Source: Flavobacteriaceae bacterium (GTDB taxonomy: Bacteria; Bacteroidota; Bacteroidia; Flavobacteriales; Flavobacteriaceae). Taken from it: DNA of 46,809 nucleotides. The notes under the pieces were generated by a model. That model did not search any database, was not told where the DNA came from, and was given only the letters and a program-made list of their open reading frames with translations. Made by a program: the position numbers and the translations under genes. Location of the stretch: the NCBI GenBank assembly GCA_018608625.1, contig JABAZC010000048.1:1-46809 (forward strand), written 5' to 3'. Positions 1-46,809 of the stretch are shown here, piece after piece; within the stretch, counting starts at the first letter, position 1; each line of letters starts with the position of its first letter.

Positions 1-417
1 AGACCAGTTAAAACAGTAGCCATTTCCACCTGCTAAAGGCCCTTTAGTATCAAACAAATAAAAGTCACAAACGGTTTCATAAGGAGTTAGTACATCAAAA
101 TTAAATTCATTTTTAATGGAAAAAACTTTGATGACCTCTACATTAAATGCTTGCAGAGATTTGCAAAACTCAGGTGTTTCTTCGCCATGCAATTGAACTG
201 CTTGCAAATTGTGAGTATTGATTTTTTCGACAATAGTATCAAAGGAAGCGTTGACAAAAACACCTACTTTTTTTATGGAAGGATAGAGGGTCGGGATCGA
301 CGCTGACACGTGACGCGAAGAGCCTTCATAAAATATAAAGCCCATATAATCAGGTTTAATCGCAGCAATCGCCTGAATATTATCGTCATATCGCATGCCA
401 CATACTTTTAGTTTCAT
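1..417 (-). CDS. trpF: Phosphoribosylanthranilate isomerase, N-terminal part (cut by window edge)
   Basis: Converts N-(5-phosphoribosyl)anthranilate to the carboxyphenylamino-deoxyribulose phosphate in cytoplasmic tryptophan synthesis. I translated the minus strand from ATG 417-415. It opens M-K-L-K-V-C-G-M, the TrpF signature in which the cysteine is the catalytic base, and continues with a TIM-barrel pattern including GFIFYEGSSRH and QLHGEE. The frame stays open for 139 codons to the window edge, so the C-terminus is missing. Its ATG overlaps the TGA of trpC (ATGA at 417-414), indicating translational coupling. The rest of the operon, presumably trpB and trpA, should lie to the left. Confidence 0.93.
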   Translation of the reverse strand, partial: MKLKVCGMRYDDNIQAIAAIKPDYMGFIFYEGSSRHVSASIPTLYPSIKKVGVFVNASFDTIVEKINTHNLQAVQLHGEETPEFCKSLQAFNVEVIKVFSIKNEFNFDVLTPYETVCDFYLFDTKGPLAGGNGYCFNWS

Positions 418-1202
418 GCGTTTAATAGATTTATAAAATCTGCTGCCGCTGCACCAGGGTTTTCTGTTTTCATAAAATTCTCACCAATTAAAAATCCTTT
501 ATAGCCATAGGGTTGTAAACTCTTAATGTCTTCCACGGTACGAATCCCACTCTCAGAAATTTTCACAAATTCGTCAGGGATGAGCCCGCTTAGAGTTCTG
601 CTCGTTTCTAAACTAACTTCAAACGTTTTAAGATTTCGATTGTTTACGCCAATCATATTGAGGGACGGCATGATTGATTTTTGTAATTCGTCCTCGTTAT
701 GAATTTCTAATAATACTTCCATTCCTAAACTTTGAGCAAGTCTTGAAAATGCTTGAATTTCGTCGCGACTCAAAATGGCAGCAATAAGTAAAATGACATC
801 GGCACCATAGGCTTTTGCTTCTACAATTTGATAAGTATCAATAATAAATTCTTTTCTAAGTAAGGGTATTTCACAACTTGCTCTTGAATTCAGTAAATCT
901 TCTAAACTCCCTCCAAAATATTTCATATCTGTTAACACGGACATTCCACAGGCTCCGGCAGTTTCATACCCTTTTGCCACGTCTTGGACGTTCAAATTTT
1001 GATTGATACAGTCCTTAGATGGTGAACGGCGTTTGTGTTCTGTTATGAGTCCTGATGTGCTATTTATTAGCCGTGTACTAAGTGATGGGGACTGGTGTTC
1101 AAATAAAACAGAGTGTTCTAGCTGCTTAATAGGAATCAGTTGTTTTCGAAGTGCGACTTCTGTGTGTTTATCAGTGACAATGCGATCTAAGATACTATTC
1201 AT
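414..1202 (-). CDS. trpC: Indole-3-glycerol phosphate synthase
   Basis: Closes the indole ring in tryptophan synthesis. The 262-residue length is normal for a monofunctional TrpC. Family motifs visible include EHKRRSPSK, with the substrate-binding lysine near residue 58, then LTDMKYFGGS, PLLRKEFIID, IGVNNRNLKTF and SESGI near the phosphate-binding end. It sits in the trp operon: the start codon overlaps the trpD stop by one base and the stop overlaps the trpF start. It is therefore probably coupled to both neighbours and controlled by the trp leader upstream of trpE. TrpC and TrpF are separate genes here, unlike the fused enterobacterial protein. Confidence 0.97.
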   Translation of the reverse strand: MNSILDRIVTDKHTEVALRKQLIPIKQLEHSVLFEHQSPSLSTRLINSTSGLITEHKRRSPSKDCINQNLNVQDVAKGYETAGACGMSVLTDMKYFGGSLEDLLNSRASCEIPLLRKEFIIDTYQIVEAKAYGADVILLIAAILSRDEIQAFSRLAQSLGMEVLLEIHNEDELQKSIMPSLNMIGVNNRNLKTFEVSLETSRTLSGLIPDEFVKISESGIRTVEDIKSLQPYGYKGFLIGENFMKTENPGAAAADFINLLNA

Positions 1203-2188
1203 TATAGGGCGATTAGTTTAGTGAGACATTTGTTTGCTTTTCCTGAGATAAGGGCTTCTTTGGCTAGTTCATATCCTTCAATATGTGTGAGCTGTTTGGC
1301 GGTTGCAATCGCTAAACCAGCATTGGCACACACTACATTATTTTGTGCTTCAGTGCCCTGTCCTCCTATAATTGTTTTAAAAATTTTGGAGGCCTCTGAA
1401 ACGGTATTTCCTCCGAAAATAGCTTCTTGGGTGTTGTTTTTTAACCCTAAATCTTCAGCTGAAAAGAGCACTTCCGATTTATTTGACACAATCTTAACCG
1501 AATTTGTTAGAGAGATTTCATCGTAGCCCCCTAGGTCATGAACAATACTGTAGTTTTTATCCGAGTCTTGATATAGGTAGGAGTAAAGCCGCAAAAGCTC
1601 TAAATTAAACACCCCTACCATTTGGTTGTTGGGAGCCGATGGGTTTACCATTGGTCCAAGCATATTAAAAAAAGTTTTAACTCCTAATTCACGTCGAATG
1701 GGTGCTACATTTTTCATCGCTGGATGAAACAAAGGCGCATGTAAAACGCAAATACCTGTAGTGGCAATGGCACGTTCTAAAAAGTCGACATCATTTGAAA
1801 AAGTTACGCCAAGCGATTCTAGTACGTTGGACGATCCACATGCAGAAGATACGCCGTAATTCCCGTGCTTAGCAACTGGTATGCCTGCGGCAGCTGTTAC
1901 AAACGAGGAAAGAGTTGAGATATTAAAGGTATCTTTGCCATCTCCACCTGTACCGCATAAATCGATGGGGTTGTAAGCCGATAAATCCACTGGAAAACAC
2001 AGTTCTAAAAGTGCATTTCTAAATCCTTTTAATTCTTCCAGGGTGACACTCCGCATCATAAAAACAGTAAGAAAAGAAGCAATTTGACTTTGGTTATAGT
2101 CCCCTTTAGAGATATTTATCAAAACCTGTTTCGCTTGATCAGCAGAAATAGTTTCATAATTAATTAGTCTATTTAAAATATGTTTCAT
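1202..2188 (-). CDS. trpD: Anthranilate phosphoribosyltransferase
   Basis: Transfers the phosphoribosyl group of PRPP to anthranilate in the cytoplasm. The 328-residue protein has the family pattern: an N-terminal helical region with a YNQSQIASFLTVFMMR segment, the PRPP/glycine-rich motif DLCGTGGDGKDTFNIST (about residues 76-92), AKHGN with the phosphate-binding residues, and ELGVKTFFNMLGPMVNP. It is a stand-alone TrpD, not fused to TrpG. It follows trpG by 18 bases and touches trpC with a one-base overlap, as expected in an operon. No key residue appears to be missing. Confidence 0.97.
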   Translation of the reverse strand: MKHILNRLINYETISADQAKQVLINISKGDYNQSQIASFLTVFMMRSVTLEELKGFRNALLELCFPVDLSAYNPIDLCGTGGDGKDTFNISTLSSFVTAAAGIPVAKHGNYGVSSACGSSNVLESLGVTFSNDVDFLERAIATTGICVLHAPLFHPAMKNVAPIRRELGVKTFFNMLGPMVNPSAPNNQMVGVFNLELLRLYSYLYQDSDKNYSIVHDLGGYDEISLTNSVKIVSNKSEVLFSAEDLGLKNNTQEAIFGGNTVSEASKIFKTIIGGQGTEAQNNVVCANAGLAIATAKQLTHIEGYELAKEALISGKANKCLTKLIAL

Positions 2189-2206
2189 TTGTTTTTTTTG
2201 ATCAAA

Positions 2207-2773
2207 TTAGGAGTTAATCCAGTTTTTTAGGAGTTGTTTTCCTTGAGGAGTGAGTACTGATTCTGGGTGAAACTGTACACCCTTCACATCATATATTTTA
2301 TGCCTCAAAGACATCACCTGTCCGTTGTTGTCAATTGAAGTAGCTTCCAAAACATCAGGTAGGTTAGCATCTACAACCCATGAATGGTATCGTCCAACCT
2401 GTAGAGTTGGTCCCAATTGATCAAATAGAATTTCGTCTTTTACCACAATAGTTACATCTGTGTGAACTCCGTGATATACCTCCTCTAAATTCACAAGTTG
2501 CCCTCCAAATACATCCCCAATAGCTTGTTGTCCTAGACATACACCTAGAATACTTTTGTTTGATGCATACCGCTTAATTACAGCATTTAATAAACCAGCT
2601 TCTTCTGGGATTCCTGGGCCTGGTGAGAGAAGTATTTTATCGAAATACTCAATATCATCTAAGTCAAACTTATCATTCCTAAGGACTGTTACTTCGCATT
2701 CTAGATCTTCTAGGTAATGCACCAGATTAAAGGTAAAGCTGTCGTAATTATCGATGACTACTATTTTTTTCAT
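2207..2773 (-). CDS. trpG: Anthranilate synthase component II (glutamine amidotransferase)
   Basis: Supplies ammonia from glutamine to TrpE for anthranilate formation. The 188-residue class I amidotransferase shows the oxyanion motif SPGPGIPEEAG, the nucleophile elbow GVCLGQQAIG with Cys79, and the C-terminal VQFHPES carrying the catalytic His and Glu. It starts two bases after the trpE stop, so the two subunits are likely translationally linked. Some organisms share this subunit with folate synthesis (PabA). The position between trpE and trpD makes a tryptophan role the main one here, although dual use cannot be excluded from sequence. Confidence 0.96.
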   Translation of the reverse strand: MKKIVVIDNYDSFTFNLVHYLEDLECEVTVLRNDKFDLDDIEYFDKILLSPGPGIPEEAGLLNAVIKRYASNKSILGVCLGQQAIGDVFGGQLVNLEEVYHGVHTDVTIVVKDEILFDQLGPTLQVGRYHSWVVDANLPDVLEATSIDNNGQVMSLRHKIYDVKGVQFHPESVLTPQGKQLLKNWINS

Positions 2774-2775
2774 AT

Positions 2776-4176
2776 TTAAATTGTTTCAGCAAGTTTAATT
2801 GCTTTTGTTAAAGCCCCTAGTTTGTTATACACTTCTTGAAGTTCATTTTCTGAACTTGATTTTGAAACGATTCCTGCGCCTGCCTGCCAATGCAGTTGAT
2901 AGTCTTTACTTAAAAAGGTGCGAATCATAATAGCATGGGTGTAATTCCCATGGAAATCCATAAATCCGATAGCCCCTCCATAAAAGGCACGGCTTGTTTT
3001 TTCGTATTTTTCAATGAGTTGCATTGCTTTATGCTTAGGTGCGCCACTAAGGGTTCCCGCTGGAAACGTATCTGCCACAATTTGCATGGTTGGTGTATTT
3101 TCTTTAACTGCTCCAATGACTTTGCTGACTAAGTGAATTACATGTGAGAAAAACTGAACTTCTCTATATTTTTCAACAACAACATCTGTGCAGTGTCGGC
3201 TCAAATCGTTTCTAGCTAGGTCTACCAGCATGACGTGCTCACTATTTTCTTTTTTATCAGCTACTAACTTCTTTGCCAGTTCAGCATCTTTCAAATCATC
3301 TCCTGTTCGCGCAAATGTACCAGCAATAGGGTGAATTTCTGCTTTTTGATTTTCTACAACAAGCTGTGCTTCCGGAGAGCTTCCAAAAATTTTGAATTTA
3401 CCGTAGTCAAAATAAAACAAGAAGGGGGAGGGGTTAATGCTTCGAAGCGCACGATACACATTAAAATCATCTCCTTTAAAATCTTGTTGAAATTTCTTTG
3501 ATAAAACCAATTGAAATACGTCACCGCGGTTGCAGTGTTTTTTAGCTAAATCGACATTAGATTTAAAGGCTTTGTCTGTTAAGTTAGAACTGATCTTTCC
3601 TTTTGATTTGAAATCATAAGAAGAAAAGCTTTGCATTTTTATCAGATGATCAATAGCCTCTATATTGCTCTCACGTTCAAAGCAATGTGCAAAGAGATAG
3701 GCCTCATTTTTGAAATGGTTAATCGCTATAATGTTCTGATAAACGGCATAATACATATCCGGAATTTCAATCGAGTGGTCTTTTTTTGAAATGGTAATAT
3801 CTTCAAAATACTTAACAGCATCATAAGCTGTAAACCCAAACATCCCATTATTGATAAACTTGAACGTTTTGTCGTTTTGAGTTTCAAATTGCTTGGTAAA
3901 GGCATCGATTTCTGCCGTCACCATATCCGATTCTACAGTCTTGGTTTCAAATGTATGGTCAGGGTATGTTTTAGTAATCAGGTTAGCTTCTACTTTTATG
4001 GAGGCTATAGGGTTGCAGCAGATGTAAGAAAAGCTATTATCATTGCCGTGGTAGTCGCTACTTTCAAGTAGAATACTATTAGGGAATTGATCTCGAATTT
4101 TTAGATACACGCTTACGGGCGATATTGTATCTGCCAGTATTTTTTTATAATGTGTTTTTAGCTTAAAATTTTTCAT
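2776..4176 (-). CDS. trpE: Anthranilate synthase component I
   Basis: Commits chorismate to tryptophan. I place the start at ATG 4176-4174 (MKNFKLKTHYKKIL, 466 residues). A longer frame back to 4227 exists, but its extra 17 codons run through the leader terminator and show no family resemblance. The feedback-site motif LLES is at residues 36-39, typical of Trp-inhibited TrpE. The chorismate-binding half contains QLVLSKKF, HPIAGTFARTGDD, HVMLVDLARND, FPAGTLSGAPKHKAM and GGAIGFMDFHGN. The start codon directly follows the U-tract of a hairpin. It is the first structural gene of the operon, ahead of trpG. Confidence 0.96.
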   Translation of the reverse strand: MKNFKLKTHYKKILADTISPVSVYLKIRDQFPNSILLESSDYHGNDNSFSYICCNPIASIKVEANLITKTYPDHTFETKTVESDMVTAEIDAFTKQFETQNDKTFKFINNGMFGFTAYDAVKYFEDITISKKDHSIEIPDMYYAVYQNIIAINHFKNEAYLFAHCFERESNIEAIDHLIKMQSFSSYDFKSKGKISSNLTDKAFKSNVDLAKKHCNRGDVFQLVLSKKFQQDFKGDDFNVYRALRSINPSPFLFYFDYGKFKIFGSSPEAQLVVENQKAEIHPIAGTFARTGDDLKDAELAKKLVADKKENSEHVMLVDLARNDLSRHCTDVVVEKYREVQFFSHVIHLVSKVIGAVKENTPTMQIVADTFPAGTLSGAPKHKAMQLIEKYEKTSRAFYGGAIGFMDFHGNYTHAIMIRTFLSKDYQLHWQAGAGIVSKSSSENELQEVYNKLGALTKAIKLAETI

Positions 4177-4208
4177 AAAAAAAAGGCTTGTCGTGAATGA
4201 CAAGCCTT
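4177..4208 (-). terminator. trp operon attenuator terminator
   Basis: Read on the minus strand this is a perfect 10-bp stem (4208-4199 with 4192-4183, arms AAGGCTTGTC and GACAAGCCTT), a 6-base loop and a run of eight T at 4184-4177. The trpE ATG follows immediately at 4176. The position between a Trp-rich leader peptide and trpE makes it an intrinsic attenuator rather than the end of another gene. A competing antiterminator is plausible: bases 4238-4229 (ACACCCTTTG) can pair with 4209-4200 (CAAGGCTTGT) at 8 of 10 positions, including one G-U pair. Confidence 0.9.
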
Positions 4209-4239
4209 GGTATTTTGATTTAAACAAACAAAGGGTGTA

Positions 4240-4296
4240 TCACGATTTGATTTTTCGAGAGTTCCACCACCAAATATTGTTTAAAGTAAAGTTCAT
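4240..4296 (-). CDS. trpL: trp operon leader peptide with three tandem Trp codons
   Basis: A short minus-strand frame, ATG 4296 to TGA 4240, encodes 18 residues: M-N-F-T-L-N-N-I-W-W-W-N-S-R-K-I-K-S. Codons 9-11 are TGG TGG TGG (4272-4264). It lies just after a good promoter and about 30 bases before the attenuator hairpin of trpE. This is the layout of a ribosome-mediated attenuator: stalling at the Trp codons under tryptophan shortage would favour the antiterminator. GGTG within the Trp codons can pair with CACC just after the stop codon, a weak candidate for the 1:2 pause hairpin. I inferred this peptide from context; conservation was not checked. Confidence 0.88.
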   Translation of the reverse strand: MNFTLNNIWWWNSRKIKS

Positions 4297-4312
4297 ATTG
4301 TTTTTATTGATT

Positions 4313-4344
4313 CAAATGTAATAACGTTTTCTTTAAATGCAAAA
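4313..4344 (-). promoter_or_regulatory. Promoter of the trp operon
   Basis: On the minus strand, TTTG (4343-4340, preceded by another T at 4344) is followed after exactly 19 bases by TACATTTG (4320-4313). This is an exact match to the Bacteroidota -33/-7 pattern TTTG-N19-TAnnTTTG. The expected start site lies about 5-8 bases downstream, giving a leader of roughly 10 bases before the leader-peptide ATG at 4296. Confidence 0.8.
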
Positions 4345-4361
4345 CAAAAAACTAATATTTT

Positions 4362-4934
4362 TTAAAATTTTAATTTTACGTTCAAATCAAATTCATCATA
4401 GATAGCTTTGTCTTTAAGCCCTTCAAAGAAACTTCCAGACTTATAACTGATGCCGTATTTAGTACGATCAATTTTAAATGAAGTTGATGCACTATTTTCA
4501 GTAAGTGCTAAATCGAAAGAAACCTCATTTGTAACTCCTTTGATAGTCATATCTCCTACTACCGTGTAGCCCGATTTGCTTTCAGTAACAGATGTAAATA
4601 CGAGTGTTGCAGTTTTGTGATTATTTACTCCAAAAAAATCATCTGCTTTCAAGTGTCCATCAAGTTTCTTTTTATAATTTCCTTGAATATCAGTCGTGTT
4701 GATAGTCGTCATGTCCATTGCAAATTTCCCGCCAACTAACGTATTTCCCTTGAAATCAAGAGATCCATTAAGTAAGTTAATAGTTCCTTCGTGTTGGCCA
4801 GTAACTTTATAGCCGACCCAGTTGATCACACTCTCAGCAACATTTATGTTTTTAGAATCATTAGTCGTGTAAGCCGATAATACTACAGCAAGTAAAACAA
4901 GTGTAGATTTTAATATTGATTTCTTTAAGTTCAT
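4362..4934 (-). CDS. YceI-family protein (lipocalin-like, predicted exported)
   Basis: The 190-residue protein has a hydrophobic N-terminus (residues 6-22) suggesting a signal peptide, then a YceI-type beta-barrel pattern: SVINWVGYKVTGQHEGTI, NTLVGGKFAMDMTTI, HLKADDFFGVNNH, VVGDMTIKGVTNEVSF and KIDRTKYGISYKSGSFF. YceI proteins bind isoprenoid or amphiphilic molecules in the periplasm; the ligand here cannot be read from sequence. It is a single gene divergent from the following redox group, with its own -7 box. It ends only about 20 bases from the trp promoter region and is not part of the trp operon. Confidence 0.88.
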   Translation of the reverse strand: MNLKKSILKSTLVLLAVVLSAYTTNDSKNINVAESVINWVGYKVTGQHEGTINLLNGSLDFKGNTLVGGKFAMDMTTINTTDIQGNYKKKLDGHLKADDFFGVNNHKTATLVFTSVTESKSGYTVVGDMTIKGVTNEVSFDLALTENSASTSFKIDRTKYGISYKSGSFFEGLKDKAIYDEFDLNVKLKF

Positions 4935-4957
4935 GATTAATTTTTAAAATTCAATTA

Positions 4958-4965
4958 CAAATATA
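4958..4965 (-). promoter_or_regulatory. -7 box upstream of the YceI-like gene
   Basis: TATATTTG on the minus strand matches TAnnTTTG exactly and lies 23 bases before the ATG at 4934. No clear TTG box is present about 19 bases further upstream, so only the -7 element is supported. Confidence 0.5.
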
Positions 4966-5054
4966 GATTTTTTTATATTTTTAAGGCCATATGTCCCTTA
5001 ATAATTTTCTGTTAATTTTTTAGGCTACTCAGTGAGTTTTTTTAACTTTATCGG

Positions 5055-5564
5055 ATGAAATATCTTTTTATTTTAGTTGTTTCCTGTTTTTTATCTTGCA
5101 AGTCAGAGGTCAAAACTGAGGTCAAGCTTACAGCGAACTTACCTCCTTTGGAAATTCATGATTTCTCAGGCGTTGAGCCGTATTTAAACCTAGAGGGACC
5201 TAAAACTTATGTTGTTAATTTTTGGGCTACATGGTGTGCTCCCTGCGTAAAAGAGTTGCCGTATTTTGAGGCTATACAAGCCAAATATATTGAAGATGTT
5301 GAGGTTATTTTGATTAGCTTGGATTTCCCACGTCAATATGAATCCAAATTAAAACCTTTTTTATATAAACACCAATTGAAGTCCAAGGTAGTTGTTTTAG
5401 ATGATCCCGACATGAATTATTGGATTCCAAAGGTGGATAGTAACTGGGATGGAGCCATTCCGGTATCACTTATTTATAACAGTTCAAAACGAAGCTTTTA
5501 TAAGCGTACCTTTGCTTATAACGAGTTAGAAGCAGAGCTCAAGACTTTTTTAACCACTAAATAA
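5055..5564 (+). CDS. TlpA/ResA-type thioredoxin lipoprotein
   Basis: A 169-residue membrane-anchored thiol-disulfide protein. The N-terminus ends in a lipobox (F-L-S-C, Cys15), suggesting attachment in the cell envelope. The thioredoxin fold carries FWATWCAPCVKELPYF, with active-site Cys61 and Cys64, and later a cis-proline region at AIPVSLIY. Such proteins usually reduce or oxidise envelope thiols, for example in cytochrome c maturation, but no cytochrome gene is nearby. It is the first of four same-strand genes; the next starts six bases after its stop, and together they form a probable redox/sulfur operon. Confidence 0.88.
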   Translation: MKYLFILVVSCFLSCKSEVKTEVKLTANLPPLEIHDFSGVEPYLNLEGPKTYVVNFWATWCAPCVKELPYFEAIQAKYIEDVEVILISLDFPRQYESKLKPFLYKHQLKSKVVVLDDPDMNYWIPKVDSNWDGAIPVSLIYNSSKRSFYKRTFAYNELEAELKTFLTTK

Positions 5565-5570
5565 AACCTA

Positions 5571-6170
5571 ATGAATGTAATTTATAGCTTATTGATCTTC
5601 TTTGCCGCAGTATTAACAACTGATTCGGTTGATAATGGGTATGACATTGGAGACATAGCAACCGACTTTAATCTTGAAAATATTGATGGTAAATTTGTAT
5701 CGCTTTCCGATTTTAACGATGCTAAAGGGTTTATAATTGTGTTCACTTGTAACACTTGTCCTTACGCGGTTTTGTATGAAGATCGCATTGAAGCACTTAA
5801 TAAAAAATATGCATCACAAGGCTACCCATTGATAGCTATTATGCCTAACAATGTGCAAACAAAGCCAGGCGATTCAATGAAATCAATGAAGCAAAGAGCC
5901 ATTGATAAAGGGTTTACATTCCCGTATTTAATGGATGCTGGTCAAAAAATATATCCTCAATATGGAGCTACAAAAACACCTCATGTATACATTTTAGAAT
6001 CCACGACCCGTGGGCCAGTAGTCAGGTATATTGGTGGGATAGACGACAATTACAAAGATGCCACTTTAGTGAAAACAAATTATGTTGAAGATGCGATTGA
6101 AGCGCTTAAGAAAGGCAATTTAATTAAGCAAACGACAACTAAAGCGATAGGCTGTTCTATCAAATTATAA
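5571..6170 (+). CDS. Exported redoxin (AhpC/TSA-like thioredoxin-fold protein)
   Basis: A 199-residue protein with a short hydrophobic start (IYSLLIFFAAVLTT), likely a signal peptide, followed by a peroxiredoxin-like domain: DIATDFNLENIDG, VSLSDFNDAKGFIIVF, then the CxxC site C-N-T-C (Cys60 and Cys63) before PYAVLYEDRIEAL. The C-N-T-C/P-Y pattern is common in bacterial redoxin-domain proteins of unknown substrate, and TKTPHVYIL carries the cis-proline. It follows the TlpA-like gene by six bases and precedes a rhodanese gene. A thiol oxidoreductase role in the envelope is likely; peroxidase activity is not established. Confidence 0.83.
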   Translation: MNVIYSLLIFFAAVLTTDSVDNGYDIGDIATDFNLENIDGKFVSLSDFNDAKGFIIVFTCNTCPYAVLYEDRIEALNKKYASQGYPLIAIMPNNVQTKPGDSMKSMKQRAIDKGFTFPYLMDAGQKIYPQYGATKTPHVYILESTTRGPVVRYIGGIDDNYKDATLVKTNYVEDAIEALKKGNLIKQTTTKAIGCSIKL

Positions 6171-6204
6171 CCTCAAATTAGTATTTAATTTAATAAAATA
6201 TTTT

Positions 6205-6519
6205 ATGATTGAATTATCACAAAAAGATTGGTCCTCTCAGTTGGAAGCCGATTCAGAATCAGTTATTATGGATGTTCGCACCCAAGAAGAGGTGGAGGAA
6301 GGAATGATCCCTGAAGCGCTTCACATGGATATATATAATGGACAAAAGTTTATCTCAAGTCTTGAGAAGCTTGATAAATCCTTAGGCTATTATGTGTATT
6401 GCAGGTCTGGAAATCGAAGTGCTCAAGCCTGTTCCATTATGGGCCAATTGGGTTTTAAGTCGACGTTTAATCTAGTTGGAGGCTTTTTAGGATGGACCGG
6501 CCCTTTCGTGACGCCTTAA
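6205..6519 (+). CDS. Single-domain rhodanese, cytoplasmic
   Basis: A 104-residue protein made of one rhodanese domain: VIMDVRTQEEVEEGMIPEAL, then the active-site loop Y-C-R-S-G-N-R-S with Cys66 as the predicted persulfide-carrying residue, and a closing LVGGFLGWTGP. No signal peptide is visible, so it probably acts in the cytoplasm. Rhodaneses move sulfane sulfur to acceptors such as cyanide, thiols or proteins; the acceptor is unknown here. A second rhodanese, this one a lipoprotein, starts two bases after its stop, which suggests a cytoplasm/envelope pair. Confidence 0.88.
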   Translation: MIELSQKDWSSQLEADSESVIMDVRTQEEVEEGMIPEALHMDIYNGQKFISSLEKLDKSLGYYVYCRSGNRSAQACSIMGQLGFKSTFNLVGGFLGWTGPFVTP

Positions 6520-6521
6520 TT

Positions 6522-6914
6522 ATGGGTTTTAGTAAGCTAGGTTATTTCTTTTTAATAGTGATCAGCTTTTTAAGCTGTAAAAGTGGTGACTTTAATTCCG
6601 TACAGCTTATTACCAATGATGAATTTGAAAGAGTTTCTAAAATTAATGGCATTCAGCTGGTTGATGTTAGAACGGCTGAGGAGTACGCAGAAGGGCATAT
6701 TTTAAATTCTATAAACATTGATTTTCTAGGTCCTAATTTCGAATTTGACATCAAAAAATTAGATAAAAACTCTCCCATTATTGTGTACTGTCAACGGGGT
6801 AGTAGAAGCGCTAAGAGCGCTTTAAAACTACGTTCCAATTCCTTTGTAAAAGTCTATGACTTAGAAGGAGGTTTTTATAAATGGTTGTCTAATGGGGGGA
6901 GTGTTAAAAAGTAA
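6522..6914 (+). CDS. Rhodanese-domain lipoprotein
   Basis: I place the start at ATG 6522 (MGFSKLGYFFLIVISFLSC), two bases after the previous stop. A longer frame from 6492 would overlap the upstream rhodanese and spoil the signal peptide. The 130-residue product has a lipobox with Cys19, then one rhodanese domain with LVDVRTAEEYAEGHI and active loop Y-C-Q-R-G-S-R-S (Cys90), closing with LEGGFYKWLSNGG. It is predicted to sit in the cell envelope. It ends the four-gene redox group and its stop lies 10 bases from the convergent nucleotidyltransferase gene. Confidence 0.87.
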   Translation: MGFSKLGYFFLIVISFLSCKSGDFNSVQLITNDEFERVSKINGIQLVDVRTAEEYAEGHILNSINIDFLGPNFEFDIKKLDKNSPIIVYCQRGSRSAKSALKLRSNSFVKVYDLEGGFYKWLSNGGSVKK

Positions 6915-6924
6915 TATAGTTAAT

Positions 6925-7809
6925 TTAAGCCCACAACGGAGTTGAGTAGGCACCTTGGTTGGTAAGCTCAGCAAGTGTTGTAACAGCCAGTTCTTTGTCA
7001 TCGTAATAAGTCACTCCAAACCAGTTGCTTTTGGCTTCAATAACTTCAACAGTTATATGTCCGTTTTCCATCATTTCTTGAGTCACAAAAGGCAAGTAAA
7101 TTTCGCTTTTTTCAAGGTTATCAGGGTTTTCTAAAAACTTTTTAAAGTAAGCTTCGATATAATTAAATATGGACGCATTACAAATCCAGAAATTCATAGA
7201 TACAGCTGAGTTGGGATCAAGAATTACTCCCGAGTCTTCATCAATAATTTGTGTATTTTTTTCTAAGATTTTAGTCCGCTCTATAATTGATTTTAAACGC
7301 TTGTTTTCTACTTTACAAACGCCTCTAGAAACAGATCCAAATTCAGAAAGAGTATTTTTAAGGCTATATGCTACAAGGGCGAAATTAGAAGAGGATTGAT
7401 TGTTTTTCATGAATTCAGCCGCCCCTTGAAAAGCATTTTGACCATAATAATCATCCGCATTTATAATTACAAAATCTCCTGAAATAACATTTCTAGCGGT
7501 CCAAACAGCATGGGCAGTTCCCCATGGTTTTTCGCGCTCTGTTATTAACGAAACTCCTTTTGGAATGTCTTTTATGTCCTGAACTAAGACATCTAGTTTT
7601 ACGTTGCCAGGAAGACGTTCTGAAAGATAAGTTTCTAAGAATGTTTTGTTAGCTGATTTGGTAATAACTACAATGTGATTAAAGTTATTTTTTAGTGCAT
7701 CAGAAATACTAAACTCCATTAGGAATTCTTTTGCTGGACCTAAATCGTCAAATTGTTTTAATTTTCCATAGCGACTACCGCTTCCAGCAGCCATAAGTAA
7801 TAGGGTCAT
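6925..7809 (-). CDS. Sugar-phosphate-type nucleotidyltransferase
   Basis: A 294-residue protein starting with the nucleotidyltransferase signature LLLMAAGSGSRYGKLKQF, which contains the G-x-G-x-R phosphate-binding loop. This is followed by a Rossmann-like pattern with PWGTAHAVW and FVIINADDYYG, where the metal-binding Asp residues are expected. These enzymes join NTP and a sugar phosphate. The exact sugar cannot be read, and the family in Bacteroidota is usually annotated only as nucleotidyltransferase. It is a single minus-strand gene between two plus-strand units, with its own -7 box upstream, so it is probably transcribed alone. Confidence 0.82.
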   Translation of the reverse strand: MTLLLMAAGSGSRYGKLKQFDDLGPAKEFLMEFSISDALKNNFNHIVVITKSANKTFLETYLSERLPGNVKLDVLVQDIKDIPKGVSLITEREKPWGTAHAVWTARNVISGDFVIINADDYYGQNAFQGAAEFMKNNQSSSNFALVAYSLKNTLSEFGSVSRGVCKVENKRLKSIIERTKILEKNTQIIDEDSGVILDPNSAVSMNFWICNASIFNYIEAYFKKFLENPDNLEKSEIYLPFVTQEMMENGHITVEVIEAKSNWFGVTYYDDKELAVTTLAELTNQGAYSTPLWA

Positions 7810-7831
7810 GTTTTATAAGATTTGTTCAATG

Positions 7832-7839
7832 CAAAAATA
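7832..7839 (-). promoter_or_regulatory. -7 box upstream of the nucleotidyltransferase gene
   Basis: TATTTTTG on the minus strand is an exact TAnnTTTG match located 22 bases before the ATG at 7809. The expected upstream TTG box is weak. Confidence 0.45.
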
Positions 7840-7888
7840 TAATATTTATACGGAAGTTAAAATTTATAATTACTCAACTATTTTGATA

Positions 7889-7922
7889 TTTGTTTCTACA
7901 TCAATTATAAATCGTAATTTTG
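7889..7922 (+). promoter_or_regulatory. Probable promoter of the secreted endonuclease gene
   Basis: TTTG (7889-7892) is followed after 22 bases by TAATTTTG (7915-7922), a TAnnTTTG match. The spacing is slightly longer than the usual 19-20. The gene starts at 7951, leaving a leader of about 20 bases. Confidence 0.45.
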
Positions 7923-7950
7923 TTTGTGATAAATCAAATTTTAAGCTCAG

Positions 7951-9015
7951 ATGATGATAAAATATTTAACAGCCTTGGCTACATGTTTTCTTTTGGCTCC
8001 CTTTATGTTGGTTGCTCAAATACCTCAGTATTATTCAAATGTTGATTTTAATTTAGCAGGGGATGGCCTAAAAGTAGAACTTTCTAGTTTGTTATTAGAC
8101 ACACATACAAACCTAATCCCTTATACTTCCTCTAATACAGATACTTGGGATGTTTTAAGAATTAGCGATTTAGTGGAAGCTAACTCCAGTAATGTCTTGT
8201 TGATTTATGGCTATGATGATTCTGATAGCTCAACCAATAATGATCGTACTCGAGATATTTACTCCAATCAAAGCAGCAATTGTATAGGCTATTGGAACAG
8301 AGAGCATGTTTTTGCTAAAAGTCTAGCTAACCCAAGTTTAGTTACAAACCAACCAGGTCCAGGAACAGATGTTCATAATCTGAGAGCTGCTGATTGTCAG
8401 ATGAATTCTTCTCGAAATAATCGTCTTTTTGTTAGTGGGTCAGGCAACTCTGGCATTTCAGGAAGTTACTTTTATCCTGGAGATGAGTTTAAAGGGGATG
8501 TGGCCAGAATTATAATGTATATGTATTTACGTTATCCTTCACAATGTGAGCCATTAAATATAGGGGTTGGAAGTTCTTCTTACTCAACAAACGGGGACAT
8601 GCCAAATGTGTTTCTAGATTGGAATGAGGAAGACCCTGTATCTGACTTTGAGCGCAACAGAAATGATGTTATATACTCATATCAAGGAAATAGGAATCCT
8701 TTTATTGACAACCCCTATTTAGCTTTTAAAATATGGAATGGTCCAGTTCCCTTAGATTCTTGGGGTGTCTTGTCGTCATCTGATTTGTTAACTCAAACTG
8801 TATCAGTATTTCCAACAATCACTAACGATTATTTATATATCAAAGGAACTAATCCCTCACAGAGATCAGTCAAAATATTTAATCAATTAGGACAGGTTTT
8901 AGAATTTGAACTCAATGGAGATAAAATTGATGTTTCGGGACTTCCTAAGGGATTGTATATTATTAACATTAAAGTCTCGAGCCAATCAAAATTATTTAAA
9001 TTTTTAGTATATTAA
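7951..9015 (+). CDS. Secreted endonuclease I (NucM/EndA type) with type IX sorting tail
   Basis: A 354-residue exported DNA/RNA nuclease. Residues 1-22 form a signal peptide ending in LVAQ. The endonuclease I domain carries the catalytic region WNREHVFAKS, then DVHNLRAADCQMNSSRNN, with the His-Asn residues of the beta-beta-alpha metal fold. The last ~75 residues (from SVFPTITNDYLYI to LFKFLVY) match a type A Por/T9SS C-terminal sorting domain, so the enzyme is probably released or surface-anchored through the T9SS. A role in acquiring phosphate or nucleotides from environmental DNA is likely. ATG 7954 is an alternative start. A small repeat protein follows after four bases. Confidence 0.9.
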   Translation: MMIKYLTALATCFLLAPFMLVAQIPQYYSNVDFNLAGDGLKVELSSLLLDTHTNLIPYTSSNTDTWDVLRISDLVEANSSNVLLIYGYDDSDSSTNNDRTRDIYSNQSSNCIGYWNREHVFAKSLANPSLVTNQPGPGTDVHNLRAADCQMNSSRNNRLFVSGSGNSGISGSYFYPGDEFKGDVARIIMYMYLRYPSQCEPLNIGVGSSSYSTNGDMPNVFLDWNEEDPVSDFERNRNDVIYSYQGNRNPFIDNPYLAFKIWNGPVPLDSWGVLSSSDLLTQTVSVFPTITNDYLYIKGTNPSQRSVKIFNQLGQVLEFELNGDKIDVSGLPKGLYIINIKVSSQSKLFKFLVY

Positions 9016-9019
9016 TTTT

Positions 9020-9355
9020 ATGAAACAGTTTGTGTTATTTGGATTATTAACTTTAACCACACAATATCTATTGGCTCAAAAGGTGTGTTCGGTGGATTAT
9101 AAAAACCAAGCAGATGTTTCAGTCTTTGTAGTCGACTACGCCAACCAAGCTGATCTAAAAGTTTTCAAGGTTGATTACTCAAATCAGGCAGATGGAAATA
9201 AAGGCCTTTGGTTTTTTACGGATTATGAGAATCAATCTGATAAAAAGATTTTCTTTGTTGATTATAAAAACCAATCAGAATTAAAAATCTTCTTTGTTGA
9301 TTATGTAAATCAAGCAGGGTGGCAAAGTAACTCAAAAAAATACTTACTTTACTGA
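9020..9355 (+). CDS. Exported six-repeat protein resembling the DUF6150 / 7(1) septoil-knot family
   Basis: A 111-residue protein with a signal peptide (residues 1-20, ending LLAQ) followed by six copies of D-Y-x-N-Q-[AS], starting at residues 26, 39, 52, 68, 81 and 94. The spacing is 13 residues except for one 16-residue step in the middle. Each repeat continues as [DEG]-x-K-[VI]-F-x-V. From memory, this pattern matches the DUF6150 family, now described as a 7(1) septoil knot, a deeply knotted beta fold. The link rests on recall and not on a search. Its function is unknown. It lies four bases after the secreted nuclease, so co-expression is likely. Confidence 0.75.
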   Translation: MKQFVLFGLLTLTTQYLLAQKVCSVDYKNQADVSVFVVDYANQADLKVFKVDYSNQADGNKGLWFFTDYENQSDKKIFFVDYKNQSELKIFFVDYVNQAGWQSNSKKYLLY

Positions 9356-9471
9356 ATCTCGCTCCCTCCTTAGCCCTAATAAAAATATGGTTTTAACTCC
9401 ACATATACTGGTGAAACTGATGGAATTTGTGAGTTCTAAGTTTATTTATATTTATTTAGTTTAATGAAATC

Positions 9472-10161
9472 ATGAAACCCCATATTCAGTTATCAATAGT
9501 GATTCCCGTATTCAATGAAGAAGGGTCTATAATACCATTGGTTACTTCTATACATAAGGCGCTTAATGACAAAAGTTATGAACTTATTTTTATAGATGAT
9601 TGCTCTACGGATTCTACGTTACTTACAATAAACTCGCTTCAAGATTCACGTATTAATCTTATTGAATTTGATTCCAACAATGGGCAAAGTTCAGCTCTTG
9701 CAGCTGGTATTAAGTTGGCCAGAGGGACTTATATAGTAACAATGGATGGTGATTTTCAAAATGACCCATCTGATATTCCAAAAATGATCAAACTGATTTC
9801 TAGTGAAAATTTGGATATGGTTATAGGAATTCGTCATAATCGACAAGACCCCCTACTTAAAACAGTTCCTTCCAAAATTGCAAATTTTATAATCAGAACA
9901 ACCACTCAACTCAAAATAACGGATTCCGGTTGTGCCTTAAAAGTAATGACTTCTAAAACAGCTAAAAATATTCCATTGTATGGAGAACTGCATAGGTTTA
10001 TGGCATTGAATGCACATATTAATGGCGCTCGAATAAAAGAAATCCCGATCATTCACCATCCACGAACTCAAGGAATTTCTAAATATGGATTAGGCAGAAC
10101 CTATAAAGTAATAAAAGACCTAATTATGATTATTATTAAGCACAAAATGCTAAAGTTTTAA
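9472..10161 (+). CDS. Family 2 glycosyltransferase (dolichol-phosphate mannose synthase-like)
   Basis: A 229-residue GT-A fold enzyme: LSIVIPVFNEEGSI at the N-terminus, FIDDCSTDST, then VTMDGDFQNDPSDIP with the metal-binding acidic cluster, and a C-terminal HHPRTQGISKYGLGR segment typical of DPM1/ArnC-like transferases. These add a sugar to a polyprenyl phosphate at the inner face of the membrane. Many relatives carry two to four C-terminal membrane helices. This protein stops at about the point where they would begin, and no frameshifted continuation is visible downstream. The 116 bases before it hold no convincing gene. The sugar and acceptor are unknown. Confidence 0.83.
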   Translation: MKPHIQLSIVIPVFNEEGSIIPLVTSIHKALNDKSYELIFIDDCSTDSTLLTINSLQDSRINLIEFDSNNGQSSALAAGIKLARGTYIVTMDGDFQNDPSDIPKMIKLISSENLDMVIGIRHNRQDPLLKTVPSKIANFIIRTTTQLKITDSGCALKVMTSKTAKNIPLYGELHRFMALNAHINGARIKEIPIIHHPRTQGISKYGLGRTYKVIKDLIMIIIKHKMLKF

Positions 10162-10235
10162 TGTAATAGTCATATCACTTAAAACAAACGGCTTGTTTCG
10201 AAAATTAATAGTAATTTTAAATTCTAAATGATCGA

Positions 10236-11102
10236 ATGTCATCACCAATTAAAATAATAGAATGCCCACGAGATGCTATGCAAGGCATTAAGGCGTTTAT
10301 TCCCACAGCTCAAAAGGTTCAGTATCTTCAGTCCCTGCTTAGAGTTGGTTTTGATACAATTGATTTTGGTAGTTTTGTTTCCCCTAAAGCCATTCCTCAA
10401 ATGGTGGATACTGGAAAGGTTCTATCTCAATTAGACCTCAGTAAAACTTCGAGTAATTTGTTGGCTATTGTCGCGAATAGCCGTGGTGCATTAGCCGCCG
10501 CAACTCACAAAGAAATTGACTTTTTAGGGTATCCGTTTTCCATCTCTGAGAACTTTCAGATGAGAAACACACACAAAACTATTAATGAGTCCATAGACAC
10601 TTTACAAGATATTCTATCTATAGCTGATGCTCATGACAAACGTTTAGTTGTGTATCTATCTATGGCGTTTGGCAATCCTTATGGAGATCCTTGGAATGTT
10701 GATATAGTGGGGGAGTGGACCCAACGATTAAACGCGATGGGTGTGGAAATTTTATCCTTAAGTGATACAATAGGAAGTTCAACTCCAGACTCTATTTCCT
10801 ATTTGTTTAAAAACTTAATCCCTGCCTACAACCACATTGAGTTTGGAGCCCACTTACACACAAATCCTTTACATTGGCATTCTAAAGTGGAAGCTGCCTA
10901 CAATGCTGGATGTGTAAGGTTTGATGGTGCCATTCAAGGGTTTGGAGGGTGTCCAATGGCGAAGGATCAACTTACAGGCAATATGCCAACAGAAAAGTTA
11001 CTATCCTATTTTACAGCTAAAAAAGCACAGCTAAATCTTAACGCTCTTAGCTTTGAAAGTGCTTATAATGAGGCTACAAAGATTTTTTCAGTATACCATT
11101 AA
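10236..11102 (+). CDS. Hydroxymethylglutaryl-CoA lyase
   Basis: Cleaves HMG-CoA to acetoacetate and acetyl-CoA, mainly in leucine breakdown. The 288-residue TIM-barrel protein shows the HMGL-like pattern: IECPRDAMQG with the substrate-binding Arg-Asp pair, GFDTIDFGSFVSPKAIPQM, SLSDTIGSSTP, FGAHLHTNP with the metal-binding histidines, and GFGGCPMAKDQLTGN with the catalytic cysteine loop. All these elements are present and the length is normal. No other leucine catabolism gene is beside it. The following gene has its own promoter and operators, so it is probably not in the same unit. Confidence 0.92.
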   Translation: MSSPIKIIECPRDAMQGIKAFIPTAQKVQYLQSLLRVGFDTIDFGSFVSPKAIPQMVDTGKVLSQLDLSKTSSNLLAIVANSRGALAAATHKEIDFLGYPFSISENFQMRNTHKTINESIDTLQDILSIADAHDKRLVVYLSMAFGNPYGDPWNVDIVGEWTQRLNAMGVEILSLSDTIGSSTPDSISYLFKNLIPAYNHIEFGAHLHTNPLHWHSKVEAAYNAGCVRFDGAIQGFGGCPMAKDQLTGNMPTEKLLSYFTAKKAQLNLNALSFESAYNEATKIFSVYH

Positions 11103-11123
11103 ATTTTATCGTCCAAAATTTTT

Positions 11124-11142
11124 ATTTAGAATCATTCTACAT
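11124..11142. promoter_or_regulatory. Fur-type operator site A
   Basis: ATTTAGAATCATTCTACAT contains a perfect 6-1-6 inverted repeat (TAGAAT-C-ATTCTA, 11127-11139). The core has the 7-1-7 form with AAT-N-ATT at its centre that is typical of Fur-family boxes. It lies just upstream of the -7 box at 11143, over the expected -33 region. Confidence 0.72.
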
Positions 11143-11150
11143 TATATTTG
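11143..11150 (+). promoter_or_regulatory. -7 box of the small four-cysteine gene, between two operators
   Basis: TATATTTG is an exact TAnnTTTG match. It is flanked on its left by operator A and on its right by operator B, which would cover the transcription start. The -33 region is only T-rich. This geometry fits metal-dependent repression. Confidence 0.6.
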
Positions 11151-11157
11151 TACATCT

Positions 11158-11176
11158 ATTTAGAATGATTTTAAAT
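11158..11176. promoter_or_regulatory. Fur-type operator site B
   Basis: ATTTAGAATGATTTTAAAT is a 19-bp palindrome (9-1-9) with a single mismatched pair. Apart from the central base it is the reverse complement of site C upstream of the DUF4856 gene. It covers the predicted transcription start of the gene at 11187. Confidence 0.75.
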
Positions 11177-11186
11177 AATAAAGATA

Positions 11187-11531
11187 ATGAAAGACCACTA
11201 TGACGATATAAATGTAATCCATTACAACGATTTTGGTATTGCATTTAACTGGAAACAAAATACATTTTCCACCAAGAACAAAATTCAATTAGTTTTTAAA
11301 GACACAGGAATCCTCCTCTCAAAGTCTGAAGTATTATCTTTTAAGTCAGACATTGAATATGTAATGTGTAACGGATGTAATTTCAAAGAAAAATGTAAAA
11401 ATTTAATCCCTTCTCCCTGTGAATATATAAGTTTTTCGATGTCTGATTCTGAACTCATATCATTAATTGACTTGTTAGCTGGCGTTTGCTTTAGTATAGA
11501 GTTGACTGAGATCCTTGAAAATATTATTTAA
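11187..11531 (+). CDS. Small four-cysteine protein of unknown function, probably iron-regulated
   Basis: A 114-residue soluble protein with no signal peptide. I do not recognise it firmly; it may belong to the DUF6686-type flavobacterial proteins, but that is recall only. The visible feature is a cysteine cluster, C-N-G-C-N-F-K-E-K-C followed by P-S-P-C-E, around residues 70-87, which could bind a metal or an Fe-S cluster. Its promoter is bracketed by two Fur-type palindromes (A and B), and its stop codon overlaps a third (site C) serving the next gene. Context suggests a role in the iron-starvation response. No enzyme motif is visible. Confidence 0.75.
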   Translation: MKDHYDDINVIHYNDFGIAFNWKQNTFSTKNKIQLVFKDTGILLSKSEVLSFKSDIEYVMCNGCNFKEKCKNLIPSPCEYISFSMSDSELISLIDLLAGVCFSIELTEILENII

Positions 11532-11544
11532 AATAATTCTAAAT
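11526..11544. promoter_or_regulatory. Fur-type operator site C
   Basis: ATTTAAAATAATTCTAAAT is a 9-1-9 palindrome with one mismatched pair, overlapping the stop codon of the upstream gene. It differs from the reverse complement of site B only at the central base. It lies 4 bases upstream of the -33 element for the DUF4856 gene. Confidence 0.72.
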
Positions 11545-11548
11545 AAGC

Positions 11549-11579
11549 TTGTATACTTTAACTTTTGGTATTAAATTTG
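11549..11579 (+). promoter_or_regulatory. Promoter of the DUF4856-type lipoprotein gene
   Basis: TTG (11549-11551) is followed after 20 bases by TAAATTTG (11572-11579), fitting the Bacteroidota -33/-7 pattern. Operator C lies just upstream and operator D just downstream of the predicted start near 11586. Confidence 0.65.
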
Positions 11580-11597
11580 GCAAAAATAAATTACACT

Positions 11598-11616
11598 ATT
11601 TTAAATAAGTCTAAAT
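11598..11616. promoter_or_regulatory. Fur-type operator site D (degenerate)
   Basis: ATTTTAAATAAGTCTAAAT matches the consensus ATTTAGAATNATTCTAAAT at all but three informative positions. It lies downstream of the predicted transcription start and 20 bases before the ATG at 11637, where a repressor would block transcription. Confidence 0.5.
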
Positions 11617-11636
11617 AAGAATTAAAAAAAACAATT

Positions 11637-12893
11637 ATGAAATTTTATTACAATTCAATTAAATTATTTGCTGTATCTGTGTTAGTTGCAACAAATTTCT
11701 CATGTTCAAGCGATGATGATTCTAGTGATTCACCTGTATTAGTATATGGATGTACTGATCTTAGCTCAGTTAATTATGACGCTAATGCTAATACCGATGA
11801 TGGTAGCTGTGTTACTCCTCCTGATTCATACGTATTTGAAAGAGGTGGTGAAACTACTGTTAGTTATGGTGGTCAAACTGCCCGATTAGATATGGCTGCC
11901 TCTTTATTTGGTAAACTTAATGACGAAAATGTTTCTGGTGCTGATCTTCTTCAAATGTTTGAAGACGGAACCGGTTTTACAGCTGATAATGGTGCTTCTC
12001 AGGGAGAAATTGATGCCATTGAAGCGTTAAATAACTCAGGTAAAAAATTAGGAAATAAGACAGCTGCTTATGGTGACGCATCAGTCCAGCCTAAAATTGC
12101 AGGATTTTTGACTGAATATGCAGATAATGTTTCTACCAATTTTAATGTTGATGCCTCAGTAGGTGTTGCAGGATCTCATACCGGTTCTGGAGGAAGAACT
12201 GTTCGAATTAACGAAAAAGGAATGGAGCTAAACCAAGTGTTTGCTAAGTCACTTATAGGTGCTTTAGTTATGGACCAGGTTGCTTATGGTTACCTAAGCG
12301 AAGTTAAAATTGGAGATGATGTTGATAATGACGCTTCAGCATTAGGAGCGGGAGAATATACAACCATGGAACATCATTTTGACGAAGGTCTTGGATATGT
12401 TTACGGACAAGAGTCGGATATTACTACTGCAGCTACACCACAAGGAAATGGTATTCTATTTAACAAATACCTTAAAAAAGTTGATTCGGATACTGGTGAA
12501 GAGCCAGGTTTAGGAATGGAAATTTACGATGCATTTGTAGCAGGTAGAGCTGCTATTGTTGCAGAGAATTCAACAGTTAGAGATGCTCAGGCTGAAATTA
12601 TAAAAACTAAAATGTCTAGAGTAATTATTCATAAAGCTGCTCATTATTTAAGGGGAGCAGCTGATGCTAAAGCTGCAGCTGATGTAGATTATGCAGACTA
12701 TTTCCACGGGCTTTCTGAAGGATATGGATTTATTTTAAGTCTACAATTCACTTATGATACTGATGGAATGAATTATTTTTCTTTTTCAGAAGTAGATTCA
12801 ATGTTGTCAACGCTAGAGTCAGGAAATGGGTTTTGGGATAGAACTCCTTCTGAGTTAGACGAAATGGCTGCACAAATTGAAGCTAAATTATAA
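11637..12893 (+). CDS. DUF4856-type lipoprotein, probable iron-acquisition component
   Basis: A 418-residue lipoprotein (lipobox N-F-S-C, Cys23, followed by the acidic SSDDDSSDS stretch often seen on outer-membrane lipoproteins). Residues 37-59 form the short motif Y-G-C-T-D...N-Y-D-A-N-A-N-T-D-D-G-S-C common in Bacteroidota surface proteins. The remainder looks like DUF4856, often found beside imelysin genes. A possible metal-binding motif is E-H-H-F-D-E-G-L-G-Y (residues 245-254), and HKAAHYLRGA comes later. Two Fur-type operators flank its promoter, and imelysin, HTTM and TonB receptor genes follow. A role in capturing iron or an iron complex is inferred, not shown. Confidence 0.82.
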   Translation: MKFYYNSIKLFAVSVLVATNFSCSSDDDSSDSPVLVYGCTDLSSVNYDANANTDDGSCVTPPDSYVFERGGETTVSYGGQTARLDMAASLFGKLNDENVSGADLLQMFEDGTGFTADNGASQGEIDAIEALNNSGKKLGNKTAAYGDASVQPKIAGFLTEYADNVSTNFNVDASVGVAGSHTGSGGRTVRINEKGMELNQVFAKSLIGALVMDQVAYGYLSEVKIGDDVDNDASALGAGEYTTMEHHFDEGLGYVYGQESDITTAATPQGNGILFNKYLKKVDSDTGEEPGLGMEIYDAFVAGRAAIVAENSTVRDAQAEIIKTKMSRVIIHKAAHYLRGAADAKAAADVDYADYFHGLSEGYGFILSLQFTYDTDGMNYFSFSEVDSMLSTLESGNGFWDRTPSELDEMAAQIEAKL

Positions 12894-12903
12894 GTAGTTA
12901 AAC

Positions 12904-12939
12904 ATAGATATTTTAACTCAATTATAAGAAAATATCTAT
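12904..12939. repeat. AT-rich inverted repeat between DUF4856 and imelysin genes
   Basis: ATAGATATTTT (12904-12914) and its exact reverse complement AAAATATCTAT (12929-12939) form an 11-bp stem with a 14-base loop just after the stop codon. It could act as a weak 3' end or RNA-stabilising hairpin. It lacks GC content and a T-run, so it is not a convincing terminator. Confidence 0.45.
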
Positions 12940-12961
12940 TAATTATTAAACTCAATTATAT

Positions 12962-12969
12962 TATTTTTG
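12962..12969 (+). promoter_or_regulatory. -7 box upstream of the imelysin-like gene
   Basis: TATTTTTG is an exact TAnnTTTG match, with a predicted start in the following G-run about 45 bases before the ATG at 13020. No good -33 box is visible. The sequence from 12968 to 13004 (TGCAGG...CCTGCA) can also form a hairpin followed by TTTT, so this spot could alternatively be a terminator with read-through. Confidence 0.42.
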
Positions 12970-13019
12970 CAGGGGGGATTTGATTAGTCATCTCCCTTCC
13001 TGCATTTTAAATCAAACAT

Positions 13020-14135
13020 ATGTCAATTAAACAGACTTTTTATTTTTCTACATTAATTACTCTTTTGATTACTTTTTCATGTTCTGATCCCTCAGATTCT
13101 AACGAAAATTTAGTCGATAATTTCGACCGACAATCCATACTAGAAAATGTAACTGACAATATTATTTTACCCGCTTTTGAAGATTTTAATGCCAAAACAG
13201 CTCAGTTAGAAGAAAGTGTAACTCTTTTTTCAAATACACGTAATTTAACTAATCTTGAGACTGTTCAATCGCACTGGGTTGAGGCTTACAAATCATGGCA
13301 ACATGTTGAGATGTTTAATATAGCCAAGGCTGAAGAAGTATATTTTTTACAAAAAATGAATACTTATCCTGCAAGTGTCTCCAGAATCGAAAATAATATC
13401 AATACAGGGAGTTATGATCTTGATACAAATAATAATAATTGGGCAGCTCAAGGATTTCCGGCTTTAGATTATTTATTGTTCGGATTGGCTGATACAAACT
13501 CTAACTCTCTTATTTTTTACCAAAACAATGAAAATTTACCATATTTGAATTATTTACAAGCTATAGCATCCCAAATGTCACAAGTTACTGATATGGTTCA
13601 CCAAGACTGGATTGCAACAAGAGATGCTTTTGTGAGCTCTTCAGAAAACACTGCTACTTCAAGTCTAAACATGCTCACAAATGATTTCATTTATTACTTC
13701 GAAAAAGGTTTAAGAACTAATAAGTTTGGTATTCCAGCAGGTGTCTTCTCAGCCAATAATACGCGATCAGCAAACGTTGAAGCATACTATAACACAACGC
13801 AATCCAAAGTATTGTCTTTGGAAGCATTAGTTGCAGTTGAAGGGTTTTTTAAGGGGAAAGCTTACAATTCTACTGCTGTAGGAGCATCATTAAAGAGTTA
13901 TTTGGATTATATGACTGAAGATAGTACAATTAGTACTGCTATAATTACTAAGTTTACAGATTCGGAACAATTAATTAATATGCTTGACGATAACTTTTCT
14001 TTTCAAGTTACATCTAATAACAATCTCATGGTAGATGTTTTTAATAAACTTCAGGAAGGGGTTGTATTGCTAAAAACAGATATGTTATCTGCATTAAGTA
14101 TTTCTGTTGATTATATTGATGCTGATGGGGATTAA
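13020..14135 (+). CDS. Imelysin-like lipoprotein (peptidase M75 family, EfeO/IrpA relative)
   Basis: A 371-residue lipoprotein (lipobox T-F-S-C, Cys21) of the imelysin family, whose members take part in iron uptake in the envelope. Family features include an alpha-helical N-terminal domain with HWVEAYKSWQ, the segment G-F-P-A-L-D-Y-L-L-F-G from residue 145, and the second-half segment GLRTNKFGIPAGVF. The canonical metal motif GxHxxE is replaced here by G-F-P-A-L-D, with His to Pro and Glu to Asp. It follows the DUF4856 gene and precedes the HTTM/TonB pair. A terminator-like hairpin separates it from the HTTM gene, so it may be expressed more strongly. Confidence 0.9.
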   Translation: MSIKQTFYFSTLITLLITFSCSDPSDSNENLVDNFDRQSILENVTDNIILPAFEDFNAKTAQLEESVTLFSNTRNLTNLETVQSHWVEAYKSWQHVEMFNIAKAEEVYFLQKMNTYPASVSRIENNINTGSYDLDTNNNNWAAQGFPALDYLLFGLADTNSNSLIFYQNNENLPYLNYLQAIASQMSQVTDMVHQDWIATRDAFVSSSENTATSSLNMLTNDFIYYFEKGLRTNKFGIPAGVFSANNTRSANVEAYYNTTQSKVLSLEALVAVEGFFKGKAYNSTAVGASLKSYLDYMTEDSTISTAIITKFTDSEQLINMLDDNFSFQVTSNNNLMVDVFNKLQEGVVLLKTDMLSALSISVDYIDADGD

Positions 14136-14168
14136 TATGAATTTAAATACATTATAAATCTTATAAAT

Positions 14169-14203
14169 AAAGGTTCTCTTTCTTAAATTTGAGAACCTTT
14201 TTT
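14169..14203 (+). terminator. Intrinsic terminator/attenuator between imelysin and HTTM genes
   Basis: AAAGGTTCTC (14169-14178) and GAGAACCTTT (14191-14200) form a perfect 10-bp stem with a 12-base loop, followed by T through 14203. The HTTM gene starts only three bases later (ATG 14207). No promoter fits between, so read-through of this hairpin is the likely way the HTTM and TonB receptor genes are expressed. Confidence 0.8.
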
Positions 14204-14206
14204 ATT

Positions 14207-15580
14207 ATGAAAAACAAGATAGCTAATTATTTCGATAGACAAACAAATGCGGCCACACTGGCTGTGTTTAGAGTGTTTTTTGGTGTTTTAATGTGTGTTA
14301 GTATCGTTCGTTTTTGGTCAAAAGACTGGATTCAGTCCCTTTATGTAGACCCATCTTTTCATTTTTCTTATTACGGATTTGATTGGGTAAAGCCTCTTGG
14401 AGTCTATACCTACGTTTTATTTTTAATATGTGGTATTTCTGCGTTTTTAGTAGCTGTCGGATATAAATATCGAATATCGATTTTAGTATTCTTTTTAAGC
14501 TTTACCTATATTGAATTAATGGATAAAACTACTTATCTAAACCATTACTATTTTGTTTCTGTTATAAGTTTTATGATGCTTTTTCTACCTTGTAATGCTC
14601 AGTTTTCTATAGATTCTTTCATTAGAAAAAAAACTTATAAAATGGTTCCAAATTGGACGATTGATAGCTTAAAATTAATGCTAGGTATCGTTTATTTTTA
14701 TGCAGGTCTTACCAAGATAAATTCTGATTGGCTTCTAAGAGCAATGCCATTAAAACTATGGTTAAAATCCAAATATGACTTACCATTTATTGGTCAAACA
14801 ATAATGCAACAAGAGTGGTTTAGTTTTTTCATGAGTTGGGGTGGCATGTTTTATGACCTCAGTATTCCTTTTTTATTGCTATTCAAAAGAACACGTTCCT
14901 TTGCTTTTGTTTTAGTAGTCGCTTTTCATGTAGCTACTCGAATACTTTTTCCAATTGGAATGTTTCCGTACATAATGATATTGTCTACAATCATATTTTT
15001 TGAGTCAAATGTGCACCAAAGAATATTAGATTTTATTCGTAAGATTCTTTGGTTTTTTAAAATTAAACAACAGATTTCACTTATACCCATTTTAGAAGTT
15101 GATCGTTTTATTGTTTCCAATTTTTGTCGTATAACCATAGTTGCTTTAATGTCCTTACAATTGCTTTTTCCTTGGAGATCCTTAGGCTACCCAGGAGAGC
15201 TGTTTTGGAATGAACAAGGGTATCGGTTTTCTTGGCGGGTCATGCTAATGGAGAAAAAAGGGAGCTCAGTTTTTAAAATTGTCAACACAAAAACGAACTC
15301 TTTTTTTTACGTAAATAATAACGATTTCCTAACTCCTATTCAACAAAAACAAATGAGTTTCCAACCCGATATGATTTTGCAATATGGCCATTATTTAGGT
15401 AGTCATTTCAAAAGTCAAGGACATCAAAATGTAGCTGTTTTCGTTGAAAGTTATGTATCTTTGAACGGTCGACTTAGTCAGCAATTTATAGATCCTACAG
15501 CAAATTTGATGGAGCTTAAAGATTCATTTAAACACAAAGATTGGATTAAACCACTAAATGATGAAATTAAAGGGTTTTAA
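14207..15580 (+). CDS. HTTM-domain integral membrane protein (vitamin K-dependent carboxylase-like)
   Basis: I place the start at ATG 14207 (MKNKIANYFDRQTNAATLAV, 457 residues). A TTG-started extension from 14189 lies inside the terminator stem. The protein has several hydrophobic helices in the first ~330 residues and a soluble C-terminal part. The pattern AATLAVFRVFFGVLM, YVDPSFHFSYYGF and MPLKLWLKS resembles the HTTM domain of gamma-glutamyl carboxylase relatives. Its substrate is unknown. It overlaps the TonB receptor gene by 23 bases, so the two are translationally coupled, and it lies in a region with Fur-type operators. A role in modifying or moving iron ligands is inference only. Confidence 0.82.
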   Translation: MKNKIANYFDRQTNAATLAVFRVFFGVLMCVSIVRFWSKDWIQSLYVDPSFHFSYYGFDWVKPLGVYTYVLFLICGISAFLVAVGYKYRISILVFFLSFTYIELMDKTTYLNHYYFVSVISFMMLFLPCNAQFSIDSFIRKKTYKMVPNWTIDSLKLMLGIVYFYAGLTKINSDWLLRAMPLKLWLKSKYDLPFIGQTIMQQEWFSFFMSWGGMFYDLSIPFLLLFKRTRSFAFVLVVAFHVATRILFPIGMFPYIMILSTIIFFESNVHQRILDFIRKILWFFKIKQQISLIPILEVDRFIVSNFCRITIVALMSLQLLFPWRSLGYPGELFWNEQGYRFSWRVMLMEKKGSSVFKIVNTKTNSFFYVNNNDFLTPIQQKQMSFQPDMILQYGHYLGSHFKSQGHQNVAVFVESYVSLNGRLSQQFIDPTANLMELKDSFKHKDWIKPLNDEIKGF

Positions 15581-17987
15581 ACTTCTTATTTTTATATTTT
15601 CTCTCCCATTTTTTTCATTTACTCAAGTAGATGTTCTTGGTGAGGTTTATGATAGAGCATCTGTTAATGTGTTAGAATCTGTAGAAATTTATGATGAGTT
15701 TGGTACTTTACTAGCTGTTACAGATTCGGAGGGTAAATATCAGTTTTCTTCTTACGAATCAAAACTTAAATTAATTTTCTTTCGCTATGGTTATCAGCCT
15801 TTTAAAACTTCAGTAGTTGTAAATGGCTCAACATTAGAAACTATTTTCCTTGAACTATCTACCGAGCAATTATCGGAAGTGGAACTCGTTGCAGTAAAAC
15901 AAAAACTCTTTTCAATTAAACGACTTAAGGATGTTGAAGGCACTGCTATATTTGCGGGAAAAAAAACCGAGGTTATTTTAGTTGACAACCTGATGGCCAA
16001 TTTAGCAAGTAATAATGCACGTCAAATATTCAGTCAAATTGCTGGTCTTAATATTTATCAAAATGATGATGCTGGCTTGCAACTAAATATTGGTGGTAGA
16101 GGATTAGACCCCAACAGAACATCAAATTTTAATACACGTCAAAATAATTACGACATCAGTGCAGATGTCTTAGGCTATCCCGAGAGTTATTATTCACCTC
16201 CTTCAGAATCACTCTCCGAAATTCAAATTATTAGAGGTGCAGCCTCGCTACAATATGGGACTCAGTTTGGAGGTCTAGTTAATTTTAAAACAAAGTCACC
16301 CAATAGGAATAAGTCGCTTGAAGTAGTGCTTAGGAATACCGTTGGTAGTAATGGCCTTTACACTAACTTCACTAGTTTTAGTGGTACAAGCAAAAAGTTA
16401 AGTTATTATTCTTACGTGAATTATAAGGCAGGAGACGGTTTTAGGCCTAACTCAGAATTTGAGTCCAGAAATATCTTTTCTCATATTGGATACGCATTTT
16501 CAACCAAAACTAATTTAGCAGTTGAACTAACTTATTTAAAATATCTCGCTCAGCAAGCTGGTGGGCTTAACGACTCTATGTTTGCCGTCGATCCATATCA
16601 AAGTGTGCGTTCTAGAAACTGGTTTAAAGTCAACTGGTTACTGTATAACGCTAAATTAACCCACAGGTTTTCTGATCAAACACTATTTAGTTTTAATTTC
16701 TTTGGACTCAATGCTAGTAGAGATGCTGTTGGCTTTAGAACCAATCGTGTTGACCAGATTGATTCTTTTGAAGAAAGAGATTTAATTAAAGGCAAATTTA
16801 AAAACTTTGGATTTGAATCGAGATTATTACATGACTATAACTTATTAGAGAAAAAAGCGACAATGCTTATTGGAGTTAAGTTTTATAGAGCTAATAACAG
16901 CAATCAACAGGGACCTGGATCCAATGGTTCAGGGCCTGACTTTAATTTTGAGACGGAGCAATATATTGATTATCAAGCGCAATCTTTTTATGATTATCCA
17001 AATTTGAATACAGCTTTATTTGGTGAACAGATTATATACCTTAAAGAAAACCTTTCTGTCACACCTGGGTTTAGACTGGAACATATAAAAACAGAAAGTA
17101 AGGGCTTTTACAAAAATATTAATTTGGATGCAGCAGGGAATTTACTTTTAAATGAAACTATTTATAATGACGAAATCCGAAAACGTTCATTTGTTCTTTT
17201 TGGAGTTGGAGCTAGCTATAAACCCACTGATTACTTAGAGATATATAATAACATTTCACAAAACTACCGTTCAGTAACTTTTGCGGATATTAGTATTGTA
17301 AACCCTGCATACGTTATTAATCCAGATATAACTGACGAGAAAGGATACAATTTAGATTTTGGTGCTAGAGGAGTATTTAATAAAACTATATCCTATGATA
17401 TAAGCCTTTTTGGACTATTTTATAATGACAGAATTGGATTTGTTCAAAAGTTATTTCAAGACGGTAATGTAAAGTCAGAAAGAGGAAATGTAGGGGATGC
17501 CGTTATTTATGGTCTTGAGTCTTTAATTGATTTTAATTTGACAAAACTATTTAATTTTAATTATGATTATGGAGCTTCATTTTTTGTAAACACCTCTTTT
17601 ATTGACTCTGAGTATAAGTCCTCTTCGATAAACGGAATTACAGGAAAAAATGTAGAATTTGTTCCAAATTTAAATTTTAAATCAGGGTTTAAGTTTTCAT
17701 TCAAAGATTTTTCTTCCAATATTCAATACTCCTACATGTCAGAACAGTTTACAGATGCTTCCAATTCTATTGACAGTAACCTAAGTGGGGTTGTTGGGGT
17801 TCTTCCCTCCTATAGCGTTTTAGATATTTCGCTCAGTTATAAGTATCAAAATCTTAAAGTTGAAACAGGGATAAATAATGTGCTTGACAATGCTTACTTC
17901 ACGCGCCGTGCAACTGGCTACCCCGGTCCAGGGATAATACCTTCTCCCCCCCAAAACATCTATTTAACAGTAGGGTTAAGATTTTAG
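15558..17987 (+). CDS. TonB-dependent outer-membrane receptor, FecA-like
   Basis: An 809-residue outer-membrane receptor. A signal peptide (about residues 1-22, ending FFSFTQ) is followed by a carboxypeptidase-regulatory-like beta-sandwich (to about 105), a plug domain (about 130-245: NARQIFSQIAGLNIYQ, LQLNIGGRGLDPNR, EIQIIRGAASLQYGTQFGG) and a C-terminal barrel ending in YLTVGLRF with the terminal Phe. The plug resembles Fe(III)-dicitrate/siderophore receptors, although the ligand cannot be fixed from sequence. It overlaps the HTTM gene by 23 bases. With the imelysin and DUF4856 genes upstream and Fur-type operators, ferric complex import is the best guess. ATG 15561 is an alternative start. 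Confidence 0.92.
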   Translation: MMKLKGFKLLIFIFSLPFFSFTQVDVLGEVYDRASVNVLESVEIYDEFGTLLAVTDSEGKYQFSSYESKLKLIFFRYGYQPFKTSVVVNGSTLETIFLELSTEQLSEVELVAVKQKLFSIKRLKDVEGTAIFAGKKTEVILVDNLMANLASNNARQIFSQIAGLNIYQNDDAGLQLNIGGRGLDPNRTSNFNTRQNNYDISADVLGYPESYYSPPSESLSEIQIIRGAASLQYGTQFGGLVNFKTKSPNRNKSLEVVLRNTVGSNGLYTNFTSFSGTSKKLSYYSYVNYKAGDGFRPNSEFESRNIFSHIGYAFSTKTNLAVELTYLKYLAQQAGGLNDSMFAVDPYQSVRSRNWFKVNWLLYNAKLTHRFSDQTLFSFNFFGLNASRDAVGFRTNRVDQIDSFEERDLIKGKFKNFGFESRLLHDYNLLEKKATMLIGVKFYRANNSNQQGPGSNGSGPDFNFETEQYIDYQAQSFYDYPNLNTALFGEQIIYLKENLSVTPGFRLEHIKTESKGFYKNINLDAAGNLLLNETIYNDEIRKRSFVLFGVGASYKPTDYLEIYNNISQNYRSVTFADISIVNPAYVINPDITDEKGYNLDFGARGVFNKTISYDISLFGLFYNDRIGFVQKLFQDGNVKSERGNVGDAVIYGLESLIDFNLTKLFNFNYDYGASFFVNTSFIDSEYKSSSINGITGKNVEFVPNLNFKSGFKFSFKDFSSNIQYSYMSEQFTDASNSIDSNLSGVVGVLPSYSVLDISLSYKYQNLKVETGINNVLDNAYFTRRATGYPGPGIIPSPPQNIYLTVGLRF

Positions 17988-18064
17988 TAAGAATAGAACT
18001 TAGCCAATTTAGAAATCAAATCAATAATTTCTTTTATTTGTGAGAGAAACTGAGAAATTAAGCT

Positions 18065-18072
18065 TAAATTTG
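18065..18072 (+). promoter_or_regulatory. -7 box upstream of guaB
   Basis: TAAATTTG matches TAnnTTTG exactly and lies 23 bases before the ATG at 18096. The nearest TTTG upstream gives a spacer of 24, too long to be convincing. Confidence 0.45.
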
Positions 18073-18095
18073 TATGCAATTATAAGCTATTTGCT

Positions 18096-19568
18096 ATGAA
18101 TGCACATTTATCCAAAATTGTTGGCGAGGGTCTTACTTATGACGACGTCCTTTTAATACCAGCATACTCTGAAATTCTTCCTAGAGATGTAAGTATTAAA
18201 TCAAAATTCACAAAAAACATTTCTTTAAATGTCCCTATTTCTTCCGCTGCAATGGATACTGTGACTGAAAGTAAAATGGCGATAGCCATGGCGCGTGAAG
18301 GTGGGATAGGCGTATTGCATAAAAACATGACGATAGAGCAACAAGCTGTAAAGGTTAGGAAAGTTAAACGTGCTGAAAGTGGTATGATTATCGATCCAGT
18401 TACACTGCCTATGGATGCCATTGTTAAAGATGCTAAAAATAGCATGAAAGAGCATAGTATTGGAGGGATTCCAATTATAGACAAAGATGGATTCCTTAAG
18501 GGGATTGTTACAAATAGAGATTTAAGATTTGAAAAAGAAGACAATCGCCCAATTACTGAAATCATGACTTCTAAGGGGTTAGTAACAACAGCTGAAGGGA
18601 CCTCCTTGCAGCAAGCTGAGGTTATTCTTCAAAAACAAAAAATTGAAAAGCTTCCGGTAGTAGATGCTGATTTTAAATTAGTAGGTTTAATCACCTTCAG
18701 AGATATTACAAAATTAACTCAAAAGCCAATATCAAATAAAGATCAGTTCGGACGATTACGTGTTGCTGCTGCCATTGGAGTGACTCCTGATGCTGTAGAG
18801 CGTACTAAAGCGCTTGTAAAATCCGGAGTGGATGCAATTATTATTGATACTGCTCACGGACATACTAAAGGAGTCGTAACTGTTTTGAAATCAATTAAAG
18901 CTAATTTCCCTGATTTAGATGTGGTCGTAGGAAACATAGCGACCGCTGAAGCAGCCAAGTATCTAGCTGAAGCTGGAGCTGACGCCGTAAAAGTTGGTAT
19001 TGGCCCCGGATCAATCTGTACAACTCGTGTGGTTGCAGGTGTTGGATTTCCACAGTTTTCAGCAGTACTTGAAGTAGCAGCAGCCCTTAAAGGAACAGGT
19101 GTTCCTGTGATTGCGGATGGTGGTATACGCTATACAGGAGATATTCCAAAAGCGTTAGCAGCAGGAGCAGATAGTGTAATGTTAGGATCCCTTCTTGCAG
19201 GTACTAAAGAATCTCCAGGAGAAACCATTATATATGAAGGTCGTAAATTCAAATCTTATAGAGGTATGGGCTCAGTTGAAGCCATGAAAGAAGGAAGTAA
19301 AGATCGTTACTTTCAAGATGTTGAAGATGATATTAAAAAACTGGTTCCTGAGGGAATTGTTGGGCGTGTTCCGTATAAAGGAGATCTTTTTGAAAGTATA
19401 CACCAATTTATAGGTGGTTTACGTGCTGGCATGGGATACTGTGGCGCTAAAGACATAGAAAGCCTCAAAGAGAATGGGCAATTTGTAAAAATAACATCAT
19501 CAGGAATTAGCGAAAGCCATCCTCATAATGTAATGATCACAAAAGAAGCTCCGAACTATTCCAGATAG
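18096..19568 (+). CDS. guaB: Inosine-5'-monophosphate dehydrogenase
   Basis: Oxidises IMP to XMP with NAD, the first dedicated step of guanine nucleotide synthesis. The 490-residue length is normal for the bacterial enzyme. It opens with [20 protein letters not shown], carries two CBS repeats (about residues 95-205: [10 protein letters not shown]..., [12 protein letters not shown]), and has the catalytic loop [17 protein letters not shown] with Cys308 as the expected nucleophile. [19 protein letters not shown] and the flap GMGSVEAM follow, with YKGD near the C-terminus. It stands alone between the TonB receptor and the folding genes and has its own -7 box. Confidence 0.98.
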
Positions 19569-19606
19569 ATCACATAATATTTATTTTATCCTATTTTAAG
19601 ATACTC

Positions 19607-19636
19607 TTGTATTCTACCTCAGAATTAGTATTTTTG
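19607..19636 (+). promoter_or_regulatory. Promoter of the parvulin gene cluster
   Basis: TTG (19607-19609) is followed after 19 bases by TATTTTTG (19629-19636), a full match to the Bacteroidota promoter pattern. It is 23 bases from the ATG at 19659 and probably serves the downstream folding genes. Confidence 0.68.
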
Positions 19637-19658
19637 TTTTTACTCAAAAACCAATAAT

Positions 19659-21605
19659 ATGAAAAACTCACCTACATTCTTTGCTATATTTTGGCTTTCC
19701 TTAAGTTTTTTAAATGCTCAGATATCAGAATCAGATGTATTGTTAACTATTTCAGAGGAACCAATTTTAGCATCTGAGTTTATTAGAGTTTATAATAAGA
19801 ACTTAAACTTAGTTCAAGACGATTCACAAAAAGAAGTTGAATCTTATTTGAAATTATTTATAAATTATAAATTAAAACTAGCAGAAGCTACATTACTGGG
19901 TTATGACAAAGATCCGGAGTATGTAAAAGAATTAAGGTCTTATAAAAATCAACTAACTCAAAACTATTTAACAGATAAAAATGTCACAGATGAATTAGTT
20001 TTAGAGGCTTATGACCGCATCCTTAATGAAGTAAAAGCACAGCACGTATTGGTTAGAATTGAAGAATTTGAAACAGATACCCTGCAAGCATACTCAGCAA
20101 TACAGGCCTTTCAAGAACGATTAAAAAATGATGATTTTGAGTCTTTAAAAAAAGAAATTCATGATGGAAAATCTATTTTTGTGGAGGATCTTGGTTTTTT
20201 TACAGCCTTCAAAATGGCGTATAAATTTGAGTCAGTAGCATTTAATACAAAAGTAGGGGAGGTCTCAGAACCGTTTCGAACCAAATTCGGATTTCATGTT
20301 GTTAAAGTCTTGGAAAAAAGAAAATCCAAGGGTCAGGTAATTGTTGCTCACATAATGATCGCAAATACTCAAAAAGACACTACGTTAGTTGCTAAAGATC
20401 GAATCCAGGAATTACACCGATTACTACTTCAGGGCGAAGATTTTGGAAATATTGCTAAACAGTTTTCTGATGACAAGAGTTCTTCAATGCGAAGCGGAGA
20501 GTTAAAGCCTTTTAAATCTGGTCAAATAAACTCAATTCTATTTGAAAATACAGCCTTTAGTTTAAAAGAAAAAGAAGATATCTCTGAGCCGATTCAGACC
20601 CAATTTGGATGGCATATTCTAAAATTAATTGATAAACAAGCGGTAAAGGAATTTAATAGTTTAAAACCAGATTTAGAGAGCCAAGTTCGAAAAGATTCAC
20701 GCTCTCAACTCGTAAAATCGAAGATGTTAGCCAAATTACTGTCTCAGTATCAACTCACTGGTTTAAATCCTAACTTAGCACTACTAAAATCTAATATTGT
20801 CTATGATAAATCTAATAAAACATGGAAGTTGTCAGATCAAATTAAAGATTCTAAATCATTTTTAGTTATCGAAAAAACGTCGTATTCATTTGGTGATTTT
20901 ATAAATTTTTTAAATAAAAATTATAAGTTAATAAATCCAAACTGGGCAACAGAGTTTGCTGTCAACAAACAATATAAGTTCTTTTTAGAGCAGTCTGTAT
21001 TTCGGTATAAGAAAGATAACCTTGAAAATGAGAACCAAGATTTTGCTAATATCTTAAACGAATATAGAGAAGGTTTATTGTTGTTCGAATTGATGCAAGA
21101 CAAAATTTGGGAAGGTGCTAAAAAAGATACAATTGGGTTAAATGCTTTTTATAATGAAAACAAAGATAACTATTTATGGCCCGAAAGAGTGATAGGATCT
21201 GTAGCTCGATCCTCTAATGCTAAAAACATCAAAAAGGTTCGTAAATTATGGGCAAGCGGTAAATCAAATCAATCAATAGACGAATTGCTCAACAAGATTC
21301 AGCAGAATGTTATATTCTCTACTGGTGAATTCGAATTGGGACTGTCTCCTTTACCAGAAAGTTTTACTCCCAGAGTCAAGTCACAATTATCTAAAATTAT
21401 TAAAGAAAATAATAGCTTCTATATTGTTAATGTTAAAGAGTTTATGCCTCAATCTCAAAAATCTTTAGAGGACTCTAGAGGCCAGCTTATTTCTGATTAT
21501 CAAACAAAATTAGAGACCCAGTGGATTTTAGAATTAAAATCCAAATTCAACGTTAAAGTAAATGAAGATGTATTTCAAAAAGTTAAATCTATAATTTCTA
21601 AATAA
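19659..21605 (+). CDS. Periplasmic peptidyl-prolyl isomerase with two parvulin domains (SurA/PpiD-like)
   Basis: A 648-residue exported protein (signal peptide to about residue 20, LSFLNAQ). Two PpiC-type rotamase domains are visible: about residues 127-225 (VKAQHVLVRIEEFETD to FGFHVVKVLEKR) and about 228-330 (QVIVAHIMIANTQ to FGWHILKLIDKQ). They are preceded by a SurA-like helical chaperone region (LLTISEEPILASEFIRVYNK). The long C-terminal half has no obvious catalytic motif. Such proteins assist folding of outer-membrane barrels. The next two genes belong to the same functional group and follow closely, so they form an operon from the promoter at 19607. Confidence 0.88.
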   Translation: MKNSPTFFAIFWLSLSFLNAQISESDVLLTISEEPILASEFIRVYNKNLNLVQDDSQKEVESYLKLFINYKLKLAEATLLGYDKDPEYVKELRSYKNQLTQNYLTDKNVTDELVLEAYDRILNEVKAQHVLVRIEEFETDTLQAYSAIQAFQERLKNDDFESLKKEIHDGKSIFVEDLGFFTAFKMAYKFESVAFNTKVGEVSEPFRTKFGFHVVKVLEKRKSKGQVIVAHIMIANTQKDTTLVAKDRIQELHRLLLQGEDFGNIAKQFSDDKSSSMRSGELKPFKSGQINSILFENTAFSLKEKEDISEPIQTQFGWHILKLIDKQAVKEFNSLKPDLESQVRKDSRSQLVKSKMLAKLLSQYQLTGLNPNLALLKSNIVYDKSNKTWKLSDQIKDSKSFLVIEKTSYSFGDFINFLNKNYKLINPNWATEFAVNKQYKFFLEQSVFRYKKDNLENENQDFANILNEYREGLLLFELMQDKIWEGAKKDTIGLNAFYNENKDNYLWPERVIGSVARSSNAKNIKKVRKLWASGKSNQSIDELLNKIQQNVIFSTGEFELGLSPLPESFTPRVKSQLSKIIKENNSFYIVNVKEFMPQSQKSLEDSRGQLISDYQTKLETQWILELKSKFNVKVNEDVFQKVKSIISK

Positions 21606-21607
21606 TT

Positions 21608-22462
21608 TTGAACCATTTCAATAAAATTTTATTCCTACTTTTCTTCGGATTTTCTGCATGTGATTTCCCTGTAGTCAAAACTCAAAAAGAACCATTAGCA
21701 AGGGTCAATGATGCTTTATTATTTAAAGACACTATTGACTTTAGTTTTATTAATGGCAGTACAGAGTCTGACAGTATTTTATTTGTACAGAATATAATTA
21801 ATGATTGGGCCACAACACAACTCTTAATAGATGGTGCAATCTTAAATTTAAATGAACAGACTCAAGTTGACTTTGAACAACTCGTACAACAATATAAAAG
21901 TGATCTCTATACTTCGTCTTATGTTGAAGCGTTGGTGAGTCAAAATTTAGACACTTTAGTTTCCATTCAACAGTTGCAAGAAGTCTATATTGCTAATAAG
22001 CAACTTTTTGTGCTTAAGGACGACTTACTTAAGTTGAGGTATATCAATATCAATGCTTCAATATCCAATTTAAAAGAAATTAAAAAACGCTTTAAACGTT
22101 TTAATTCTGATGACAAAATCAGGTTAGACTCTATATCTATTCAGTTTAATTCTTTTTATCTGAAAGACTCAATTTGGATTAAATCAGAGCAGGTAATTTC
22201 TAAAATAAAGCCCTTAGAATTAGGTTTTAATAAAGTACTGTTAAAAAAACCAAATTTTATACAGCTCAAAGATTCTTTAGGGTTATATTTGATGCAAATA
22301 AGTGAAGTTTTAGAGCGTGGTAAACCCGCCCCAATTGAGTATGTTTCTCCAACTTTAAAGCAAATAGTCATTAATAATCGAAAATTAAAGCTCATCAAAA
22401 AACTAAAAAGTGATATAGTTAATGATGCCATTAAAAATAAAAATTTTGAAATTTATAAATAA
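21608..22462 (+). CDS. SurA-like lipoprotein without a visible isomerase domain
   Basis: A 284-residue predicted lipoprotein. The frame starts at TTG 21608, two bases after the preceding stop; no upstream ATG fits and the resulting N-terminus has a lipobox (F-S-A-C, Cys18). It resembles the helical chaperone half of SurA/PpiD relatives (EPLARVNDALLFKDTI, then a long helical stretch). I cannot find the parvulin pattern with its conserved His residues. It lies between two parvulin genes and overlaps the next by about 40 bases. A chaperone role in outer-membrane protein folding is inferred from context only. Confidence 0.75.
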   Translation: MNHFNKILFLLFFGFSACDFPVVKTQKEPLARVNDALLFKDTIDFSFINGSTESDSILFVQNIINDWATTQLLIDGAILNLNEQTQVDFEQLVQQYKSDLYTSSYVEALVSQNLDTLVSIQQLQEVYIANKQLFVLKDDLLKLRYININASISNLKEIKKRFKRFNSDDKIRLDSISIQFNSFYLKDSIWIKSEQVISKIKPLELGFNKVLLKKPNFIQLKDSLGLYLMQISEVLERGKPAPIEYVSPTLKQIVINNRKLKLIKKLKSDIVNDAIKNKNFEIYK

Positions 22463-23876
22463 TATTTACCTTCTTGGATTTGTCTTTCTAGCCTCTCTTA
22501 ATTCATATTCGCAAGAAATTATTGAAGACTCTTCTGTAGATTCAATCGATGTATTAGATTTGGTTGCCGTTGATTCTCTCCAGCAACGCGTCAAAATCGA
22601 TGGTGTAGCTGCGGTTATTGGAGACTTTGTTATCTTGGATTCAGATATAGACAAGCAGTTCATGCAGTTAGAAGCAGGAGGGATCTCCACGGATGATATT
22701 ACACGTTGTCAGCTCTTTGGTAAACTTTTAGAAGACAAACTTTATATTCATCATGCTATTCAAGACAGTATAGAGGTAAATGATGCAGAAATATTATCTA
22801 ACGTTGATCAGCAACTAGCAGGTTTTGCTGAACAAATTGGTTCAATGGATAAGCTAGTGGCTTATTATAAAAAATCATCCGAACAAGAACTTAGAGACGA
22901 AATGTTTGAGTTAAATAAAAATGGTCAAATGGCAACTATGATGCAGCAAAGCGTTATACAGGATCTGGAAGTTACACCTGAAGAAGTTCGTCAGTTTTTC
23001 AATAAAATAGCTCTCGATGAACGTCCAATGTTTGGTACTGAATTACGAATTGCTCAAATTGTTGTCGTTCCAGAAACCACCCAATTAGAAGTGGACAAAG
23101 TTGTTAAGCGTCTAAATGAGTTCCGGAGCGATGTTTTGGATAATGGTACTAGTTTTACCACCAAAGCTGTTTTGTACACTCAGGATCCTGGTTCGAAAAG
23201 AACAGGAGGTAAGTACACATTAAACAGGAAACGTCCTCAAATGGCGAAGGAGTTTAGAGAAGTTGCCTTTTCGTTACAAGAAGGTGAAGTATCAAAGCCC
23301 TTCAAGACTGATTTTGGATATCACATAATTCAATTAGAAAAAATCAGAGGTCAAGAATTTGATGTCCGACATATTTTATTGATACCTAAAATTACTGAAG
23401 AGGCTATCAATGTAGCTAAAGAAAAACTTGAAAAAGTTAGGAAAAGTATCGTTGCGGGTGATATCAGCTTTGAAAAAGCGGCTAGAGAAGTAAGCGATGA
23501 AAAAGAAACTAAATTTGACGGTGGCCAACTTAGAAACCCAGAAACTCAAGATTATAATTTTGAACTCACAAAAATGGATCCTGGATTTTACTCTCAAATA
23601 GAAAGTTTAGAAGATAATGAAATCAGTCCAGTAATTAAAGATGGAGATCGGGTTAATCCAATCAAATTTAAGATTGTAACCGTTACCAACAGAGTAAATG
23701 AACACGAAGCTAACTTTGCACAAGATTACTTAAAAATTAAGGATTTAGCCCTTCAAGAAAAGCAGTTGAATACAGTTTCCAAGTGGCAAGAAGAAAAGAT
23801 AATGGATACCTACATTAAGATTAATGGCGAATTGCGTTCTTGCGATTTTAATAGTAACTGGTTTAAAATCAAATAA
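22422..23876 (+). CDS. SurA-like periplasmic chaperone / peptidyl-prolyl isomerase
   Basis: A 484-residue exported protein. After a signal peptide (LASLNSYSQ) it has an N-terminal SurA segment (VAAVIGDFVILDSDIDKQFM) and two parvulin domains: about residues 195-300 (ELRIAQIVVVPE to FGYHIIQLEKI) and about 305-400 (EFDVRHILLIPKI onward). Conserved Q-x-G-[DE] and GG(K/Q)L elements are visible. It acts in the periplasm on unfolded outer-membrane proteins. The start is uncertain: ATG 22422 and 22425 overlap the previous gene by about 40 bases, and a TTG at 22446 would give a tidier signal peptide. Confidence 0.9.
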   Translation: MMPLKIKILKFINNIYLLGFVFLASLNSYSQEIIEDSSVDSIDVLDLVAVDSLQQRVKIDGVAAVIGDFVILDSDIDKQFMQLEAGGISTDDITRCQLFGKLLEDKLYIHHAIQDSIEVNDAEILSNVDQQLAGFAEQIGSMDKLVAYYKKSSEQELRDEMFELNKNGQMATMMQQSVIQDLEVTPEEVRQFFNKIALDERPMFGTELRIAQIVVVPETTQLEVDKVVKRLNEFRSDVLDNGTSFTTKAVLYTQDPGSKRTGGKYTLNRKRPQMAKEFREVAFSLQEGEVSKPFKTDFGYHIIQLEKIRGQEFDVRHILLIPKITEEAINVAKEKLEKVRKSIVAGDISFEKAAREVSDEKETKFDGGQLRNPETQDYNFELTKMDPGFYSQIESLEDNEISPVIKDGDRVNPIKFKIVTVTNRVNEHEANFAQDYLKIKDLALQEKQLNTVSKWQEEKIMDTYIKINGELRSCDFNSNWFKIK

Positions 23877-23883
23877 TTATTTA

Positions 23884-24837
23884 ATGTCAGATGTGGCCTC
23901 TATAAAACTTCAGCTAGAAAAGTATCAGGCTTTAAAAAATGAAATTTCAAAAGTCATTGTTGGTCAAGACTATGTTATTGAGCAAATACTAATCTCAATA
24001 TTTTCTGGTGGACATTCCTTATTGGTCGGGGTTCCTGGTTTAGCTAAAACATTAATGGTAAATACCATTTCTAAAGCCCTTGGGTTAGATTTTAAACGTA
24101 TCCAGTTCACGCCTGACTTAATGCCAAGTGATATTCTTGGAAGTGAAATTTTAGATCACGATCGTCAATTTAAGTTTATTAAAGGTCCAATTTTTTGCAA
24201 TATACTACTTGCTGACGAAATCAATCGAACACCCCCAAAAACACAGTCAGCCTTATTAGAGGCGATGCAAGAAAGATCTGTGACTATAGCTGGACATCAT
24301 TACATGCTAGACACCCCTTATTTTGTTTTAGCAACCCAAAATCCGATCGAACAAGAAGGGACTTATCCTTTGCCTGAGGCCCAACTAGACCGTTTTATGT
24401 TTTCGATTAATTTAACATACCCAACTTTTGAAGAAGAGGTCCAAGTAGTCAAGCTAACAACTTCCACAGCCCAACCTCAAGTTGATGTTGTTTTTTCTGC
24501 AGAAGAAATTTTAAAATTTCAGAGTTTGATTAAGAAAATACCTGTAGCCGATAACGTAATTGATTACGCAGTTAAGCTAGTTGGAAAATCACGACCAGCC
24601 TCTAGTGAAGCAACTCCGTTAGTAAAGCAATATGTAGATTGGGGAGCAGGTCCTAGAGCGTCTCAAAACCTTATTCTAGCTGCCAAAACCTTTGCGGTAA
24701 TTAATAATAAATTATCACCTGATATTGAAGACGTTCAGTCAATAGCAAAAGGAATCTTAAGGCATAGAATTATTAAGAATTATAAGGCAGAATCAGATGG
24801 AGTTACTACAGAATCCATTATTGAAAGTTTATTTTAA
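23884..24837 (+). CDS. MoxR-family AAA+ ATPase
   Basis: I place the start at ATG 23884 (MSDVASIKLQLEKYQ, 317 residues), seven bases after the SurA-like stop. A longer frame from 23824 sits inside the previous gene. The Walker A is G-V-P-G-L-A-K-T (residues 49-56), Walker B is around ILLADEINRTPPKTQ, and the MoxR-specific segments ALLEAMQERSVTIAG, ATQNPIEQEGTYPLPEAQLDRF and GAGPRASQNL are all present. MoxR ATPases act as chaperones that help assemble or activate partner complexes, often with VWA-domain proteins. No such partner is adjacent here, so the client is unknown. Confidence 0.92.
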   Translation: MSDVASIKLQLEKYQALKNEISKVIVGQDYVIEQILISIFSGGHSLLVGVPGLAKTLMVNTISKALGLDFKRIQFTPDLMPSDILGSEILDHDRQFKFIKGPIFCNILLADEINRTPPKTQSALLEAMQERSVTIAGHHYMLDTPYFVLATQNPIEQEGTYPLPEAQLDRFMFSINLTYPTFEEEVQVVKLTTSTAQPQVDVVFSAEEILKFQSLIKKIPVADNVIDYAVKLVGKSRPASSEATPLVKQYVDWGAGPRASQNLILAAKTFAVINNKLSPDIEDVQSIAKGILRHRIIKNYKAESDGVTTESIIESLF

Positions 24838-24969
24838 TATAATTTCAGCTATAGTATCTTCTTTTTTTCCATTTTTTGATGACAATAGTTTGTTATTTTC
24901 TTGGTATTAATTTAATTTTATTAGGACGAGTATGTTAATCACTTTTTATTTCAATATAATTTTATTTAA

Positions 24970-24985
24970 TTCGTACTTTTACGAA
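24970..24985. repeat. Short inverted repeat upstream of aconitase
   Basis: TTCGTA-CTTT-TACGAA is a 6-bp inverted repeat 31 bases before the aconitase ATG and overlaps the place where its promoter should be. It may be an operator, but there is no second copy to support this. The rest of the 178-base gap between MoxR and aconitase shows no gene. Confidence 0.35.
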
Positions 24986-25015
24986 CGATTATAAAGAAAT
25001 AAAATTATTCAGAAT

Positions 25016-27283
25016 ATGGCTTTCGATATAAATATTATCAAAGAAGTGTACCGACAGATGCCGGGACGAATTAAAAAAGCACGTCAACTCGTTGGGCGCC
25101 CATTAACTTTATCAGAAAAAATACTATACAGTCACCTTTGGGATGACAACTCTTCAAAAGCGTTTGAACGTGGAAAAGACTATGTTGATTTTGCACCTGA
25201 TAGAATTGCTCTACAAGATGCAACAGCTCAAATGGCGTTATTACAGTTTATGCAAGCGGGTAAAAGTAAGGTAGCAGTACCTACCACTACACACTGTGAT
25301 CATTTAATTCAAGCAAAAAATGGAGCTGGAACTGATTTACAAAGTGCTTTAAACACGAGTAATGAAGTTTTTAACTTTTTAGAATCAGTCTCAAATAAAT
25401 ATGGTTTAGGATTTTGGAAACCAGGTGCTGGAATTATTCATCAAGTGGTCTTAGAAAATTATGCATTTCCTGGTGGAATGATGATAGGAACCGATTCCCA
25501 TACTGTTAATGCAGGAGGATTAGGAATGATTGCCATTGGAGTTGGGGGTGCAGACGCTGTAGATGTGATGGCCGGTATGGCTTGGGAGCTCAAATTCCCA
25601 AAATTGATCGGCGTTAAATTAACTGGAAGTCTTTCGGGATGGACTGCACCAAAAGATGTGATTTTAAAAGTAGCAGGAATTGTTTCTGCGAAAGGGGGAA
25701 CTGGAGCTGTTGTAGAATATTTTGGTGAAGGTGCCATCGGAATGTCCTGTACTGGAAAAGGAACCATTTGTAATATGGGAGCAGAAATAGGAGCAACCAC
25801 CTCTACTTTCGGATATGATGAATCGATGGAACGTTACTTACGTGCTACTGATAGAGCAGACGTTGCAGATGCTGCAAATACAGTAAAAGAACATTTAACT
25901 GGAGATACTGAAGTATATGCGAATCCAGAAAACTACTTTGATCAAGTAATTGAAATCAATTTATCAGAGTTAAGTCCTTTATTAAATGGTCCTTTTACGC
26001 CAGACTTATCTACAAAAGTTGGTTCAGACATGAATACTATTGCAAATGAAAATGAATGGCCTTTAAAAGTTGAATGGGGATTGATTGGATCTTGTACGAA
26101 TTCTTCATATGAAGATTTATCAAGGGCTGCTTCTATAGCTCAACAAGCTTTAGACAAAGGTTTAGGAATCAAAGCTGATTTTGGAATCAATCCAGGCTCC
26201 GAAAAAGTGCGTTATACAGCAGATAGAGACGGAATCTTAAGTGTTTTTGAACAATTGGATGCAAAGATATTTACAAATGCTTGTGGTCCTTGTATTGGGC
26301 AATGGGCACGATATGAAGATCCTAAGAATGCACCCAAAAACTCAATTATTCATTCTTTCAATAGGAACTTTGCAAAACGTGCAGATGGTAATCCAAACAC
26401 CCACGCCTTTGTAGCTTCACCAGAAATGGTTGCTGCAATTACCATTGCAGGACGTTTAGATTTTAATCCTATGACAGATACTCTCATCAATAATGAGGGT
26501 GAAAAAGTGATGTTAGATGAGCCAACAGGATGGGAATTACCTCCAAAAGGTTTTGAAGTAAAAGACGACGGATATCTTGCTCCAGAAGAAGATGGAAGTG
26601 GAATAGTCATCAATGTGAGTCCAGAATCTGACAGATTACAATTATTAACTCCTTTTGAGCCGATTGGTAATATAATTGATAGCGCTAAACTATTAATCAA
26701 AGCACACGGAAAATGTACTACTGATCATATTTCAATGGCCGGTCCTTGGCTACGTTTTAGAGGGCATTTAGATAATATTTCTAACAACTGTTTAATTGGT
26801 GCTGTAAATGCATACAATATGAAAACTAATTTTGTAAAAAATCAGTTAGATGGGGAGTATGATGCAGTTCCTTTAACAGCAAGAGCATATAAGGCAGCGA
26901 ATATAAAATCAATTGTAGTTGGAGATCATAATTATGGAGAAGGATCTTCTAGGGAGCACGCGGCTATGGAGCCTCGTCACCTAGGTGTTGCTGCTGTGAT
27001 CGTAAAGTCTTTTGCACGTATCCACGAAACTAACTTAAAAAAACAAGGAATGTTAGGGCTGACTTTTGCAACGGAATCAAATTACGATTTAATTCAAGAA
27101 GATGACACTTTTAATTTTATAGATCTAAATGAGTTTTCACCAGGAAAACCATTAACGATTGAAGTGATCCATGCTGACGGTTCTAAAGATTTAATTATTG
27201 CAAACCATACCTATAACGACTCTCAAATAGAGTGGTACAATGAAGGATCTGCATTAAATCTAATCAAGAAACAAAACGATTAA
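25016..27283 (+). CDS. Aconitate hydratase
   Basis: Interconverts citrate and isocitrate in the TCA cycle through a [4Fe-4S] cluster. At 755 residues it has the length and motifs of the mitochondrial-type aconitase common in Bacteroidota: [35 protein letters not shown] with the first cluster cysteine, [10 protein letters not shown] with the other two, and the swivel-domain segment [15 protein letters not shown] with the catalytic Ser-Arg. The gene stands alone, with a strong terminator after it. Confidence 0.97.
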
Positions 27284-27306
27284 TTATAAATATCCTATTG
27301 TAAAAA

Positions 27307-27338
27307 AAAAGTGCCTGATATTTCAGGCGCTTTTTTTT
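27307..27338. terminator. Bidirectional terminator between aconitase and crtY
   Basis: AAAAGTGCCTGA (27307-27318) and TCAGGCGCTTTT (27323-27334) form a 12-bp stem with one G-T pair and a 4-base loop. It is flanked by A and T runs on both sides, so it can end transcription from aconitase (plus) and from the crt operon (minus). Confidence 0.9.
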
Positions 27339-27350
27339 AAAACCCAACGT

Positions 27351-28496
27351 TTAGAGGGTTTTAAAAAAAGCTTTTATAAAGGCTAAAGAAAGTAAGGACT
27401 TCATAATTTTTAATTCCTCAATAAGTGAAGACTCTTCGTCTAAAAATTTAAACATAGCTTCGATAGAATTTTTAGAGTAAAACTGTTCGAAAATCCATTC
27501 ACCTTTTTCATTTTCATCATTCAAAACTTTTAAAAATATCTTATCATAGAACTTATACTTACGTTTAAATAAGTTTTTTGAAGGATTGTTATTATTTTTT
27601 AAATTAGTAATTATTATTGCTACCTTTTTTTCTGAATGTTTAAAAGAATAGCCAGTAGACCCTTTAACCCAACCACCAGCCGTTCCAATTTTTGTTATGT
27701 TTTTTGTAGAATACGTTTCAAAAGGAAAATTTGTCATGGGGATGATTCCACTTTCCGTTTCAACAATAGTGTAGGTGTCTATTTTTAATATACTAGAAAT
27801 GTACTTTTTTATGTAGCTATCGTATGTGGCTTCATTAACAAGTGTAGGCGTGAAATATGTAAATTCTACAAGTGCTTTAGTACTGCTTAATGGCAAAACA
27901 TAAGTAAAAGTAGTTTTGTCACCATCCTTTAATCTATAGTCCATCATTGTAAATTGATCTGGACTGAAAACAGGAACTTTAGTTTCTATAATCCAACCTT
28001 TAAAATGCTGAATAATTTTAGTGAAGTTATCTGATTCTGAAAAATAATCTTCAGTAATTCTACTGTCAAAAACGTGTTTAGCATTGTAGAAGTTATTAGT
28101 GGTTATAACTTTGGGGTGTTTGGTTTTTTCTACGGTAAGTACGTCTTCTACAATAAAATCAAAGTTAGTTTTTTCTTTAAGTACATGTGTAACTTTAGTA
28201 TAGAAATCTAACGCTTGTATCGTTTTGTATTTGTAGGGAGCAAGCTCTATATTTAGTTCCATTTTACTGGAAAAAAACAAAGCTTTACTCCAAGTTTTAG
28301 AAACAATTGACTCCCATTTACCATTTCCTTTTTCCCAAAAACTCCAGGTTTTATCGTTTTGGGTTTTGTGAGATTTATCAATTAAAGCAATTTGCTTATC
28401 ATTAAAAAAAGAGTCTTTAGAAAGCGCTAATGCTAGCTGAAAACCAGCAAGGCCGTTACCAATTATAATATAATCATACTGCTTGCTGTGCGCCAT
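27351..28496 (-). CDS. crtY: Lycopene beta-cyclase, CrtY type
   Basis: Converts lycopene to beta-carotene by cyclising both ends. The 381-residue protein starts with the dinucleotide-binding pattern YDYIIIGNGLAGFQLALAL and has the cyclase segments DKTWSFWEKGNGKWESI, FTMMDYRLKDGD, ESGIIPMTNFP and GTAGGWVKGSTGYSF, all recognisable in flavobacterial CrtY. It is the last gene of the crt operon, starting 12 bases after the crtZ stop, and ends beside a bidirectional terminator. Confidence 0.93.
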   Translation of the reverse strand: MAHSKQYDYIIIGNGLAGFQLALALSKDSFFNDKQIALIDKSHKTQNDKTWSFWEKGNGKWESIVSKTWSKALFFSSKMELNIELAPYKYKTIQALDFYTKVTHVLKEKTNFDFIVEDVLTVEKTKHPKVITTNNFYNAKHVFDSRITEDYFSESDNFTKIIQHFKGWIIETKVPVFSPDQFTMMDYRLKDGDKTTFTYVLPLSSTKALVEFTYFTPTLVNEATYDSYIKKYISSILKIDTYTIVETESGIIPMTNFPFETYSTKNITKIGTAGGWVKGSTGYSFKHSEKKVAIIITNLKNNNNPSKNLFKRKYKFYDKIFLKVLNDENEKGEWIFEQFYSKNSIEAMFKFLDEESSLIEELKIMKSLLSLAFIKAFFKTL

Positions 28497-28508
28497 TTAT
28501 TTAGAGTA

Positions 28509-28958
28509 TTAACGCTTAAAATATTTAAAAGGAACAAATAACATTCCGTAACATTCACCATCTGCTTTTCCTAAGTGTTTGTGATGTATTTTATGGGCAC
28601 GTCTAAGTCCTTTGGCATACCAATTGTCTGCTTTTCTAAAGTACTTGAATCTTTGGTGAATAAATATATCATGAACTAAAAAGTATGTTGCTCCATAGGC
28701 CATAATCCCCAACCCTATAGGAAGCCCAGCCCAAAATCCTTGATAGCTCCAGAAGTAAAAACAAGTCATACTTACTACCGCGTAAAATATAAAAAAGGCA
28801 TCGTTACGTTCAAACCAATTCTTGTGGTCTTTGTGGTGATGGTCTTTATGTAGGCTCCATAGGAAGCCGTGCATAATGTATTTATGGGTAAACCATGCCA
28901 TAAACTCCATGGCTGAAAAAGTCCCTAAAAACACGAGTATCCAAAAAAATATATTCAT
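28509..28958 (-). CDS. crtZ: Beta-carotene hydroxylase, CrtZ type
   Basis: Adds hydroxyl groups to the ionone rings of beta-carotene, giving zeaxanthin. The 149-residue membrane protein has the di-iron histidine pattern of the fatty-acid-hydroxylase fold: FTHKYIMHG, then HKDHHHKDH, HDIFIHQRF and RAHKIHHKH, all separated by hydrophobic helices. The length is typical. It lies 11 bases after crtB and 12 before crtY in the operon. Confidence 0.95.
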   Translation of the reverse strand: MNIFFWILVFLGTFSAMEFMAWFTHKYIMHGFLWSLHKDHHHKDHKNWFERNDAFFIFYAVVSMTCFYFWSYQGFWAGLPIGLGIMAYGATYFLVHDIFIHQRFKYFRKADNWYAKGLRRAHKIHHKHLGKADGECYGMLFVPFKYFKR

Positions 28959-28969
28959 AGTAATAAGCG

Positions 28970-29809
28970 TTATAATAAATTGAGTTGGTATTTAACATAA
29001 CTACGGGTAAGTAGTTCTATTTTTTTATAATTTGGCACTCTAATTCGGGTGCTTTTAATTTCTAAAGCTGGAGTTGTTTTTAGTTTTTTAAGTAACTGGT
29101 TGTAGTAGCGATACGCCATAAAAACGCCGAATTTCGCTTCTAAAGGGAGTTGCTTTATCCCGCTTAAGCCTTCATTGAAATCTTTTTCAATATCATCAAT
29201 AATCGCTTTTTTTGAGTTTTCATCTAGGTTGTCTAAATCTGTATTTGGGAAATAAGTTCGGTTTAGTTCATCATGGTCTGCTTTTAAATCTCTTAAAAAA
29301 TTTACTTTTTGAAAAGCTGACCCTAATGCCATAGCGGTTTGTTTTAAGGTTTCATATTTAGCAGTATCTCCTTTTACAAAAACCTTTAAACACATAAGTC
29401 CAACGACATCGGCTGAGCCATAGATATAATTTTTATATTCTTCTTCAGTTGCGTATACAGTTTTGTGTAAATCTTGACGCATTGAATTCATGAATGCATC
29501 TACCATTTCCTTGTCGATCCCATATGTATAATAAGTTTGCTGAAATGAGTTAAGAATCGGGTTTAAGCTTATCCTGTTAGTTAATGCTGATTCTAGATCA
29601 GCTTCAAACTGTGTAAATAGTGTTTCCTTATTATAGTCGTGAAAAGAGTCTACGATTTCATCTGCAAGACGTACAAATCCATAAATGTTATAAATGTCCT
29701 GTCTTATTTTATTAGACAACATCTTAGTTGCCATAGAAAAAGAGGTGCTATATGTTTTTGTAACAATTTTGCTACAATCTTGAGAAACAGAATCAAAAAT
29801 TGATTTCAT
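28970..29809 (-). CDS. crtB: Phytoene synthase
   Basis: Joins two geranylgeranyl diphosphates into phytoene, the first carotenoid step. The 279-residue protein has the trans-isoprenyl synthase pattern: YSTSFSMATKMLS, then the aspartate-rich motif VRLADEIVDSF, and the second aspartate-rich region QKVNFLRDLKADHDELNRTYFP. Both metal-binding motifs are intact. It lies 45 bases downstream of crtI, the widest gap in the operon. Confidence 0.95.
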   Translation of the reverse strand: MKSIFDSVSQDCSKIVTKTYSTSFSMATKMLSNKIRQDIYNIYGFVRLADEIVDSFHDYNKETLFTQFEADLESALTNRISLNPILNSFQQTYYTYGIDKEMVDAFMNSMRQDLHKTVYATEEEYKNYIYGSADVVGLMCLKVFVKGDTAKYETLKQTAMALGSAFQKVNFLRDLKADHDELNRTYFPNTDLDNLDENSKKAIIDDIEKDFNEGLSGIKQLPLEAKFGVFMAYRYYNQLLKKLKTTPALEIKSTRIRVPNYKKIELLTRSYVKYQLNLL

Positions 29810-29854
29810 AATTTTAAAATTTAAATTTCAAATTCATAACTAAGTAGTTTGGCA

Positions 29855-31318
29855 TTACTTGAGCACCTTCATTATAAGTTCAGAAGTCAATTTTCCTGAA
29901 ATTAGAGAAGGTGGCACTCCTGGTCCAGGTACAGTTAGCTGTCCTGTAAAATATAAATTATCTACTTTGTAACTTTTTAATTTAGGTCTTAAAAATGCAG
30001 TTTGTAATAAAGTCATTGCCATTCCGTAGGCGTTACCTTTGTAAGAGTTGTATTCTGACTTGAAATCTTTAACACAAAATGATTCATTAAATATAATATT
30101 ATTTTGAATTGATTGTTCTGTTTTTTCTTCAAATCTTTTAAGAATTTCTCCTAGATAATGAGTTCTTAGTTCAGGGGTGTCTTCAATATTAGGTGCAATT
30201 GGTATTAGAATAAATAATGCATCACATCCATCTGGCGCCATTGAAGGGTCAGTTTTTGATGGAACGTTCGCATAAAATAAGGGATTACTCGGCCATTTGG
30301 GGTCATCATAAATTTCTTCAGCATGTTTTTCAAAATCAGCATCAAAAAATAAGTTATGGTGTTCTGTGTTTTTAAGTTTTTTATTAATTCCTATATAAAA
30401 TAATAAAGAGGAGGGAGCAAAAACTTTTTTATTCCAATACGCTTCAGAGTGTTGTCTGTATTTACTATCTAATAATGTTTCGGAATGGTGATAATCAGCT
30501 CCACTAAGCACAATGTCCGACTCTATAAAAACATTATTCGTTACCAATCCTTTTACACAATTATTTTCTACAACTATTTTTTCAATAGAATGATTCGTAT
30601 GTATGGACACCCCTAACTCAATTGCTAAAGATTCCATGCCTTTTATGACTTCATACATTCCACCTCTTGGATGCCATGTTCCAAGTCCGAAATCAGCAAA
30701 ATTCATAAAACTAAAAAAAGAAGGGGTTTTACTTGGTTTAGCTCCTAAAAAAAGTGATGGAAATTCGAGTGTTGATACTAGCTTGGGATTGCTAAATTTT
30801 TTCCTAACCTGTTGACTAATAGATTTAAAAAATTGATCTAAACGCACAACTGTGTCTTTTGAGACCAGCTCTAAGGGAGATACGCCTGGAGCGTTGTATA
30901 AAATTTTATTGACAGCAATACCATAATTATCTTGTGCTTTTTCAATAAACTTTTTAAGTTTAATCCCACTCCCTTTTTCAATTCGCTCAAATTCAGCACA
31001 TATTTTATCCATAGTGTCTCCTATGGTGATTATATCATCGTCAAAAAATATTTTATATGCGGGGTCTAATTTGTCAATTTTGTAGTAATCTGATGTTTTT
31101 TTTCCAAAGTCTGAAAAAAATCGATCAAATACGTCTGGCATCCAATACCATGACGGGCCGATATCAAAAGTAAACCCTTCTTTAATTAATCGTCTTGCAC
31201 GTCCGCCTACAGAGCTATTTTTCTCGTATATGGAAACCTGATGGCCTGCTTGTGCTAGATAACATGCAGCAGACAAGGAAGAAAATCCGGATCCAATTAT
31301 TTGTATACTCTTTTTCAT
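29855..31318 (-). CDS. crtI: Phytoene desaturase
   Basis: Carries out the successive desaturations of phytoene to lycopene with FAD. I place the start at ATG 31318 (MKKSIQIIGSGFSSLSAACY, 487 residues), where the FAD-binding G-S-G-F-S-S-L motif begins at once. A TTG-started extension to 31339 adds seven unsupported residues. Other motifs are VGGRARRLIKEGFTFDIGPSW and, near the C-terminus, LYFTGQLTVPGPGVPPSLIS. It is the first gene of the crtI-B-Z-Y operon. No MerR-type regulator, blh or rhodopsin gene is adjacent in this window. Confidence 0.95.
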   Translation of the reverse strand: MKKSIQIIGSGFSSLSAACYLAQAGHQVSIYEKNSSVGGRARRLIKEGFTFDIGPSWYWMPDVFDRFFSDFGKKTSDYYKIDKLDPAYKIFFDDDIITIGDTMDKICAEFERIEKGSGIKLKKFIEKAQDNYGIAVNKILYNAPGVSPLELVSKDTVVRLDQFFKSISQQVRKKFSNPKLVSTLEFPSLFLGAKPSKTPSFFSFMNFADFGLGTWHPRGGMYEVIKGMESLAIELGVSIHTNHSIEKIVVENNCVKGLVTNNVFIESDIVLSGADYHHSETLLDSKYRQHSEAYWNKKVFAPSSLLFYIGINKKLKNTEHHNLFFDADFEKHAEEIYDDPKWPSNPLFYANVPSKTDPSMAPDGCDALFILIPIAPNIEDTPELRTHYLGEILKRFEEKTEQSIQNNIIFNESFCVKDFKSEYNSYKGNAYGMAMTLLQTAFLRPKLKSYKVDNLYFTGQLTVPGPGVPPSLISGKLTSELIMKVLK

Positions 31319-31566
31319 ATAGTCTGTAAAAATAGGCAAAACACTATAGAGTTAGCTTTTGATGACCTTTTTTTGCAAATCTTTAACTAAATTGTTTTAG
31401 CAATTTTATAATATGATCTATTCTATTGCTCTAACTTATTCTCCATCAGGTTAGAATAAGCTTTAATTCCGAAAAAACTACACATAGCTTTATTTCAATA
31501 GAATTTTAGATTTTCTATCGACCCAATACTTACGTTAATAATAATATTTGAAAAAATATAAAGATG
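31319..31566. other. Non-coding region upstream of crtI with inverted repeats
   Basis: About 250 bases without a gene between crtI and tRNA-Leu. Within it are nested inverted repeats: TCTAAC (31430-31435) with GTTAGA (31450-31455), and CTTATTCT (31435-31442) with AGAATAAG (31453-31460). There is also CTAAA/TTTAG around a 4-base spacer (31387-31400). A near-match -7 element, AAGATTTG on the minus strand, lies downstream of this last repeat. These may be the crt promoter and an operator, but the match is weak. Confidence 0.4.
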
Positions 31567-31651
31567 TGCGCACGAGAAGACTCGAACTTCCACGGGAATA
31601 ATTCCCACTAGCCCCTCAAGCTAGCGCGTCTACCAATTCCGCCACGTGCGC
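31567..31651 (-). tRNA. tRNA-Leu (anticodon GAG)
   Basis: Read on the minus strand, the 85-base sequence has a 7-bp acceptor stem (GCGCACG with CGTGCGC), a D-arm containing GGAATTGGTAGACGC, an anticodon loop TTGAGGG giving GAG, and a long variable arm (TGGGAATTATTCCCG) as expected for leucine tRNA. The T-arm GTTCGAGTC is clear. CCA is not encoded. It lies downstream of tRNA-Lys on the same strand. Confidence 0.95.
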
Positions 31652-31671
31652 ATTATGAATGTTAAAGGTAT

Positions 31672-31703
31672 AAAAAAAGTTAAGAATAAACTTAACTTTT
31701 TTT
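31672..31703 (-). terminator. Hairpin between the two tRNA genes
   Basis: A perfect 13-bp inverted repeat (AAAAAAAGTTAAG, 31672-31684, and its complement at 31691-31703) with a 6-base loop. On the minus strand it ends in a T-run just after tRNA-Lys, so it likely ends or processes the tRNA-Lys transcript. Its stem is AT-rich, so termination may be partial. Confidence 0.65.
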
Positions 31704-31705
31704 AG

Positions 31706-31778
31706 TGACCTGGCTGGGGCTCGAACCCAGGACCCTCTCCTTAAAAGGGAGATGCTCTACCAACTGAGCTACCAGGTC
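31706..31778 (-). tRNA. tRNA-Lys (anticodon UUU)
   Basis: The 73-base minus-strand sequence folds as a standard tRNA: acceptor GACCTGG with CCAGGTC, D-arm GCTC...GAGC, anticodon stem TCTCC with GGAGA around loop CTTTTAA (anticodon TTT), and T-arm with GGTTCGAGCC. The discriminator base is A and CCA is not encoded. A good promoter lies directly upstream. Confidence 0.96.
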
Positions 31779-31801
31779 ATTTATTTACCTCAATGCGGCT
31801 G

Positions 31802-31831
31802 CAAATATAAAGTGTTTAATTAATAATACAA
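31802..31831 (-). promoter_or_regulatory. Promoter of tRNA-Lys
   Basis: On the minus strand, TTG (31831-31829) is followed after 19 bases by TATATTTG (31809-31802), a full Bacteroidota promoter match. The predicted start is about 15-20 bases before the tRNA 5' end at 31778. Confidence 0.75.
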
Positions 31832-31906
31832 TGCTTTTTTAAATTATTTTTTGTTTTTTTGTTCTGGCATAATATAGGAGCCTTATAATCAAATTTTTAT
31901 AGTTTT

Positions 31907-32425
31907 ATGATTGTTGTTTTGTTAGGGTATATGGGTTCTGGAAAGTCTACTATAGGTCGTTTATTGTCATTTAAACTTGGCTCAAAATTTCAAGATTTAG
32001 ACGATTATATAGAAGACGAACAAAAGTGTTCAGTCTCCGACTTATTTAAATCTAAAGGTGAGATATATTTTAGGAAGATCGAGGCAGTTGCTGTAAAAGA
32101 ATTATGTTCTATTAATAGCGACTTAGTGTTAGCTTTGGGAGGAGGGACTCCATGCTATTCAAACACAATGTCTTACTTAATCAGTCATCCTGGAGTCGTC
32201 ACAGTTATGCTAAAAACATCAATAGCTAATTTAACTGAGCGTTTGTTATTCGAAAAGTCTAAACGTCCATTGATTTCAGATTTAAAAAATGATGAAATTC
32301 CAGAATTTATAGCAAAACACCTATTTGAACGTTCAGCTTTTTATAACCAAGCTGAAATCAGTATTTGTACTGACACTATTAGTCAACAAGAAGTTGTCGA
32401 AAGTGTGATGGCAAAATTACTCTAA
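31907..32425 (+). CDS. aroK: Shikimate kinase
   Basis: Phosphorylates shikimate with ATP on the way to chorismate, which also feeds the trp operon at the left of this window. The 172-residue protein has the Walker A G-Y-M-G-S-G-K-S-T (residues 7-15), the substrate-binding DLDDYIE, the FRKIEAVAVKEL segment and LALGGGTPC. RPLISDL provides the lid arginine. Length is standard. Its 3' end overlaps the convergent phosphoribosyltransferase gene by nine bases, so the two transcripts are complementary at their ends. Confidence 0.95.
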   Translation: MIVVLLGYMGSGKSTIGRLLSFKLGSKFQDLDDYIEDEQKCSVSDLFKSKGEIYFRKIEAVAVKELCSINSDLVLALGGGTPCYSNTMSYLISHPGVVTVMLKTSIANLTERLLFEKSKRPLISDLKNDEIPEFIAKHLFERSAFYNQAEISICTDTISQQEVVESVMAKLL

Positions 32426-32920
32426 AACAATCTTTGAATTTCTCCCTTCAAATATCACAGAGACGTGTTCTTTAATTGAGGTCGATAAAGAAATCCCTTT
32501 AAAATCTGCTTTAACAGGGTACTTCTTATGATTACGATTTACGAGAACTGCCGTTTTAAATTGTTTTAATGGGACGTCTAGAAAATGTTTAACGCCATAA
32601 ATTAAGGTAGTTCCAGAATTTAATACATCGTCAACTAGCACTAGGGATTTACCACGGTATTCGTCTGGGGGAAGAGAGGTGGTTATTGGGTTTTCAGGGT
32701 TTTTCTTATCTATCTTAACCTTACACATTATAGGCACTATATCGCAAATGTCAATTAATGCTGTTTTTATTTTTTCAGCAAATAGATAACCATTTGAGTC
32801 AATACCAGCTATTACAACCTCTCTCTCTTCAACATTAGATTCATAAATTTGGTAAGCAATTCTTTTTGCTTTATGATTGATTTCTTCAAGATTTAAAATA
32901 CAATTTTCTGTTAGAGCCAT
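32417..32920 (-). CDS. PyrR-like phosphoribosyltransferase
   Basis: A 167-residue type I phosphoribosyltransferase. The PRPP-binding motif LVLVDDVLNSGTTL is intact, preceded by a typical hood region and followed by AVLVNRNHKKYPVKADF. The N-terminus (ILNLEEINHKAKRIAYQIYE) and overall pattern resemble PyrR/uracil phosphoribosyltransferase proteins of Bacteroidota. Whether it regulates pyrimidine genes or salvages a base cannot be told here, and no pyr operon is adjacent. It is convergent with aroK, with overlapping ends. A TATCTTTG -7 match lies 15 bases before its ATG. Confidence 0.83.
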   Translation of the reverse strand: MALTENCILNLEEINHKAKRIAYQIYESNVEEREVVIAGIDSNGYLFAEKIKTALIDICDIVPIMCKVKIDKKNPENPITTSLPPDEYRGKSLVLVDDVLNSGTTLIYGVKHFLDVPLKQFKTAVLVNRNHKKYPVKADFKGISLSTSIKEHVSVIFEGRNSKIVLE

Positions 32921-32966
32921 GCTATTGTTTTTTTCAAAGATAAAAAACGGTAATCAAATTATATGT

Positions 32967-33347
32967 TTAATTTAAGTTTTCGTCACTTTCTAAATAATCA
33001 TCAATTTCTCTACGATCTTTTTTTGTAGGCCTTCCTTCTCCTTTTTCGCGATAATAGTCCTTGGAATATTTTAATAATTCCTGAGATTCAAATTCTGATT
33101 TTGGAGTAGTGTCTGTTCGGTAAATATCAACAAGCTTAGCTCCAACTCTACTTTTTGGTATGTCTTGGACGACTAATTGATAATTAATTTGATTGATACG
33201 AACTCCAATTTTGTCCATAGGATATATGTTTCTACCGGGTTTTACCACATCATTATTAACTCTTACATGTCCTTTTTTACAAGCAGTTGTAGCCATATTC
33301 CTAGTCTTGTAATATCGGACACACCATAAATATTTATCGATTCGCAT
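32967..33347 (-). CDS. S4-domain RNA-binding protein, HslR-like
   Basis: A 126-residue protein beginning with the S4 fold (MRIDKYLWCVRYYKTRNMA, then KGHVRVNNDVVKPGRNIYP), followed by a basic C-terminal tail (GEGRPTKKDRREIDDYL). It matches the Hsp15/HslR group, which binds stalled large ribosomal subunits carrying nascent peptide. The C-terminal GRPTKKDRR motif is typical. It precedes the phosphoribosyltransferase on the same strand with a 46-base gap. A TATTTTTG -7 match lies at 33386-33379. Confidence 0.88.
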   Translation of the reverse strand: MRIDKYLWCVRYYKTRNMATTACKKGHVRVNNDVVKPGRNIYPMDKIGVRINQINYQLVVQDIPKSRVGAKLVDIYRTDTTPKSEFESQELLKYSKDYYREKGEGRPTKKDRREIDDYLESDENLN

Positions 33348-33423
33348 AAAATGTTTAAAACAACGTTAATCTTCTTTACAAAAATAGTATAATATTGTAT
33401 CTTGCATCATTAAATAGATAATT

Positions 33424-34446
33424 ATGAGTCATAAATACAGTATACTTTTTATTTTCTTACTAATTCTTTCAGTCTTCTCTTGCGAAGAGGATCCGGAGAC
33501 AATAATATCTGTACCAGAAAATGACCGTACTGAACAACAATTGACTGACAAAGATTCTCTCATTGGATACTTAAGTTCACACTATTATAATTCATCAGAG
33601 GTTAATTCTTTGGCCAATCCTACTATGCAAGATTTAGTGATAATTGAGTTGTTAGACGGAGAAGAATTGCCTTCAGATTATTCGTTTTTGATAGATGACG
33701 TAGAGACTAAAATGACTACTCATATGGATATTGAGTATGAGTATTATATTTTAAGAATTAAACAAGGTGAAGGAGAATTATCTCCAGAATTCTCAGATGA
33801 TATCAAGATTAACTATTGGGGTTCACTTACTGACGGTTCTGTTTTTGATCAAACAACAACTCCAGTAGTTTTTGATTTATCTACTTTATTACCAGGATGG
33901 CATCGCGTTATACCTGAATTTAATGCCTCTAGTTCCTTTGTTTCCAATTCCGACGGAAGCGTATCGTATAATGGTTTTGGCATGGGTGCTATGTTTATCC
34001 CTTCAGGATTAGCATATTATGCAGTTTATCAAACAGGTATTCCTTCATATTCTAACTTAGTTTTCAAGTTTGAACTTATGCAAACAGAGTCTAATGACCA
34101 CGACTCCGACAACATACCATCCTACATGGAGGTTTCTGATTCAAATGAATATGATTTATATGGTTTTGATACTGATGATGATATTGCACCTAATTTTTTA
34201 GATATTGATGATGATGCTGATGGCACTATTACTTCTGAAGAAATTCAGATTGAAGCTTATTCAGATACTACATTAAGTGGGCTTCAGACTACGCTAAATA
34301 CTATTGATTTGTTGTCAAACCAGTTTCTGTCTTCCATTTCCTCAGCAAATGGAACTTTTAACGCGAATTTAATTACATTAGTTGACTCTAATCAAAACGG
34401 AATTCCTAATTACTTGGATGCTACGGAATCAGATATTATTGATTAA
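33424..34446 (+). CDS. FKBP-type peptidyl-prolyl isomerase lipoprotein with acidic tail
   Basis: A 340-residue lipoprotein (lipobox V-F-S-C, Cys20). A FKBP-like domain occupies roughly residues 115-220: DDIKINYWGSLTDGSVFDQT, LLPGWHRVIPEF, then GMGAMFIPSGLAYY. The Gly-Trp pair and the IPSGLAY segment fit the family. A tail with Asp-rich stretches (SDNIPSYMEV, DTDDDIAPNFLDIDDDADG) resembles thrombospondin type 3-like calcium repeats and recurs in shorter form near the C-terminus. It probably folds proteins in the envelope. A very long perfect hairpin follows it. Isomerase activity is likely but not certain, as the domain has an insert. Confidence 0.84.
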   Translation: MSHKYSILFIFLLILSVFSCEEDPETIISVPENDRTEQQLTDKDSLIGYLSSHYYNSSEVNSLANPTMQDLVIIELLDGEELPSDYSFLIDDVETKMTTHMDIEYEYYILRIKQGEGELSPEFSDDIKINYWGSLTDGSVFDQTTTPVVFDLSTLLPGWHRVIPEFNASSSFVSNSDGSVSYNGFGMGAMFIPSGLAYYAVYQTGIPSYSNLVFKFELMQTESNDHDSDNIPSYMEVSDSNEYDLYGFDTDDDIAPNFLDIDDDADGTITSEEIQIEAYSDTTLSGLQTTLNTIDLLSNQFLSSISSANGTFNANLITLVDSNQNGIPNYLDATESDIID

Positions 34447-34460
34447 ATAAATATTAATAT

Positions 34461-34506
34461 AATAACACAAAAAAGAGTCTCATTCGAGACTCTTTTTTGT
34501 GTTATT
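34461..34506. terminator. Bidirectional terminator, perfect 21-bp stem
   Basis: Bases 34461-34481 and 34486-34506 are exact reverse complements with a 4-base loop (ATTC). The GAGTCTC/GAGACTC core is flanked by runs of A and T, so it can end the FKBP-like gene (plus) and the transketolase operon (minus). Confidence 0.92.
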
Positions 34507-34522
34507 ATGGACTAGTTTATTT

Positions 34523-35476
34523 TTACTTTCTACCAATTACCTTCAGAGCTTTGTCAATAATAGCAGTGCTATTTAAGCCATACTTATCCATTAATTGAGC
34601 TGGAGTTCCAGATTCTCCAAAAGTGTCGTCTGTGGCAACAAATTCTTGGGGTGTTGGGTCGTTAAGCGCTAACACTCTTGCAACACTCTCACCTAAACCT
34701 CCCAAGAAATTATGTTCTTCAGCTGTCACAATACAGCCTGTTTTTGCAACAGATTCTAAAATAGCTTTATCGTCTAACGGTTTAATTGTGTGAATATTTA
34801 TCACTTCTGCAGATATACCTTTTTCATTCAATCCTTTTGCGGCTTCAAGTGCCTCCCAAACAAGATGACCTGTTGCAACAATAGTAACATCTGAACCTTC
34901 CTGAAGTTGAATTGCTTTTCCTATTTCAAAAACTTGGTCTTCAGGCATGAAAACAGGCACAGCTGGCCTTCCAAATCTTAAGTAAACAGGCCCTTCATAG
35001 TCAGCAATTGCTATGGTAGCAGCTTTAGTTTGATTGTAGTCACATGTATTGATTACGACCATTCCTGGTAACATTTTCATTAGACCAATATCCTCTAATA
35101 TTTGATGTGTTGCACCATCTTCTCCTAATGTTAAACCGGCATGAGATGCACATATTTTTACATTCTTATTTGAATAGGCAATGGATTGTCTGATCTGATC
35201 ATAAACACGTCCTGTCGAAAAATTTGCAAAAGTTCCTGTAAAAGGAATTTTGCCACCAATAGTTAATCCAGCTGCAATTCCCATCATATTTGCTTCCGCT
35301 ATTCCAATTTGAAAGAAACGTTCAGGGTTTTCATCAATAAACTGATTCATTTTTAAAGACCCAATAAGATCGGCACATAGTGCTACAACATTAGGATTGG
35401 TTCTTCCAAGTTCTGCAAGTCCTGCTCCAAAACCACTTCTTGTATCTTTTTTTTCTGTATATCTGTAAGTTTTCAT
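34523..35476 (-). CDS. Transketolase, C-terminal subunit
   Basis: The pyrimidine-binding half of a split transketolase (317 residues). It includes [21 protein letters not shown] at the start, [18 protein letters not shown] with the catalytic Glu that activates thiamine diphosphate, and the C-terminal domain from about residue 190 ([18 protein letters not shown]). The N-terminal subunit lies upstream by 18 bases, so the pair forms one enzyme of the pentose phosphate pathway. A DXP-synthase-like role is unlikely because the two halves match transketolase motifs. Confidence 0.92.
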
Positions 35477-35494
35477 TTTTTGTTGGTTTTGAAT

Positions 35495-36337
35495 TTAATA
35501 ATCTCCTAAAGTTTCTGGATTTTGATTTAAGGCAATCTCTAGCTGATCATCGTTAGGTGCTTTTCCGTGCCATGCATGTGTGTGCATCATGAAATCAACT
35601 CCATTGCCCATCATTGTTTTTAGCAAAACACAAACAGGTTTGCCTTTGCCTGTAGCTGTTTTAGCAATTTCCATACCTTCAATAATAGAATCAATATCGT
35701 TTCCATTTTCAACTTCAATCACTATCCAGTCAAAAGCTTCAAATTTACCTTTTATACTTCCCATTGGAAGTACATCGTCTGTTGCACCGTCAATTTGTTT
35801 TCCATTTAAATCAATAGTAGCAATTAAATTATCTATATTTTTTGCTGAAGCATACATGATTGCTTCCCAATTTTGCCCTTCTTGTAATTCTCCATCTCCA
35901 TGAAGCGTGTAGATTAGGTTGTTGTCATTATTTAATTTTTTTGATTCTGCTGCGCCCAATGCTACGGATAATCCTTGACCTAACGATCCTGAGGCAATTC
36001 GAACTCCAGGAAGACCTTCATGTGTAGTCGGGTGTCCTTGTAAACGAGAATCTAAAAGCCTGAAAGTGTTTAGTTCTTCAACAGGAAAGTATCCAGAATG
36101 CGCTAATACACTGTAGAATACAGGCGAGATATGGCCGTTGGATAGGAAGAATAAATCCTCATCAATTCCATTCATGTCAAATCCTTCTTTGCGATTCATG
36201 ATATTTGTATAAAGCACTACTAAGAACTCAGCACATCCCAAAGATCCACCTGGATGTCCTGAGTTTACCTTGTGAACCATCCGTAAAATATCTCTACGAA
36301 CTTGGGTAGTTAAATCATGTAATTTTTTGTTTGACAT
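35495..36337 (-). CDS. Transketolase, N-terminal subunit
   Basis: The diphosphate-binding half of a split transketolase (280 residues). Motifs: HKVNSGHPGGSLGCAEF, HPTTHEGLPGVRIASGSLGQ and the thiamine-diphosphate/metal motif G-D-G-E-L-Q-E-G-Q-N-W-E-A, followed by IDLNGKQIDGAT. It is the first gene of the two-gene unit. Its promoter upstream is a good match, and the minus-strand unit ends at the 34461-34506 hairpin. Confidence 0.93.
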   Translation of the reverse strand: MSNKKLHDLTTQVRRDILRMVHKVNSGHPGGSLGCAEFLVVLYTNIMNRKEGFDMNGIDEDLFFLSNGHISPVFYSVLAHSGYFPVEELNTFRLLDSRLQGHPTTHEGLPGVRIASGSLGQGLSVALGAAESKKLNNDNNLIYTLHGDGELQEGQNWEAIMYASAKNIDNLIATIDLNGKQIDGATDDVLPMGSIKGKFEAFDWIVIEVENGNDIDSIIEGMEIAKTATGKGKPVCVLLKTMMGNGVDFMMHTHAWHGKAPNDDQLEIALNQNPETLGDY

Positions 36338-36370
36338 TGACTAAGTATTAAAAGTTAAAAAAACGATTCT

Positions 36371-36400
36371 CAAAGTTAATTTTAATTTTAGATAGACAAA
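36371..36400 (-). promoter_or_regulatory. Promoter of the transketolase genes
   Basis: On the minus strand TTTG (36400-36397) is followed after 18 bases by TAACTTTG (36378-36371). This matches TTTG-N18-TAnnTTTG and lies 33 bases before the ATG at 36337. Confidence 0.7.
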
Positions 36401-36512
36401 ACTATTAAACCTGAAAATTTTACAATTTAACTAACAATTTATAAAAAGACTCTAAGGGCGTTAAAATGTGCAATTTCTTTTCTATTTTTACACCTAATTT
36501 CGAACTATTTTT

Positions 36513-38438
36513 ATGTTAAGATTTATTAGGCTAAATGAGTATAAGGCAATGGTATACAGGGTTTTACTGGTGTACTTGATGTACGCCTTCTCCCGTTTTT
36601 TGTTCTTTGTATATAATTTTTCATTGTTAGAAATTAATTCTCTTTCTGAGTACCTCAGATTGAGTTATCATGGACTTGCATTTGATACGACTTCCATTTT
36701 TTATTTGAACAGTTTATTTGTATTGCTTTCAATGCTTCCCCTTTGGATAAATACCCATAAAATATATCAGAACATCCTTTTTGTCATCTATTTTCTAACC
36801 AATTTAGTTGGAGTAGCTTTTAATTTTGTTGACCTTATTTATTATAAATTTAATTATAACAGAACCTCGGTCTCTGAATGGGCTGTCATTGAAAATGAGA
36901 GTAACCTACTTCATATGTTTTTTCGATTTTCTGTGAGTTATTGGCATGTTTTCCTACTGTTTTTTACGATGTCTTCCTTATGGATTTTATTATATAAAAA
37001 AGTTAAAATCAGCACAGAGCCATATTCAAAAGGAGTGACTTCGTACGTAATTACATCGATTGTTGTATTTTTTTTAACAGCGACTTTGATGGTTGGAGGT
37101 ATCAGAGGAGATTTTAAAAAGAGTACCCGCCCCATTAATTTGGTAGATGCAAACAGATATGTTTCTAAAATTCAACATGCAGATTTTGTATTAAACACTC
37201 CTTTTTCAATTTTAAGAACCTTCAATAAGACGACCTTTATAAAAGTGCCATATGCTGTTTCAGCAACAATTATTGATAGTTTAGTTCAACCCATCAAACG
37301 CTATAGTAATAAGCAGGAAGTTAAGCCCAATATTATAGTTTTTATAACCGAAAGTTATGGTAGAGAATATATGGGTGCTTTTAACCAAAACTCTAATATT
37401 CCGAATTATGTAAGCTATACCCCATTTTTAGATTCGTTAGCTTCTAAAAGTTTAGTATTTGATAACGCTTTTGCCAATGGAAGAAAGTCAATTCATGGAA
37501 TGTCATCTGTATTGGCAGGAATTCCTTCATTTAAAGATGCGTTTACATCGTCGGCGTATGCTAAACAAAAAATTGAGTCTGTTGTTTCTGTATTAAATTC
37601 GGAAGGTTACGATACTTCTTTTTTTCATGGTGCTCCCAATGGGTCTATGGGTTTTTTAGGGTTTTCAAATATTCTTGGTTTTGATCATTATTATGGGAAA
37701 ACAGAATTTAGAAATGATGAACTATTTGATGGGTATTGGGGAATTTGGGATCTACCCTTTTTTCAGTTTATGAAAGAGACGATAGACACTAAAAAAACAC
37801 CATTTTTCTCCACTATTTTTACTGTGACATCACATGAGCCCTATATTATCCCAGATGAGTTTGAGGGCCAATTCCCTAAAGGTAATCTACCAATGCATCA
37901 ATGTGTTGGGTACACGGATTTTGCTTTTAAGCAATTTTTTGAATCTGCAAAAAACGAACCATGGTTTGATAACACAATTTTTATTATTACTGCAGATCAC
38001 ACCAATCAAGTAGATTATGAAGAGTATTATAAGCCGATTAATAGATACGCTATCCCCATTATGATTTATAGTTCTGATGAAAAATATAAAGGACTAAACA
38101 GTGAGTTGTCTCAGCAAATTGATATTTATCCAACTATTTTAAACATGGTAGGGTATGATAGGCCCTTTAGAAGTTGGGGTAGAAGTTTGATAGATAATAG
38201 TTTAACTTCAACAACTCCTTACGTAATGAATTATAATGGACAAAACTATCAATTCAGTAAGGGGAATATAATTTGTATATTTGATGGGATAAAAGCCATC
38301 GGCTTTTATGATATTAAAGATCTAGGTTTACAAATTAATTTAATTTCAGAACGTACTAAAGATATGGATGATGTTGAACTGTCTTGTAAAGCATTTTTAA
38401 AAGATTATTTTGACAGAATAATTGATAAAAATCTATAA
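36513..38438 (+). CDS. LTA synthase-family membrane enzyme (sulfatase fold)
   Basis: A 641-residue protein with about five membrane helices in the first ~205 residues and an extracytoplasmic alkaline-phosphatase-superfamily domain. Visible residues: ESYGRE (Glu280), NGRKSIHGMSSVLAGIPS with Ser326 at the expected nucleophile position, TSHEPY, and the metal-binding TADHTNQ (Asp495, His496). Relatives transfer phosphoglycerol or phosphoethanolamine to lipids or glycans. True lipoteichoic acid is not expected in a Gram-negative cell, so the substrate is probably an envelope glycan or lipid. A small phosphatase gene follows 16 bases later. Confidence 0.87.
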   Translation: MLRFIRLNEYKAMVYRVLLVYLMYAFSRFLFFVYNFSLLEINSLSEYLRLSYHGLAFDTTSIFYLNSLFVLLSMLPLWINTHKIYQNILFVIYFLTNLVGVAFNFVDLIYYKFNYNRTSVSEWAVIENESNLLHMFFRFSVSYWHVFLLFFTMSSLWILLYKKVKISTEPYSKGVTSYVITSIVVFFLTATLMVGGIRGDFKKSTRPINLVDANRYVSKIQHADFVLNTPFSILRTFNKTTFIKVPYAVSATIIDSLVQPIKRYSNKQEVKPNIIVFITESYGREYMGAFNQNSNIPNYVSYTPFLDSLASKSLVFDNAFANGRKSIHGMSSVLAGIPSFKDAFTSSAYAKQKIESVVSVLNSEGYDTSFFHGAPNGSMGFLGFSNILGFDHYYGKTEFRNDELFDGYWGIWDLPFFQFMKETIDTKKTPFFSTIFTVTSHEPYIIPDEFEGQFPKGNLPMHQCVGYTDFAFKQFFESAKNEPWFDNTIFIITADHTNQVDYEEYYKPINRYAIPIMIYSSDEKYKGLNSELSQQIDIYPTILNMVGYDRPFRSWGRSLIDNSLTSTTPYVMNYNGQNYQFSKGNIICIFDGIKAIGFYDIKDLGLQINLISERTKDMDDVELSCKAFLKDYFDRIIDKNL

Positions 38439-38454
38439 ATTAAATTTATAACCA

Positions 38455-39021
38455 ATGATAAAAAAAATAACAATATTACTTTTTGTTATCGTGCTTTTAG
38501 GAGCTTCCAAATATGTTTATGATATACATTTCAATTATAATTTTAAGGAAATATCCAAAAATAAAGTTTACAAATCGGGTGTTATTCCCCCAGAAAAAAT
38601 CGCAGGTTATATAAAAGATAATCAATTAAAAAGCGTTATTGATTTACGTTTCCCACATACTAAAGACAAGATTAATAACCCCGAGATTCCGGAGGAATTA
38701 ACTGCTGAGAAACTAGCTGTTGAGCAGTTGGTAGGGGTTAATTATTTTAATTTAGGAACCGATCAAGTTCCTACTCAAGACACAGTCGATGAGTTTTTAG
38801 AAATCATGGACGACCCCTCTAACTATCCTGTATTAATCCATTGTTACCATGGAGTTGGACGTGCACAAATGTTTTCTGCACTTTACAGAATTGAATACGA
38901 AGGTTGGACAAATCAAGAGGCTAGAGAAAAAACTAGGTTGTTATTAAAAGGCAGTTCATTTGATGATGGAGCTTCTAAAGGCGATTATTTAATCAACTAT
39001 AAGCCGCGTGCACGAAAATAA
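38455..39021 (+). CDS. Membrane-anchored dual-specificity/tyrosine-type phosphatase
   Basis: A 188-residue protein with an N-terminal membrane segment (residues 4-22, ITILLFVIVLLGASKYVYD) and a cysteine phosphatase domain. The active-site loop is H-C-Y-H-G-V-G-R, with Cys130 and Arg136 intact. VIDLRFPHT and a region around LGTDQVPTQDTVDEF fit the DSP fold. Such bacterial proteins can act on phosphoproteins, polyphosphate esters or lipid phosphates. Its position directly after the LTA-synthase-like gene suggests work on an envelope phosphate compound. The 83-base gap after it holds no gene. Confidence 0.84.
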   Translation: MIKKITILLFVIVLLGASKYVYDIHFNYNFKEISKNKVYKSGVIPPEKIAGYIKDNQLKSVIDLRFPHTKDKINNPEIPEELTAEKLAVEQLVGVNYFNLGTDQVPTQDTVDEFLEIMDDPSNYPVLIHCYHGVGRAQMFSALYRIEYEGWTNQEAREKTRLLLKGSSFDDGASKGDYLINYKPRARK

Positions 39022-39104
39022 CAGCTTTCATAAGTATTATTCTTGGTAGATTAAAGTTACATTTACCTACTAAAATATTTTCATTAACCTTGTAATTTAA
39101 GAGT

Positions 39105-40235
39105 TTGAAATTTGATTTACTAAAAAAAGACAGCACTACTAGAGCAAGAGCTGCTTCCTTAACTACAGATCATGGAGTGATTGAGACCCCTATTTTTATG
39201 CCAGTAGGTACAGTAGGCACAGTAAAAGGAGTCCACCAACGAGAGCTAAAAAATGATATTAATCCAGATGTTATTTTGGCCAACACATATCATTTATTTC
39301 TTCGTCCCCAAATTGATACACTAGAAAAAGCAGGAGGACTACATAAATTCATGAATTGGGATCGAAACATCTTAACAGACTCTGGAGGGTATCAAGTATA
39401 TTCTTTGTCAGCTAATCGTAAAATTAAAGAAGAAGGGGTTAAGTTTAAAAGTCATATTGACGGAAGTATGCACACCTTTACTCCTGAGAATGTTATGGAA
39501 ATCCAACGTAGTATTGGAGCCGATATTATCATGGCTTTTGACGAATGCACTCCTTACCCTTGTGATTATAATTATGCTAAAAGATCAATGCACATGACTC
39601 ATCGCTGGTTAGATCGCTGTATAAATCATCTCGAAAAAACCCCCCTCAAATATAATCATAATCAAGCGTTTTTTCCTATAGTTCAGGGAAGTACATATAA
39701 AGATTTACGTCGTCAATCTGCTGAATATATTGCTAATGCTGGTGCCGTTGGAAATGCCATTGGTGGGCTATCAGTAGGGGAGCCTGCAGAAGAGATGTAT
39801 GCAATGACCGATGTTGTTTGCGAAATACTTCCAGAGGATAAACCAAGGTACTTAATGGGTGTTGGAACTCCAATCAATATTTTAGAAAACATAGCTCTTG
39901 GTATAGATATGTTTGATTGCGTGATGCCTACTCGTAATGCTAGGAACGGAATGCTATTCACAGCATATGGTTCTATAAATATTAAAAATCAGAAGTGGAA
40001 AAATGACTTCTCTCCAATTGATGAAATGGGTATAACTTTTGTAGATACAGAGTATTCAAAAGCATATTTAAAACATTTATTTAGCGTTAACGAGTTATTA
40101 GGTAAACAAATAGCTACAATTCATAATTTGGGTTTTTATTTATGGTTAACACGTCAAGCAAGAAAACATATACTAGCTGGAGATTTTGGAATTTGGAAAG
40201 CTATGATGGTTAAACAAATGGATAATCGTTTATAA
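39105..40235 (+). CDS. tgt: Queuine tRNA-ribosyltransferase lacking zinc cysteines
   Basis: Exchanges guanine 34 of GUN-anticodon tRNAs for the queuine precursor. The 376-residue TIM-barrel protein starts at TTG 39105 (no ATG fits) and has the family motifs FMPVGTVGTVKGV, LTDSGGYQVYSLS, ADIIMAFDECTPYP, GLSVGEPAEEMY and DCVMPTRNARNG. The canonical CxCxxC zinc ligands after SPIDE are absent: the region reads M-G-I-T-F-V-D (residues 308-314), while the downstream TIHN histidine is kept. The catalytic Asp residues (DSGG, MFDCVMPTR) remain. It is closely followed by the LptF/G-type permease gene (three-base gap). Confidence 0.93.
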   Translation: MKFDLLKKDSTTRARAASLTTDHGVIETPIFMPVGTVGTVKGVHQRELKNDINPDVILANTYHLFLRPQIDTLEKAGGLHKFMNWDRNILTDSGGYQVYSLSANRKIKEEGVKFKSHIDGSMHTFTPENVMEIQRSIGADIIMAFDECTPYPCDYNYAKRSMHMTHRWLDRCINHLEKTPLKYNHNQAFFPIVQGSTYKDLRRQSAEYIANAGAVGNAIGGLSVGEPAEEMYAMTDVVCEILPEDKPRYLMGVGTPINILENIALGIDMFDCVMPTRNARNGMLFTAYGSINIKNQKWKNDFSPIDEMGITFVDTEYSKAYLKHLFSVNELLGKQIATIHNLGFYLWLTRQARKHILAGDFGIWKAMMVKQMDNRL

Positions 40236-40238
40236 ACA

Positions 40239-41312
40239 ATGAAAATATTAGATTGGTACATATTAAAACGTTATTTGTTTACATTTTTCTTGATGTTACT
40301 TTTGTTTATCCCTATAGGAATAACGGTTAATCTTGCTGAGAAAATCGATCGAATATTAGAAAATGAAGTTCCGTTTAATGAAGTAGCTTCTTTTTATTTT
40401 GACTTCACTATTTATTTTGCAAATCTATTATTCCCACTTTTTCTGTTTCTTTCTGTAATTTGGTTTACTTCCAAGTTAGCTAATAATACTGAAGTAGTTG
40501 CTTTCTTAAGCTCAGGTGTTTCTTTTTCACGCTTTTTAAGACCCTATTTTATTGGAGCCTCATTTGTTGCATTTTTAGCATTAATGCTAGGGATGTATTG
40601 GGCACCTATTGCAAGTAAAGGGTTTAACGAGTTCAATTATAAGTATCTAAATAGTTCCAAGATTTCTGAAACTCAGCACATTTATAGGCAAATTAACGAC
40701 AGCGAATATATTTATGTTAGTAATTTTGATCCCAAAACAAAGCGAGGAAATAATTTTACACTTGAGCATTTTGAAGGAAATAAGTTGGCTTATAAAATTT
40801 CTGCATCTGCTATTAGATATATTGAAAAAGACAGTTCTTACAGCTTAACTAATTATAATTTAAGAATTATTGGCGATGACAACGATAAGTTAGAGTATTT
40901 GCGTCGTAAAGACACCCTTTTTAGCTTTGATTTAGAAGATTTAACACCACCGAAATATGTAGCTGAAACACTAACATATGGTGAGTTAATGCGCTTTATT
41001 TCTAGAGAAGAAGTTAGAGGTTCTTCTAATATTAATCGTTACAAAGTGGTACAGTATAAAAAATGGAGCTTGCCTGTCTCAGTATTTATCCTAACTATTA
41101 TTGCAGTGGCGGTTTCGTCCATTAAAAGACGTGGAGGAATGGGTGTTAATTTAGCTTTTGGAATAGTAATAGCCATGATTTATGTCTTCTTTGATAAGGT
41201 TTTTGGCGTCATGGCCGAACAATCTGATTTTTCCCCATTATTAGCTGTTTGGTTTCCAAATATTCTTTTTGGTGTACTAGCAATTTATCTACTGTATAAT
41301 GCCAAGCGATAA
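40239..41312 (+). CDS. LptF/LptG-family permease
   Basis: A 357-residue inner-membrane protein with helices at both ends (about residues 10-30, 55-75, 95-120, then about 275-355) and a periplasmic beta-rich middle (about 130-260). This is the LptF/G layout, in which the pair forms the transmembrane part of the lipopolysaccharide exporter with the LptB ATPase. It opens MKILDWYILKRYLFTFFLML, typical of this family. Only one of the two permeases is present here, and which one cannot be decided from sequence alone. Its end overlaps the next gene by 14 bases. Confidence 0.9.
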   Translation: MKILDWYILKRYLFTFFLMLLLFIPIGITVNLAEKIDRILENEVPFNEVASFYFDFTIYFANLLFPLFLFLSVIWFTSKLANNTEVVAFLSSGVSFSRFLRPYFIGASFVAFLALMLGMYWAPIASKGFNEFNYKYLNSSKISETQHIYRQINDSEYIYVSNFDPKTKRGNNFTLEHFEGNKLAYKISASAIRYIEKDSSYSLTNYNLRIIGDDNDKLEYLRRKDTLFSFDLEDLTPPKYVAETLTYGELMRFISREEVRGSSNINRYKVVQYKKWSLPVSVFILTIIAVAVSSIKRRGGMGVNLAFGIVIAMIYVFFDKVFGVMAEQSDFSPLLAVWFPNILFGVLAIYLLYNAKR

Positions 41313-42186
41313 AGTTAAAAACTATATCCACTTACATTTCCTTGTGGTTATAGCTGGTTTTACAGCGGTGTTAGGGGAGTTAATATCATTAGAAGCAGTT
41401 CCATTGGTATGGTATCGAATGTCTATTGGATCTCTACTAATGATTATCTATATCAAATACAAAAAAATTTCCTTAAGAGTTCCACTAAAGGTCCTTTTTA
41501 GGTTTTCCATAGCAGGGGTAATTATAGCGCTTCATTGGATTACTTTCTTTGCAGCGATTAAAGCCTCAAATATATCCATTACTCTAGCTATGTTCTCAAC
41601 AGGTGCTTTTTTTGCATCTCTCATAGAGCCTTTTTTTTTTAAACGTAAAATTATTGGTTATGAAATATTATTTGGACTGATAGTTATTATTGGAGTTATA
41701 TTAATTACTAAAACAGAATTTAGGTACATATTAGGAATTATTTTGGGTATATCATCTGCATTATTTTCAACTCTATTTGCAGTTCTCAATGGTAAATTTG
41801 TAGAAGAATACCCACCTTCAATAATTTCATTTTATGAGTTTATTTCTGGTGTTGTATTTATGTCAATATTTTTAGCACTTAATGGTGATGGTTTTAATAC
41901 AGCATATTTTCAGCTTTCATCTTCTGACTGGATCAATCTATTTATTTTAGCCTCAATTTGTACTGCCTATGCTTTTATAGCATCTGTTCATGTTATGAAG
42001 TATATAACCCCCTATACAGTAGTTCTTACCTATAATTTGGAGCCTATATATGGAATAGTTTTAGCTTTGTTTTTGTTTCCAGAATCTGAGACCATGCGCC
42101 CCCTATTTTACATCGGAGCTTGCCTGATTATATTTACTGTTTTATTGAACGCCGTATTCAAGAACATCAAAAAGACTAAAATCTAA
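41299..42186 (+). CDS. EamA/DMT-family transporter
   Basis: A 295-residue inner-membrane protein with ten predicted helices in two EamA repeats (residues about 10-135 and 145-285). Visible features include ALHWITFFAAIKASNISITL, the second-repeat YTVVLTYNLEPIYGIVLALF, and a basic C-terminal tail. Members export or import small metabolites; no substrate can be assigned. It overlaps the LptF/G gene by 14 bases, so it is co-transcribed and probably translationally coupled with it. A separate promoter for accA follows. Confidence 0.88.
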   Translation: MPSDKVKNYIHLHFLVVIAGFTAVLGELISLEAVPLVWYRMSIGSLLMIIYIKYKKISLRVPLKVLFRFSIAGVIIALHWITFFAAIKASNISITLAMFSTGAFFASLIEPFFFKRKIIGYEILFGLIVIIGVILITKTEFRYILGIILGISSALFSTLFAVLNGKFVEEYPPSIISFYEFISGVVFMSIFLALNGDGFNTAYFQLSSSDWINLFILASICTAYAFIASVHVMKYITPYTVVLTYNLEPIYGIVLALFLFPESETMRPLFYIGACLIIFTVLLNAVFKNIKKTKI

Positions 42187-42218
42187 GCTCTGAAATCTAT
42201 TTAAAGCGATTAAAGTTT

Positions 42219-42226
42219 TATATTTG
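42219..42226 (+). promoter_or_regulatory. -7 box upstream of accA
   Basis: TATATTTG is an exact TAnnTTTG match 30 bases before the accA ATG at 42257. The -33 region is weak. Confidence 0.5.
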
Positions 42227-42256
42227 TCAACTAACTAAAACTAATCTTGAACTTCT

Positions 42257-43210
42257 ATGGAATATTTAGAATTTGAGTTACCTATTAAGGAACTAGAAGA
42301 TCAATTACAAAAATGTCAAATTATTGGAGAAGAAAGTGATGTCGATGTTTCTGAGACATCCTTGCAAATCCTTCAAAAATTAGATGTAGCCAAAAAAGAG
42401 ATTTATAAAAACTTAACCCCTTGGCAGCGTGTTCAATTATCGAGACACCCTAATCGTCCTTACACGTTAGATTATATTAATTCAATTTGCGGTGATTCAT
42501 TTTTGGAACTTCACGGAGATCGTAATTTCAAAGACGATAAAGCCATGATTGGTGGTCTTGGTAAGATTGGCGATCAAAGCTTTATGTTTATTGGCCAACA
42601 AAAAGGATATAATACCAAAACACGTCAGTATAGAAACTTTGGAATGGCGAATCCAGAAGGGTATAGAAAGGCTCTCCGTTTAATGAAATCGGCTGAGAAA
42701 TTTGGAATTCCTGTAGTCTCGCTAATAGATACTCCTGGTGCTTACCCTGGCTTAGAAGCAGAAGAACGCGGACAAGGTGAAGCAATTGCAAGGAATATCT
42801 TAGAAATGACCCGTTTAAAAGTACCAATTATTACCATAATTATTGGAGAAGGTGCATCTGGTGGTGCCTTAGGAATTGGAGTAGGTGATAAAGTCTTGAT
42901 GCTGGAAAACACTTGGTATTCTGTAATTTCTCCAGAATCTTGTTCCTCAATTCTATGGAGAAGTTGGGAGTATAAAGAACAAGCTGCTGATGCTCTAAAA
43001 CTAACGGCCAAAGATATGAAACGAATGAAGTTAGTTGATGAGATTATTAAGGAACCTTTAGGAGGAGCTCACAATGATCGTAACAAAACATTCTTCACTG
43101 TTTCAAATGCAATTGTCAAATCGTATAACGAATTCAAAAACTTATCACCAAAAGAATTGGTTTCGCAACGCATGGATAAGTACTCACAAATGGGAGTCTA
43201 TAATGATTAA
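42257..43210 (+). CDS. accA: Acetyl-CoA carboxylase carboxyltransferase subunit alpha
   Basis: One half of the carboxyltransferase that makes malonyl-CoA for fatty acid synthesis. The 317-residue length and motifs are standard: [15 protein letters not shown] at the start, [76 protein letters not shown] and the closing region with [14 protein letters not shown]. It is a single gene with a terminator after it; accD is not in this window. Confidence 0.98.
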
Positions 43211-43237
43211 CATATAGTTTTCTTCTTATAAAAAATT

Positions 43238-43264
43238 AAGTCAAGTGTTTTACTTGACTTTTTT
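43238..43264 (+). terminator. Terminator after accA
   Basis: AAGTCAAGT (43238-43246) and ACTTGACTT (43252-43260) form a 9-bp stem with a 5-base loop, followed by T to 43264. It lies about 28 bases after the accA stop. Confidence 0.82.
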
Positions 43265-43365
43265 AATGCTTATTAACAATATTTTCAACTTATAAACAGT
43301 TTAATTGTTGAGTATACGTCACCAGGTATTCTCTCTATTATTCATATTTTAAGTACTTTCGCAAT

Positions 43366-44901
43366 ATGAAACAGCCAGACCCAGTAAAAGCATACAAAAC
43401 CGATACAAGTACATTAATCAGCTTGGAAAAAGGGAAAATTCCTCCACAAGCAATCGATTTAGAGGAAGTGGTTCTTGGAGCTATGATGATTGATAAAAAA
43501 GGGGTCGATGAGGTCATTGATATTCTTAGTGTGGATGCTTTTTATAAGGATTCCCATCAATACATATTTGAAGCAATATTACAATTATTTGAAAATAGTG
43601 AACCGGTAGATTTATTAACAGTGTCAACCCAATTACGAAAAAACTCTAAACTTGATTTAGTAGGAGGTGATTTTTATTTAATTTCACTAACACAAAAAGT
43701 ATCTTCATCTGCGCACATCGAGTTTCACGCACGTATTATTTTACAGAAGTTCATCCAGCGAAGCTTAATTAAAATTTCAAACGAAATTATTGAAGATTCT
43801 TTTGATGAAACAAAGGATGTTTTTGATTTGTTAGACAAAGCTGAAACACGCTTATATGAAGTTACTCAGGGAAATATAAAAAAATCGACTGAAACAGCTC
43901 AGGATTTAGTGTTTCAAGCAAAGAAAAAAATTGAAGAAATTTCCAATAAAGAGGGGCTTAGTGGAGTGCCTTCTGGCTTTGATAAGTTAGACAAGCTTAC
44001 TTCTGGATGGCAAGAAAGTGATTTAATTATTATAGCTGCTCGTCCTGGAATGGGTAAAACTGCTTTAACGCTTTCAATGGCGCGTAACATAGCGGTTACT
44101 CAAAATATTCCTGTTGCTTTCTTTTCATTAGAGATGTCTTCCGTTCAGTTAATTACACGATTAATTTCTTCTGAAACTGGCTTAAGTTCTGATAAACTTA
44201 GAACAGGGCGTCTTGAAAAGCATGAATGGGAGCAGTTAAATGTTAAGGTCAAGTCACTTGAAAAAGCACCTCTATATATTGATGATACCCCTTCATTATC
44301 CATTTTTGACTTAAGAGCTAAAGCACGTCGATTAGCATCTCAGAATGGGATAAAACTAATTATCGTAGATTATCTTCAGCTTATGACCGGGGGTGGTAGT
44401 CAGAAAAACGGGAACCGTGAACAAGAAATTTCTATGATTTCACGTAACCTTAAAGCTTTAGCCAAAGAGCTAAGTATCCCAGTAATTGCGTTATCTCAGT
44501 TGTCAAGGGCCGTTGAAACACGTGGAGGTAGTAAGCGTCCACTCCTTTCTGATTTGAGAGAATCTGGAGCGATTGAACAAGATGCAGATATCGTTTCCTT
44601 TATTTACCGACCAGAATATTATAAGATTGATGAATGGGATGACGAACAACATACTCCTTCTGAAGGTCAAGCAGAATTTATAATTGCGAAGCACCGTAAT
44701 GGTGGACTGGAGAATATCAGATTAAAGTTTATCGGACATTTAGGTAAGTTTGATAATTTGGATGATTTTGATTCTCCGTTTGATACCGAGTTTCATTCAA
44801 AAATGAATGCAGCGGCCAATGACGATACCTTTAAGCAGGAAGATTTCCGAGTAGATCCAAGTCAGGCTTTTGGAGACACTGACGACGATACGCCTTACTA
44901 G
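43366..44901 (+). CDS. dnaB: Replicative DNA helicase
   Basis: The ring helicase that unwinds DNA at the replication fork. The 511-residue protein has the N-terminal DnaB domain (from PPQAIDLEEVVLGAMMIDKKG) and the RecA-like C-terminal domain with Walker A R-P-G-M-G-K-T-A (residues 226-233), FFSLEMSSVQLITR, the Walker B LIIVDYLQLM, and ALSQLSRAVETRG with the arginine finger region and DLRESGAIEQDADIV. No intein or insertion is seen. The acidic tail (DPSQAFGDTDDDTPY) is common in Bacteroidota DnaB. It has its own promoter region. Confidence 0.97.
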   Translation: MKQPDPVKAYKTDTSTLISLEKGKIPPQAIDLEEVVLGAMMIDKKGVDEVIDILSVDAFYKDSHQYIFEAILQLFENSEPVDLLTVSTQLRKNSKLDLVGGDFYLISLTQKVSSSAHIEFHARIILQKFIQRSLIKISNEIIEDSFDETKDVFDLLDKAETRLYEVTQGNIKKSTETAQDLVFQAKKKIEEISNKEGLSGVPSGFDKLDKLTSGWQESDLIIIAARPGMGKTALTLSMARNIAVTQNIPVAFFSLEMSSVQLITRLISSETGLSSDKLRTGRLEKHEWEQLNVKVKSLEKAPLYIDDTPSLSIFDLRAKARRLASQNGIKLIIVDYLQLMTGGGSQKNGNREQEISMISRNLKALAKELSIPVIALSQLSRAVETRGGSKRPLLSDLRESGAIEQDADIVSFIYRPEYYKIDEWDDEQHTPSEGQAEFIIAKHRNGGLENIRLKFIGHLGKFDNLDDFDSPFDTEFHSKMNAAANDDTFKQEDFRVDPSQAFGDTDDDTPY

Positions 44902-44927
44902 CCCCTTTTTTTAATTATCTTTAGAAA

Positions 44928-46184
44928 ATGAAAAAGCGATTACTGATACTTTGCTTATTTTTTTACTTGAACTCTTTCGCGTCCTATATTCTAATCCCTA
45001 TGGATTCTGAAGGTCAGAAAAACCATTTAAAAGCTTACGGAATTACCTATTGGGTTCTTAATAAGCAACAAAATGTAAAATGGCTTCTTAATTATAGGGG
45101 AGGTTCTTTTTTAATACCATTCATAGATTCTGTAGAGAAGGAGTGTCTGATTAGAGGAGTTTCTTATGAAGTTCTAAGTTCCGAAAAAGCCGAATCTATC
45201 TTAAAGGAAATTCAGAGCCCTAGTAAAAATATGGATGCTGTGACCCTTGAAAAAGCTCCAAAAATTGCAGTATATTCTCCAAATGGTAACCAACCATGGG
45301 ATGATGCTGTTACAATGGTTTTGACCTATGCGGAAATCCCTTATGAAACCATTTATGATACAGAAGTTTTAAATGATGCCCTATTACTTTATGATTGGTT
45401 ACACCTTCATCATGAAGATTTTACAGGTCAGTATGGAAAGTTTTATAGAGCTTATAGAAATGCAGCTTGGTATATAGAACAACAACAAGCGGCAGAGGTC
45501 CTTGCTTCTTCTTTGGGCTACATTAAAGTCTCAGACCAAAAACTAGCCGTTGCCGAAAAAATAAGAGAATACGTATTGGGAGGCGGATTTATGTTTGCCA
45601 TGTGTAGCGCAACCGATAGTTTTGATATCGCTTTAGCGGCTCAAGAACTTGATATTTGTGAACCGATGTTTGACGGGGACGGGACTTCTCCAAATTATCA
45701 AAGTCAACTTGACTATTCAAAAACGTTTGCTTTTAGAGATTTCATTATTGAACGTGACCCAAAGGTATATGAGTTTTCAAGTATAGATATGACCCAGAAG
45801 CGTCAAATTTCTAAAGAGCTAGACTATTTTACTTTAATGGAGTATTCAGCCAAATGGGATCCTATCCCTTCTATGCTTAATCAAAACCATACAGTACTTG
45901 TTAAAGGGTTTATGGGTCAAACAACTTCTTACTCCAGAGATCTTGTTAAATCAAATGTATTAGTCATGGGAGAAAATAAGTCAAACGGCGAAGCTAGATA
46001 CATACACGGAATTAAAGGACAAGGTTTCTTCACCTTTTATGGTGGACACGACCCTGAGGACTATACACATAGAGTAGGGGACCCAAAAACAGAATTAGAC
46101 TTACATCCAACTTCTCCTGGTTACCGTCTTATTCTAAACAATGTCTTATTTCCTGCTGCTCGTAAGAAAAAACAAAAAACGTAA
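44928..46184 (+). CDS. Exported protein of unknown function (often mislabelled asparagine synthetase B)
   Basis: A 418-residue protein with a signal peptide (residues 1-19, ending NSFAS). I recognise the start SYILIPMDSEGQKNHLKAY from flavobacterial proteins that are often labelled asparagine synthetase B. This is recall, and no Asn synthetase domain or ATP site is visible. A region with VLGGGFMFAMCSATDSFD resembles the nucleophile elbow of amidotransferase/ThuA-like folds, and GFFTFYGGHDPEDYTHRVGD is near the end. The gene is single, after dnaB. Its function is unknown; an envelope or surface role follows from the signal peptide. A strong terminator follows. Confidence 0.78.
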   Translation: MKKRLLILCLFFYLNSFASYILIPMDSEGQKNHLKAYGITYWVLNKQQNVKWLLNYRGGSFLIPFIDSVEKECLIRGVSYEVLSSEKAESILKEIQSPSKNMDAVTLEKAPKIAVYSPNGNQPWDDAVTMVLTYAEIPYETIYDTEVLNDALLLYDWLHLHHEDFTGQYGKFYRAYRNAAWYIEQQQAAEVLASSLGYIKVSDQKLAVAEKIREYVLGGGFMFAMCSATDSFDIALAAQELDICEPMFDGDGTSPNYQSQLDYSKTFAFRDFIIERDPKVYEFSSIDMTQKRQISKELDYFTLMEYSAKWDPIPSMLNQNHTVLVKGFMGQTTSYSRDLVKSNVLVMGENKSNGEARYIHGIKGQGFFTFYGGHDPEDYTHRVGDPKTELDLHPTSPGYRLILNNVLFPAARKKKQKT

Positions 46185-46208
46185 TCCTAAGTAGCGTCTT
46201 TATTGAAT

Positions 46209-46242
46209 AAAAAAAGCCCACTCAATTGAGTGGGCTTTTTTT
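46209..46242. terminator. Bidirectional terminator, perfect 34-base palindrome
   Basis: AAAAAAAGCCCACTCAA (46209-46225) followed directly by its exact reverse complement (46226-46242). The GC core flanked by A and T runs serves both the convergent rplT operon and the secreted-protein gene. Confidence 0.92.
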
Positions 46243-46274
46243 TATAAGCGAATATTATACAATAGGCAGATGCC

Positions 46275-46619
46275 TTAGTTTAGTTTGTCAACTATAGCTT
46301 TAAAAGCTGCAGGGTCGTTCATTGCTAAATCAGCCAATACCTTACGGTTTAAGTCGATGTTATGCGTTTTAAGTTTTCCCATAAATTGTGAATAGGATAA
46401 GCCATGCGCTCTTGATCCAGCGTTGATACGCATAATCCATAAGGCACGGAATGTTCTTTTCTTGTTTCTACGGTCTCTGTAAGCGTAAAGCATGGCTTTA
46501 TCTACTGCATTTTTTGCAACAGTCCATACGTTTTTACGACGTCCAAAGTAGCCTTTGGCTTGTTTTAATACTTTTTTTCTACGGGCTCTTTTGGCCACTG
46601 AGTTTACTGATCTTGGCAT
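46275..46619 (-). CDS. rplT: 50S ribosomal protein L20
   Basis: A 114-residue basic protein that binds 23S rRNA early in large-subunit assembly. The start [20 protein letters not shown] and the segments [40 protein letters not shown] and [13 protein letters not shown] match L20. It follows rpmI on the same strand by 98 bases, as in the usual infC-rpmI-rplT operon. It ends at the 46209-46242 terminator, which likely closes the operon. Confidence 0.98.
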
Positions 46620-46717
46620 TTCTTAAAGTTTTTTGTAGTAGGCGACTCAATGTTGTTGAATACTTTTATTGGCCTAACTCCATGGTTTATAAAAATTTGT
46701 TTAACCTAAGCACTTAA

Positions 46718-46809
46718 TTATTTTAAACGTAATTGTTGCTTAATGTTGGCTTCGTCACTCTTGTGTACTAATGTACTGTGAGTAAGAGCAAGCTTACGTT
46801 TTTTAGACT
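46718..46809 (-). CDS. rpmI: 50S ribosomal protein L35, C-terminal part (cut by window edge)
   Basis: Reading the minus strand from the window edge gives S-K-K-R-K-L-A-L-T-H-S-T-L-V-H-K-S-D-E-A, then N-I-K-Q-Q-L-R-L-K and TAA at 46720-46718. This matches the C-terminus of L35. Only about 30 codons are inside the window. It precedes rplT by 98 bases on the same strand, the standard gene order. Confidence 0.93.
   Translation of the reverse strand, partial: SKKRKLALTHSTLVHKSDEANIKQQLRLK

Follow-up and report, generated by a model that had tools for sequence, protein, structure and literature searches.

The region upstream of trpE analysed here (positions 4177-4344) raises the question of whether a member of the Flavobacteriaceae governs its trp operon by ribosome-mediated attenuation and, if so, which strands of the leader RNA would make up the switch. 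The region lies in a window (i.e. the whole stretch of DNA that was analysed) of 46,809 nt. The trpL leader of Escherichia coli combines tandem Trp codons with a 1:2, 2:3, 3:4 pairing logic, and a preliminary description of the window had proposed the same layout.

The operon is encoded on the minus strand, in the order promoter, leader, terminator and trpE-G-D-C-F. For trpE (2776..4176, ATG 4176-4174) the best NCBIfam match, TIGR00564, scored 413.9 bits, below its cut-off of 517.7, and the assignment draws on the operon context. It is followed by genes for a trpG-like glutamine amidotransferase (2207..2773; TIGR00566, 179.1 bits, cut-off 121.05), trpD (1202..2188; TIGR01245, 304.7 bits, cut-off 199.05) and trpC (414..1202; NF001377, 286.8 bits, cut-off 260). 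An open ORF at 1..417, which runs off the contig end, is presumably the 5′ part of trpF, judging from its sequence and place. The same genome encodes a second TrpE-like protein, 29% identical (G000:C2:44611-45693; locus L002).

Upstream of the leader, and downstream of a yceI-like gene (4934-4362, minus strand), a TTG at 4342-4340 was read directly; with its consensus spacing, we take it to be the −33 element of a flavobacterial promoter. A 19-nt spacer separates it from the −7 box, TACATTTG (4320-4313). The latter fits TAnnTTTG, the flavobacterial −7 box described for Flavobacterium psychrophilum in excerpts of PMC9723704, so that the exact promoter match claimed earlier is correct for a promoter of this type. 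A sigma-70 promoter scan listed nothing at the trp leader. Of 159 leaders (the 166 described below minus seven that were dropped), 143 carry TAnnTTTG no more than 60 nt ahead of the leader ATG, vs 202 of 3180 shuffled sequences.

The leader ORF (4240..4296, minus strand; ATG 4296, stop TGA 4242-4240) has 18 codons plus TGA, MNFTLNNIWWWNSRKIKS, and includes three tandem Trp codons, TGGTGGTGG, at 4264..4272. Next comes a hairpin, found both by a terminator scan and in the fold, with a 10-bp stem (4208-4199 with 4192-4183), a 6-nt loop (4198-4193) and eight T (4184-4177), the first two of which also belong to the stem; the trpE ATG starts six bases past the stem. Direct reading thus bore out the 18-residue peptide with three tandem TGG codons and the 10-bp stem with eight T directly before the trpE ATG, both as first described. 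That trpE starts directly after the terminator was observed in the window (4183-4174) and in 16 close relatives, and the hairpin could also affect translation there.

Upstream regions of trpE were collected from related genomes. A first set of 141 regions comprised the best trpE matches plus a genome scan, with close relatives over-represented; L002 (a paralogue), L035 and L048 (no upstream DNA) were dropped before counting. An ATG-started short Trp-rich frame was present in 134 of the 141, which derive from Flavobacteriaceae and a few relatives. As to the remaining seven, Trp codons follow a TTG in L022, L067, L073 and L085, WWW is present in L116, L017 is truncated by the contig end, and no Trp leader was found within the trpE upstream region read for L007 (genome G209). 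When 40 regions from across the class were included, an automatic rule found leader plus terminator in 166 of 181; one of these, L138, is an upstream site picked in error and stays in the 166 and in the switch, offset and masking counts given below. It is apparent that tandem Trp codons are kept at the same place in related genomes, as the earlier reading would predict. Outside the Trp run, the residues of the leader peptide differ from genus to genus.

Three terminator finders lost 11 of 141, 22 of 181 and 15 of 181 regions, respectively. The last 15 were L007, L017, L125, L188, L195, L196, L197, L198, L203, L216, L217, L219, L220, L224 and L225. By eye, WWW and a hairpin are present in L125, L203 and L219; L017 is the truncated region noted above, L198 is short, and L195 and L197 have a single-Trp frame. 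In L195 and L197 this leader-like frame and a hairpin precede trpE, which may point to an attenuator that has decayed or been retuned. Spaced Trp codons (TGG-x-TGG, e.g. TGGCGTTGG) occur instead of tandem ones in L189-L192, L202 and L186.

The leader RNA is more stable than its shuffled counterparts. For 4300-4177 the z score was −4.9 and for 4237-4177 it was −4.8, with 0/200 shuffles as good in either case; a longer piece, 4303-4173, gave −3.6 (1/200). A simple terminator scan of positions 1-9000 revealed no overall excess of hairpins (five found vs 5.3 in shuffles), and the weight therefore rests on conservation. In the minimum free energy (MFE) fold, the 5′ strand of a 1:2 helix (4277..4285, minus strand) pairs with 4227-4219, and the inner part of the helix joins 4271-4265 to 4237-4232. 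In a set of 30 diverse leaders (26 of the 28 detected class-level leaders plus L060, L062, L057 and L001), the 1:2 helix (up5:mid) preferred its own partner in that none of 5000 permutations was as good. Further pairings with such self-preference are considered below. It might be argued that the hairpin merely serves as an ordinary, constitutive terminator for the yceI-like gene, which ends on the same strand just 19 nt before the −33 TTG, and that the short ORF arose by chance. However, Trp codons, spacing, the strand termed X below and the hairpin are conserved before trpE across genera, and the helices pair preferentially with their own partners. A constitutive terminator is thus extremely unlikely.

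Attenuation demands an antiterminator, and the strand best placed to serve as one is a segment with the core UCGUGA, X (4240..4245, minus strand), which contains the leader stop codon. X pairs with 4196-4191, which spans loop bases of the terminator and the first bases of its right arm. In the ribosome-free MFE fold it pairs instead with P, a segment just past the Trp codons (4255..4260, minus strand). The hexamer TCGTGA after the Trp codons was exact in 120 of 130 leaders examined. Between the last TGG and TCGTGA there are 18 nt in 88 leaders, 19 in 27, 17 in one, 21 in two and 22 in two, so that 115 of the 120 leaders with the motif have a gap of 18 or 19 nt. The end of the leader stop codon coincides with that of the hexamer in 68 leaders, lies 5 nt after it in 27, 9 nt before it in 21 and elsewhere in four, the extremes being 14 nt before and 5 nt after. 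As the gap is fixed despite a moving stop, TCGTGA is a nucleotide motif placed by the Trp codons and not by the reading frame.

The pairing of X with the terminator apex (X:apex) was analysed in an alignment of 139 sequences, reduced to 136 distinct ones. Pairs were possible in 877 of 922 cells, compared with 13-46% in slid registers. In a block permutation, 0/2000 were as good, and the gain was small (mean 862, sd 3.4) because close sequences are alike. Cells changed on both sides numbered six among these 136 close sequences, no more than the 1-6 in slid registers; the close set therefore provides conservation and block preference, and not many compensatory changes. One such two-sided change, UCGUAA with UUACGA, is found in L136. 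Both X partners also differ in L057-L059 (GUCGC with GCGAC), which are not lined up in this alignment. Counting against the pairing, the loops of L034 and L037-L039 read TAACGA, at the cost of one X pair. In the 30 diverse leaders, self-pairing of X:apex was stronger than permuted pairing, at −14.2 vs −10.5 kcal/mol, with 0/5000 permutations as good; the control, P:apex, displayed no self-preference (862/5000). Weak self-preference was also seen for X:up5 (61/5000) and mid:arm3 (76/5000). For individual leaders, the X:apex self-pairing ranked anywhere from 1 to 28 of 30, and some are without self-preference.

To follow the predicted switch, partial transcripts were folded with 5 nt of the terminator right arm made, in three states. 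The ribosome was represented by covering the RNA up to a point 15 nt downstream of a codon's first base. This codon was a late Trp codon in the stalled state (in the window, the middle one of the three) and the stop codon in the stop state; the third state had no ribosome. A leader was scored as a switch by a strict rule, namely a terminator probability, P(term), below 0.2 when stalled and above 0.8 in the stop state. The rule was passed by 132 of 134 close (Flavobacteriaceae-type) leaders and 27 of 32 distant ones. Controls passed far less often: with shuffled spacers, 21/402 (close) and 8/96 (distant), and for chimeras, 33/123. With 6 nt of right arm the counts drop to 128/134 and 21/32. Without a ribosome, P(term) exceeded 0.8 in only 96/134 close and 16/32 distant leaders at 5 nt, and in 124/134 and 26/32 at 6 nt. 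Over footprint offsets of 10-18 nt, the stalled value was below 0.2 in 124-133 of 134 close and 24-29 of 32 distant leaders, and the stop-state value above 0.8 in 128-133 of 133 and 26-31 of 32, respectively.

The stalled fold of the window, obtained with 4255 and all upstream positions covered and only part of the right arm transcribed, is a single hairpin, the antiterminator (4191..4245, minus strand); 4245-4222 and 4215-4191 form 19 pairs at −12.5 kcal/mol. In the folding models, this mutually exclusive antiterminator was available only with a ribosome waiting at the Trp codons. When leader pieces were folded without the right arm, the antiterminators obtained were weak (−4.6 to −6.1 kcal/mol, z near 0), and a strong one emerged once the loop and first right-arm bases were included. 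With the right arm complete, the terminator was thermodynamically favoured even in the stalled state in the 12/12 leaders tabled; the switch must therefore be kinetic.

The antiterminator strand had previously been placed at 4229..4238 (minus strand), in the middle of the same helix, with 8 of 10 bases said to pair with the terminator's left arm. The count stands only if an internal loop is allowed: eight of the ten bases of 4238-4229 pair in the folded antiterminator, with 4209-4205 and 4202-4200 as partners, and an ungapped pairing fails, with three of ten in the claimed register and seven in the best nearby one. Nor is this segment the decisive strand, since masking points to 4246-4239, at the stop codon. 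In the stalled state of the window, P(term) rose from 0.001 to 0.978 with 4246-4239 masked and from 0.001 to 0.151 with 4237-4228 masked; the earlier segment is accordingly the less critical one in the model. Among close leaders (n=134), stalled P(term) exceeded 0.5 in one when intact, 130 with X (8 nt) masked and eight with the next ten bases, approximately the earlier segment, masked; the corresponding numbers for distant leaders (n=32) were two, 22 and 12. X is thus probably the main antiterminator strand.

A different role for X would be a loop-loop contact that supports termination, and four of the six X:apex pairs in the window do use loop bases. This is unlikely, given that stalled folds touch the left arm in 133/134 close and 32/32 distant leaders, a contact that excludes a formed terminator. 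The stalled helix touches both the left arm and the loop or right arm in 130/134 close and 23/32 distant leaders, the left arm only in three and nine, respectively, and the loop or right arm alone in none. A second proposal is that translation is the main target of the hairpin in this genus, the trpE initiation region being hidden until X frees it. The distance from the stem end to the trpE start (ATG included) is indeed 8-10 nt in the window and the 16 close relatives listed, a list that leaves out L033, compared with 8 to 267 nt over 165 regions. The stem is, however, followed by a U-run typical of an intrinsic terminator, and most other genera keep the same switch with the trpE start further off. 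A mainly translational hairpin therefore has only a small chance of being the right explanation.

Taken together, the conserved leader and terminator, the self-preferring helices and the folding switch support the E. coli-type layout first proposed, and sequence and folding models make it very probable that the trp operon is controlled here by ribosome-mediated attenuation of transcription. When charged tRNA-Trp is plentiful, a ribosome would pass WWW, reach the stop codon and cover X (4245-4240); the 3:4 terminator would then form and transcription would stop just before trpE. When tRNA-Trp is scarce, the ribosome would wait on WWW, where it covers P together with the 5′ strand of helix 1:2 but not X. 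The loop and first right-arm bases, as they emerge, would be captured by X, and pairing would continue along the left arm and the sequence flanking it to give a single long, imperfect hairpin; the terminator would thus be missed and trpE-G-D-C-F transcribed. Without a ribosome, 1:2, P:X and 3:4 would form, giving basal termination. Transcription would thus be expected to stop at the trp hairpin in response to tryptophan, and translation presumably runs close enough behind RNA polymerase at the trp leader.

The mechanism predicts that a distinct leader RNA, about 130 nt long, is produced, and the terminated RNA or the peptide might also act in trans, as described for peTrpL of Sinorhizobium meliloti in excerpts of PMC7298713. 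Peptide residues outside the Trp run are, however, variable among genera, as noted above, and no result of this analysis points to targets; such an added function is very unlikely.

It was of interest to compare the leader with known systems. In the folding test E. coli trpL passed through the same three states with 5 nt of right arm, and from 6 nt on its terminator was favoured even in the stalled state. The flavobacterial leader differs from it in that the stop codon lies within the antiterminator strand and the helix crosses the loop into the right arm, whereas in the fold the E. coli antiterminator helix ends at the left arm; the promoter, moreover, is of flavobacterial type. The Rfam model for the E. 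coli-type leader, RF00513 (Trp_leader), gave 21.8 bits, below its cut-off of 41. At gathering score, Rfam matches in the whole window were two tRNAs only, with no leader match and no T-box. With an E-value threshold, and only then, a match to RF01692 (Bacteroid-trp) was found, at 43.1 bits (cut-off 49; E 0.0003-0.0007). The window aligns with it at full length (model 1-131), several pairs being non-standard, and shares its Trp codons, 1:2 helix, conserved AAGGCUUGUC end and Bacteroidetes origin. The Rfam consensus, by contrast, stops inside the terminator, at AAGGCUUGUC, and is without terminator or antiterminator pairing. Its cut-off was passed by 7/20 loci searched and by 0/7 class-level loci (L199, L200, L210, L214, L218, L221 and L222); four close relatives were also scanned, and of these L044 alone exceeds it (55.2 bits), L003, L032 and L038 falling short. 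Among 14 named control genomes, a match was obtained only in Bacteroides ihuae.

The preliminary description had supposed that little direct experimental work existed in this lineage. No paper measuring trp attenuation in Bacteroidota was recognised among the matches listed, surveys cited in PMC4833913 being outside the scope of the search. The element itself is both catalogued and noted in print. Bacteroid-trp is listed as a cis-regulatory RNA of Bacteroidetes in excerpts of Weinberg et al. 2010 (PMC2864571), and extracts of a 2019 paper (PMC6414381) state in discussion that this element is maintained upstream of the F. psychrophilum trp genes, and compare it with E. coli. For the same species, portions of PMC9723704 report strong clues for leader-peptide attenuation before amino-acid operons, trp being unnamed in the main text, and list structured elements before pheA and hisG. 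The kind of attenuator is therefore already known; the full switch as described here was not found in the literature searched.

Leaders of other amino-acid operons were also inspected. A His-codon leader precedes hisG in the genome of the window (L161; G000:C90 near 42108) and in L145-L160 and L162. Those of the same genus (L161, L147-L157, L159 and L160) resemble the trp leader in having tandem His codons followed by a strand at the leader stop, and differ from it in that the His strand, UCAAGCGAGG, pairs with the terminator left arm. In these 14, stalled P(term) was 0.01 or less in 14/14, and the strict rule was passed by 5/14. The values for all hisG leaders folded were 16/18 and 6/18, respectively; L158 and L162, from the same order, displayed no switch. 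In the ribosome-free state the hisG terminator was mostly absent at 5 nt. Upstream of ilvD the automatic rule listed a hairpin in 1/21 loci (L170), and L183 has one by eye; short Ile/Leu/Val-rich frames (MRVNNVILSIIILLCQL and MNLIIDTLLITVLLLLVVPVVR) precede these terminator-like hairpins, and L170 and L183 are possible branched-chain attenuators. The hisG and ilvD leaders are leads.

We lean, by a narrow margin, towards the view that Trp attenuators of the class Bacteroidia, and perhaps his and ilv ones too, share one plan, absent from the entries consulted, in which the antiterminator strand overlaps the leader stop codon, so that a terminating ribosome hides it, and grips the terminator apex (left arm plus loop or right arm in most lineages, left arm only in some). 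In Flavobacteriaceae this strand lies 18-19 nt after the Trp codons. Our confidence in the class-wide plan was lowered slightly because only 6/18 his leaders pass the strict rule.

In the phylum Bacteroidota, translation is initiated largely without Shine-Dalgarno pairing. If the shared plan is real, its maintenance throughout the class would imply that RNA polymerase is closely trailed by ribosomes in such a phylum. The Rfam model could gain a terminator and an antiterminator and reach beyond Flavobacteriaceae. The present analysis develops a catalogued RNA motif into a complete switch model, in which each strand has a name and an effect to be expected, and makes transcription-translation coupling in Bacteroidota a testable question.
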